Assembly: GCA_030681265.1 (NCBI GenBank)
Contig: JAUXXD010000068.1
Coordinates: 1-42,887 of the forward strand
DNA: 42,887 nucleotides
Origin: Candidatus Didemnitutus sp.
Lineage (GTDB): Bacteria > Verrucomicrobiota > Verrucomicrobiia > Opitutales > Opitutaceae
Direction of reading: 5' to 3'
Below are positions 1 through 42,887 of the stretch, piece after piece. Below the pieces are notes generated by a model. That model ran no database searches and was not told the DNA's origin. It saw nothing but the letters and a program-made list of their open reading frames with translations. Positions within the stretch are counted from its first letter, which is position 1. Every line of letters starts with the position of its first letter. Position numbers and translations under genes: made by a program.

Positions 1-45
1 CGCGACATGGATTTCCGCGACGTGAAATTCCACTCCCACCCGTAA
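1..45 (+). CDS. C-terminal end of an unidentified protein (partial)
   Basis: An open frame enters from the left edge in frame 1 and ends at a TAA at 43-45, giving 14 visible residues ending in HSHP. The stop lies seven bases before the DUF3299 start, so the two genes are probably co-transcribed. The visible piece is too short to assign a function. Confidence 0.5.
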   Translation, partial: RDMDFRDVKFHSHP

Positions 46-52
46 TCCCGCC

Positions 53-583
53 ATGCTCGCTCCGGTTCTTCGCCGCTTCGTTTTCGCCGTCTCCGCGCTC
101 GCGTTGGTCGGCGTGGTGTCGTCGCGGTTGGCCGCCGACGAGTCGAAAAAGGATTTTGCGTTGGTCGGCTTCGAGTTGCTCGCGGCGTTTAACTACGTGC
201 CGCCGGGCTACGAAACGATGGTGCCGGGTGCGACGACGTCACCGGAGGATGCCGCGAAGTTGAACGCGCAGATTCCCGACTATGTGCGCGAACTCGACGC
301 GAAGAAAATTTCCGTCACGGGCTTCATGCTCCCGACGAAATTCAAGGACGGCAAAGTGACAGAGTTTTTGTTGATGAAAGACCAGAGCGGTTGCTGTTTC
401 GGCGCGATGCCGCGCATCAACGAATGGATTATCGTCAAGATGGTGCAGGGCGGCATGCCGCCGCTGATGGATGTGCCGCTGACGCTGATCGGGAAGTTCA
501 AGGTCGGTGAGTTGTTCGAAGAAGGCTACCTCTCCGGCATCTACCAGCTGGAAGGCGAAAAATTTCTGACGCCGAAGGCGTGA
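53..583 (+). CDS. DUF3299 domain exported protein
   Basis: A 176-residue protein. Residues 1-28 form a signal peptide (positively charged start, then a hydrophobic VSALALVGVVS stretch, then an Ala-containing cleavage region), so export to the periplasm or envelope is expected. The rest fits the DUF3299 family: a beta-rich domain with a conserved GFMLP segment and a CCFG motif near residue 111, which could bind metal or a redox partner. DUF3299 genes often sit beside ABC-transporter genes, and the seven-base gap to the upstream frame fits an operon. Biochemical role unknown. The family call is from recognition of the motif pattern. Confidence 0.75.
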   Translation: MLAPVLRRFVFAVSALALVGVVSSRLAADESKKDFALVGFELLAAFNYVPPGYETMVPGATTSPEDAAKLNAQIPDYVRELDAKKISVTGFMLPTKFKDGKVTEFLLMKDQSGCCFGAMPRINEWIIVKMVQGGMPPLMDVPLTLIGKFKVGELFEEGYLSGIYQLEGEKFLTPKA

Positions 584-616
584 GGCGCACGGCGGCGCGC
601 CCGAGAGCCAGAAAAC

Positions 617-1072
617 TTAGCGCGAAATGTCGCGCTGCGTGAGGACTTTGATGCCGCGGTTGCTCAACGCCTGCGACGCGAGATCGACATCCTCGACCTT
701 GAGGATGAGGCCGCAGCGGCCATGCGGTCGCGAAATGAACGAGTAAACGTAGTGGATGTTTACCTCGACCATATTGAAGCCGTGAAAGACTTCGCGGAGC
801 TTTGACTCGTCGGAAAATTCGATCGCGAGCACGTCGCACTCGGCGCAATAAAAATTGTTCGCCGCCATCAGCTCGCGGGCGCGGTCGGGGTCGTCGACGA
901 CGGTGCGGATGATGGCGCAGTCGGTCGTGTCGAGCGTGGTCATGGCCATGACGTGCACGTTGTGCTTGGCGAGCATGGCGGTGAGATCATGCAGGCGACC
1001 GACGCGATTTTCACTGAAAACGGAAAATTGTTTCACCGGATCTTGCGCGAGAGTCGTATCCATTGCTGCCAT
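617..1072 (-). CDS. ACT domain-containing protein
   Basis: A 151-residue protein with two ACT-like halves. The first begins FSVFSENRVGRLHDLTAML, the usual beta-alpha start of ACT domains that bind amino acids and control metabolic enzymes; the second covers roughly residues 75-145. No catalytic domain is attached, so it is a free-standing regulator or ligand sensor, presumably cytoplasmic. Start: ATG at 1072, but a second in-frame ATG at 1063 (MDTTLAQ) is equally possible. It is divergent from the cation transporter gene, with about 100 bases between them for two promoters. The ligand cannot be told from the sequence. Confidence 0.8.
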   Translation of the reverse strand: MAAMDTTLAQDPVKQFSVFSENRVGRLHDLTAMLAKHNVHVMAMTTLDTTDCAIIRTVVDDPDRARELMAANNFYCAECDVLAIEFSDESKLREVFHGFNMVEVNIHYVYSFISRPHGRCGLILKVEDVDLASQALSNRGIKVLTQRDISR

Positions 1073-1171
1073 GACGGTCGCGAAGGTAGGTTAGCGGGCG
1101 GCGTTGGTCAACTAGCCATCCGCGGCGCGGTCGCGCTTGTCGTGCGCGTTGCGCCGTCGTAGCGTCGGCCG

Positions 1172-2074
1172 ATGACGAGCCGGGATGCGCAACAACGCAC
1201 GCAGCAACGCGCCAGAGAAAGCGCGGGTTTGGTGCTGCGCGGCATCGCGCTGAATGGAGTGTTGGCCGCGGTGAAATTGGCGGGCGGTGTTTTCGGGAAT
1301 ACTTACGCGTTGATCGCCGATGCGGCGGAGTCGCTGCTCGATATTCTCACCTCGCTTCTCGTGTGGGCCGGTTTCCGCGTGGCGTCGCGTCCGCCGGATG
1401 CGGATCATCCCTACGGCCACGGCAAGGCGGAGCCGCTTTCGGCCCTGGCGGTGGCGTTGTTTGTGTTTGCGATGGCGGGCTGGGTCGCGTGGCACGCGGT
1501 GCGCCAGATCCAGACGCCGCACGAAGGACCGGCGTGGTGGACGTTGTTAGTGTTGGCTGGTGTGGTGGGGGTGAAGCTGGCGTTTGCGCGACGGCTGCGG
1601 CGGGCGAGTCACGAAATCGGCAGCACGGCGCTGGGCGCGGAAGCGATGCACCATTGGTCGGACGCGATGACGTCGGCGGCGGCGTTTGTCGGCATCGCAA
1701 TTGCGATGTGGGGCGGCAAGGGTTGGGAAACGGCGGATGATTGGGCGGCGTTGTTTGCCTGTGTGATCATCGCGGTGAACGGCGCGGCGATTTTCATGAA
1801 GGCGCTGGGTGATGTGATGGACACGGCGGTGGCGACGGAATTTGAACAAGAGGTGCGCGCGATCGCGTTGCGCGTTGCCGGGGTGCGCGCGCTCGACAAA
1901 TGTCGCGTGCGCAAGAGCGGGCTCAGTCACTTCGTGGACATCCAAGTGCGCGTGGACGGTGAGCTGACCGTGCGCGCCGGACACGACATCGCGCACGCCG
2001 TGAAAGACGCGCTCGTCGCCTCACCTGCGCACGCCATCACCGACGTCACCGTGCACGTCGAGCCGATGCAGTGA
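1172..2074 (+). CDS. Cation diffusion facilitator (CDF) family transporter
   Basis: A 300-residue inner-membrane protein that should export divalent cations (Zn, Co, Fe, Cd or Mn) in exchange for protons. The family marks are clear: the first helices (GIALNGVLAAVKLAGGVFGNTYAL, quoted only as the region near residues 21-45), the metal-site helix with ADAAESLLD, the HPYGHGKAE loop near residue 87, and the second metal helix HHWSDAMTS near residue 155. A cytoplasmic C-terminal ferredoxin-like domain follows from about residue 215 (VRALDKCRVRKSG, then HVEP at the end). Length is normal for the family. Metal specificity cannot be inferred. Confidence 0.92.
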   Translation: MTSRDAQQRTQQRARESAGLVLRGIALNGVLAAVKLAGGVFGNTYALIADAAESLLDILTSLLVWAGFRVASRPPDADHPYGHGKAEPLSALAVALFVFAMAGWVAWHAVRQIQTPHEGPAWWTLLVLAGVVGVKLAFARRLRRASHEIGSTALGAEAMHHWSDAMTSAAAFVGIAIAMWGGKGWETADDWAALFACVIIAVNGAAIFMKALGDVMDTAVATEFEQEVRAIALRVAGVRALDKCRVRKSGLSHFVDIQVRVDGELTVRAGHDIAHAVKDALVASPAHAITDVTVHVEPMQ

Positions 2075-2076
2075 AC

Positions 2077-2114
2077 CGCACGCGCAGTCGTGGGTGACGC
2101 GACTAGCGCGTGCG
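2077..2114. terminator. Hairpin between convergent genes, probable bidirectional terminator
   Basis: Positions 2077-2090 pair with 2100-2114: a 5-bp inner stem and a perfect 9-bp outer stem separated by a single bulged A at 2105, with a 9-base loop. It lies between the stop of the CDF gene and overlaps the stop of the EamA gene. No T-run follows on either strand, so it is a hairpin-type rather than a classical intrinsic terminator. Confidence 0.5.
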
Positions 2115-3122
2115 CGACTTGGGCGAGGCGGAATTGGTTTCGCCGGCGCTGGTGGCGCAGGCGACGGCTTGGCGCGGTGGGGTGGCGAGGGTTTTGCGAT
2201 TCTTGGCTACGGTGATCGTCGCGACGCCCGCGATGATGACGGCGGAGGCGACGAGGATGCGGGAGCTGAGTTCCTCCCCGGCAAATTGCCAGCCGAGGAA
2301 GACAGCGACGATGGGATTGACGTAAGCGTAGGTTGCGACGCGCGAGGGGGTGCTGTGCTTCATTAACCAGACAAATGTCGTGAAACCGATCAACGAACCG
2401 AAGACCACGAGGTAAAACCACGCCAGCAGCGAACGCGTGCTGATGGCGGCGACATTGAGGTCGGTGAGTTCGCCGCAGACGAGACTGACGCCGAAAAGCC
2501 AGCCTGCGCCGGTGAGCATTTGAATCGCCGCGCCAGTGAACGGTTCGGCGGGCTTCGTGGCGTAGCGCGTGTAGATCGAGCCAATGCTCCAAAACAGACA
2601 GGCGAACACCAGGGCGATGATGCGCATCGTATCGAGGCTCTCGGGGCCAGTGCGTAACACGTCAGGGCCGACGAGCAGTCCGAGACCGATCATGCCGAGG
2701 GCGAGGCCGGCGAAAGTCGCGAGATTGGGACGCGAGCCGCGTTGGCCGTCCTTGAAAATTCCCTGCACCGCCCAATCGAGCAACACGATGAACACCGGCC
2801 CAATGGAAATGATCAGCGTGGCAATACCGGAGGGGATTTTTTGTTCGGCCCACGAGACGAGGCCGTTGCCGCCGAGGAGCAAGAGTGCGCCGATGAGAGC
2901 GTTGTCACGCCATTGGCGGGCGGTGGCGTGGAAACCGCGCGTGATGGCGATGAAGCCCGCGATGAGTGCACCAGCGAGGAGGAAACGCCCGCTCGCCATC
3001 AGGAACGGCGGCATGGTTTCGACGGCGATCTTGATCGCCAGGTAGGTGGAGCCCCACACCAGATAGATCGTGGCGAAGCCGAGAATCAGCGCGAAGCGGG
3101 AAGGTGTGGAAGAGGCGGACAA
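2103..3122 (-). CDS. EamA/DMT family transporter (drug/metabolite exporter)
   Basis: A 339-residue multi-spanning membrane protein with the two EamA repeats. The first opens with FATIYLVWGSTYLAIKIAVE (residues about 16-35), a classic RhaT/YdcZ-type start; the second begins near residue 165 (IIALVFACLFWSIGS) and ends near residue 305. About ten transmembrane helices are expected. Members export metabolites such as amino acids; the substrate here is unknown. A hydrophilic tail of about 35 residues after the last helix (KNRKTLATPP to the end) is longer than usual. Convergent with the CDF gene; the stop lies inside the shared hairpin. Confidence 0.9.
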   Translation of the reverse strand: MSASSTPSRFALILGFATIYLVWGSTYLAIKIAVETMPPFLMASGRFLLAGALIAGFIAITRGFHATARQWRDNALIGALLLLGGNGLVSWAEQKIPSGIATLIISIGPVFIVLLDWAVQGIFKDGQRGSRPNLATFAGLALGMIGLGLLVGPDVLRTGPESLDTMRIIALVFACLFWSIGSIYTRYATKPAEPFTGAAIQMLTGAGWLFGVSLVCGELTDLNVAAISTRSLLAWFYLVVFGSLIGFTTFVWLMKHSTPSRVATYAYVNPIVAVFLGWQFAGEELSSRILVASAVIIAGVATITVAKNRKTLATPPRQAVACATSAGETNSASPKSRTR

Positions 3123-3239
3123 GGAGAACGGAAGTGGAGGGGAAACGGTTCTGTCGCGAAAGAACTAAAAACGAACAACAAATTCACCGCGCTTGCCCGA
3201 GCGCTGCGATCGGTCATCAGCGCGGTGGTGGTCTGTCGT

Positions 3240-4025
3240 TTAGACCACGATTTCGCCGCGGAGGTAAAGGGCAGCGTGGCCGGCGAGGCCCACGCGGTCA
3301 CCGCGCAGCTCGCAAAATACTTCACCGCCCCGAGCGGAGAGCTGGCGGGCGTGAAGCCGGTTCTTTCCCAGTCGCGCCGCCCAGTAGGGCGTGAGCACGC
3401 AGTGAGCGGAACCCGTCACGGGATCTTCCGGCACACCGACACGCGGGGCGAAGAAGCGCGAGACGAAGTCGCAGTCTTCCCCGGGGGCGGTAACGATGGT
3501 GCCATATTGTTCCAGTGTGGCGAGGGTCGCAAAATCCGGTCGGATGGCGCGGATTTCTGCGGCGGTGGCGAAGACGGCGAGGTTGGCTTGCGCTTGGGCA
3601 TATTCGGCCGGGGTGGCACCGAGACCGCGGAGCAACGCCGGGGGCGGGGTGACGGGGACCGCAGGCCGCGACGGGAAATCGAGTTCCAACTTGCCGTCGG
3701 GTAATCGACGGACAGGTAGCGGGCCGGAGCGTGAGTCGAACGTGAGGCGTTCACCGGCGAAACCGAGTTGAGTGAACAAGACAAAGGCGCTCGCGAGCGT
3801 GGCGTGGCCGCAAAGATCGACCTCGGCGCTGGGCGTGAACCAGCGGAGGTGATACCGGCCGGGTTCGATGGGCACGAAGAAGGCGGTCTCGGCGAGGCCG
3901 TTCTCGAAAGCGATGCGTTGCATGAGCGCGTCGGCGGGCCAGGCGGTGAGCGGGACGACGGCGGCCGGGTTACCGGCAAAGACCACAGGAGAGAAGGCGT
4001 CGATCCAGTAAAGAGGGAGTTTCAT
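3240..4025 (-). CDS. PhzF family isomerase/epimerase-like protein
   Basis: A 261-residue protein, the normal length for the PhzF family (diaminopimelate-epimerase fold). The start at the ATG at 4025 gives MKLPLYWIDAF; the frame stays open further upstream, but that part has Arg/Pro-rich non-coding composition. Family marks: GNPAAVV near residue 18, the acid/base glutamate E46 in NGLAETAFF, DLCGHATLAS in the middle, and DPVTGSAHC near residue 205. PhzF itself isomerises a phenazine precursor, but most family members have unknown substrates and no phenazine genes are nearby, so only the family is supported. Confidence 0.9.
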   Translation of the reverse strand: MKLPLYWIDAFSPVVFAGNPAAVVPLTAWPADALMQRIAFENGLAETAFFVPIEPGRYHLRWFTPSAEVDLCGHATLASAFVLFTQLGFAGERLTFDSRSGPLPVRRLPDGKLELDFPSRPAVPVTPPPALLRGLGATPAEYAQAQANLAVFATAAEIRAIRPDFATLATLEQYGTIVTAPGEDCDFVSRFFAPRVGVPEDPVTGSAHCVLTPYWAARLGKNRLHARQLSARGGEVFCELRGDRVGLAGHAALYLRGEIVV

Positions 4026-4099
4026 GGGGGCTGAGCGTAGAGGCACTTCGGACGGACCGGCAGGAGCAATGGTGGGTGGAGAGCGGCGGCACAGCCGCG

Positions 4100-4588
4100 T
4101 CAGGAGTATTGCGTGAGCGCTGAACCGGTGAGACGAAAGATCGTCCAATCCTGCATCGGGACCGCGCCGAGTTTTTGGTAGAAATCGATGGCGGGTTGAT
4201 TCCAATCGAGCACGGACCACTCCATGCGTCCGCAACCACGCGCGTTGGCGATGGCGGCGAGGTGGAGCAACAAGGCGCGACCGTAACCGGAACCGCGGTA
4301 ATCGGGGCGAACGAAGAGATCTTCGAGATACAGGCCGGGTTTGGCGAGGAAGGTGGAGAAGTTGAAGAAATAGAGAGCGAAGCCGACGGGTTGCGCATCG
4401 GCGAAGGCGAGGACGCAATACGCGGCGGGCGCGGAGTCGTCGTCGGGGAACAGTTGCGCGCTAAGCGCGGCCTCGGTGGCGGTGACTTCGTGGGCGAGGC
4501 GTTCATAAACGGCGAGCTCGCGGATCAGTTGCAGGATGAGCGGGATATCGGCGGCGCTGGCCGGACGGATTTGAAGTGGAGGAATCAT
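4100..4588 (-). CDS. GNAT family N-acetyltransferase
   Basis: A 162-residue acetyl-CoA-dependent acetyltransferase, normal length. It begins IRPASAADIPLILQLIRELA (residues about 7-26), has an LYLEDLFVRPDYRGSGYG core near residues 88-105 in which RGSGYG is the acetyl-CoA pyrophosphate-binding loop, and ends with the NQPAIDFYQKLG motif near residue 133. It resembles the diamine/polyamine acetyltransferase-like branch of GNATs (YERLAHEV region, LYLEDLFV), but the substrate is inferred only. Start chosen at ATG 4588; the longer open frame upstream overlaps the opposite-strand kinase gene. Confidence 0.88.
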   Translation of the reverse strand: MIPPLQIRPASAADIPLILQLIRELAVYERLAHEVTATEAALSAQLFPDDDSAPAAYCVLAFADAQPVGFALYFFNFSTFLAKPGLYLEDLFVRPDYRGSGYGRALLLHLAAIANARGCGRMEWSVLDWNQPAIDFYQKLGAVPMQDWTIFRLTGSALTQYS

Positions 4589-4729
4589 AAACTTAAGGCG
4601 GAATTCGGTGGTCAGGGTGGAACTAAAACCAACCAAACCGCAATCCCGCGCACCCGCCGAAGCGCAGCATGGGGAATGGGTTTGTGACTCGACAAACCAA
4701 GGGTGGGGGCTTGGCATCTGGTGGTCACC

Positions 4730-7700
4730 ATGTTTTTCAAATCCAGTTGTGCTCGCGCGCTGCGACTGTGGGTTGCGTTGGGAGGCGGGCTTGTGGTTGC
4801 GACTCCAATTTGGGGTGGAGCGCCGGCGTTGGAGCGAGTGGTGGTGCAGTTGCCCTACAATCACCAGTTTCAGTTTGCAGGATTTTATGCGGCGGAATTG
4901 CAGGGCTATTTTGCGGAGGAGAATCTGGCCGTGGAGCTGCGCGAGGCGACGCGCGCCCGCCAGCCGGTCGAAGAAGTCGTGGTCGGCCGGGCGCAGTATG
5001 GCTTGTCCGGACCAATGGCGCTGCTCGCGCGCATGAACGGGGCGCCGATCGTCGCGTTGGCGGCGATTTTCCAGCATTCGCCCTTTGCGCTCATGGTGCG
5101 GGCCGATTCGGGCATCGCGACGCCGACGGATTTGATCGGCCAGCGCATCGCGTTCAATCCGACATCGAGCAACCTCGAGGTTCGGGCAATGTTTCATCTC
5201 GAAGGGATGAAGGGCGACCAACTGGTCATGGTGCCGGACAAGCCGCAGTATAATGAAATCCTCGCGGGCGAAGCGGAGGCGATGCAGGTATTCGTAACCG
5301 ATGCGCCGTTTGATGCGGCGGCGGACGGATTGGAGTATCGCTTGATCCGGCCAGCCGATTACGGGGCGGATTTTTATGGGGAAACCTTCTTTGCCTCCGA
5401 AAAGGAAGTGAATGCTCATCCGGAGCGTGCACAAGCCATGCGGCGGGCGCTGCTGCGCGGCTGGGAATATGCGCTAGATAACCCGGAGGAGATCATCGAG
5501 TGGATCCTTGAAACGCACGGACGGGCGCATCCGCGGCTGACGCGGGAGCGGTTGCAATTTGAGGCGGCGGCGACGGCGAAGTTGATCAACCCGGATCTGG
5601 TGGAGATCGGGCACATCAATCCCGGCCGCGTGCGCAAGCTGGGCGAGTTGGTGGTGGCGCTCGGCCAGGCCCCAGACATGCGAGCGCTGGACGGGTGGAT
5701 TTATACGGGGGAGGTCCGCGCCCTCCCGAGCTGGACACGCTGGGCGGCGATCGGCGCGGGTGCGGCGATTCTGCTCTCCTTGGCCGCTTTGCTGGCCAAT
5801 TGGCGGCTGAAGCGCCTCGTCGAGCGCCGCACGGTCGAGCTCGTGGAATCGGAAAAAAAGCAGCGCGAGCTGTTCGACCTCGCCCCGACACCGATCGTGG
5901 TGCAGGACCTGCGCAAGATCGCGGAGCGGCTGGCAGCGCTCAAGGCGGCGGGAGTCACCGACCTGCGCGCCCACCTCGCGGCGAATCCCGGCCTCGAGGA
6001 GGAGCTGTTTCGACTGAAGCGCGTTCGGGATGCCAACCGGCACGCCCTCGCTCAAACCGGATTCACCAATGTGGAGGAAATGGACCGCGGCTTGCGCGCC
6101 ATCATGACGCCGCAGGCGATGGAGGGCTTTGGCACCGAATTGCAGACGGTCTGGGAGGGCGGGGACCGGCTGGTCCTCGAAAAAATCTACCGATCAACCA
6201 CGGGCGACGCGATCCACACGCTCCTGCAATGGTCGGCGGATCCGGTGGAGGGCCCTCAGGATTACCGGCAGGTGCGCATGGTCTTTACCGACATCACCAA
6301 GATCAGGCAGGCAGAGCAGGCGTTGCAAGAGAGCGAGGAGCGCTATCGCAACCTGTTCGAAACGACGCCGAATCCGATGTATATCTTCGATGTCGAAACG
6401 CTGCGCATTGTGATGGTGAACGAGGCCGCGATCCACCGCTACGGTTACACCCGCGAGGAATTCCTAGGCATGACGGTGGCGGAATTGCGGCCGGCGGATG
6501 AGGCGGTGCGGCTGCAGCAGGCGATGAAGGAATATAGCAACAGTCCGCCCAAAGCGAGCGGCGCGCACGCCGCGGGCATGTGGCGGCACCGGTGCAAGGA
6601 CGGGACAATTCTCATCGTCGAGGTTTTCACCCACAGCCTGCTCCTGAACGACCGCCCCTGTGTGCTCGCCTTGCCCTTCGACATCACGGCCAAGCTGGCG
6701 GCGGAGCGGGCGCTGCGCGACAGCGAGTCGCGTTACCGGGAACTCTTCGAGAATGCCGTCGGTGGCGTCTATCGCGCGACGCCGGAAGGCCGGTTCATCT
6801 CCGTCAATCCCGCCATGGCGCGCCTCTACGGCTTTGAGGCTCCGGCGGAAATGTTGGCGTGGCGTGAGCGCGAACACGGCGGCGCGGCCTACGCCGACGC
6901 GAAGGAATATCAACGCTTCGCCGACCTGATCAATCGCCACGGCAAAGTGGAGAACTTCGAAACCCGCATCGTTGATCGCGAAGGCAGGACACGATGGGTG
7001 TCGGAGACCTCACGCGTGGTGCGCGATGAGGAGGGCGAGTTGCTCTACTACGAAGGGTTCGTCACCGACATCACCGACCGCCGCCGTCTTGAGGGAGAGA
7101 TGCTGCGAGCCTCGAAGCTGGAGGCGGTGGGGGTCCTGGCCGGCGGCATCGCGCATGACTTCAACAACATCCTCACCGTCGTGTTGGGGAATGTGACGCT
7201 GGCCGAGCTCGACTCAGGCAACGACAGTGCGGTCAGCCGCATGCTGCACGAAGCCAAGCGCGCCACGCTGCGGGCGCGCGATCTCACGCAGCAATTGCTC
7301 ACCTTTGCGAAAGGCGGCGATCCGGTGCGCGCGAGCATCACGTTGCCGGAGTTGGTGCGCGAATCAGCGCAGTTCGCCATGCATGGCTCGAAGAGTCGCT
7401 GTGAATTTGATTTGCCGGCGGACCTCTGGCCCGCCCATGCCGACAAGGGCCAAATCAGCCAGGTGGTGCAAAACCTGGTGATCAATGCCGCGCAAGCGAT
7501 GCCGCAGGGCGGGCTGGTGCAACTCGCCGCCGCCAACGTGCGGCTCGCGACGGGCCGCGGGGCGCAGTTGCCCGCGGGCGATTACGTCAAGTTGACCGTG
7601 CGCGACAATGGCACGGGCATTTCACCGGAGCATCTGGGGAAGATTTTTGATCCGTATTTTACCACCAAGCAGCAGGGCAGCGGTTTGGGGCTCGCGACGG

Positions 7701-8242
7701 TTTACTCGATCATCCAGAAGCATCAGGGAAATATTGTGGTGGATTCCAAACTCGGTGAAGGCACGGTGTTTCAACTCTGGCTGCCGGCGGCGGCACACGA
7801 GGTAAGCGAGGTGCCGGCGGCCGAACCGGCCGCGCAAACGCTGCGGGCGCGCGTGTTATTCATGGATGACGAAGCGCCGATTCGCGACATGGCGGAGCTT
7901 TATTTGCAGCGACTCGGCGGCGAATTCGTCGGCGCGGCGGATGGTCGGGAAGCGTTGCGTATTTATGAGGAAGCACGCACCGCGGGCCGACCCTTCGATG
8001 TCGTGGTGATGGACCTGACGGTGCCCGGCGGCATGGGCGGGCGCGAGGCGATGGCGAAATTGCTCGTGCTCGATCCGGCCGTGCGCGCGATTGTGTCGAG
8101 CGGCTATTCGAGCGACCCGGTGCTCGGCAGTTATCGGCGGCACGGTTTCTGCGCGATTCTGCCCAAACCGTATAGCTTGGATCAGTTACAGAAAGTGCTG
8201 GTGGATGTCATCGCGCGGCGCGGTTCCGGCTCGCCATTCTGA
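4730..8242 (+). CDS. Hybrid sensor histidine kinase with periplasmic NMT1/THI5-like binding domain and receiver
   Basis: A 1170-residue membrane sensor. Order: signal peptide (1-30); periplasmic NMT1/THI5-like solute-binding domain (about 30-330; [20 protein letters not shown] start); one transmembrane helix (about 337-358); three PAS-type regions (about 380-520, 535-660, 665-785); a HisKA domain with [10 protein letters not shown] and phospho-acceptor His809; an HATPase domain ([27 protein letters not shown]); and a C-terminal receiver with acidic residues DD near 1044 and phospho-acceptor Asp1095. THI5-like domains bind pyrimidine-like or other small ligands, so a ligand captured outside may drive phosphotransfer to the receiver. 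No DNA-binding output is fused or adjacent. Start: ATG 4730 puts the signal peptide at the terminus; a GTG at 4703 would add nine residues. Confidence 0.9.
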
Positions 8243-8348
8243 GCGAGGTGACGGGAAAGGGAGGCGCGAAGGCGGCCGGCGCGCGCGCGGCAGGAATTTT
8301 TGCGGAGTTGCAATACGCCGTCGGGCTCGCGATAAGCCCTTTCACTAC

Positions 8349-9953
8349 ATGCTCCGTAAGCTCCTTTCCAAAATTAAGCAGACGCTCAAGTCCGGCCCTA
8401 AAAAAGCCGTCGAGAAAAAGTCCGCCCCTCAACCACGTCCGGCCAAACCGACCCACCGCGGCGGTCCACGCAGCGAAGGCAAGCCTTCCGACGCGCCACG
8501 CGGCGACCACGCTTCCGGTCGGCCGCATGAGCCACGCGGGCGCGACGAAGGTCGCGGTGGCAACCGCGGGCGCGGCCAAGGCCGTGGTCGCGGGCAAGAC
8601 CAACGCGGACACGGGCAGGGCCAACGCAGCCACGAGCAACCCGCGCCGGCCTACGATGGTCGCCGCCGTTCGCCCGAGCAACGCGCGCAAGCTGCCGCGC
8701 CGCGCGCCGAAGTTCCGGCGAAACCGTTGCCGGAAGTGCCGAAGATTGAGTCCGCTTTCACTGCGCTCGGCCTCAACGATCGTCTCGCCTACGCCGTGCA
8801 GCAAATGGGTTACGAATCGCCCACGCCGATTCAGGCGCAAGCGATTCCGCAAGTGTTGGCCGGCAAGGATGTCATCGGCTCCGCGCAAACCGGCACGGGC
8901 AAGACGGCCGCGTTCGCCCTCCCGATTTTGCAACGCCTGGGCAGCCATGGCAAATTGCGCTGCCTGATTCTCGAACCGACCCGCGAACTCGCGGTGCAAG
9001 TTGAAGAAGCCTTCAAGGGTTTTGCGAAATACACGGATCTTCGCATGACCGTGGTTTATGGCGGCGTCGGTTACGGCAAGCAGCGCGAAGACCTCACGCG
9101 CGGCGTCGATGTGCTGGCGGCGACGCCGGGCCGTTTGCTCGACTACATGGAGCAGGGCGAAATCATCCTCGATGACGTCGAAGTCCTCGTGATCGACGAA
9201 GTTGATCGCATGCTCGACATGGGTTTCCTGCCCGACGTGAAACGCATCGTCGCGAAGGTCGCCAAGAATCGCCAAACCTTGTTTTTCACCGCGACGCTGC
9301 CACCCGAAATCGAGCAACTCGCCGCGTGGGCGCTACGCGATCCGTTCAAGATTGCCGTGAGCCGCGAACGCTCGACCGCCGAAACGATCACCCATGCGTT
9401 TTATCCGGTCGTGCAGTCGCAGAAATTTGACCTGTTGGTCCGGTTGCTCGAGAACACGCAGTATCACAGCGTCATCATCTTCTCGCGCACCAAGGCCGGT
9501 GCCGACTACGTCGCGAGCCGTTTGGAACGCGCGGGCCACACGGTCGCCGTGATGCACGCCGACCGTAGCCAGCAAGAGCGCACGGATGCGTTGAAAGGAT
9601 TCAAATCCGGCAAATACGAAGTGCTGGTGGCGACGGATCTCGTCGCGCGCGGCCTCGACATCGCCGACGTCTCGCACGTCATCAATTTCGACGTGCCGGA
9701 GAATCCGGAAGACTACGTGCACCGCATCGGCCGCACGGGTCGCGCGCAGAAAACAGGTGACGCGTTTACGCTCGTGACCGAGGAAACTTGGCGCGATGCC
9801 CGCAGCATCGAGCGTTTCATTGGCCAAGCCATCGACTGGAAAAAAGTCGAGGGCTTCGACTACATTTACTCCGGCATTTTCGACGGTGGCGGCATGCCGC
9901 AAGCCGCGCCGGAGAAGCCGAAGAGCCGGTTGACGCGTGGTGGTCGCCGCTGA
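8349..9953 (+). CDS. DEAD-box-type ATP-dependent RNA helicase (RhlE-like)
   Basis: A 534-residue RNA helicase for RNA unwinding in ribosome assembly or RNA decay. Residues 1-125 are a basic, low-complexity arm rich in Arg-Gly, Gln and His (runs such as RGRGQGRGRG), likely an RNA-binding tail, here at the N-terminus. The Q motif follows near residue 136-165 (FTALGLNDRL, PTPIQAQAIP), then motif I SAQTGTGKT (about 178-186), PTRELA, TPGRLLDYME, motif II, TATL near 313 instead of the usual SAT, and C-terminal motifs ATDLVARGLDI and HRIGRTGR. Motif II reads DEVD at 283-286 rather than DEAD. Start ATG 8349 excludes an upstream stretch that overlaps the kinase gene. Confidence 0.92.
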   Translation: MLRKLLSKIKQTLKSGPKKAVEKKSAPQPRPAKPTHRGGPRSEGKPSDAPRGDHASGRPHEPRGRDEGRGGNRGRGQGRGRGQDQRGHGQGQRSHEQPAPAYDGRRRSPEQRAQAAAPRAEVPAKPLPEVPKIESAFTALGLNDRLAYAVQQMGYESPTPIQAQAIPQVLAGKDVIGSAQTGTGKTAAFALPILQRLGSHGKLRCLILEPTRELAVQVEEAFKGFAKYTDLRMTVVYGGVGYGKQREDLTRGVDVLAATPGRLLDYMEQGEIILDDVEVLVIDEVDRMLDMGFLPDVKRIVAKVAKNRQTLFFTATLPPEIEQLAAWALRDPFKIAVSRERSTAETITHAFYPVVQSQKFDLLVRLLENTQYHSVIIFSRTKAGADYVASRLERAGHTVAVMHADRSQQERTDALKGFKSGKYEVLVATDLVARGLDIADVSHVINFDVPENPEDYVHRIGRTGRAQKTGDAFTLVTEETWRDARSIERFIGQAIDWKKVEGFDYIYSGIFDGGGMPQAAPEKPKSRLTRGGRR

Positions 9954-9980
9954 GTCGGGCCGCCGCGTGGTTGACGCAAC

Positions 9981-10754
9981 TCAGGCGGCGTAAACGCCGC
10001 CGTTCACATCGAGCGTCGCGCCAGTGATGAAGCCGTCGTATTCGCTCGCGAGGAATAACACGGCGCGCGCGACGTCGTCGGCGTTACCGCCGCGTCCGAG
10101 CGGAATCCCCGCGATCGTCGCCGCCGCGGATTCTTTCGTCGTGTGCGTGTTATGGAAACTGGTGCCGAGGATGAGGCCGGGGGCGAGCGCGTTGACGCTG
10201 ATGCCTTGCGGGCCGACTTCGTTGGCGAGGGCGCGGGTGAACGTGAGCACGGCGCCTTTGGCGGTGGAGTAGGCGAGCGAGCCCGCGTGGCCGCCCTTGC
10301 GTCCGGCGAGCGAGGAGAGATTGACGATGCTGGCGCCACCGTTGGCTTGCGCAGCGGCGATCAGGTGCGGTGCGGCGGCGCGCGTGATGCGGCGGAGACT
10401 GCCGACATTGAGCGACATGACTTCGGCCCAGAAGGCGTCGTCGGCTTCGGCCAACGTGCGACGCGCGACGAGTGAACCCGCGTTGTTGATCAAAATGTCG
10501 ATGCCGCCCAGAGAGGCGTGCGCGGCGGCGACGAGCGCTGCGCAACCGGAGGTTTCGGTGAGGTCGGCGCTGGCGGCGCTGCAGCGTTTGCCCTGCGCGG
10601 TGGCCTCGGCGACGAGCGCTTGGGCGGCGGCGGCGCTGGAGCGGTAATGGACAAAGATGGCGCAACCGGCGGCGAGGAAGTGGCGGGAGATGGCGAGGCC
10701 GATGCCTTGGGCGCCAGCGGTGATAAGAACGCGTTTGCCTGCGAGTGAACCCAT
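9981..10754 (-). CDS. SDR family NAD(P)-dependent oxidoreductase
   Basis: A 257-residue classical short-chain dehydrogenase/reductase. Cofactor loop ITAGAQGIG at residues 11-19 (TAG in place of the more common TGG/TGA), acidic ADLT near 63, NNAG at 90-93, catalytic serine in NLSSLAG (about 147), and the YxxxK pair Tyr162-Lys166 in AYSTAKGA. The family ending DVNGGVYA is present. It should reduce or oxidise a carbonyl/alcohol with NAD(P)H, resembling 3-oxoacyl-ACP reductase-like SDRs; the substrate is unknown. Start ATG 10754 gives MGSLAGKRVLIT. It is convergent with the helicase gene, 27 bases apart. Confidence 0.92.
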   Translation of the reverse strand: MGSLAGKRVLITAGAQGIGLAISRHFLAAGCAIFVHYRSSAAAAQALVAEATAQGKRCSAASADLTETSGCAALVAAAHASLGGIDILINNAGSLVARRTLAEADDAFWAEVMSLNVGSLRRITRAAAPHLIAAAQANGGASIVNLSSLAGRKGGHAGSLAYSTAKGAVLTFTRALANEVGPQGISVNALAPGLILGTSFHNTHTTKESAAATIAGIPLGRGGNADDVARAVLFLASEYDGFITGATLDVNGGVYAA

Positions 10755-10861
10755 AGTGCCGTGATTACGCCGCGCGCGGCGGAAGCCGTCAACGGCGCGG
10801 AATGGCATTAACGAGATTGCCGTTGCGCAGGCGGGCGGGAGCGTTTGGCTCGCGGTTTCCC

Positions 10862-11461
10862 ATGCAGCTTGAGATTCCGCACGGCGAGTTCGCCGGTTAC
10901 ATATTTGATTGCGACGGCACCTTGGTGGACACCATGCCGTTGCATTACCGGGCGTGGAATGCGGCGATGCAGCGCTACGGATTGCAGGGCGATTTGAGCG
11001 AGGATTTGTTCTACTCGCTTGGCGGTGTGCCGACGCGGCGCGTGGCGGAGTTATTGGCCGAACACTACGGGCTCACGCTCGATCCGGACCGCGTGTTTGT
11101 GGAGAAGGAGGAGCTGTTTCTCGAAAATCAGACGGAGCTGCGCGTGATTTCGGCGGTGGTGGAGTTTGCGCGCGAGGTGGCGAAGCGCGCGCCGGTGAGT
11201 GTGGCATCGGGCGGGCCGAAGCCGATCGTGCGGCAGACGTTGGCGGCCGTGGGATTGGCGGACTTGTTTCCGATCGTGATCACGCCGGAAGATGTGGCGC
11301 GCGGGAAGCCGTCGCCGGATATGTTTTTGCTCGCGGCGGAGCGAATGGGCGTGGCGCCGGAGAAGTGTCTGGTGTTCGAGGATGCAGAGCCGGGCTATCG
11401 CGCGGCGGAGGCGGCGGGGATGCAGTTCGTGCGCGTGCCGAGCCGGACGATGGCGCGTTGA
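10862..11461 (+). CDS. HAD superfamily hydrolase (beta-phosphoglucomutase / YqaB-like phosphatase)
   Basis: A 199-residue HAD subfamily IA enzyme. Motif I FDCDGTLVD places the nucleophile Asp16 and acid/base Asp18; TMPLHYRAW and LGGVPTRRV belong to the cap; motif II is VASGG, motif III Lys is in ARGKPSPDMFLLAAE, and motif IV is VFEDAEPGYRAA. This pattern matches sugar-phosphate phosphatases of the YqaB and beta-phosphoglucomutase type. The exact substrate cannot be read from sequence. Start ATG 10862; the same frame is open 60 bases upstream but with non-coding character. Same direction as hisC, 63 bases ahead of it. Confidence 0.9.
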   Translation: MQLEIPHGEFAGYIFDCDGTLVDTMPLHYRAWNAAMQRYGLQGDLSEDLFYSLGGVPTRRVAELLAEHYGLTLDPDRVFVEKEELFLENQTELRVISAVVEFAREVAKRAPVSVASGGPKPIVRQTLAAVGLADLFPIVITPEDVARGKPSPDMFLLAAERMGVAPEKCLVFEDAEPGYRAAEAAGMQFVRVPSRTMAR

Positions 11462-11524
11462 GGTGACGCGGAGCGCGCGGGTTTTGGTTTGAGTCGGATG
11501 CGTCGGCGCGGTGAAGTTGGCGGC

Positions 11525-12625
11525 ATGACCTACGCGGAGTTGGCCAACCCTGGAATACTAACGCAGCCGGTTTACGAACCGGGCAAGCCGATCGATCAGG
11601 TTGCGCGGGAGTTGGGCTTGGAGCCGGCGGGGATCATCAAGCTGGCGTCGAACGAGAACCCCCACGGGCCGTCGCCGCTGGCGTTGGCGGCGGCGCAAAA
11701 GGCGTTGTTGGACGCGCATCTTTATCCGGACGGTGGCTACTACGCGCTGCGCGAACGGTTGGCGCGCAAGTGGAAGTTGGGTATGGATCAATTTGTGATC
11801 GGCAACGGCTCGAATGAGATCATCGAGTTGCTCGGGCACGCTTTTCTGGCGCCCGGGGTGGAGTGTGTGATGCACCAGTCGTCGTTCGTGGTCTATAAAT
11901 TGGTGACGCTGATGTTTGGCGCGAAACCGGTGGAGGTGCCGCTGGCGGCGGGGTTGCAACAGGATTTGAAGACGCTGTTGGCCGCCGTGACGCCGCAGAC
12001 GCGACTGGTGTTTTTGGCGAGTCCGGCGAATCCCGTGGGCGTGACGAACAGTGAGGGGGAGCTTTATGCCTTCGTGCGTGCGTTGCCCGAGCATGTGATC
12101 TTCGTGTTCGATGAGGCCTACGCCGAATACCTCGATAATCCGCCGGATCTGCGGCCGCTGCTGGCAGAGGGGCGCAAAGTAATCGGCCTGAGGACGTTTT
12201 CGAAGATTTACGGGCTCGCGTCGTTGCGCGTCGGCTACGGCTATGGGGCGAAGGCATTGATCGCGGTCGTGCAGCGCGCGCGGCAGCCGTTCAACGTCAA
12301 CGCGGTGGCGGCGGCGGCGGCAGTCGCGGCGTTGGGTGATGTCGCATTTGTGCAACATTGCCGGCAGGCCAATGCGGCGGGGCGGCAACAGCTCGGAGAA
12401 GGCTTGGCCAAGCTGGGACTCGACTACGTGCCGGGCGGTGGCAACTTTCTGCTCATCCGCGTCGGCGATGGCGTGGCGATGTTCGATGCATTGCAGCGAC
12501 TCGGCGTAATTACGCGGCCGGTGAAGGGTTACGGGTTGCCCGAATGGTTGCGCGTGAGCGTCGGCACGGTGGCGGAAAACGAGCGTTTGCTCGCCGGACT
12601 GGCCGCGGTGATTGCGGGCAGTTGA
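11525..12625 (+). CDS. hisC: Histidinol-phosphate aminotransferase
   Basis: A 366-residue fold-type I PLP enzyme, normal HisC length. It transfers the amino group from glutamate to imidazole-acetol phosphate in histidine biosynthesis. Visible marks: KLASNENPHGPSPLA near the start, YPDGGYYALRERLA, GNGSNEIIELL, NPVGVTN, FDEAYAEYLD, the PLP lysine Lys227 in TFSKIYGLASLRVGYG, and the RQPFNVN arginine motif. Start ATG 11525 (MTYAEL) fits the family better than the longer frame. No other his gene is close. Some HisC-like enzymes act on aromatic amino acids, so side specificity is possible. Confidence 0.92.
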   Translation: MTYAELANPGILTQPVYEPGKPIDQVARELGLEPAGIIKLASNENPHGPSPLALAAAQKALLDAHLYPDGGYYALRERLARKWKLGMDQFVIGNGSNEIIELLGHAFLAPGVECVMHQSSFVVYKLVTLMFGAKPVEVPLAAGLQQDLKTLLAAVTPQTRLVFLASPANPVGVTNSEGELYAFVRALPEHVIFVFDEAYAEYLDNPPDLRPLLAEGRKVIGLRTFSKIYGLASLRVGYGYGAKALIAVVQRARQPFNVNAVAAAAAVAALGDVAFVQHCRQANAAGRQQLGEGLAKLGLDYVPGGGNFLLIRVGDGVAMFDALQRLGVITRPVKGYGLPEWLRVSVGTVAENERLLAGLAAVIAGS

Positions 12626-12637
12626 GGCGGCCTCAAC
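12621..12637. terminator. Short symmetric hairpin spanning both stops of convergent genes
   Basis: GTTGAGG at 12621-12627 pairs with CCTCAAC at 12631-12637 around a three-base loop. It contains the TGA of hisC and the TGA of the opposite TPR gene. With a 7-bp stem and no T-run it is a weak terminator candidate. Confidence 0.3.
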
Positions 12638-14240
12638 GCTTGACGCTGGCGGCGGCAGTGGCGCGGGCTATACTGTCGCGGACTTCGACCATGATCGCGG
12701 TCTGTTCCGGATGGAAAAGATGGAGATCGCTACCGAATTGGCGATAGACGAGATTGAGCACGTCGCGCGAGGGACGGCGCATTTCCATGAGCTGGCGAAC
12801 CAGTTTGGGCAGGGTGTCAAAGTGGCGGCCTTCGGCTTCGAGTCGCACAAGCGTCGTGAGCGAATTTTGATTCAACCGATCGATCTCGACCGCACGAGTG
12901 AGAATGGTGCGGGCGTGCGGTGCGAAACCGAGTGCCATCAGGCGCGTGGCGACGGCGTTGAGGTTGTCGGCGCGAAGATTGCTGAGCGTGAGAAGGTGAT
13001 CCAAGTGCAAACGGGCGTCGTCGGCTCGTCCCATCCCAAATAAAGCGACGGCTTGGAGACTAGCGAAGACCGGCGCGAACTGAGTCGTCCATTGCGGGTT
13101 GCGTTGCGTGTATTGGCGGACGAGGGAGAGGCCCTCGGCGTATTCTCCGGCGACGATGGTGGCTTCGGCGGCCATCAACGCCGGCGCTTCCAGTGACCAA
13201 GCGTTAGCGGTGAAGATTTTTTCGATCCGTTGCACGAGCTGGGGTCGGCCGGTGTTGGCGGCGAAATCCCCTAGAGCGAGCAAAGCATTCGGATTGTTGC
13301 TGAAGTGGTTGAAGTAGGATTCGACCTCTTGCGCGAGTTCGCTGGACTGCTTTTGTTCGTGGTAGAGATAAAGAAAGTCGATCCGGGGCGCATGGGAGAG
13401 AGGATTGCTCGTGAGGCGCAACGTCGCGTTCAACGCCACCGCACGGATTTGGCCAAGGCGGCGACGGATTTGGCCAATCAGGATGTAGGCGTCATCGGTG
13501 GCGGCGTCGCGCCGAATCAAATCCTCGAGCCGCAACAATGCGAGTTCGGGGAAGTCGCGTTCGAGATCCATGCGAGCTTGCAACAGTGCTCCTTCGGTCG
13601 AGTGGTCCAGCCCATTGGCGAAGAGCAAAGTTTCAGCATGATCGTAATTGCCGCGATGATAGGCGACGGTGGCGGCAAACAGCGCCACTAAGGGGCGGCC
13701 GGCGAGGGTTGGCTGCGCCAGCAGCTTTTCGCACGCAGTCGCAAGCTCGGCGTCGAAATGAAACTCGAGCAAGAACTGGAGCGCGGTGCGCAGGTGCGCT
13801 TCGTTGTCCGCAAAATTCGTGATCTGATCGGTGAGGACGACCTTGGCCAGATCAGGACGCCGATAGAGGACGTAGAGCTGGGCAAGTCCGATACGGCCTG
13901 ACGCATTGTGCGGCGAACGGGCTACGCCAGCGCGGTAAAGGTGGATCGCTTGATCAAACTCCCGGCGTTCTATCGCCTCCTCGGCTTCTAGTAATTGGCG
14001 TTCACCAATTGCATGACGCAAGTTGTTCCATCGGTGTGGAAACGCGGTATCGACCCAACGGGCAGTTGCCACACCCCTAAATTCGCGCAAGTAAAGCCAT
14101 AAACCGGTGCTCACGGTCGCCCAACCCAGCACAAGTAACACAGCCACTGTCGCGAAGATGCGCTTCCAATGAAGAACTGTGGTGACGCAGCCGTCGCGAT
14201 CGCAAAATTGCGTGAAAAAAAGAGCTGCAATACGTTCCAT
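12633..14240 (-). CDS. Membrane-anchored TPR-repeat protein
   Basis: A 535-residue protein with one N-terminal transmembrane helix (about 28-50, WKRIFATVAVLLVLGWATVS) and a long helical region with tetratricopeptide-like repeats: AEEAIERREFDQAIHLYRAG near 87, then further repeats to about residue 470. Such proteins are scaffolds for assembly of envelope complexes. It is divergently placed to the exopolysaccharide export cluster across a 177-base gap, so a role in assembly or regulation of that machine is a reasonable inference. No catalytic motif seen. An internal start just before the membrane helix is possible, since the first 20 residues are unusual. Confidence 0.75.
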   Translation of the reverse strand: MERIAALFFTQFCDRDGCVTTVLHWKRIFATVAVLLVLGWATVSTGLWLYLREFRGVATARWVDTAFPHRWNNLRHAIGERQLLEAEEAIERREFDQAIHLYRAGVARSPHNASGRIGLAQLYVLYRRPDLAKVVLTDQITNFADNEAHLRTALQFLLEFHFDAELATACEKLLAQPTLAGRPLVALFAATVAYHRGNYDHAETLLFANGLDHSTEGALLQARMDLERDFPELALLRLEDLIRRDAATDDAYILIGQIRRRLGQIRAVALNATLRLTSNPLSHAPRIDFLYLYHEQKQSSELAQEVESYFNHFSNNPNALLALGDFAANTGRPQLVQRIEKIFTANAWSLEAPALMAAEATIVAGEYAEGLSLVRQYTQRNPQWTTQFAPVFASLQAVALFGMGRADDARLHLDHLLTLSNLRADNLNAVATRLMALGFAPHARTILTRAVEIDRLNQNSLTTLVRLEAEGRHFDTLPKLVRQLMEMRRPSRDVLNLVYRQFGSDLHLFHPEQTAIMVEVRDSIARATAAASVKR

Positions 14241-14417
14241 GATGAGTTAGCATTCTCTTAGTTGATAAATTGTCGACGCCAAGGGGGAAGTGCATGACAG
14301 GGAACGTGATTTTTTGCAGAAATTATAGCCTTGCTACCGAAATTCCTTTGCATCTTCCTTGGAACCCTAGGTCACTTTTGGTCTAAATTGTCCATCTAGC
14401 GCACTCGTAACAAAACC

Positions 14418-15533
14418 ATGAAAATTAAAGTTGGATTACTCGCCGCCGCCACACTCGTTGGCGCAAACCTCCATGCCGCACCTTTCGCTGCCTTGGGAGA
14501 CAATGCTGAACTCTTCCTGACAGCGTCCGCATCCATCACGATCGATGACAATATCTATCTTCGTAACACGAACGAAGTGGATGACATGATCTTTACGTTC
14601 ACACCGGGCCTCGACTTGGTTTTTGGCCGCAACGCCCTCTTGAGCGGAAACGTTTACTATCGTCACGCGATTCTGCGCTACAGTGACGTTTCCCAGCAGA
14701 ACACGGACTTGCTCAGCGTAGGTTTCAACTCTCTCTACGATAACGGCAAAACCAAATTTGATGTCGGTGCTTCTTACGCAGAAAATGCCCAAAACGAAAT
14801 CAGCGCACCGGGAGCAATTGTTGCTAGCGATACGATGAACTTCCGGGTCTTGAGCGAATTTGGCTTGTCGCAGAAAACGACTTTTGGCGTCGGCTTACGT
14901 TACGATGAAACCGACTACAGTGCCGGTGGAGCATTTCGGAACAGTAACATCTGGACCTTGCCAGTGGACCTGTATTTTGAGGCAACCCCCAAGATGCAAG
15001 TCAGTGTTGGTTACCGCTACCGTTCGACTGATCTCTCGGGAACCGGCATCGATAATGTCGATCACTTCCTCAATGTTGGTGCCCGCGGCGAATTTACTCC
15101 GAAATTAGTCGGCCAAGTCCGCGTCGGTTACAACAAGCGGACCTTTGAACGCACTTTAGCCGACGACTCCGGTTTGGGTGTCGACGCCAGCCTGTCCTAT
15201 GCTTACTCGGCGAAATCAACTTTCAATCTCGCCGTGTCGAATGACTTCGGCAATTCAGCCATCGGTGACTCGACCGAAAGCTTCGGTCTTACGGTGGGTG
15301 GACGCGTCAAACTAGACGAACAATGGAGCTGGAACGCCAATCTTGCCTTTCGCTCGATTGATTATCCGACCCGTAGTGACGACTATTTCGAAGGCAATGT
15401 CGGGTTCCGTTACGCCTACAGCGCATTCTTAGACTTCACTGGTTCCTACACGCATCGCAAATTGAGCTCCAGTCGGGCCCAATTTGAATTCGCGAACAAC
15501 GTATTCTTCGTCGGCGCGAACATCCGTTACTAA
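14418..15533 (+). CDS. Outer-membrane beta-barrel protein (exopolysaccharide-locus type)
   Basis: A 371-residue protein with a signal peptide (residues 1-20, cleaved after LHA) followed by alternating hydrophobic/polar beta strands throughout (for example NVYYRHAILRYSD, SVGYRYRSTDL) and a terminal strand ending in aromatic Tyr (NNVFFVGANIRY), the usual signal for outer-membrane insertion. It resembles the putative beta-barrel porin 2 group found in exopolysaccharide clusters. The next two genes encode a Wza-type export protein and a tyrosine autokinase, so it likely helps polymer passage through the outer membrane. Base composition is more A/T-rich than the flanks. No clear Shine-Dalgarno sequence precedes it. 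Confidence 0.82.
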   Translation: MKIKVGLLAAATLVGANLHAAPFAALGDNAELFLTASASITIDDNIYLRNTNEVDDMIFTFTPGLDLVFGRNALLSGNVYYRHAILRYSDVSQQNTDLLSVGFNSLYDNGKTKFDVGASYAENAQNEISAPGAIVASDTMNFRVLSEFGLSQKTTFGVGLRYDETDYSAGGAFRNSNIWTLPVDLYFEATPKMQVSVGYRYRSTDLSGTGIDNVDHFLNVGARGEFTPKLVGQVRVGYNKRTFERTLADDSGLGVDASLSYAYSAKSTFNLAVSNDFGNSAIGDSTESFGLTVGGRVKLDEQWSWNANLAFRSIDYPTRSDDYFEGNVGFRYAYSAFLDFTGSYTHRKLSSSRAQFEFANNVFFVGANIRY

Positions 15534-15551
15534 TCGGGGTTTAACTTTACG

Positions 15552-15592
15552 ACGGAAGGGGATCGCGGACGATCCTCTTCCGTTTTTCTTTT
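15552..15592 (+). terminator. Rho-independent terminator or attenuator
   Basis: A 14-bp stem with one G-T pair (15552-15565 with 15570-15583), a four-base loop, then a T-rich run through 15592 broken by one C. This is a textbook intrinsic terminator for the barrel gene, yet it ends only four bases before the ATG of the next gene, which suggests that it also controls how much of the downstream export genes is made. Confidence 0.85.
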
Positions 15593-15596
15593 ACAT

Positions 15597-16181
15597 ATGA
15601 GAACATTTTATTTGATGGTTCTGCTGGCAATTGGCTTGAGCAAGGTTGCCGTAGCCCAGAACGAATCTTCAATTACAAGCGATTATGTGTTACAACACCT
15701 TGATCTCTTGAGAATCGTTGTGTTCCAAGAACCCGATTTAGAAAGACAGGTTCGCATTAGTCAGGAATCCACCATTAATCTCCCGCTAATTGGCATTATC
15801 GATTTGACCGGGAAATCAGTGCGACAGGCGGAGGAAACACTGAGGGCGCTTTACGATGCAGACTTTCTGCGCAATCCACAAATTACGATTACGGTATTGG
15901 AGTATTCGCAACGCACGGTGCAGGTTCTTGGCGCCGTAAATCAACCCGGTGCGATCGCTTTTATTCCCGAACAACCGATGGGCATTGTAGAGGCGATCGC
16001 GCGTGCGGGTGGTCCGAGTAGACTAGCAGAAAAACGCCGGATTCGTCTAACGCGGCAATTGCCAGATGGCCGAACAGAGACAGTTACGGTGAACATTGAT
16101 GAAATTTTGCAGGGCAATTCCAGCGAGCGCTGGTTGCTGAAAAAAGGTGATGTTATTTTCGTCCCCGAACGACTTCTTTAA
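15597..16181 (+). CDS. Polysaccharide biosynthesis/export protein (Wza/SLBB type)
   Basis: A 194-residue exported protein. Signal peptide at 1-20 (MRTFYLMVLLAIGL, cleaved after VAVAQ). Residues about 30-115 are the Poly_export domain (LDLLRIVVFQEPDLERQ, INLPLIGIIDLTGKS, NPQITITVLEY), and an SLBB domain follows (RTVQVLGAVNQPGAIAF, VEAIARAGG). It ends with KKGDVIFVPERLL. Members form the periplasmic or outer-membrane channel for exopolysaccharide. It is shorter than E. coli Wza and has no obvious lipobox cysteine, so the neighbouring barrel may provide the outer-membrane part. Six bases separate it from the autokinase gene. The hairpin just upstream leaves no room for a normal ribosome site. 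Confidence 0.9.
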   Translation: MRTFYLMVLLAIGLSKVAVAQNESSITSDYVLQHLDLLRIVVFQEPDLERQVRISQESTINLPLIGIIDLTGKSVRQAEETLRALYDADFLRNPQITITVLEYSQRTVQVLGAVNQPGAIAFIPEQPMGIVEAIARAGGPSRLAEKRRIRLTRQLPDGRTETVTVNIDEILQGNSSERWLLKKGDVIFVPERLL

Positions 16182-16187
16182 GCAGCA

Positions 16188-18398
16188 ATGGAACAGAAAA
16201 AATTTGATAAAGGAACAGGCGCAGGAGCCTATCCATACACATACTACGGCAACAATTATGGAGCCTTTGGGGCCGGCGCGACCGGAGAAACTGGCGTGCA
16301 ACGCAGTTTCCATGATTACGTGCTTATTTTGCGCGAAAGAATTTGGTATATAGTTTTGGTTTTCCTTTTGGTTTTCAGCTCGGCTATGGTTTACACCTTC
16401 ACGAAAACGAAGGACTACATGTCGGTAGCGAGCGTCCAGATTTTCCGGCGCGACCCCGTCATTATGCAGGTGCAGGGCGTGGTTGATAACGAAATCCGCT
16501 CTGCGGAAGATTTAAATACGCAAGTAAAGATCCTCGAGAGCCTTACAATTGTAAAAAGTGTTGCGGACCGTCTTACGGGAGAAGATTTACGCCAATTTCT
16601 TGCTCCTTTCACAAAAGAAAATAGCGAAGAACCACTCGATGCCGCGCGGATTATTTTGGCAAACCGAAAAGTCGTCCCGGTCCGCCTCAGTATGATTATT
16701 CAGGTGCAATATACGCACCCCGATAAGTTCATCGCCGCCAAGGTAGCTAATCTTTTTCTTGACGAATACATCGCGCATACTTCTCGGCTTCGCATTGAGG
16801 AATCGATGAAGGCCGTCGATGAGCTCAAAATTCGCGCAGACCAACAGAAAAAACGGGTCGAAGAAATGGCGATTAGCCTGCAAGCGTATCGCGAAAAGAA
16901 TAATCTGATCTCGCTCGACCAGCGCAAAGACATTGTAACCGAGAAACTGAAGGCACTCAATCTCTACGTCACTCAAACTAATGCTCGCTTTAAGGATGCA
17001 GAAGTTCGTTGGCGCCAGGTTCAGGAGCGGCGGGAACCATTGTCCGGTCTGCTTGATCTTACCTTTGTTTCGAGTCAGCAATTAATTAGCCAATTGGTGC
17101 AGCAAGTTGCCGCCCAAAAAATCATAATTGCACAATTGCGAGAGCGCTATCGCGACAAGCACCCGAAGATGATTGAGGCAGTTAACTCGCTCAATCAAAC
17201 CGAACAAGAGTTGAATCGAGCATTACTCTCTTCGGCATCAATGATTGAATCTGAATACCAGACGGCCTTTCGAAATGATCAAGAAGCCCGTGCCGCACTT
17301 GCCTCTCAAGAGACCGAATCGCTGGATCTTGATAGAGCGGCGGTTGAATATACAAACCTTGAGCGCGATTTGCGCATCAGTGAACAATTACTCCAGAATA
17401 CGCTGGCGCGGATGAAGGAAACCTCGATGACCAGCACAATTGAGACGCAAAATTCGCGCGTCGTCGACCGCGCCGGCCCATCACTTCGCCATTATTCTCC
17501 GAATATTCCATTGAATCTTGTTTTGGGTTTTATCGGCGGCATCGGCTTGGGCACGGTCTTCGCGTTCTTCGTCGCTTACATCGACGACCGCGTGAAGAGT
17601 TCCTACGACATCGAAGGTGTCATCGGTCTGCCCTTGGTCGGAATTATTCCGGAAATCAAGAGGATGGAGCAGCCAGAAAAGGCGCAGATCGTCATCAATA
17701 ACCAAGACAAGCAAGTTGCTGAGGCCTTCCTCGCCCTTCACTCGTCATTGAGGTTGAAGGATGAGAGCAAGAGCGCGCAAGCGATACTTGTGACCAGCAC
17801 CGTCCCCGGGGAAGGTAAGTCGTTTGTCTCTACCAATCTTGCGCTTACTTTTGCCAGCCACGGCGAGCGAGTGGTGATTATCGACTGCGATCTTCGGAAA
17901 CCTAATATCCACAAATCATTTCGGATCGAAAACTTGAAGGGTGTCATTGATATCTGCGCCGGCACCGCGACAATCGAAGATGTGGCCGTAAAGGATGTCT
18001 ACCCAGGCCTGGATGTGATTCCGGCCGGCGGCCGCGCGAAGAATCCGACCCAGATTCTCAACAGCAAGGGCTTTGAAGTGATGATTTCCGAACTCCGCAA
18101 GCGCTACGACCGTATCTTCATTGATACGCCGCCACTCGCCGCCGTGAGCGATTCACTGATTATTCTGCCTTTGGTCGATGGTTCTGTGTTCACGATCTAC
18201 TTCAATCGTGTTCGCCGTAAGGCGGCACAGTTTGCGGCCCGCCGTTTGCTTGAAGCCAATGTTCCGTGCTTTGGTGCGGTGCTCAACGGCCTCAATCTGG
18301 CGGTGTCGGGCTACTACTACGCCCAATACTACGACAAGTCCTACAAGGACTACTACATCACGATGCAGTCGCGCGAAGGCGACGAAAACGCACGCTAA
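16188..18398 (+). CDS. Polysaccharide biosynthesis tyrosine autokinase (Wzc/BY-kinase)
   Basis: A 736-residue inner-membrane co-polymerase. Transmembrane helix 1 at 52-72 and helix 2 near 440-465 flank a periplasmic Wzz-type region with long coiled coil (about 200-410). The cytoplasmic kinase domain has Walker A TVPGEGKS (Lys544), Walker A' VIIDCDLRKPN and Walker B FIDTPPLAAVSD. The C-terminus is a tyrosine cluster (GYYYAQYYDKSYKDYY), the autophosphorylation tail controlling chain length and export. It works with the export protein directly upstream. A PP2C phosphatase exists far downstream but belongs to another operon; no dedicated low-molecular-weight tyrosine phosphatase gene is in the window. 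Confidence 0.93.
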   Translation: MEQKKFDKGTGAGAYPYTYYGNNYGAFGAGATGETGVQRSFHDYVLILRERIWYIVLVFLLVFSSAMVYTFTKTKDYMSVASVQIFRRDPVIMQVQGVVDNEIRSAEDLNTQVKILESLTIVKSVADRLTGEDLRQFLAPFTKENSEEPLDAARIILANRKVVPVRLSMIIQVQYTHPDKFIAAKVANLFLDEYIAHTSRLRIEESMKAVDELKIRADQQKKRVEEMAISLQAYREKNNLISLDQRKDIVTEKLKALNLYVTQTNARFKDAEVRWRQVQERREPLSGLLDLTFVSSQQLISQLVQQVAAQKIIIAQLRERYRDKHPKMIEAVNSLNQTEQELNRALLSSASMIESEYQTAFRNDQEARAALASQETESLDLDRAAVEYTNLERDLRISEQLLQNTLARMKETSMTSTIETQNSRVVDRAGPSLRHYSPNIPLNLVLGFIGGIGLGTVFAFFVAYIDDRVKSSYDIEGVIGLPLVGIIPEIKRMEQPEKAQIVINNQDKQVAEAFLALHSSLRLKDESKSAQAILVTSTVPGEGKSFVSTNLALTFASHGERVVIIDCDLRKPNIHKSFRIENLKGVIDICAGTATIEDVAVKDVYPGLDVIPAGGRAKNPTQILNSKGFEVMISELRKRYDRIFIDTPPLAAVSDSLIILPLVDGSVFTIYFNRVRRKAAQFAARRLLEANVPCFGAVLNGLNLAVSGYYYAQYYDKSYKDYYITMQSREGDENAR

Positions 18399-18409
18399 AT
18401 GGCGCGCGT

Positions 18410-19399
18410 CTAGCGACGACCGGCGGCACGGGTCAGTCGGTCGTTTATTGCCTCTGCTAGCGCTCCGGCGTTGGCAGGTGCCGGCTGGCAAAGAATCAGC
18501 TTAAAGCCGCCGGTATCAACCTGGCGTAGCACAGCGTAGAGCGCGTGGGCGGCTGACTGTGCGGAACCGCACGCACTTAGCCAAAACATGTTTGCAGCGC
18601 GTGGACCACGCGGCTTTTGCCAATAAATCTTGGCTGTATCTGGCGCATCGGCTTCCTTTTCCAACTGCGTCATGAGTGCGAACTTAGTGCGTGGGCTGTA
18701 GTGTTGGTCTAGCATGCCCGGAGCGAGGGGAACCAACAGATTTTTCCCCGGCTTCTTTTGCACGAACTTGATTCCCTTCTTCCGCAACGCTGCGCTTATC
18801 TGCGTGGGCGTGATCGCCCCGGGACGCAGCAAACGCCACTGTTTCGGCACGCTCAGATCGACAATAGTAGATTCGACTCCCACGTTACATTCGCCGCCAG
18901 CAAGCACGTAACGAATTCGCCCACCCAGACCGTTAACGACATGCGCCGCGCTGGTCGGGCTGACGTAGCCAAAAAGATTCGCGCTTGGTGCAGCCAGCGG
19001 CAGCCCCGAGAGCTTGAGTAAGCATCGTGCGAGTGGATGCGCGGGAGCTCGCACAGCAACGGTTGCTTGGCCCGAGGTCACGATCGCCGGAACGACGTCA
19101 CGTTTCGGCAACACTAACGTCAGCGGGCCGGGCCAGAAGCGCCGCGCCAGCACGCGGGCGGCGTCGTTGAACTCCGCCAATTTTTCCGCATCGCGCAAAC
19201 CAGAGACGTGCACGATCAACGGGTCATTGGCCGGGCGTCGCTTGGCCGTAAAAATCTTCCGGCACGCTTTGGCGTCGAGCGCGTGCGCCGCGAGGCCGTA
19301 GACCGTTTCCGTTGGCAACGCCACCAGTTCGCCCCGTTGCAACGCACGAGCCAAGCGATGCAGATTTGCGGGAGTCGGCGAGTAGAGGCGGGTTTGCAT
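18410..19399 (-). CDS. L-threonylcarbamoyladenylate synthase (Sua5/YrdC/TsaC family)
   Basis: A 329-residue enzyme making threonylcarbamoyl-AMP from threonine, bicarbonate and ATP, first step of t6A37 modification of ANN-decoding tRNAs. The YrdC domain covers about residues 10-190 (LVALPTETVYGLAAHA, KRRPANDPLIVH, SANLFGYVSPTSA, ESTIVDLS, LRPGAIT), followed by a Sua5 C-terminal domain (LAPGMLDQHYSPRTKF), so this is the long Sua5 form, not short TsaC. Start ATG 19399 (MQTRLYSP) lies directly beside the rpsR terminator; the longer frame would read through that hairpin. Confidence 0.92.
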   Translation of the reverse strand: MQTRLYSPTPANLHRLARALQRGELVALPTETVYGLAAHALDAKACRKIFTAKRRPANDPLIVHVSGLRDAEKLAEFNDAARVLARRFWPGPLTLVLPKRDVVPAIVTSGQATVAVRAPAHPLARCLLKLSGLPLAAPSANLFGYVSPTSAAHVVNGLGGRIRYVLAGGECNVGVESTIVDLSVPKQWRLLRPGAITPTQISAALRKKGIKFVQKKPGKNLLVPLAPGMLDQHYSPRTKFALMTQLEKEADAPDTAKIYWQKPRGPRAANMFWLSACGSAQSAAHALYAVLRQVDTGGFKLILCQPAPANAGALAEAINDRLTRAAGRR

Positions 19400-19403
19400 G
19401 CCG

Positions 19404-19435
19404 AAAAAGAAAAAGCCGGAGCAAGTGCTCCGGCT
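19404..19435 (-). terminator. Rho-independent terminator of rpsR
   Basis: On the minus strand a perfect 9-bp GC-rich stem (19427-19435 with 19414-19422, four-base loop) is followed by a T-rich run (complement of 19404-19414). It ends the S18 transcript only a few bases before the start of the sua5-type gene. Confidence 0.88.
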
Positions 19436-19462
19436 CAATCCGAAAGGGGGCGTGCTCCGGGC

Positions 19463-19654
19463 TTATTGCATGACCAACATGTTGCGCGCGCGCTTGATCA
19501 TGCGCGTCACTTCACGTTGCTGCTTAGCGGACATGCCCGTGTATTTGCGGGGAAGAAGTTTGCCCGTGTCAGTGATGTAGCGGGACATCAACTGCGGTTG
19601 GGTCATCGGAATTTCTTCGGGCTTGAGGCTTTGGGTCGTCTGTTCGGTGCTCAT
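19463..19654 (-). CDS. rpsR: 30S ribosomal protein S18
   Basis: A 63-residue basic protein with the conserved S18 core: YITDTGKLLPRKYTGMSAKQ (near residues 26-45), then REVTRMIKRARNMLVM at the end. S18 binds 16S rRNA in the small-subunit platform beside S6. The N-terminus (MSTEQTTQSLKPEEIP) is shorter than usual and lacks the Cys/Arg-rich start of many S18 proteins. The gene stands alone here: neither rpsF, ssb nor rplI, its common partners, is next to it. It has its own terminator and a likely promoter. Confidence 0.93.
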   Translation of the reverse strand: MSTEQTTQSLKPEEIPMTQPQLMSRYITDTGKLLPRKYTGMSAKQQREVTRMIKRARNMLVMQ

Positions 19655-19674
19655 GTAGATTGGAAAAGGGTAGA

Positions 19675-19703
19675 GATGTTGCGTCTGGCGTCCCCTCTGT
19701 CAA
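19675..19703 (-). promoter_or_regulatory. Putative sigma-70-type promoter of rpsR
   Basis: On the minus strand a perfect TTGACA (complement of 19698-19703) is followed after 16-17 bases by a weak -10 box (CAACAT/AACATC) and then the rpsR start about 20 bases on. The -35 box is perfect, the -10 box poor. Confidence 0.4.
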
Positions 19704-19758
19704 CGGACATTTTGAGTTTGCCAAAACGTTCGGCAAGTCGTCTGTGGAAAACGGTTTA

Positions 19759-19834
19759 GTCCCCGTAGCTCAAGTGGATAGAGCGCGCGTTTCCTAAACG
19801 TGTGATCCCAGTTCGACTCTGGGCGGGGGCACCA
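19759..19834 (+). tRNA. tRNA-Arg (anticodon CCT)
   Basis: A complete 76-base tRNA with an encoded CCA end. Acceptor arm GTCCCCG pairs with CGGGGGC (one T-G pair); D-arm GCTC/GAGC; anticodon arm CGCGT/ACGTG with loop TTCCTAA and anticodon CCT at 19793-19795; T-arm CCCAG/CTGGG with loop TTCGACT. It decodes AGG. No integrated element follows it. Confidence 0.96.
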
Positions 19835-19872
19835 ACCACTGCCACGCACCCGCTGAGTCACGCAAAAGAGTC

Positions 19873-20481
19873 TCACATCCCGTTGCGAAAGGTCCGGTGG
19901 TCCACGACGCCGCTGCGGCGCACAGCGACCAATGCTTTCGCGTAGGCACCGAGCAATCGCAGGTCATAGCGCAAGCGCGCACGAATCAACGCATCCTCTT
20001 TGCTTAACTCTGCCGAGTCGTCCCGCGCGTTCAGGCTGTCGCCGACGTGTTGCACGATGGCGTGTTCAGGCAGCCAAGCGAGGCGGTTGTTCTTCGTGCC
20101 ATTGAGGCGCAATTCAGCAACGGGATACGTGCCACCACGGCCCGCCGACACGGTGACGATCAACCCGGGCTTGTGTCCCACTTCGTCAGCCGAACAGCAA
20201 AGCAGAAAATTCTTCACTCCCGGCGTCGCCATGCCGCCCCATTCAGGACTGATGACAACGAGCGCGTCCGCGGCCTGCAGTTCGCGCGAAATTGGCGCCC
20301 ATACGTCGGCCGGCGGTCCGCCATGTGCTTCGTCCCACAACGGCAGTGGATTGCCGCTCAAACTATACAGGAAAGTCTCCGCTCCGGAAATTTCCTGCGG
20401 GACAGCCGCGGCGAGGTAACGGGCAACTTTGAGCGACTGGGCATCGACGCGGTGGCTGCCGCTCAGAATGAAAATCTTCAT
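19873..20481 (-). CDS. NADPH-dependent FMN reductase-like protein
   Basis: A 202-residue flavodoxin-fold protein. FMN phosphate loop LSGSHRVDAQS near the N-terminus (residues 5-15), VVISPEWGGMATPGVKNFLL near residues 72-91 (typical PEYNGxxPGxLKN-like motif of the family), and VSAGRGGTYPVAELR near residue 110. It should bind FMN and reduce it, a quinone or an azo/chromate substrate with NAD(P)H. Start ATG 20481 gives MKIFILSGS; the open frame continues upstream only over the chorismate synthase start. Divergent from aroC with about 60 bases between. Confidence 0.88.
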   Translation of the reverse strand: MKIFILSGSHRVDAQSLKVARYLAAAVPQEISGAETFLYSLSGNPLPLWDEAHGGPPADVWAPISRELQAADALVVISPEWGGMATPGVKNFLLCCSADEVGHKPGLIVTVSAGRGGTYPVAELRLNGTKNNRLAWLPEHAIVQHVGDSLNARDDSAELSKEDALIRARLRYDLRLLGAYAKALVAVRRSGVVDHRTFRNGM

Positions 20482-20540
20482 GACGCGAGGATGCGGAGGC
20501 GGGGCTTGCCTGCAAGCAGGGTTCCGCCAACCCTGCCGAT

Positions 20541-21632
20541 GTGCCGAACAGCTTTGGTAAGCTTTTTCAAATCTCCACCTGGGGCGAAAGCCACGGGCCT
20601 TCCGTTGGCGTCGTGATTGATGGTTGTCCACCGCGCCTGCCGCTCAGCGAAGCCGAAGTGCAGGCCGAACTCGACCGCCGTCGCCCCGGCCAAAGCGATA
20701 TCACCACGCCGCGCAAAGAGGCGGACGCCGTGGAAATTCTCTCCGGGATTTTTGAAGGCCACACCACCGGCCAGCCGCTGGCGATGCTGGTGCGCAACGC
20801 CGACGCGCGTCCCGAAGCCTACACGGAGATGCGGGAAAACTTCCGCCCATCGCACGCCGATTACACTTACCAAGCCAAATACGGACTACGCGACCATCGC
20901 GGTGGCGGCCGCTCCTCTGCCCGTGAAACCATTGGGCGTGTGGCGGCTGGCGCGGTGGCGCGCAAAATTTTGACGCTGGCTGGCGGCGTGGAAATTCGCG
21001 CGTTCGTCACGCGAGTGCATCACCTCGCCGCACCATCGATCACGGAATTTCCCTCACTAGCCGAAGTCGAGGCGACGGCGGTGCGCTGCCCGCATCGCCC
21101 GACCGCCGAGAAAATGATCGCCGCCATTAAGGAAGCGAGGTGCACCGGCGATTCGGTGGGCGGCACCATCGAGTGTCGCGTGCGCGGCCTGCCAGTCGGA
21201 CTGGGCGAACCCGTATTTGATCGTCTCGAAGCGGATCTGGCGAAGGCGATGTTGTCTCTGCCCGCCACCAAGGGCTTCGAAATCGGCAGCGGTTTCACCG
21301 GCACGCTCCTCAAAGGCTCGCAGCACAACGACGCCTTCGTGATGAAGGACGGCGCCGTGCGCACGGAGTCCAACAACTCCGGCGGCGTGCAAGGCGGCAT
21401 CAGCAACGGCGCGGAACTTGTCTTCCGCGTCGCATTCAAGCCGACCGCCACCATTCACCAAAAGCAGCAGACGGTAAACGTGCACGGCGAAGCGAGCGAA
21501 CTGCAGGCGCGGGGCCGTCATGACCCTTGCGTCGTGCCGCGCGCAGTTGTGATCGTCGAAGCGATGACCGCGCTTGTCCTCGTCGACCACTGGATGCGCC
21601 ACTCGGCGCAGAACCAGACCTTCAAGTTCTGA
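20541..21632 (+). CDS. aroC: Chorismate synthase
   Basis: A 363-residue enzyme, normal length, converting EPSP to chorismate, the last shikimate-pathway step, with reduced FMN. Family marks: [17 protein letters not shown] near residue 12, [15 protein letters not shown] near 47, [11 protein letters not shown] and [13 protein letters not shown] near 105-130, GFEIGSGF, and [13 protein letters not shown] near 280. The start is GTG at 20541. The adjacent FMN reductase-like gene is divergent; it could supply reduced flavin, but this is inference from position only. Confidence 0.95.
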
Positions 21633-21668
21633 CTTGTCCGGCGGGCGGGGTAGGGTTCCTGTTCTCGC

Positions 21669-22424
21669 ATGCACACCAGCGCCGCCTCCGTTTATTTTAT
21701 CATCGGCACGCCCGGGTCAGGTCGACGCGCACTTGTTTGGGATTTGATTGAAAATGGCTTCAGCGCCACCGAGCCCGCGTTGGTGCTCGTCGCCGAAGGC
21801 GAAGCGCCGCACGACGTCGAAGCCAAACTCGCCGCGCGTCCGCACACCGAGATCCGCCGTTGGGCGCGCACCGATCCGGCAATATTGCCCGTGGATGGCG
21901 TGACGCCCGGCACGAATGTTTTTCTCTTCGCTGATTCTCGCGCCGACACGATCACGCAACTCGAGTCGCTCAAGCCGTGGATGGCCGAACGCGGCGCGGA
22001 GCTCGCGCGCATCATCTGCGTCGTGAATTGCCAGTTCGCGGAAAAGCACCCGATACTTTTGCCGTGGTTCGATGCGTGCATCCATTTCGCGGACGTCGTG
22101 GTGCTGACGCAGCGCACCGGCGTGGAGAATAAGTGGCTCAGCGGCTTCATTCGCCGTTACGAAGAGCTGTTCTACCCGTGTCACTTTCTGCAACTAGGCA
22201 AAAGCGGAGTGCCGAATCCAGCGCTCGTGCTCGAGCCCGCGCCGCGCCGCGTCACGCAATATTTTGAACCCGAGGAGGACTTCGCCGATCTTGAGATCGA
22301 AACCGATGACGAGGACGACGAGGGGGATGAAGACGCGCTTCAGCCCGAGTCCTACTTCGAGCGCAATCGCGCAAACCGCCGCGTGCGCGAGTTGCCCGAC
22401 GCGCTGAAATTCTTCGACGCTTAA
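21669..22424 (+). CDS. Uncharacterised protein with degenerate P-loop (CobW-like layout)
   Basis: A 251-residue protein starting with a beta strand and a P-loop-like turn: YFIIGTPGSGRRALV, where the Walker A lysine and the following Ser/Thr are both Arg (residues 19-20). Later strands VFLFADSRAD and IICVVNC resemble P-loop GTPase strands, as in CobW/YjiA-type proteins, but no clear NKxD is seen. The C-terminal region has an acidic stretch (ETDDEDDEGDED, near residues 215-226). Function not recognised; if a nucleotide binds, hydrolysis by the usual route is doubtful. It follows aroC by 36 bases and meets the deaminase gene tail to tail with four bases overlap. Confidence 0.6.
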   Translation: MHTSAASVYFIIGTPGSGRRALVWDLIENGFSATEPALVLVAEGEAPHDVEAKLAARPHTEIRRWARTDPAILPVDGVTPGTNVFLFADSRADTITQLESLKPWMAERGAELARIICVVNCQFAEKHPILLPWFDACIHFADVVVLTQRTGVENKWLSGFIRRYEELFYPCHFLQLGKSGVPNPALVLEPAPRRVTQYFEPEEDFADLEIETDDEDDEGDEDALQPESYFERNRANRRVRELPDALKFFDA

Positions 22425-23452
22425 GTGCGCCGCGGGCGTGTTGCGCGCTTCGCGTTGGTCGCTTGGCGGGATTTGGCCGGTGCCACTTGTGCCGTGTAAT
22501 ATTCCAGTCCGACCGTCGGCGCATACGAGGCGAGCACGGCTTGCGTGGCGCTGAGTTGACTCGCCAGCGTCGGCACTTCCACGAGCGCGCAACGCGTGAC
22601 GACCGGCGGCGTGCGGCGCGGATGATTCATGTTCATGAATGCGAGCGCGGATTCGAGCGGCGAGAGACTGGGATTATACGCGGCGTTGGCGGCATAGCGG
22701 CCCGGATAAATCGTGCCGTCGGCCAGTTGCACCGCGACGCCGCAATAGTGGTGCTCGGTATCAGTCAGGTAAGGCGCGTAACTTTGCGAGGCCGCCGCGA
22801 ACGCCGTCGCCACAAGTGGATCCTGCATCGCGTTACCCGCCAACACGAGGTCGTGCGTGCAAAGCTCCGGATCCATCCAGCCGCCGCGCACACCGAGCGC
22901 GGCCGGACCGAACGCCTCCGGCAAATATTTGTGCAACGGCCACGCGCTGTAAACCGTGGGGCGCTTCGGATCGGATGGCAGCAACAGAGATAACTGATCG
23001 GCATCGACCAACTCGTTGAGAAACTGCCGGCAATAGCCGCATGGCGCGGCACTGATCGCGAGCGCATGGAGTCCAGTCTCGCCGTGCAGCCATGCACTGT
23101 TGGTGGCGGCTTGTTCCGCGTGCACGCTGAAACTCAGCGCGGCATTGCGAAACTCGAAATTCGCCCCGAGGTAGAGATTGGCACAGCCGGTTTTCGCGTC
23201 GAGCCGTCCCGCCGCCACCGTGCCGACTTGATAATGCGACACCGGCACGACGGCGTATTGCTGGGCGACGGGCAGCAATTGCATCATGAACGTGCCGAGG
23301 TCGATCTTCAGCTGGCCGAGCAACTGCTCGACCTGCGCGGCGGGTAAATGCCCCGACGTGTCCCAGAGTTGATCGACGTCCGCGCGCGCAGCCTTGGGCA
23401 AGCGGGCAATAGCTTTCTTCCAATCAACAGAGCGGGTGGGGCGTTTTTTCAT
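22421..23452 (-). CDS. cdd: Cytidine deaminase, long form
   Basis: A 343-residue zinc enzyme that deaminates cytidine or deoxycytidine to uridine in pyrimidine salvage. Catalytic motifs: the HAE zinc/proton-shuttle motif in FSVHAEQAATN (His about 110, Glu about 112), and the two-cysteine zinc motif PCGYCRQFLNEL near 137. A second, catalytically empty CDA-like domain follows (ELCTHDLVLAGNA to LESALAFMNMNH), as in the E. coli-type dimeric enzyme, but this one is about 50 residues longer, with a basic tail (KSRQATNAKRATRPRR). Convergent with the P-loop gene and divergent from ada. Confidence 0.87.
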   Translation of the reverse strand: MKKRPTRSVDWKKAIARLPKAARADVDQLWDTSGHLPAAQVEQLLGQLKIDLGTFMMQLLPVAQQYAVVPVSHYQVGTVAAGRLDAKTGCANLYLGANFEFRNAALSFSVHAEQAATNSAWLHGETGLHALAISAAPCGYCRQFLNELVDADQLSLLLPSDPKRPTVYSAWPLHKYLPEAFGPAALGVRGGWMDPELCTHDLVLAGNAMQDPLVATAFAAASQSYAPYLTDTEHHYCGVAVQLADGTIYPGRYAANAAYNPSLSPLESALAFMNMNHPRRTPPVVTRCALVEVPTLASQLSATQAVLASYAPTVGLEYYTAQVAPAKSRQATNAKRATRPRRT

Positions 23453-23583
23453 GGGAGCAATGTCGATGCGTCGACCGACGACGCATCCAACCGTCGCTGC
23501 CGCCGCGCGTCAACCGACCCGTTCAAAATTCATCGCCCGATTATCGGCGGAGTTCTTGCCGCGTGAACGGGTAAACTGTCAGG

Positions 23584-24672
23584 ATGATTCAACTGGAACC
23601 CCCCTCTTCGGTGATGCTCCCTGCCCAACGCCTGCCGGAATTCCGCACCATGTATCGCGCCCTCGCGCGACGCGACTCGGCTTACGAAGGCGTTTTCTTC
23701 ACCGGCGTAAAGACCACCGGGATTTTTTGCCGTCCGACGTGTCGCGCGAAAAAACCGAAGGCGCAGAACGTCGAATTTTTCCCGACGGTTTCCGAAGCGT
23801 TGCACGGCGGCTATCGTCCGTGCCGACTCTGCCGTCCGATGGATTCGACGAAACCGGTGCCACCACTCGTCGAGCGTTTGCGTCGCACCGTCGAAGCGAC
23901 ACCGGACGGCCGTGTGACCGACAAGGACCTCGTCGCGCTCGGCGTCGAGCCGTCGACCGCGCGCCGTCAGTTTAAGGCGTATCATGGCATGACGTTTCAC
24001 GCCTACCAACGCGCGCGGCGCATGGGTCTCGCGTTGCGCGACGTCAAAGCCGGCAAGCCCGTCATCGAAGTGCAGCTCGATCGCGGCTACGAATCGACGA
24101 GTGGCTTCCGTGAGGCGTTCGCGCGGATTTTCGGCAAACCGCCACGCGGCGCGGCGCGCAGTGCGGCGTTGTTAGCGCGGCGTTTGGAAACACCGTTGGG
24201 CACGATGCTGGCGTTGGCCGACGAGCAGGGATTGCGTTTGCTTGAGTTTGTCGATCGCCGCGGGTTGGAGCGCGAAATTAGCCTGCTGCGGCGCAGCCTC
24301 AAATGCGCCGTGGTGCCGGGGAACAACGCCACGCTCGATGCGACTGCACAGCAACTCACCGCCTATTTTGCTGATCCGACAATTCAGTTTTCGCTGCCGC
24401 TCGCCCCGATTGGTTCGGAGTTTCAGCGCAAGGTATGGGCGGAACTGCAACGCATCCCGGTCGGGCGCACGCGCAGTTATCGCGAAATGGCGCAACACGT
24501 CGGCGTGCCCAAGGCCGCGCGCGCCATCGGCCGCGCCAACGGTTCGAACATGATCGCGATTGTGATTCCGTGTCATCGCGTGATTGCCGCCGATGGTGGA
24601 TTATCCGGCTATGCCGGAGGTGTTTGGCGGAAGCAGCGCCTGCTCGACCATGAGCGGCAGGGCGCGAAATGA
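23584..24672 (+). CDS. ada: Ada: bifunctional transcriptional activator / methylated-DNA-cysteine methyltransferase
   Basis: A 362-residue protein repairing alkylated DNA and inducing the response. Zinc domain: FCRPTCRAKKPKA and YRPCRLCRP supply four cysteines (about 44, 48, 82, 85); the first is the methyl-phosphotriester acceptor. AraC-type helix-turn-helix follows (HAYQRARRMGLALRDV, RGYESTSGFREAFARIFGKPP, about 140-195). The methyltransferase domain ends with the active-site IPCHRVIAADG (Cys near 325) and GYAGGVWRKQRLLDHE. All three domains seem intact. No alkB or alkA gene is adjacent. A hairpin overlaps the stop; the truncated tRNA-Leu follows 70 bases later. Confidence 0.93.
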   Translation: MIQLEPPSSVMLPAQRLPEFRTMYRALARRDSAYEGVFFTGVKTTGIFCRPTCRAKKPKAQNVEFFPTVSEALHGGYRPCRLCRPMDSTKPVPPLVERLRRTVEATPDGRVTDKDLVALGVEPSTARRQFKAYHGMTFHAYQRARRMGLALRDVKAGKPVIEVQLDRGYESTSGFREAFARIFGKPPRGAARSAALLARRLETPLGTMLALADEQGLRLLEFVDRRGLEREISLLRRSLKCAVVPGNNATLDATAQQLTAYFADPTIQFSLPLAPIGSEFQRKVWAELQRIPVGRTRSYREMAQHVGVPKAARAIGRANGSNMIAIVIPCHRVIAADGGLSGYAGGVWRKQRLLDHERQGAK

Positions 24673-24685
24673 GCGAATTCGCGCC
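24661..24685 (+). terminator. Hairpin at the ada stop
   Basis: Perfect 8-bp stem GGCGCGAA (24661-24668) with TTCGCGCC (24678-24685), loop of nine bases that contains the ada stop codon. No T-run, so only a possible terminator. Confidence 0.4.
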
Positions 24686-24699
24686 GGTTAACAAAACTC

Positions 24700-24727
24700 T
24701 TGCCCCACTTGGGGCGGCACGTATCCA
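24700..24727 (+). promoter_or_regulatory. Putative promoter of the broken tRNA-Leu gene
   Basis: TTGCCC at 24700-24705 and TATCCA at 24722-24727 with a 16-base spacer lie 16 bases before the first base of the tRNA sequence. The spacing fits a sigma-70 promoter and suggests that the locus is still transcribed. Confidence 0.4.
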
Positions 24728-24742
24728 TGACCATTCGGTTTT

Positions 24743-24785
24743 GCCCGGGTGGTGGAATTGGTAGACACGCAGGTCTCAGAAGCCT
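24743..24785 (+). pseudogene. tRNA-Leu (anticodon CAG), 5' half only; island boundary
   Basis: The sequence begins as a normal tRNA-Leu: acceptor strand GCCCGGG, TGG, D-arm GTG...CAC with GGTAGA, anticodon arm CAGGT / GCCT with loop CTCAGAA and anticodon CAG at 24777-24779. After GCCT at 24785 it departs: the variable arm is not recognisable and there is no GGTTCGA T-loop. A CCCGGGT at 24820-24826 could still pair with the acceptor strand (one G-T), preceded by a shrunken 4-bp T-arm-like hairpin (24808-24820 region), and no CCA follows. Either the 3' half was displaced by an integrated element or the gene has decayed. No second copy of the 3' half is visible in the window. Confidence 0.7.
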
Positions 24786-24840
24786 AAATCGCAATGTTTC
24801 CCGTTGTGCCAGGTTGTGGCCCGGGTGCGTTTTCAGAGGG

Positions 24841-24890
24841 GAAATCAGAAATGCTGTGGTTCCCGGCGGGTCCAGAAAGGGTCTGATTTC
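24841..24890. repeat. Inverted repeat near the island end
   Basis: Perfect 9-bp arms GAAATCAGA (24841-24849) and TCTGATTTC (24882-24890) with a 32-base spacer. Position close to the tRNA break makes it a candidate recombinase-binding or attachment sequence. Confidence 0.5.
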
Positions 24891-24894
24891 GGAA

Positions 24895-24922
24895 GAAGGT
24901 GTAGAAAAGAAGGTGTAGAAAA
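24895..24922 (+). repeat. Perfect 14-bp tandem duplication
   Basis: GAAGGTGTAGAAAA occurs twice directly adjacent (24895-24908 and 24909-24922), followed by another A. It may be a footprint of recombination or slippage. Confidence 0.7.
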
Positions 24923-24984
24923 ACGCGAAGGGGCCGACCGTGATTCAGCTATTCGGGATAGCGAGGAGCCGGAGCAAACCATCC

Positions 24985-25180
24985 ATGAAATTTTGCACCT
25001 GGGACGAATGTGATCTTGCGTGGAGCATCACCCGCTTCGGCGCCTACTTGCGTGCGATCCAGCGGGCAGGCATGCAAGAAACGGCATAAAGTCCGCGACG
25101 AGTTGTTTGCCCGGCTGCCGGGCGGGCCGGTGAAAATGGTCGAGGTTGAGATCCTGCCGGCACCGGCCGGGTTCGCCTGA
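24985..25180 (+). pseudogene. Possible frame-shifted small gene
   Basis: One frame gives 34 residues from ATG 24985 (MKFCTWDECDLAW to MQETA) and stops at 25089. A second frame, open from before 25061, gives ACKKRHKVRDELFARLPGG followed by VKMVEVEILPAPAGFA and stops at 25180. Both look protein-like and would join into about 65 residues with one frameshift near 25070-25085. No family recognised. It may be debris of a gene broken by insertion of the island, or chance. Confidence 0.22.
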
Positions 25181-25279
25181 ACAAGCGCGTCTCTCGGTCC
25201 CTTGCAACCGCCTCCCTTCCTCTCATAACCTATTTGGCAGTCGCGCGCCGCTGAAATTTACTCAACCGTGCTCTGTTGA

Positions 25280-26866
25280 ATGGCGCTCCCCATCAACATT
25301 GAGGCTTTGCTCAACGGCTCTGCCGTGGAATGGGAGCGCATCGAATTCAAGGAAGGCTGGAACCCAGAGGATGTGGTCCAGGCGCTGTGCGCGTTCGCGA
25401 ATGATTTCCACAACTGGGGCGGTGGCTATCTGGTTTTGGGGGTGAAAACGGTGGACGGACGACCGACGCTACCGCCAAGCGGGCTTGAGCCCGAGCAGGC
25501 GGATGCCTGCCAAAGAAAGCTCCTAGAGCTTGGGCACCTGCTGCGACCCAATTATCACCCGATCACGGAAATCGCCAAGGTTGAGGGCAAGCTGGTGCTG
25601 GTCGTCTGGGTTCCGGCCGGCGAAATGCGCCCCTATGAGGCGCCCGCCAGCCTGGCCAAGGGGGCGCGGCAAATGCTCCCGTATATTCGCCTGCACGCGA
25701 ACACCGTGGAGGCCAAAGGCGAACTGAAGACTGAACTCTACAGCCTCGCTAATCGGATACCCTTCGACGACCGGCAAAACAGCTCTGCCAATCTCACGGA
25801 TTTACAGCCCACACTCATCCAGAATTTCCTCGCTCAGGTAAAAAGCGATTTGGCCGCAGAGGCGGCCCGATTGTCTGTTGATGAACTGGGCCGGCGCATG
25901 CAGATCGTGCGGGGCCCGCCGGAGGCTCCACGCCCACTGAATGTTGGCCTGCTGTTTTTCACGCCCGACCCCACGCGATGGTTTCCGCAGACACAGATTG
26001 ATGTCGTGCATCTGCCGGAAGGACGGGGCGGCGACCAGATCATCGAAAAAGTTTTCAAGGGTCCGCTCGGGGCGATGCTCCAGGATGCGTTGGGATATCT
26101 GCGCAACCATGTCGTGACGCAGTTTACCCGCAAGCTGCCGGACCAAGCGGAAGTGGAACGCTACGCGAATGTGCCCTACGCGGCGCTCGAAGAGGCGCTG
26201 GTCAATGCGGTGTTTCATCGCAGCTACGAAGAGCGCGAGCCGATTGAGGTGCAGATCACGCCGGAGGAAATCACCATTCTCAGTTTTCCGGGACCGGATG
26301 CCACGATCAGCATGGAGGACCTGCGCGTAGGCCGGGGCGTGGCCCGCCGTTATCGCAATCGGAGGATCGGAGAATTCCTGAAGGAATTGGAGCTGAGCGA
26401 AGGCCGCGGGACGGGCATTCCGAAAATAATCCAATCTATGCGCGGGAATGGTTCGCCAGAGCCCGCCTTTGAGACGGACGCCGGCCGGACCTCTTTCCTA
26501 GTCCGGCTGCCTCTGCGACCTGGCCCTAAAGTAGAGACTCCTGTAAGTAGCGATGGATCAAGGGACATGGGGACTACTTTAGGCAGGGAAGAAGTAATTC
26601 CTAAAGTAGATCCTATAGTATTGGGTCGGATGACCGTTTCAGTCGTCCGCACAATCCTCACCCTTTGCCAAGAGGCGCGGCGGCCCAGCGAACTAAGCCG
26701 GTTCTTGGACATCGAAGATCGCATGCTTCTCCTCTACGGGTATCTGAGCCCGCTGATGGAGCAAGGCTGGCTTGTCCGCACACAACCGATGTCGCCACAA
26801 AGCCCCACTCAGCGCTACGTCATTACGCTCGCTGGCCAAGAGTGGTTGACGGCCCATCCTGGCTAA
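25280..26866 (+). CDS. AlbA_2 (Schlafen-type) / RecG-like ATP-binding protein with winged-helix tail
   Basis: A 528-residue protein. N-terminal AlbA_2 domain (about 15-150): IEFKEGW, ALCAFANDFHNWGGGYLVLGV. Then a HATPase_c_4-type domain (about 300-415): ALEEALVNAVFHRSY, ITILSFPGPD, RRIGEFLKELELSEGRGTGIPKI, with the N, DG/FPGP and GxGxG-like elements of GHKL ATP sites. A short linker precedes a winged-helix region (about 455-528; RPSELSRFLDIEDR, SPLMEQGWLVRTQP). Proteins of this layout are common in accessory islands and are viewed as transcription regulators or defence-linked factors; the exact role is not known. The linker is coded by an A/T-rich stretch carrying three copies of one 10-mer. 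Confidence 0.85.
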   Translation: MALPINIEALLNGSAVEWERIEFKEGWNPEDVVQALCAFANDFHNWGGGYLVLGVKTVDGRPTLPPSGLEPEQADACQRKLLELGHLLRPNYHPITEIAKVEGKLVLVVWVPAGEMRPYEAPASLAKGARQMLPYIRLHANTVEAKGELKTELYSLANRIPFDDRQNSSANLTDLQPTLIQNFLAQVKSDLAAEAARLSVDELGRRMQIVRGPPEAPRPLNVGLLFFTPDPTRWFPQTQIDVVHLPEGRGGDQIIEKVFKGPLGAMLQDALGYLRNHVVTQFTRKLPDQAEVERYANVPYAALEEALVNAVFHRSYEEREPIEVQITPEEITILSFPGPDATISMEDLRVGRGVARRYRNRRIGEFLKELELSEGRGTGIPKIIQSMRGNGSPEPAFETDAGRTSFLVRLPLRPGPKVETPVSSDGSRDMGTTLGREEVIPKVDPIVLGRMTVSVVRTILTLCQEARRPSELSRFLDIEDRMLLLYGYLSPLMEQGWLVRTQPMSPQSPTQRYVITLAGQEWLTAHPG

Positions 26867-26871
26867 GCGTC

Positions 26872-27423
26872 TTAACCGGTGCCGCCTTTGGGAGCCGTCG
26901 GGACCAACTTCTCAAGCAATCCCGCTTCAAACCCGACCAAACTGGATTCATAGAAAGGCGCGCCGGAGCGAAACCAGATGGCGTGGTGATGACTGGGATC
27001 GCGACTGGGTATGATGTGCCAAGCGAGGCCGAACGGGTAGCGATAGTTTCCGTCATCGCGAGTCAGAGCCAGCAGCTTGGGCCTCATGCTGGCATAGCCA
27101 GATTTCTCGTCCTCCCAGAGGTAATCCTTTTTCGCCTCCAGGCAGAATAAATTGGCCTCAGCGGAGCGGCGCCGATGCACAATGACATCGGGCTTCATCC
27201 AAGCGACTCCGGACATTTCGCAGCCCTTCGTTTTGTCTAGGTAACGGTTGTATTCGCAGTCAACATGTAGATCGGGGAATTGCCCCTGAAGATAGAACCC
27301 CAAGCGAAAGGTAATCGTCTGCTCGTTCACTCCGTCCATGCCGAGATCGAACAACTCGCCGTCGCGAGTGAAAAGCTCGGCAAAGCCAGTCGAAATTCGA
27401 TTAACGAGGTCAGCGGGAGCCAT
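26872..27423 (-). CDS. PD-(D/E)XK nuclease-like hypothetical protein
   Basis: A 183-residue protein (start ATG 27423; an upstream start at 27516 would add 31 low-plausibility residues). It has the spacing of a restriction-endonuclease-like core: Glu34 in VNEQT on a helix, Asp79 in WMKPDVIVHRR, and Glu96-Ala-Lys98 in FCLEAKKDY, giving E...D...ExK. The end includes WHIIPSRDPSHHHAIWF. Resembles small nuclease-like proteins of phage-defence and mobile DNA; it may cut DNA or only bind it. It is convergent with the AlbA_2 gene (6 bases apart) and divergent from the zinc-finger gene. Confidence 0.65.
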   Translation of the reverse strand: MAPADLVNRISTGFAELFTRDGELFDLGMDGVNEQTITFRLGFYLQGQFPDLHVDCEYNRYLDKTKGCEMSGVAWMKPDVIVHRRRSAEANLFCLEAKKDYLWEDEKSGYASMRPKLLALTRDDGNYRYPFGLAWHIIPSRDPSHHHAIWFRSGAPFYESSLVGFEAGLLEKLVPTAPKGGTG

Positions 27424-27532
27424 GGCTACAGGACAAGGTGTAGTCTGGCACTCGTCCGGGAGCAATGTTTCACCGCGCCTGCCTAGCTCCAATCTCGATA
27501 GACACCTAACAGCCATGGTTAGCGATTGGGTG

Positions 27533-28006
27533 ATGAAGAAACGTCACCAGAAAACCACTAGGCATTGTGCCCACTGCGGCCATCGCTTCCTTATTAACCC
27601 GCGCGTTGGCCACCGCCACCGCCACTGCGACAAGCCAGAGTGCAGGCGTGTCAGTCGAGCCAGAGCGCGAAAGCGTTGGCTGAAGAAAAATGGCGGACGG
27701 AAATACTTCGACCGGCTGGACAATACCGATCGCGTGCGCACCTGGCGCAAACACAACCCACATTATTGGCGCCGGGAAGTTCGCGTCCAGATGGCGAAGT
27801 CGAAGCAATTCGTGCTGACGAAGCGCCTTAGCGCCGCATTGAGATTCGTTACGTTACAAGATTCGATTGACACCCATCTCGCTCTGAAAATCGGCATAAT
27901 ATCGGATCTCTGCGGCACTACGTTACAAGATACGATAGCCAAGGAGCTGAGGCGTCTCATGCTGCGCGGACATGCAATTTTGCGCGGCAAAAAACCGAAA
28001 ACCTAA
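27533..28006 (+). CDS. Zinc-finger protein linked to the recombinase module
   Basis: A 157-residue basic protein. Cysteine pairs HCAHCGHRF and HCDKPECRR (residues about 8-38) can bind a zinc ion; they are followed by a very basic stretch (RARARKRWLKK) and aromatic RTWRKHNPHYWRREV. Similar small proteins sit just before serine recombinase and ParB-like genes in other mobile islands (recalled, not verified here), so a DNA-binding accessory role in recombination is likely. The C-terminal part contains an internal repeat: TLQDSI and TLQDTI, coded by two near-identical DNA copies. ATG 27515 or GTG 27530 are alternative starts. The recombinase gene begins 55 bases later. Confidence 0.65.
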   Translation: MKKRHQKTTRHCAHCGHRFLINPRVGHRHRHCDKPECRRVSRARARKRWLKKNGGRKYFDRLDNTDRVRTWRKHNPHYWRREVRVQMAKSKQFVLTKRLSAALRFVTLQDSIDTHLALKIGIISDLCGTTLQDTIAKELRRLMLRGHAILRGKKPKT

Positions 28007-28020
28007 CCGCAACCTCGTTC

Positions 28021-28057
28021 CGTTACCGTCGATTCTATCGCGACGGACGGTGTAACG
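28021..28057. promoter_or_regulatory. Inverted repeat just before the recombinase gene
   Basis: CGTTACCGTC at 28021-28030 and GACGGTGTAACG at 28046-28057 form imperfect inverted arms (arm two has two extra bases) ending four bases before the recombinase ATG. It may be an operator or the element's crossover site. Related GTTACAAGAT sequences occur twice upstream within the zinc-finger gene. Confidence 0.4.
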
Positions 28058-28061
28058 CGAC

Positions 28062-29630
28062 ATGAGCGGCCAGGGCCAGCTACCGCTCCCGGCCGCGACG
28101 GGTGGATTGATCCCCGTCGCGGCCTACGTGCGTATGTCCACCGAGCACCAGCAATACTCTACCGAAAACCAACTCGACCGGATCAAGGAATACGCCGCGC
28201 GGCGCGGTATGGAAATTATCCGCATCTTTGCTGATGAAGGGAAAAGTGGCTTGAGCATCAAGGGTCGCGAGAGCCTACGCCAGATGATCGCGGAGGTAGA
28301 AACTGGCAAAGCCGAGTTCAAGGGCATCCTAGCCTACGATATCAGCCGGTGGGGTCGATTCCAGGATGCGGACGAAAGCGGTTATTATGAATACATCTGC
28401 AAACGCGCCGGTATCGCTGTCAGTTACTGTGCAGAGCAATTCGAGAACGACGGCAGTCCCACCTCGAACATCATCAAGAGCGTCAAGCGCTCCATGGCCG
28501 GCGAATACAGCCGGGAGCTTTCCACCAAGGTATTCCAGGGGGCCTGCCGGCTCATCCAGATGGGTTTCAAACAGGGCGGGGCGGCTGGCTTTGGTCTGCG
28601 CCGGATGCTTATCGACCAGTCTGGGCAGCCGAAGGGCATGCTCAAAATTGGCGAGCAAAAGAGTCTGGCTACTGATCGGGTCGTGCTGGTGCCAGGACCT
28701 GATTCAGAGCAGGAGGTTGTTCGGTCTGTCTACCGGGCCTTCCTCGATGAGGGGAAGACGGAGCGAGAGATCGCCGACCAACTCAACGCCCAGAAGGTCA
28801 CGACTGATCTTGGACGCGCATGGACCCGGGGCACCGTCCATCAGGTTCTCACCAACGAGAAATACATCGGCAACAACGTCTATCACCGCACCTCCTGCAA
28901 GCTGAAGCGCAAGCACGTCATGAACCCGCCGGAGATGTGGATTCGCGCTGACAACGCCTTCGAGGCGGTGGTTGATCCGCAGCTCTTCGCCCGGGTGCAG
29001 GAAGCAATCCTGGCCCGGGCCAAGCGCTATTCCAACGAGGAGATGCTCACGGCCCTGAAGGATCTTTGGTCACGCCATGGCCGTATTTCTGGGCTCCTGA
29101 TTGATGAGCAGGAGGCCATGCCATCCAGTGCCGCGTTCAGAAACCGCTTTGGCAGCCTGGTCCGCGCCTACACCTTGATCGGCTACGACCCACAGATCGA
29201 CTATTCGTTCGTTGAGATCAACCGTTACCTGAGAGGACGGCACCCTGAGATTGTGCAGGAGGTCATTGGGCGTCTGGCCGGGATGGGGGTGACCGTGGAG
29301 CGGGATCCTGCAACCGAGTTGCTGGTGCTGGATCGTGAACTGACTGTTTCGGTGGTCCTCTCCCGCTGTCTGCGCACTGCGGCCGGCACATCCCGTTGGA
29401 TGCTGCGCTTTGAGGAGGGATTCCGCCCGGACCTCACCATCGCCGTAAGGATGGATGAGACCAATCAAGGCATTAAAGACTACTATTTGCTTCCTGCAAT
29501 TGACCTGAGCGAGGCAAGACTGCGCTTGGGCGACAACAATCACGCGCTCCTCGACACCTACCGGTTCGACGATCTGGAGTTCTTCTTTCAGATGGCAGAG
29601 CGGATCTCCGTGGAGGATGCCGCGGCATGA
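28062..29630 (+). CDS. Serine recombinase (resolvase/integrase family)
   Basis: A 522-residue recombinase. Catalytic domain about 15-160: AAYVRMSTEHQ with nucleophile Ser26, DEGKSGLSIKGR, ILAYDISRWGRFQD (catalytic Arg), and the E-helix region. Recombinase domain about 185-300 (GAAGFGLRRML, REIADQLNAQ, RAWTRGTVHQVLTNEKYIG). The C-terminal 200 residues lack a visible zinc-ribbon with paired cysteines, which many large serine integrases have, so it is of intermediate kind. Can integrate, excise or invert DNA; it is the best candidate for moving the island. ATGA overlap of four bases couples it to the first ParB-like gene. Confidence 0.9.
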   Translation: MSGQGQLPLPAATGGLIPVAAYVRMSTEHQQYSTENQLDRIKEYAARRGMEIIRIFADEGKSGLSIKGRESLRQMIAEVETGKAEFKGILAYDISRWGRFQDADESGYYEYICKRAGIAVSYCAEQFENDGSPTSNIIKSVKRSMAGEYSRELSTKVFQGACRLIQMGFKQGGAAGFGLRRMLIDQSGQPKGMLKIGEQKSLATDRVVLVPGPDSEQEVVRSVYRAFLDEGKTEREIADQLNAQKVTTDLGRAWTRGTVHQVLTNEKYIGNNVYHRTSCKLKRKHVMNPPEMWIRADNAFEAVVDPQLFARVQEAILARAKRYSNEEMLTALKDLWSRHGRISGLLIDEQEAMPSSAAFRNRFGSLVRAYTLIGYDPQIDYSFVEINRYLRGRHPEIVQEVIGRLAGMGVTVERDPATELLVLDRELTVSVVLSRCLRTAAGTSRWMLRFEEGFRPDLTIAVRMDETNQGIKDYYLLPAIDLSEARLRLGDNNHALLDTYRFDDLEFFFQMAERISVEDAAA

Positions 29631-30514
29631 GTGCGTCGAAGGAATCACGGGTCAGGCTAATTCCGGTGGACCGAGTCCGGGTCGTTAATCCACGCGTGCG
29701 GGATAAGAAGAGATTCGAGAGGATTGTGGAAAACATCGCGGCGATCGGGCTTAAAAAACCCATCACCGTGACCGTCGGCAAACCCGCCGAGGACGGCAGC
29801 GACACCTTTGACCTAGTATGCGGTCAAGGCCGCCTCGAGGCGTTTATTTCACTGGGCCAAAAGGAAATCCCGGCTCTGGTGCGGGGCTTTTCCACGACGG
29901 ATAGTTTGCTGGCGAGCCTCATTGAGAATATCGCCCGGCGTCGTGGCCGCGCACTCGATCAGATCAAAATGATCGAATGGATGAAGGACCAGGGGCACAG
30001 TCACACAGATATCGCGGCCAAGACCGGTTTAGGCGCGGAGTATGTGCGGGACATCCTGAATCTCCTCCGCAAAGGAGAGGATCGGCTCTTGGAAGCAGTC
30101 CTCCATGGCAAGATTCCCATCACTATTGCCACCGGTATTGCCGGCGCGGCGGATACTGATTCCCAGCGGATGCTGATGGAGGCGTATGAGCGCAAGGAGA
30201 TGAATCAAAAAAACCTGCGGGCCTTCAGGCGCATCGTCGATATGCGGCGCATTTTCGGGAAGAATTATGGCCAGCGTAAGAATCGGGGCTCCAGCCGCAC
30301 CACGGCCGAGAGCTTGGTGAGGGCCTATCGCATGGAAACCCAACGCCAGAAGATCATGGTCCGAAAGGCCAAGCTATGTGAAGCACGGCTCCTGTCGGTT
30401 TCCGCGGCATTCCGGGTGCTGGTCGCGGATGAGGATTACGTGAATCTGCTCCGGGCTGAGGAGCTCTCCACGATGCCGAAATTCTTGGCGGAAAGAGCGA
30501 GGCAGGCCGGATGA
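29627..30514 (+). CDS. ParB/RepB-like partition protein 1
   Basis: A 295-residue protein. ParB N-terminal nuclease/CTPase-like domain about 10-100: VDRVRVVNPRVRDKKRFERI, DLVCGQGRLEAFISLG, LIENIARRR. Helix-turn-helix about 110-145: MIEWMKDQGHSHTDIAAKTG. A RepB C-terminal-like helical region follows. The expected arm GxRR of ParB (here GQGRLEA) suggests a divergent form, as in plasmid RepB. A GGAGG site lies ten bases before the start, inside the recombinase end. Four-base ATGA overlaps on both sides make it part of a three-gene operon. Confidence 0.82.
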   Translation: MSASKESRVRLIPVDRVRVVNPRVRDKKRFERIVENIAAIGLKKPITVTVGKPAEDGSDTFDLVCGQGRLEAFISLGQKEIPALVRGFSTTDSLLASLIENIARRRGRALDQIKMIEWMKDQGHSHTDIAAKTGLGAEYVRDILNLLRKGEDRLLEAVLHGKIPITIATGIAGAADTDSQRMLMEAYERKEMNQKNLRAFRRIVDMRRIFGKNYGQRKNRGSSRTTAESLVRAYRMETQRQKIMVRKAKLCEARLLSVSAAFRVLVADEDYVNLLRAEELSTMPKFLAERARQAG

Positions 30515-31389
30515 GTGACAAGGTGCGCACAGCTTTTGAGCTCGATGGCGTGACGTTGCCGCTATCGGCAATCCACCCGATCCGCCAAGTGAAACCGCTC
30601 GATCATGCCTGGGGAAAATACCGGGCGGTGTTGGCCTCACTGAAAGAGGTAGGGCTGATCGAGCCTTTGATCGTGTTTCCCCAGCGCGGTGCGCGCGACG
30701 CCTATCTGCTTCTTGACGGACACATGCGGCTAAAAGCCCTCCATGAACTCGGGCGCACGGAGGCCTTCTGTTTGGTGGCAAGTGACGACGATGCCTTTAC
30801 CTACAATGACAAGGTCAACCGGCTGTCCCTGATCCAGGAGCACGCCATGATCGTGCGGGCCATCGAGCATGGAGTCACACCGGAGCAAATCTCCAAGGCC
30901 CTGAGCGTCGATCCGAGCAAGGTTAGATCTAGTCTCAACCTGCTCGATGGCATCGACGCGGAGGCGGTCGAGCTGCTGAAGGAGAAACCAATTACAGCCA
31001 CGGCCCTGAAACTTTTCCGCAAGGCCAAGCCCGTCCGCCAGGTTGACATGGCGCAATTGATGGTAAGCGGGAACAACTACACTTGGGCCTATGCCGAGGC
31101 CTTGATCCTTGGGACGCCCGCGGAGCAACTGGTCGGTGGCAGCAAACCCAAAAGCCCGCATGGAATTTCCGACGAGGAGGTCACGCGCATGGAGAAAGAG
31201 ATGGAGGTGCTGGAGCGGGACTACCGGCTCCACCAGGACAAGTTTGGGGAGAATTCACTGCACCTCAACGCCGCTCAGCGCTACGTGAAGCGGCTGCTGG
31301 AAAACGCCAAGATCAAGCGGTTCATGGCCAATCGCTATCCAGAGTTGTTGGAGGAAATCCAGGAACTGGCAGCACTCGAGGCTCTTTAG
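30511..31389 (+). CDS. ParB/RepB-like partition protein 2
   Basis: A 292-residue protein, second ParB-like gene, diverged from the first. N-terminal domain about 15-110: LSAIHPIRQVKPLDHAWGKY, YLLLDGHMRLKALHELG, LSLIQEHAMI; helix-turn-helix about 120-150 (GVTPEQISKALSVDPSKVRSSL); RepB-type C-terminus with ITATALKLFRKAKPVRQVDMAQLM. The final 50 residues are helical. The pair resembles RepB of plasmids, but no ParA ATPase gene is seen in the window. In this setting it may regulate the recombinase or bind att DNA rather than segregate a replicon. Confidence 0.82.
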   Translation: MSDKVRTAFELDGVTLPLSAIHPIRQVKPLDHAWGKYRAVLASLKEVGLIEPLIVFPQRGARDAYLLLDGHMRLKALHELGRTEAFCLVASDDDAFTYNDKVNRLSLIQEHAMIVRAIEHGVTPEQISKALSVDPSKVRSSLNLLDGIDAEAVELLKEKPITATALKLFRKAKPVRQVDMAQLMVSGNNYTWAYAEALILGTPAEQLVGGSKPKSPHGISDEEVTRMEKEMEVLERDYRLHQDKFGENSLHLNAAQRYVKRLLENAKIKRFMANRYPELLEEIQELAALEAL

Positions 31390-31793
31390 AACTGAACATT
31401 TTCCCTAGGTAAACGAATTACAGTTCAGAGGGCTGGCACCCGCACGCCGAAACGTCCAAAGCCGCGAGGCGAATATGGGCACGAGGCCGCAGGCCTGGTG
31501 AAACATACGTTCTTTAAGGGAAACCTCTGGGTCCGTCCTGTGGGGCGGGACGGGCCCAACGGGGTTTGGCCAACGTGCGCACGCCTTTCATGTTGCTGAT
31601 ATCTACCGGGCTTTCAGGATATTCCCGAGAGTGAGCAGGCTGGCATTGTGGCCGAACTTCAGATCGACCTCAGCCCGTCCCGTCCGGCATAGCCAATGGT
31701 TGGGTCGTCGCACGGCCAGACCGTAAGGACCATGTTGGGGTGCCGTTCTGCGTTGCTCGAACCGGATGCGAGAAGTAGTAAGCTACTCCACAA
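31390..31793. other. Intergenic stretch with a stable hairpin
   Basis: About 400 bases without a supported gene. It holds a 10-bp GC-rich hairpin (31529-31538 with 31548-31557, one T-G pair, nine-base loop) that may end the recombinase/ParB operon, although no T-run follows. A short AGTAG/CTACT hairpin (31774-31787) sits six bases before the next ATG. No promoter boxes seen with confidence. Confidence 0.5.
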
Positions 31794-33263
31794 ATGAACC
31801 CGGCATCGGATTTATATTTCAGTGACGTGTTCGGGGTCGCGGAATCCGACTTGGATGAATACGGGGCGTTCAATGTTTCCCTGGTGGTCGATCTCCCTCT
31901 GTTCATCGACCCGTTTCTTTTATTCAATAGTCAACATCCGCCCTATCAGGCGCTCCACACGCTGATTATCGACTACCTCAAGTATCTGCGCGACCAGTCG
32001 CTCGCCGGGCAACTTAACGACGGCCGATTGCGCGCCCTCTTTTGTTTCTCCGAGGTGCAGCAGAACTGGCTTGGCTTCTCCCAGACCGACAATCGCGGCC
32101 GGGGCCTGGGCATGGATTTCGCGCGCGCGCTCGCGGATAACCTGAATAAGCTCTTCGCAGATTTTGGGAATGAAAACATTACCCGCAGCAGTCATCTGGA
32201 AAAACTTTGCCTGATTCGGGCGGGAGTGGGCCGAGACATGATCTCGGATTTCACGACGAACCTCATCAAGCGGTTCCTCTGTGAATTCACCGAAGGATTC
32301 GCCAAGAAGCACCTCGACCCGGCCCGCTGCGCCACCTTCAGCGTGGAGCGGGTGACGTTCTACCCCGCGACAGGCACGTGGGCTCCAGGCAAATACCTCC
32401 TCCCGAAAAACGGGAGCGACTTCGTCCTGCTCACACCCAAGGACCTGCTTACAAAGGATGACACCTGGATCAACAAGGAAGACTTTATCCGCGAATACCA
32501 CGACATTCCTACCGCCATCGGCGACGCGGAGTTGCGTGACCGGATCGACGCCTATTTCCAATCCGTGTTGCCGCGGAGGCCGACGAAAAAGGAAGAGGAT
32601 GAAGCCGTGCGGAAAACCGCGTTGCAGTTTCCGGTGCTCATCGACTATTTCATCAAGCACAAGGAAGACACCGGCGACGAAGCCGAGAGGCGCAGCATCG
32701 CGAAGGTCGAAGCGTCGATGGCGCTATATATCCGCCAGTTCGGGCAACTGGTGGAGATGCTGCGGACTACGGAGTTTTATCGTGAACCCCTCGCATCGAA
32801 GGATGCCGCCCTAGAGAAGGTGCGCTTTCTCAAGGATGTGATCGAAAACAAGGGTGGTCATCGGATATTCTACCACAACGGGCAGGCGATCCGGAAAGAG
32901 GAGGACCTACAGATCCTCTACCGCCTCGTATGGCACCGCACCAGATTCGACGTGAGCCGCGAGGTGAACGATGGCCGGGGACCGGCGGATTTCAAAGTTT
33001 CGGTGGGCGCCACCAACAAAACGCTGGTCGAGATGAAGCTCGCCAGCAATACGGGCTTGCGGCGAAACCTCGAGAAGCAGGTGGAAATCTACCAGAAGGC
33101 CAGCGATGCGCCGACCGCGTTGAAGGTCATTATCTACTTCAGCCAAGCGGAGCAACGGCGGGTTGCCGCGATACTGAGGCAACTGAAGCTCGACGGAAAT
33201 CCGGACATTGTCCTCATCGACGCGCGAGTAGACAACAAGCCATCCGGATCCAAAGCGGCTTAG
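31794..33263 (+). CDS. PD-(D/E)XK nuclease-like protein of unknown family
   Basis: A 489-residue soluble protein. The N-terminal 330 residues start with YFSDVFGVAESDLDEYGAF and contain a conserved-looking LFIDPFLLFNS segment; no known domain is recognised there. The C-terminal part looks like a restriction-endonuclease fold: Asp399 in GPADFKVS, then Glu413-Met-Lys415 in LVEMKLASN, and a later basic QVEIYQKAS helix. That gives D...ExK, so a DNA- or RNA-cleaving effector is plausible. It lies 137 bases ahead of the eight-gene operon in the same direction and could be linked to it or stand alone. I cannot tell which target it acts on. Confidence 0.65.
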   Translation: MNPASDLYFSDVFGVAESDLDEYGAFNVSLVVDLPLFIDPFLLFNSQHPPYQALHTLIIDYLKYLRDQSLAGQLNDGRLRALFCFSEVQQNWLGFSQTDNRGRGLGMDFARALADNLNKLFADFGNENITRSSHLEKLCLIRAGVGRDMISDFTTNLIKRFLCEFTEGFAKKHLDPARCATFSVERVTFYPATGTWAPGKYLLPKNGSDFVLLTPKDLLTKDDTWINKEDFIREYHDIPTAIGDAELRDRIDAYFQSVLPRRPTKKEEDEAVRKTALQFPVLIDYFIKHKEDTGDEAERRSIAKVEASMALYIRQFGQLVEMLRTTEFYREPLASKDAALEKVRFLKDVIENKGGHRIFYHNGQAIRKEEDLQILYRLVWHRTRFDVSREVNDGRGPADFKVSVGATNKTLVEMKLASNTGLRRNLEKQVEIYQKASDAPTALKVIIYFSQAEQRRVAAILRQLKLDGNPDIVLIDARVDNKPSGSKAA

Positions 33264-33400
33264 TTTTGGTTCAGCAAGGGCTAGGACGGCCTCGCCCCAG
33301 TCGATCCCGCCGGACGGTCCGTGGCAAAGCGCAGCAGGGATCCTTGGGCGCGGCGACGAGTCATGCACAGGAGCGGGCTGCGCCTATCTCTTCATCAAGC

Positions 33401-33535
33401 ATGCGCCTTCGATCAATTCTTCGTCTCTGGGTAGGTAGTCTCTCATTCGCCGCCATCGTCACGCTCGGCTGGTGCGTGTGGGCCACAATCCGGTTTGTGC
33501 TCAGACAGCTCATTCGGTTCGGGCGCGCCCCATGA
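33401..33535 (+). CDS. Small single-span membrane protein (44 residues)
   Basis: ATG 33401 to TGA 33535 codes for 44 residues: a basic start (MRLRSILRLW), one hydrophobic helix (about 13-32, GSLSFAAIVTLGWCVWAT) and a basic end (RQLIRFGRAP). Its stop overlaps the next ATG by four bases (ATGA), the strongest sign that it is real. Being first of the operon, it could be a membrane effector, a toxin-like peptide or an anchor for the AAA+ complex. No family recognised. Confidence 0.5.
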   Translation: MRLRSILRLWVGSLSFAAIVTLGWCVWATIRFVLRQLIRFGRAP

Positions 33536-33891
33536 AAGCATCCTTTTCCCCCCATTGGGACCGTTTGGTGCGGCGCGCTATCCGCGAACGCAACCCGGGC
33601 CTGCTTCGGCATGGGCGCCAAATGGAGATGACGGTGATGGGGTTGGTTCAGTTTCCCGAGAGGATCCAGTCGTTCCTCGATGACGAACGCTTTAGCGAGC
33701 TGGCCTACCTGGCCGAATATATTCGGGCCGGTGTGCCGCCGGTGATCAAGCACACCGATCCCGTGTTGTTCCGTAACCTCACCCGCGGTATGGCGCGAGT
33801 GAGGGCGCTCGGCTGGCACCGGCGGCTAAAACCAGGCCCGTTGCGAATCAGGGCTACAGCGAAGCGGCGACGGGAGTCGGCGAGGAAATGA
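33532..33891 (+). CDS. Hypothetical 119-residue protein of the TerY-P-like operon
   Basis: Basic protein (start ATG 33532, coupled by overlap to the preceding gene). Central helical part: LVQFPERIQSFLDDERFSEL and YIRAGVPPVIKHTDPVLFRNLT; the last 25 residues are rich in Arg and Lys (RIRATAKRRRESARK), suggesting nucleic-acid or membrane-surface contact. No catalytic motif or known family recognised. It lies four bases before the next small gene. Confidence 0.6.
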   Translation: MKASFSPHWDRLVRRAIRERNPGLLRHGRQMEMTVMGLVQFPERIQSFLDDERFSELAYLAEYIRAGVPPVIKHTDPVLFRNLTRGMARVRALGWHRRLKPGPLRIRATAKRRRESARK

Positions 33892-33895
33892 AATC

Positions 33896-34054
33896 ATGGA
33901 CCCGCGCCCATCAATTCCACCAATGACCGAGGACGAGTTCGACGATATGCTTCAGCTGGTCCTCGCGAACCAGCGGATCGAGGGGATTATCCTGACCGAG
34001 GATGAGATCGCCGTCGTTCGGGCCACGCTCCGCCGGCAACACGGCCTTTCGTGA
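33896..34054 (+). CDS. Small acidic hypothetical protein (52 residues)
   Basis: ATG 33896 to TGA 34054, 52 residues with an acidic start (MTEDEFDDMLQLVL) and a predicted two-helix shape, ending RRQHGLS. The GTG start of the AAA+ gene overlaps its stop by four bases (GTGA at 34051-34054), which supports translation. It may be a small partner or inhibitor of the ATPase. Function unknown. Confidence 0.5.
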   Translation: MDPRPSIPPMTEDEFDDMLQLVLANQRIEGIILTEDEIAVVRATLRRQHGLS

Positions 34055-35811
34055 ATCCCGGCAATTCGGCAGGGGCAACGGCAGCGTGGAGGGCGCCAGC
34101 AGGCAAAGTTTCCTGGGAGCACTTGGCTATCTCTTCCCGGGGCACAGTGCCCCCGGCGACAAAAACCACCCAATTCCAATTTACGTCCATGTCTACCCAG
34201 GCCAACCCAAGCTCCCATGCGATCGACCGTGGCGCGCCGATACTGGAGCCGCCGCAGGACGAGTTGGGGATACTTGCCAACCTCTGCTGGCACTCCCTTT
34301 TCGTCCTCGATCCTGACTTCGAGCGGATTGGCGGATCTCCACCGGTCCGACCGGTGATGCCCGCTGCATGCGGGAAGGCGGGTTCGCCGCCGCGCGAAAA
34401 AGCTCATGTCGACGCGCTGGTCAGCGCGCTGAAGCTGCTCAATCCGGTTGCCGCCAGGAGAATGCGGCCCTCCCTCGAAACGCCGGCCCAGGCCTACGAT
34501 TTCAGTCGCTTGTTTCGGGCGGAGCTCGGAGCGCTCAAATTTAGCACAGATGTCAGAGCCCCTTTCATTCGCAGCCATTTGCGGGCAATTATGGAGGAAT
34601 CACTCGTCCGCTGGCCCTCCGCTTACAGTCGCTTTTGCCGTGAAATCGCCGCAGTGGAAACGGATCTGACCCGGCTCCTTACCCTATTGGCTCGGGCCGC
34701 CGGTCATGCGGCCACGGCTGATGAATTCCGCCATGTCGAACGTGCGCAGGCTGAGGTTACCGAGCGATTGCGGTCCCGACTGCCCGCACCGCTGCCGCTG
34801 CCCATGCGACCTGACACGCCGGTGGCGCCAACCATTCCTGGCTCGGCGCTGCTGCCGTCGCCAGCGCCGGTTGCCCGCTGTTTGCACCTTACCCACCGAC
34901 AGGTGCAGATCCTCGAGCACTGCGTATCCTTGGCTGAACTCTTCTTTCGTTATCGCACCGACAGCCCTGGGCTCATTGAGCCCCGATTGTTCCCGCTGAT
35001 TTGTGCGCCGACCGGGTCAGGCAAATCAATGCTCGTTGCGGCTCTGGCTGCGCGGCTGGATATTCACTACCTTCGCGTCCAGCGCGGCGACATGGCGCCG
35101 CAAGGGGCCACCCGGATGCGGGCCACGGTTTTCACGATCCTCGATGCCCTTGTGCGCCGGGAACGCGTGCTCTTGCACCTCGACGAACTTGATAAGCTCA
35201 CCGTCGAGAATGGCGCGCCCACGCCGACTAACGAATGGGGCGCAGGTATATTTTCGGATGTCTGGAGCCTGCTGGATGGAGTTCTTCCTTTCTCCAACTA
35301 TCTCGCCACCGATGACCGGGTGAAGCCAACTGGCGTTGAGGTAACGGCGGAACTGCTGAAGCGGCGCACGCGCTGCGGCCTGTGGGTGGTTGGATCCGGC
35401 ACCTGGCAGTCCATTTTCTCGCGAGGACGAAAATCGCCGATGGGCTTCGGCGGAGCCACGGCCAACTCCTGTCCGGAGATAGACTCAGCGGACATCGCGG
35501 CCGCGCAATTGATCAGCCCGGAACTCCTTGCCCGGTTCAACGCGGATATCCAAGTGATGGCTTACCCGGATCAGGATGAAATCCAGGCGCTGCTTGTCGC
35601 CACAGGGATTCGGCAACTGGCGAAGGACTGCGACTATACGATTTCAGCCAACGACCTTGATTTCGCCCGGGGCGGCTTTCGCGTCCTGGAGACGTTATAC
35701 AGCCGGCTTTTGCTCAGGCAGGCGAAGATGAGTCCCCGCCCCGCACCGGGCGCAGGGCGAACCGAGGCACCCGCTATCTCTTCTGACCCGCAAGCACTCA
35801 CCAAGCCATGA
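34051..35811 (+). CDS. AAA+ ATPase of the TerY-P-like operon
   Basis: A 586-residue protein (GTG start). Residues 1-290 are an unrecognised, mostly helical region (YSRFCREIAAVETDLTRLL) with a Pro-rich hinge (LPAPLPLPMRP, near 245-260). The AAA+ core spans about 290-510: Walker A CAPTGSGKS (Lys325), Walker B VLLHLDELDKL (Asp378, Glu379), a sensor-1-like GLWVVGSGTW, then a helical lid (ISANDLDFARGGFRVLETLYSRLL). The Glu after Walker B supports active hydrolysis. It could be the motor or the target-binding hub, with kinase and phosphatase setting its state. The closest family is uncertain (ClpX/MoxR-like). ATGA overlap couples it to the kinase. Confidence 0.75.
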   Translation: MNPGNSAGATAAWRAPAGKVSWEHLAISSRGTVPPATKTTQFQFTSMSTQANPSSHAIDRGAPILEPPQDELGILANLCWHSLFVLDPDFERIGGSPPVRPVMPAACGKAGSPPREKAHVDALVSALKLLNPVAARRMRPSLETPAQAYDFSRLFRAELGALKFSTDVRAPFIRSHLRAIMEESLVRWPSAYSRFCREIAAVETDLTRLLTLLARAAGHAATADEFRHVERAQAEVTERLRSRLPAPLPLPMRPDTPVAPTIPGSALLPSPAPVARCLHLTHRQVQILEHCVSLAELFFRYRTDSPGLIEPRLFPLICAPTGSGKSMLVAALAARLDIHYLRVQRGDMAPQGATRMRATVFTILDALVRRERVLLHLDELDKLTVENGAPTPTNEWGAGIFSDVWSLLDGVLPFSNYLATDDRVKPTGVEVTAELLKRRTRCGLWVVGSGTWQSIFSRGRKSPMGFGGATANSCPEIDSADIAAAQLISPELLARFNADIQVMAYPDQDEIQALLVATGIRQLAKDCDYTISANDLDFARGGFRVLETLYSRLLLRQAKMSPRPAPGAGRTEAPAISSDPQALTKP

Positions 35812-36737
35812 AACCCATCCTGCCACCTCTCTTCGATACCCGTGGTCGCCCGGTTCAACTGGGGGCGCTCCTCGCCGAGGGCGGGGAAGGCGCGATCTAC
35901 CCCTGCGATGGCCGAGGCGACATCTTGGCCAAGGTATTCCATCCGGCCAGTCCGGAGCTCGAACGCGCGCGCGGCGAGAAACTGCGGGCCATGCTCATGC
36001 TCGCGGACCTGCGGTCCCATCCCCGTCTCGCCTGGCCGCAAGAGCTCCTGCGGGGTGCGCAGGGCGAGGCGAGGGGCTTCATGATGAGGCGAGTCTCCGG
36101 GGTCACCCTGGTGCCGCTCACGGCCCTGGCGCTGATGAAAACCCGTCTGCCGAGCTGGGGGCCGGCCCATGTTTGCCGCGTCGTGCATGACGTGGCGGCG
36201 ATCTGCGCCGCGCTGGAAGCCCGCCAGGTGTTCATCGGGGACATCAATCTCAGCAACTTCCTGGCCAATCCGGTGACGGCGGAGACCTCGGCGATTGATT
36301 GCGATAGCTATCAGATCACGGTGAACGAGCGAAAGTATCCGTGCCGGGTGTTCACCCCGGATTTCCAATCGCCTGAGGTTCTCGCGCCAAGCGGCCAACT
36401 GGCCTCGCTGGGGCCCGCGCAATTCCGGTTTTCGGGGGCACTGCTTTTCTTCACGCTGCTGACGGCGGGTGGGCATCCTTACCAGGTGAAGAATGGCAAG
36501 TCACCGGCCGAGAACATCGTGGCGGGACGGCATTTCTTGGGTGGCAAGGGCACCGCGACGGGCGCCACGACCGGCGCTATCTGGAGTCGATACATGGCCC
36601 AGCCTCCCCGGGTCCTCGCGCTGTTCAAGCGAGCGTTCATTGCGGGTCACAGCCAAGACCCCGCCGCGCGCCCCTCCTTCGCCGAATGGGTCAGTGCCTT
36701 TCGCAGTCACTATGCCGAACTGATTCACGCGGCCTAA
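35808..36737 (+). CDS. Protein kinase-like protein (TerY-P triad kinase)
   Basis: A 309-residue kinase. Gly-loop LAEGGEGAIY (residues 22-31), ATP-anchoring Lys42 in ILAKVFHP, catalytic loop IGDINLSNFL with Asp145 and Asn150 (HRD is replaced by IGD), metal site IDCDS with Asp164 (DFG replaced by DCD), and SPE (FQSPEVL) in place of APE. All catalytic positions are kept, so it is probably active on Ser/Thr. The family pattern matches the kinase of TerY-P triads (vWA, PP2C, kinase). Its ATG overlaps the ATPase stop by four bases and the vWA gene follows by eight. Extra C-terminal domains seen in some members are missing. Confidence 0.82.
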   Translation: MKPILPPLFDTRGRPVQLGALLAEGGEGAIYPCDGRGDILAKVFHPASPELERARGEKLRAMLMLADLRSHPRLAWPQELLRGAQGEARGFMMRRVSGVTLVPLTALALMKTRLPSWGPAHVCRVVHDVAAICAALEARQVFIGDINLSNFLANPVTAETSAIDCDSYQITVNERKYPCRVFTPDFQSPEVLAPSGQLASLGPAQFRFSGALLFFTLLTAGGHPYQVKNGKSPAENIVAGRHFLGGKGTATGATTGAIWSRYMAQPPRVLALFKRAFIAGHSQDPAARPSFAEWVSAFRSHYAELIHAA

Positions 36738-36745
36738 TCTTTCCC

Positions 36746-37477
36746 ATGAACAAGAACCACCAAAACAACCCGTCCCGTCTCGCCCTTCCGTCCGCCACCA
36801 TCCAGACGGAGGATGGGATCGACCATTACAATAACCCGCATCCGCGCTGCCCGGTCGCGCTCCTCCTCGATACCTCGAGCAGCATGCAAGGCCGCGCCCT
36901 TGAGGAACTGCAAAGCGGCCTGCAGGCTTTTTTCGCCGCGTTGGCCAAGGACGAGCTGGCCTCGTTGCGGATTGATCTCACCTGTTACACCTTCGGCGGC
37001 TTCGTCCAGCAGGTCGTGCCTTTCGGTGCGACGGTTGATGGCCTGGCCTCCCGGCCGCCGCGCTTGATCGCGAACGGCGGGACTCCGCTCGGCGAGGCCG
37101 TGCGCACCGCGATCAGCGCGATCAATGCCCGGAGGCAGGTTTACCGGGAATGCGCTTTGGCTGCTTATCGCCCCTGGGTCGTCATCATGAGCGACGGGCA
37201 GCCCAACGATCCTGGTTGGGAAAGCGCCGCCGACCAACTGCATCAGTTCGCTCAGTCGGGCTGGAATGTTCTCTGCATCGGCCTGGGCGGTGATCAGGCG
37301 CAGCTGGCGATTCTTCAACGCTTCGCCGTCCATCCCGCCAAACTGCTGAGCCAGACCGATATTGGGGCTTTCTTCGCCTGGCTCAGTGATAGTCTCAAGA
37401 CCAACAGTCACAGCCACACGGCGGCGAATACCTGCGCAGGTCTCCCGAGCGTCCTGCCGAGCATCCCGAAACTATGA
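36746..37477 (+). CDS. vWA domain protein, TerY-like
   Basis: A 243-residue protein with a von Willebrand A domain about residues 35-225. The metal-ion site is complete: DTSSS at 42-46 (Asp42, Ser44, Ser46), Thr in ANGGTPLGEA, and Asp in IMSDGQPND. It therefore can bind a divalent metal and a partner's acidic residue. In TerY-P triads the vWA protein is regulated by phosphorylation and scaffolds other proteins. The first 25 residues are disordered-looking. Start ATG 36746 is eight bases after the kinase stop; ATGA overlap with the phosphatase gene. Confidence 0.85.
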   Translation: MNKNHQNNPSRLALPSATIQTEDGIDHYNNPHPRCPVALLLDTSSSMQGRALEELQSGLQAFFAALAKDELASLRIDLTCYTFGGFVQQVVPFGATVDGLASRPPRLIANGGTPLGEAVRTAISAINARRQVYRECALAAYRPWVVIMSDGQPNDPGWESAADQLHQFAQSGWNVLCIGLGGDQAQLAILQRFAVHPAKLLSQTDIGAFFAWLSDSLKTNSHSHTAANTCAGLPSVLPSIPKL

Positions 37478-38352
37478 GCCCCGACCTCACACCCGGTCAG
37501 GGCGCAGAGTGGGGGGCCGGCTCGGCGGTTGCGATCGGCCAGCGCCATGTCGAGCAAGGACGGCCCTGCCAGGATGCCGTCCAGGCCTCCGTTGGTCTGC
37601 ACCCCTTTGTCATGGTCTGCGACGGCCGCGGCAGTTCCGCGCTCGGTCAGCACGGATCCACCGCCGCCACGGTCGCGGTGGAACGTGTGCTCTGGTGTGC
37701 CGAGCCGCTGCTGCAGCGCTGTCTCGATCATCTTGGCCCGGAAGATCCCTTCGCGTTGGCGGGATGGAAGGACGTGTCGCAATTGCTGCTCCGGTCATTG
37801 GTTCAAGCGCAAGAAGGCTTGGCCCGGGAACACGGAGTCGGAGCAGCAGAATTTGAGTTTACTCTCTCTTTAGCCGTCGTTGGTCGACGTGGACTGGGCG
37901 TGCTCCAGATCGGTGACAGTTGCTTAGTGCTGAATCGTGACGGTCAGCCAACGCTGGCGGCCAGTCCGCAGACGGGGGCATTTGCCGGTGAAACCAACTT
38001 TGTCAGCCCGACCGAGACTGACTTTCGCAGGGCCGAGATGCAGATCCTACCGGTTGAGCGGCTCACCGGCATTGCGGGATTTTCCGACGGGGTGTCCGGC
38101 AAATGGCTTCACCATCAGACCCGGGAGGTGGCGCCCGGGGTGAATCAGATTCTGGACCGTCTCGCGACGGGAGCGTGGGACGAGAACCGGTTGCGGGAAT
38201 ACTTGCACCAGCCGTTTTGGCGCCTGGGCGGAGATGATGACCGCAGCATTGCCTACCTCGTCCGGCCAAGGATCCCGGGCACCCCGGTGCAGGATAGCCC
38301 AAGCGCCGGGCTTGAACCAACCCCCAAGAAAGAGGAACTGGACCATGTCTGA
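37474..38352 (+). CDS. PP2C-family protein phosphatase (TerY-P triad)
   Basis: A 292-residue metal-dependent Ser/Thr phosphatase. Metal motifs: RPCQDAVQ (Asp in the first motif), VMVCDGRGSS (Asp plus Gly, second motif), IAGFSDGVSG (third), and GGDDDRSIAYLV (last). Length and order fit bacterial PP2C_2 proteins. It should reverse the adjacent kinase's phosphorylation, so the operon has a full write, scaffold and erase set. The last 30 residues (PSAGLEPTPKKEELDHV) overlap the next gene's start by eight bases. Confidence 0.87.
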   Translation: MSPDLTPGQGAEWGAGSAVAIGQRHVEQGRPCQDAVQASVGLHPFVMVCDGRGSSALGQHGSTAATVAVERVLWCAEPLLQRCLDHLGPEDPFALAGWKDVSQLLLRSLVQAQEGLAREHGVGAAEFEFTLSLAVVGRRGLGVLQIGDSCLVLNRDGQPTLAASPQTGAFAGETNFVSPTETDFRRAEMQILPVERLTGIAGFSDGVSGKWLHHQTREVAPGVNQILDRLATGAWDENRLREYLHQPFWRLGGDDDRSIAYLVRPRIPGTPVQDSPSAGLEPTPKKEELDHV

Positions 38353-38788
38353 GGAACTGAAGGATACCGGACACGAGGTGCCCCTGCCGATTGTATCCGT
38401 CAGCCTCGAGGGCGTGAACGCGGAAGGCCTGACCACAAAGATCGGTCGCGGCTTCGACTTCACCCAGGCGGAGGACCTGCTGCGCACTTGGGCGCGCAAT
38501 CAAACCGGGAACTGGCCGGACGGCGCCCCCATTCGCGTCGCCGTCGAATTTCCCCGTCGGCTGGTCTTCACCTGTGACCTAATCGCTGACTCCTCGGGAA
38601 AGGTGCGCGAACGCATCACCAGCCTACGGCACGAGCTGCCGGATTTCAGCGCAGTAGGGCTCATGTCTCTCCAGGACCATGTCGCCGTCGCTCTGCGACT
38701 GGCGTTTGCCAGCCGCGAGATATCCGTGGAGTCGCTGCAGGCGAAACGCGTCGCCCGGATCGTCCTAGCCTACGGCGATCCGGCATGA
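38345..38788 (+). CDS. Hypothetical 147-residue protein, last gene of the operon
   Basis: Start ATG 38345, preceded by AGAGGAA as ribosome site and overlapping the phosphatase by eight bases. An acidic-basic soluble protein with mixed helix and strand; segments FDFTQAEDLLRTW, IRVAVEFPRRLVFTCD and SLQDHVAVALRLAF. No known family seen. It may be a substrate or adaptor of the kinase/phosphatase pair. A hairpin starts 22 bases after the stop. Confidence 0.65.
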   Translation: MSEELKDTGHEVPLPIVSVSLEGVNAEGLTTKIGRGFDFTQAEDLLRTWARNQTGNWPDGAPIRVAVEFPRRLVFTCDLIADSSGKVRERITSLRHELPDFSAVGLMSLQDHVAVALRLAFASREISVESLQAKRVARIVLAYGDPA

Positions 38789-38809
38789 GCGTCTTTTTGT
38801 TTTGTGCTG

Positions 38810-38829
38810 ACTCACTTAGTGAAGTGAGT
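38810..38829 (+). terminator. Hairpin after the TerY-P-like operon
   Basis: ACTCACTT (38810-38817) pairs perfectly with AAGTGAGT (38822-38829) around AGTG. It follows the last stop by 21 bases but has no T-run after it, so termination is only plausible. Confidence 0.4.
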
Positions 38830-39009
38830 GGGCGAACCGATCAAGGCGTTCAAGCCGGAGCGGCAATCCTAGCATGACGAGCTTGGTAGACGCACCGGTG
38901 AAGAGAAACACCTGTCGGTTAGGCCAGCGGATTCAATGTGCGGAGGGACCTATTTCGCATTGATCAGGCGCATCTCCAGCCAGCAAAAACAAGATGACAA
39001 AATAATGAC

Positions 39010-39021
39010 ATTAGCGCTAAT
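39010..39021. promoter_or_regulatory. Perfect 12-bp palindrome, possible operator
   Basis: ATTAGCGCTAAT is self-complementary and lies about 75-115 bases before the possible starts of the next gene. Length and symmetry suit a dimeric repressor. Confidence 0.35.
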
Positions 39022-39125
39022 ATGATCGAACTTAAAATTCTACTAACTACTGTTTATTACTATGTTAGATATGTCAGACATGAATGTTATTGAAAGACAC
39101 TGACTCTTGTGGCACCAGTAGTCTC

Positions 39126-39776
39126 ATGGACCTTACAAACGTTAATGCAATTAGGGCGAGCGTGCTGCCGCTACAGGAACACATCGAAGCAGTGATCGGG
39201 ATGGTGACAGACAGAATGAAAGACGAAGCACATCCGGACGGAAATATGGGATGGCTCCAAGATTGCGCAAAGGAGGTCGATCTAATGAAGCGTGATCTAA
39301 GGGCACTCGAGGCCATTCGTGAGCACTTGATCGAGGTTCTTACGAATACGCTAAGTTTTGAGGACGATGACATATCGGTTTCAAAAACTGGTATGCGGAC
39401 GCTGACCGTCGAAGTCAGTCAAGGCATGATCAATCAGCATCTCTTGACGCTTACTGGCGCCAAAAAGAAAGGGCAGGTAAAGGAGGGAGAGAAATTCACG
39501 ATCCAGCTACCTGAAGGAACGTCTTTCCACACGGAGCTCTGTGAACCGGGCAATAAGATCCGGGAGAGGGGGCTGATTCGCAAATTTTACGAGAGCGAAA
39601 AAATTACAGATGGAGACAAGGTAATCATGTGTGAAGTCAGCCGGGGCACATGGAAAATTTTGGCCGCCAAAAGTCCAGAGGGACAGGAACTGGAGAGCCG
39701 TCTTTTGAAGCAGCGGCTTGATCAGCTGAGCGATATTCTCGGCGAGAAGCCGTTAACCCCCACCAAAACACCATGA
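39126..39776 (+). CDS. Hypothetical protein, 216 residues
   Basis: Start ATG 39126 (MDLTNVNAI); an ATG at 39084 would add 14 residues. N-terminal helical half (residues about 1-80) and a C-terminal domain rich in strands (LTVEVSQGMINQHLLTLTG, GEKFTIQLPEGTSFHTE, GDKVIMCEVSRGTWKI) that looks like a small DNA-binding barrel, in my reading only. Codon use and composition are more A/T-rich than upstream. ATGA overlap of four bases links it to the next gene, suggesting a pair. Confidence 0.6.
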   Translation: MDLTNVNAIRASVLPLQEHIEAVIGMVTDRMKDEAHPDGNMGWLQDCAKEVDLMKRDLRALEAIREHLIEVLTNTLSFEDDDISVSKTGMRTLTVEVSQGMINQHLLTLTGAKKKGQVKEGEKFTIQLPEGTSFHTELCEPGNKIRERGLIRKFYESEKITDGDKVIMCEVSRGTWKILAAKSPEGQELESRLLKQRLDQLSDILGEKPLTPTKTP

Positions 39777-40156
39777 ATGCAATCACGCAGAATCTTCATC
39801 AACCGAGATGGACGGGGCATTCACTGAAAATTAGTCGCCATGCGATTCGGAGAGCTAAGGAACGCCTTCGTTGGAGTATTGAAGCCATTACCAGGATGGC
39901 CGATCGCGCTTTAGAACAAGGATTGGCTCCAAATGACTGCACTGGGGCATTGAAATTCGCGCTCATTAGCAAGAGTAGCCCCGAGAATTTATCCTGCCCG
40001 TTCCTCTACGGTGAATACATCTACTTCTTCAGATACGCCCTGGAATCCAACGAGGTTTGGTTAGTCACCATCTACCGGGCCCCGCATGAATTGCTCCGAG
40101 TGCTTAGGAACAAGAAGCCGCACTATGGGACGGCTACTCAATTTGGTTCTAACTAA
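39773..40156 (+). CDS. Hypothetical protein, 127 residues, toxin-like motif
   Basis: A 127-residue protein whose ATG overlaps the upstream stop by four bases. HAIRRAKERLRWS (near residues 22-34) followed by YIYFF and WLVTIYRAP resembles the H..R..ER pattern and final strands of small RNase-type toxin folds (DUF4258-like). The pair with the preceding gene could be a toxin-antitoxin type operon. No firm family match. Three bases separate it from the zinc-ribbon gene. Confidence 0.5.
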   Translation: MNAITQNLHQPRWTGHSLKISRHAIRRAKERLRWSIEAITRMADRALEQGLAPNDCTGALKFALISKSSPENLSCPFLYGEYIYFFRYALESNEVWLVTIYRAPHELLRVLRNKKPHYGTATQFGSN

Positions 40157-40159
40157 CCT

Positions 40160-40825
40160 ATGACCACATACTCTGAGGATAGCGTAACCTGTGGTTCGTG
40201 CGGAAACATCTTCCAGCATTGTTCTCTCAACAGCACCAACGCGTTCGGATCTATGGATTTGGATACTCGGCCGCCAGAAATGCAGCGCTCAACCATGGAC
40301 GCATGGATTCAGCGGTGCCCTTCTTGTGGCTTCTGTTCCAGCGACGCATCAGTATTTAACCCAGATTTGCGGGACGTGCTAAGTTCGCCAAGTTACCGCG
40401 CTCAACTGGCTGACCAGTCTTTACCTCAGCTTGCGGCCACTTTCGCTTGTGCTGGCCTCCTCTATGAATCGAACGGGCAGATTAACGACGCAGGTTGGGC
40501 CTACCTACATACGGCGTGGTTACTGGACGACGAATTGAAGACCGCCGAAAGCGCACGTTGGCGCAGTCGCGCGGCCGATGCCTTCTTAGGATCCATGAAA
40601 AGAGGAACTCCGATTGTCCCTCAACCTGGCGAATCAGAGGTAATTGTCGTGGATTGCTTGCGCCGCGTCGGCCGTGGTGACGAAGCGTTGCAAATCATTG
40701 ATTCGATGGGCGTCGCTGAAATTCCAGAGGTCATTCGGAAGGTTTTCACTTATCAGCGTGGCTTGATCCAAAAAAAGGACCTCGGCTGCCATACAGTGGG
40801 AGCGGCATTGAAACATCCAACATAG
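40160..40825 (+). CDS. Zinc-ribbon protein with DUF2225-like start
   Basis: A 221-residue protein. Two cysteine pairs, CGSCGNIF (residues about 11-18) and CPSCGFC (about 52-58), with DLDTRPPEM between them, match the DUF2225 zinc-ribbon layout. The rest is helical with TPR-like elements (YESNGQINDAGWAYLHTAWLL, GDEALQIIDSMG). Such proteins often act as scaffolds. It follows the toxin-like gene by three bases. Confidence 0.6.
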   Translation: MTTYSEDSVTCGSCGNIFQHCSLNSTNAFGSMDLDTRPPEMQRSTMDAWIQRCPSCGFCSSDASVFNPDLRDVLSSPSYRAQLADQSLPQLAATFACAGLLYESNGQINDAGWAYLHTAWLLDDELKTAESARWRSRAADAFLGSMKRGTPIVPQPGESEVIVVDCLRRVGRGDEALQIIDSMGVAEIPEVIRKVFTYQRGLIQKKDLGCHTVGAALKHPT

Positions 40826-40847
40826 TCCAAACCAGGAGAACATTATC

Positions 40848-41258
40848 ATGGAAACAGAAACGATGAGCGTTACGAAAAAATCGGAGTTTTTGAGAAAGCT
40901 AATCGGAAAACTTAAACTCCTGCAGCGCACCAAGGCTGATATATTGATCTGTCTATGCTGGGGTTTACATGAAAGTGATCCGGAGGGGTTCAAAGAACTT
41001 GATAATCTGACCTGGCCTGAGGGGTGTGCCATACTCTTGTCGAGTAATCGCGAGAACATCGAACGCACAAATCCAACGGCACAGATCAAGTCCATCCCTC
41101 GGACGGAATTTTTCATCGATACAGGCCTCCACAACGAGGCCATGCGCAAACTCGTCGAGATAATGATGCGCGACATGGGGGTCGAATCGGGCCTCATCAA
41201 TCAATACAAGAACCTGTTTCAAGTGAAACAACATGGAGGGTTCACATTGTGGCCGTAG
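40848..41258 (+). CDS. Hypothetical protein, 136 residues
   Basis: Start ATG 40848 with a good ribosome site AGGAGA ten bases upstream. Mixed alpha-beta protein; DILICLCWGLHE and CAILLSSNREN look like core strands, and MRKLVEIMMRDMG a late helix. No family recognised. It ends the four-gene A/T-rich group; a palindromic element follows ten bases later. Confidence 0.55.
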   Translation: METETMSVTKKSEFLRKLIGKLKLLQRTKADILICLCWGLHESDPEGFKELDNLTWPEGCAILLSSNRENIERTNPTAQIKSIPRTEFFIDTGLHNEAMRKLVEIMMRDMGVESGLINQYKNLFQVKQHGGFTLWP

Positions 41259-41267
41259 AGTATCCAG

Positions 41268-41300
41268 CATTCCCCCTTCTCCCCGTAACGGGGAATAGGG
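41268..41300. repeat. Palindromic element, copy 1
   Basis: Starts CATTCCCCCTTC and ends AATAGGG. ATTCCCC (41269-41275) can pair with GGGGAAT (41290-41296), or CCCCGT with ACGGGG in the middle. A similar sequence lies on the other side of the SLATT gene. It may be a REP-like element or a terminator. Confidence 0.4.
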
Positions 41301-41467
41301 CAAAATTACCCAGTTCCTTTGTAACAGGGCAGCGCTACCCCTTCTCGCAACAACTGCACTTAGATCAAAATTATCAATATAATTGAAACCCAATCAGCAG
41401 GTGGCATCGTAATGAAATTTAGCGATGCCTAGGGTCAAGGTGTCACCGATAGAACTATTTCACACAC

Positions 41468-42064
41468 ATGGCCCTTGAAAACAGTCTACCGCCTGACGCC
41501 TACGAAAAGCTCGGCGACAACGTCTATCTCGTGACTAAGAATTATTTCTCCGCGAGTCGACGACTGGCACTGCACGAGTCGGCGTCACAATGGACGCTGT
41601 CACTCTTGTCGTTGGGTCTGATCGTTATGCCGCTTCTTACCGTTACGAAGATGCCGCTTCGATACCCACAGAATGTTGTTGATTTTGCGGCTATCAGTTT
41701 GGCTGTCGCAGTTTTGATGTTTTCTCTACTGATCGGCGCTAACAAGTATTCGGTGAGATCAGAGAGAATGCACCATGCTGGACTTGAGCTGAATGCGTTG
41801 ATGCGCGAGATGAGATACTTGGTTAGCGATCCCGAAAAGATGAAGCGTTACCAGGAGTTTGATCGAAGCTATGGTTCCATTCTCCAACGCTACGAGAATG
41901 TAGACGAAATTGATTACGTTACGGGAAAAATCAGCATCATCAGAAAGGAACCGGTCCCCTTTCTGCTTCGTTGCAAGTATTGGTATCTATTTGGCAAGGA
42001 GATGAGTATTTATGGAATAGCGCTGTTGCTCGAATTCGGGTTTATCGTCCGTCTCGTCACCTGA
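41468..42064 (+). CDS. SLATT-type two-transmembrane effector-like protein
   Basis: A 198-residue membrane protein. Helix 1 about 39-57 (WTLSLLSLGLIVMPLLTV), helix 2 about 68-92 (VDFAAISLAVAVLMFSLL), and a third hydrophobic segment at the end (about 180-197). The N-terminal YFSASRRLALHESASQW and the soluble middle fit the SLATT (SMODS/SLOG-associating) family, SLATT_5-like. These proteins are predicted pore-forming effectors that kill the host cell when a sensor partner detects infection. No such partner (SMODS, SLOG, reverse transcriptase) is adjacent in the window, so it may be orphan or served by neighbours. Family call moderate, function inferred. Confidence 0.7.
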   Translation: MALENSLPPDAYEKLGDNVYLVTKNYFSASRRLALHESASQWTLSLLSLGLIVMPLLTVTKMPLRYPQNVVDFAAISLAVAVLMFSLLIGANKYSVRSERMHHAGLELNALMREMRYLVSDPEKMKRYQEFDRSYGSILQRYENVDEIDYVTGKISIIRKEPVPFLLRCKYWYLFGKEMSIYGIALLLEFGFIVRLVT

Positions 42065-42449
42065 AGAAATAGGCAAATCGCTTGACCCAATGCTCTCCGA
42101 TTTCACAGCGGATGTTCATTCGTGGAGTTGCCTCTTCGCCTAGCCATGATGCCCATTGCCCTTTTTCCTCCTTAAGGGGGGAATACCGAGGGGAGCCTCC
42201 GAGCATGGGGCTTTGTGCCAATTTATCGGAATTGGAGAGGATGGCCGTAATTGAGGTGACCGCATCATTCCTCTGCCATCTCCAGCGGCAGCTTACCTTT
42301 GGCGCAGCCCGCCTGAACAAAATGAGGCAAGCGGCGTAGATTACGATCTTTTACTCTTTCCATCCAACCTGCACCGGACAAGTTTCAGGCCATAATACGC
42401 ACCACACTCAAAGGCTGCTCGGCCAAGCAACCCTAGAGCTACTACCAAC
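42065..42449. other. Intergenic stretch between SLATT and DUF4007 genes
   Basis: About 385 bases. The open frame from 42082 to 42339 has composition and sequence unlike a protein. It holds the second palindromic element and a CATAAT box at 42391-42396 that could be the -10 of a DUF4007 promoter; no good -35 is in place. Confidence 0.5.
42154..42185. repeat. Palindromic element, copy 2
   Basis: Starts CATTGCCCTTTTTCCTCC and ends GGGGGGAATA. It resembles the element at 41268-41300 in start, centre and end, with C-rich left and G-rich right arms. The two copies flank the SLATT gene. Confidence 0.4.
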
Positions 42450-42887
42450 ATGGCTTACCGCTTTTCCGGACACGAGACGTTTCCCTTCCGCTACCCCTGG
42501 CTGCCCAAGGCGTGTATTGGCATCATCAAGTCCCCCACGGCTTTCACCGACGAGGACGCCGCGATGGTCGAGTTTGGCATCGGCAAGAACATGGTCCGGG
42601 CGATGCGCTTCTGGGTGGAAGCCGCCGGCCTCGCAGTGACGGTGGAAGGCGGCATGAAGGCGACGCCTCTGGGCGAAAAGTTCTTTGGGGAGGATGGACT
42701 GGACCCCTATCTCGAGGACATCCAGACCCTCTGGCTTCTGCACTGGAATATTTCCACCCAGGTCGAGAACCCGCTTTTTGCGTGGGAATTCCTGCTCAAC
42801 CGCTGGCAGGAGCACGAGATCGCGGAGGGCCCTGTGCTGAAGGCTTTCTCTCAGGAGTCAGAACGGCTGGCGCTGAAAAAACTATCG
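42450..42887 (+). CDS. DUF4007 family protein, 5' part (runs off the window)
   Basis: An open frame from ATG 42450 to the window end gives 146 residues without a stop. It begins MAYRFSGHETFPFRYPWLPK, the strong family mark of DUF4007 proteins, and continues with FGIGKNMVRAMRFWVEA and LWLLHWNIS. DUF4007 genes are usually found next to PAPS-reductase-like (DndC-type) and cysteine-desulfurase genes of DNA phosphorothioation or related defence loci. The C-terminal part and neighbours lie outside. The context of this island supports that reading. Confidence 0.8.
   Translation, partial: MAYRFSGHETFPFRYPWLPKACIGIIKSPTAFTDEDAAMVEFGIGKNMVRAMRFWVEAAGLAVTVEGGMKATPLGEKFFGEDGLDPYLEDIQTLWLLHWNISTQVENPLFAWEFLLNRWQEHEIAEGPVLKAFSQESERLALKKLS

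Follow-up and report, generated by a model that had tools for sequence, protein, structure and literature searches.

The 42,887-nucleotide stretch analyzed here (the window) comes from a draft genome of Candidatus Didemnitutus (3.56 Mb in 220 contigs, 2.3% contamination) and carries, downstream of a gene for an Ada-type methyltransferase, the 5' half of a tRNA-Leu(CAG) gene, followed up to the contig end by the genes of a mobile element (Table 1). A large serine recombinase gene is followed by two RepB/ParB-like genes, reaching to 31389, and the segment 28062–31389 is possibly a nested element within an island that has a tyrosine integrase already. The remaining cargo genes encode an AlbA/Schlafen-domain protein, AAA, VWA, PP2C and SLATT proteins and, in truncated form, SspB/DUF4007. 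The segment 31794–42887 has a defence-like appearance, with a PDC-M36A candidate, a TerY-like VWA protein, PP2C, SLATT_5 and an SspB/DUF4007 gene cut by the contig end.

Table 1. Features at the two ends of the island; coordinates are those of the window unless contig C42 of the same genome is named.
Feature	Coordinates	Strand	Basis
Ada-type methyltransferase, chromosomal left neighbor	23584–24672	+	Pfam; adjoins the same tRNA in relatives
Chromosomal DNA that lay upstream of the original tRNA and now points into the island	24690–24742	+	Identity to G009; promoter role presumed
Identity block common to both island ends, 48 bp	24738–24785	+	48/48 versus C42
Displaced 5' half of tRNA-Leu(CAG), positions 1–43, attL core, chromosomal side	24743–24785	+	Identity to C42 tRNA; no ARAGORN tRNA
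Anticodon loop CTCAGAA, probable 7-nt crossover (overlap) region	24775–24781	+	Alignments of displaced halves
Left part of island, to contig end	24786–42887		Right part on C42
P' arm of the element's attP, island DNA	24786–24925	+	Alignment with stretches after the displaced halves of G005 (two), G187, G224, G225 and G226
CCCGGGT, chance complement of the acceptor strand	24820–24826	+	Lacking at the corresponding position in six homologous displaced halves
Paired direct repeats GTGTAGAAAA (24899, 24913), putative arm-type integrase sites	24899–24922	+	Matching pair at C42
Large serine recombinase, cargo or second mobility module, ahead of two RepB/ParB-like genes	28062–29630	+	Pfam PF07508, PF00239, PF07506
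Right part of island, to contig end	C42 4832–8667		Integrase at C42 4918–6066

Sequence comparison revealed that the 43 nucleotides at 24743–24785 are those of positions 1–43 of an intact tRNA-Leu(CAG) on another contig of the same genome, C42. The identity begins 5 nt upstream of the tRNA and stops at position 43, shortly past the anticodon loop, beyond which the two sequences diverge. The first-pass annotation had described the 5' half as normal, and the 43/43 match bears this out. Neither ARAGORN nor Rfam at its gathering score detected a tRNA in the region of 24743–24785, and the sole tRNA found in the window by these methods is tRNA-Arg(CCT) at 19759–19834. At a permissive threshold, Rfam matched 24743–24827 with 25.5 bits (E 0.0017; gathering score 29 bits), in a fold that pairs CCCGGGU (24820–24826) with the acceptor strand and has 31 nt where the variable and T arms would be, arms whose absence had been noted earlier. 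Scoring of this 84-base region by tRNA software, a check proposed for the broken gene, thus left it below threshold and not scored as functional.

The DNA upstream of the fragment is chromosomal, since 24700–24785 is 97% identical to the empty site of a relative, G009. A CTTGC..TATCC block upstream of the tRNA is present also in the relatives G008, G002, G012 and G003. This region had been called promoter-like; its conservation among relatives is in keeping with that description, but a simple σ70 consensus scan detected no promoter at either end of the island, in the window or on C42. The claim that the broken tRNA marks the left end of an island is upheld by the block shared with C42 (48/48) and by the chromosomal upstream sequence, and the break was most likely made by an integrase.

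The genome contains one intact tRNA-Leu(CAG) among four places matching the query, and it lies on C42 with a thymidine phosphorylase gene on its 3' side and a divergent tyrosine-integrase gene on its 5' side. The integrase gene starts 92 bp from the tRNA 5' end, points away from it, and encodes in an intact reading frame a 383-residue tyrosine recombinase (PF00589, E 1.4e-17 in Pfam). Its residues R244, H329, R332, H355 and Y366, which we take to be the catalytic residues of a tyrosine recombinase, are invariant in 15 aligned sequences. A small protein encoded near the integrase (L025, on C42, 7370–7735, minus strand), with no match in Pfam or NCBIfam, is helix-turn-helix-like by eye and is a candidate directionality factor. 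Repeats of the sequence GGTGTAGAA occur at both ends of the island, at 24899–24922 in the window and on the 5' side of the C42 tRNA, where a pair at 4890 and 4903 matches the window pair at 24899 and 24913.

These results revise two statements of the first-pass annotation. The tRNA had been described as not restored; the genome scan proposed as a check, for an intact tRNA-Leu(CAG) and for the missing 3' half, located both on C42, with the 3' half where the other end of the island is expected. Its suggestion that another tRNA-Leu makes the loss tolerable is not needed, since an intact tRNA-Leu(CAG) is present.

An unoccupied site exists in relatives (G008, G002, G009 and G004). In G008 and G002, which belong to the same genus, the Ada gene, tRNA-Leu(CAG) and thymidine phosphorylase lie side by side in the arrangement that the model predicts. 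The same trio is found in G012 and G003 with the tRNA inverted, and G009 and G004 keep Ada and the tRNA together, with no thymidine phosphorylase match within the stretch examined. The comparison with island-free relatives had also been proposed as a check; the tRNA at their site is whole, so no broken unoccupied sequence was encountered. When the window upstream region and 5' half are joined to the C42 3' half, the resulting tRNA is identical to that of G009. The source genome has one close copy each of Ada and thymidine phosphorylase, plus one distant match each (33% and 43%). Because relatives keep the trio together, the joined halves reproduce the G009 tRNA and the close copies of the neighbors are single, the insertion must have split this locus. 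Judged from sequence, the window fragment is the displaced original 5' half, and the tRNA is rebuilt at the integrase end. As a separate observation, the inverted tRNA-Leu(CAG) retains the conserved upstream block (L018 of G012, 1459–1543; L019 of G003, 1527–1611) when set against G008 and G002.

Recombination by a tyrosine integrase between the chromosome and an attP-borne tRNA-Leu(CAG) 5' half almost certainly explains both junctions. The attP of the element would carry a copy of the tRNA-Leu(CAG) 5' half, and the integrase would recombine it with the chromosomal tRNA gene through a crossover in the anticodon loop. At the integrase end, on C42, the 5' half of the element would be joined to the chromosomal 3' half, producing an intact tRNA with element DNA upstream; at the window end, the chromosomal 5' half, along with the DNA originally upstream of it, would be left as a displaced fragment, followed by the P' arm of the element. 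This 5'-half mode is the mirror image of the usual 3'-half mode. That attP carried the tRNA 5' half, and that the tRNA was rebuilt at the far end, is indicated by the 48-bp block, the flanks on C42 and the gene order of relatives. The account is founded on the two junctions, the empty site of relatives, repeats that match between the two ends and the recurrence of this design in many relatives; the agency of the C42 integrase, the exact crossover and transcription of the tRNA from an element promoter are what we infer. The two ends of the window island lie on different contigs of the 220-contig assembly, so its continuity rests on the relatives. Each of two patterns for the excised attP gave 0 matches in viral contigs.

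The permissive Rfam match could be taken to mean that a complete tRNA-Leu once occupied the 84-base region and has decayed there, retaining the acceptor-pairing CCCGGGT, a possibility raised in the first-pass annotation. The pairing itself is real in the Rfam fold, but the score lies under the gathering score, the variable and T arms are missing, and the perfect 5' half gives way to a P' arm homologous to those following six other displaced halves. At the equivalent place, CCCGGGT occurs in none of these six aligned Leu(CAG) halves (G224 has a CCCGGG elsewhere), and the heptamer is there by chance. The true 3' half, moreover, is on C42, adjoining its chromosomal neighbor. We consider decay in place exceedingly improbable, and the junctions rule it out.

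Just as slight is the probability that the tRNA was destroyed by the island and never restored, with the cell using another or an element-encoded tRNA-Leu, as in the tRNA-dependent lysogeny of actinophages. Such a mode exists (PMC10865867), and tRNA-Leu(TAG) and tRNA-Leu(GAG) are also present in this genome. The shared block, however, is 48 bp rather than ~10 bp, it rebuilds the tRNA exactly with chromosomal DNA on the 3' side, and the C42 tRNA adjoins thymidine phosphorylase, its neighbor in relatives as well; the intact C42 tRNA and the rebuilt sequence rule out an unrestored gene. Very unlikely too, if by a hair less so, is an artefact of assembly or strain mixing in which C42, with the intact gene, and C211, with the broken one, come from different strains in one bin. 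The draft state of the genome, its contamination and the presence in another genome (G005) of two displaced halves ~90% alike would fit such an origin. Against it, the one intact tRNA-Leu(CAG) found has a 5' flank of element DNA with matching repeats, and the pattern recurs within single contigs, including the one contig of G082 and the largest contig of G017.

Elsewhere, the two ends of such elements share a contig or chromosome in G082 (57.7 kb apart), G017 (32.6 kb) and G033 (7.9 kb); they also lie together in the virus record G226 (14.8 kb apart) and at 7 further loci. Wherever both lie on one contig (G082, G017, G033, the 7 loci and G226), fragment and intact tRNA have the same orientation. 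These 7 came from a search of 96 tRNA-adjacent loci, in which the island side was covered over ~11 kb at most. Within the pieces searched, no second copy was detected in 8 of 11 genomes (G175, G196, G194, G217, G187, G173, G150 and G030); in G187, G150 and G030 the displaced half is on another contig. In another set of genomes and records, 3 of 8 yielded no displaced half (G173, G223 and, except for a 21-nt remnant, G016). With a single tRNA-Met as query, clear displaced halves came up in 4 of 16 genomes (G082, G030, G229 and G150), and ten of the weaker matches with loci proved to be intact tRNAs; weaker matches were checked where loci were given, and diverged or unassembled fragments would be missed by this search. 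The Met(CAT) label of ARAGORN may include tRNA-Ile2.

Several of these sites have features of their own. In G016, an integrase with an in-frame stop adjoins the intact tRNA-Leu(CAG), and no displaced half was found across 140 kb on the island side. At C1 4567882–4567931 (in L040) of this genome lies the 21-nt tRNA-Leu(CAG) remnant (GTAGACAC...CTCAGAA), which ends at the anticodon loop and runs into a P'-like arm bearing paired GTGTAGAAA repeats; its location 1.61 Mb from the intact tRNA, on the other strand, fits a later-rearranged chromosome or another element. The two displaced tRNA-Leu 5' halves of G005, on C329 (L211) and C190 (L218), both have chromosomal-type upstream sequence, and they are 89.6% alike across 463 bases; possible origins are two strains, duplication or repeated insertion. 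Near 124081–124123 on contig C7 of G225 (L227), a tRNA-Leu(TAG)-like 5' half not called by ARAGORN has close behind it a reading frame that by eye resembles the start of an integrase; the site may be truly broken or decayed.

To locate the crossover, we aligned 19 displaced 5' halves, drawn from 18 elements (two come from G005), with the rebuilt tRNA of each. All of them reach the last base of the anticodon loop: 8 stop at precisely that base, and 18 no more than 4 bases past it; the exception, L113, ends 11 past. The exact match begins between tRNA positions −4 and 3 (position 0 counted) in 17 of the 19, and in G005a and L158 it is shortened by internal mismatches. A further pair, from G033, is identical over 37 bp and likewise ends with the last loop base. 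Two elements that face the tRNA 3' end (G032 and G066) have displaced 3' fragments that start exactly at the first loop base. In the tightest-ended pairs, the 5' and 3' modes therefore overlap solely in the 7-nt anticodon loop, the likely overlap region as these alignments place it.

Other elements resemble the window island: by eye, two direct repeats lie upstream of each rebuilt tRNA, and their counterparts are found ~110–150 nt past the displaced half. The repeat sequence varies among elements and, again by eye, is consistent between the two ends of each. In an automatic 7-mer count, an element's own partner exceeded the mean of the others in 15 of 17 elements, the exceptions being G187, where the count detected no tandem 7-mer, and L131 (own partner 0 versus 0.62 for others). 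These paired repeats are putative arm-type sites of the integrase. Many P' arms, that of the window (24786–24900) among them, also contain by eye a near-palindrome like TTTTCAGAGGGGAAAT ~45–65 nt past the junction and, in many arms closer to the junction, TTTNCCC-like repeats.

The distribution of the 5' mode was surveyed with the C42 integrase as query. The family search covered 200 genomes, with matches in 52 of them, and loci were given for 30 matches; further relatives were the best 80 of 280 confirmed stretches from GTDB species genomes, and 10 from IMG/VR. In these 120 loci (30 + 80 + 10), the integrase start adjoins the tRNA 5' end in 89 and the 3' end in 7; there is no nearby tRNA in 20, and 4 are cut by a contig edge. 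After removal of 6 short or broken integrases and 17 duplicates (at least 90% identity), 97 non-redundant relatives were left: 72 5'-facing, 6 3'-facing, 16 with no tRNA near and 3 cut. Among the 78 that are tRNA-adjacent, 72 thus face the 5' end, and these 72 represent 16 anticodons; the GTDB, IMG/VR and phylum-sample searches used a profile (A3) built from 5'-mode integrases only, which calls for caution over selection. In the phylum sample, 28 of 387 genomes had a match, and the 27 loci, some counted before, divide into 15 5', 9 3' and 3 without a tRNA, so that the more distant relatives include many 3'-mode members. A 3'-mode integrase used as query retrieved largely the same places as the family search. 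The records bearing taxonomy are mostly Verrucomicrobiota (including Opitutaceae, Chthoniobacterales or Spartobacteria, and subdivision 3), and a few carry the names of other phyla. The 5'-mode integrases of L130, L155, L134, L159, L157 and L105 are in records labelled Acidobacteria, KSB1, Hydrogenedentes, Anaerolineae and Proteobacteria, for which interphylum transfer or binning error is possible.

The tree of the 97 relatives requires 3 changes of the 5' and 3' labels. A larger tree, of 116 integrases (83 5', 13 3' and 20 unlabelled), which includes the phylum sample, was computed with a simpler model, omitting L180 and L067 (long branches), L295 (short) and loci present before; it requires 5 changes, compared with a mean of 12.5 for shuffled labels, and none of 500 shuffles was as low as 5. 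From so few label changes relative to the shuffles, the mode follows the integrase lineage. It seems to have switched a few times, a count that is rough because the tree program warned that long branches, some of them 3'-mode, meet.

Because the DNA upstream of −5 is element DNA, transcription of the rebuilt tRNA must start in the element or reach it by read-through, and a takeover of the promoter by the element is presumed. In a search for σ70-like sequences upstream of the 72 rebuilt tRNAs, the best scores averaged 5.58, versus 5.25 for resampled sequences, with 33 of 300 resamplings as high; for 17 displaced halves the values were 3.35 and 3.31, with 138 of 300 as high. Neither excess is convincing. 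At 15 of the 72 loci the hexamer GTAAGT lies within 75 nt upstream of the tRNA, in 11 of these at −26 to −23; an example is C42 (L025) near 4858, and a promoter or factor site is possible. A wider reading of the clade, which we put forward tentatively and, taken as a whole, hold to be rather doubtful, is that these integrases are specialists that replace the upstream half of a host tRNA gene together with its promoter. The integrated element would control host tRNA transcription from the short interval shared with the divergent integrase gene, the displaced host promoter would drive transcription into the far end of the element, and the 5' and 3' modes would be two orientations of one anticodon-loop reaction, with the orientation switched several times within the clade.

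Elements in relatives differ in content. The IMG/VR record G226 (L268; 14,958 bp) is bounded by an intact tRNA-Leu(CAG) and its displaced 5' half, has matches to head protease, neck, tape-measure and tail-fibre proteins, and apparently represents a whole small prophage, to judge by these matches. Two short elements carry a G2P-like replication protein, the match in L141 lying just below the Pfam cut-off.

Published precedents make the mechanism a known one. Of the 3919 islands in Islander, 159 have 5' fragments and 3760 have 3' fragments (PMC4383910). The 5'-fragment islands share with the element described here an intact tRNA at one end, a displaced 5' fragment at the other and a tyrosine integrase (PMC4383910). 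The 5' mode is a small minority in Islander, whereas in the sampled relatives of the C42 integrase it is the rule. For pTN3 of Thermococcus nautili and the pTN3-like archaeal integrases, the 5' half of a tRNA gene serves as attB, as here; for pTN3 this is a tRNA-Leu, with a shared stretch of 41 bp and a rebuilt tRNA separated from its original promoter (PMC5495485, PMC8371274). Integration of pTN3, with its attP inside the integrase gene, splits that gene; the C42 integrase, in contrast, has an intact frame and lies outside the tRNA, with paired repeats on both sides. Phage-related sequences of Sinorhizobium meliloti have att at the tRNA 5' end in 9 of 88 cases (PMC11476347); they too are bacterial and preserve the tRNA, and they belong to another phylum. 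The actinophage elements also use a tyrosine integrase to enter a tRNA gene and have putative arm-type sites (PMC10865867); their core is ~10 bp and the tRNA is not rebuilt, the phage bringing a whole tRNA, whereas here a 48-bp block rebuilds it. A review, citing Williams 2002, states that the 5'-half situation is seldom met in bacteria (PMC8371274). Given the Islander, S. meliloti and pTN3-like cases, the 5'-half mode is known but rare; what is new is its prevalence in the relatives of this integrase. Among the listings covered from open-licence PMC papers, there was no report of this integrase clade.

Elements that split tRNA genes nearly always carry the 3' half of their target, and the host tRNA gene therefore keeps its promoter; a common view is that a promoter swap would be harmful. 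Bacterial integrases that act mostly in the 5' mode, at tRNA genes of 16 anticodons, make this idea testable. The 3'-mode members, two of which share the anticodon-loop crossover, point to an orientation that can switch. In these genomes, a lone 5' tRNA half may mark the end of an island and not a lost tRNA.
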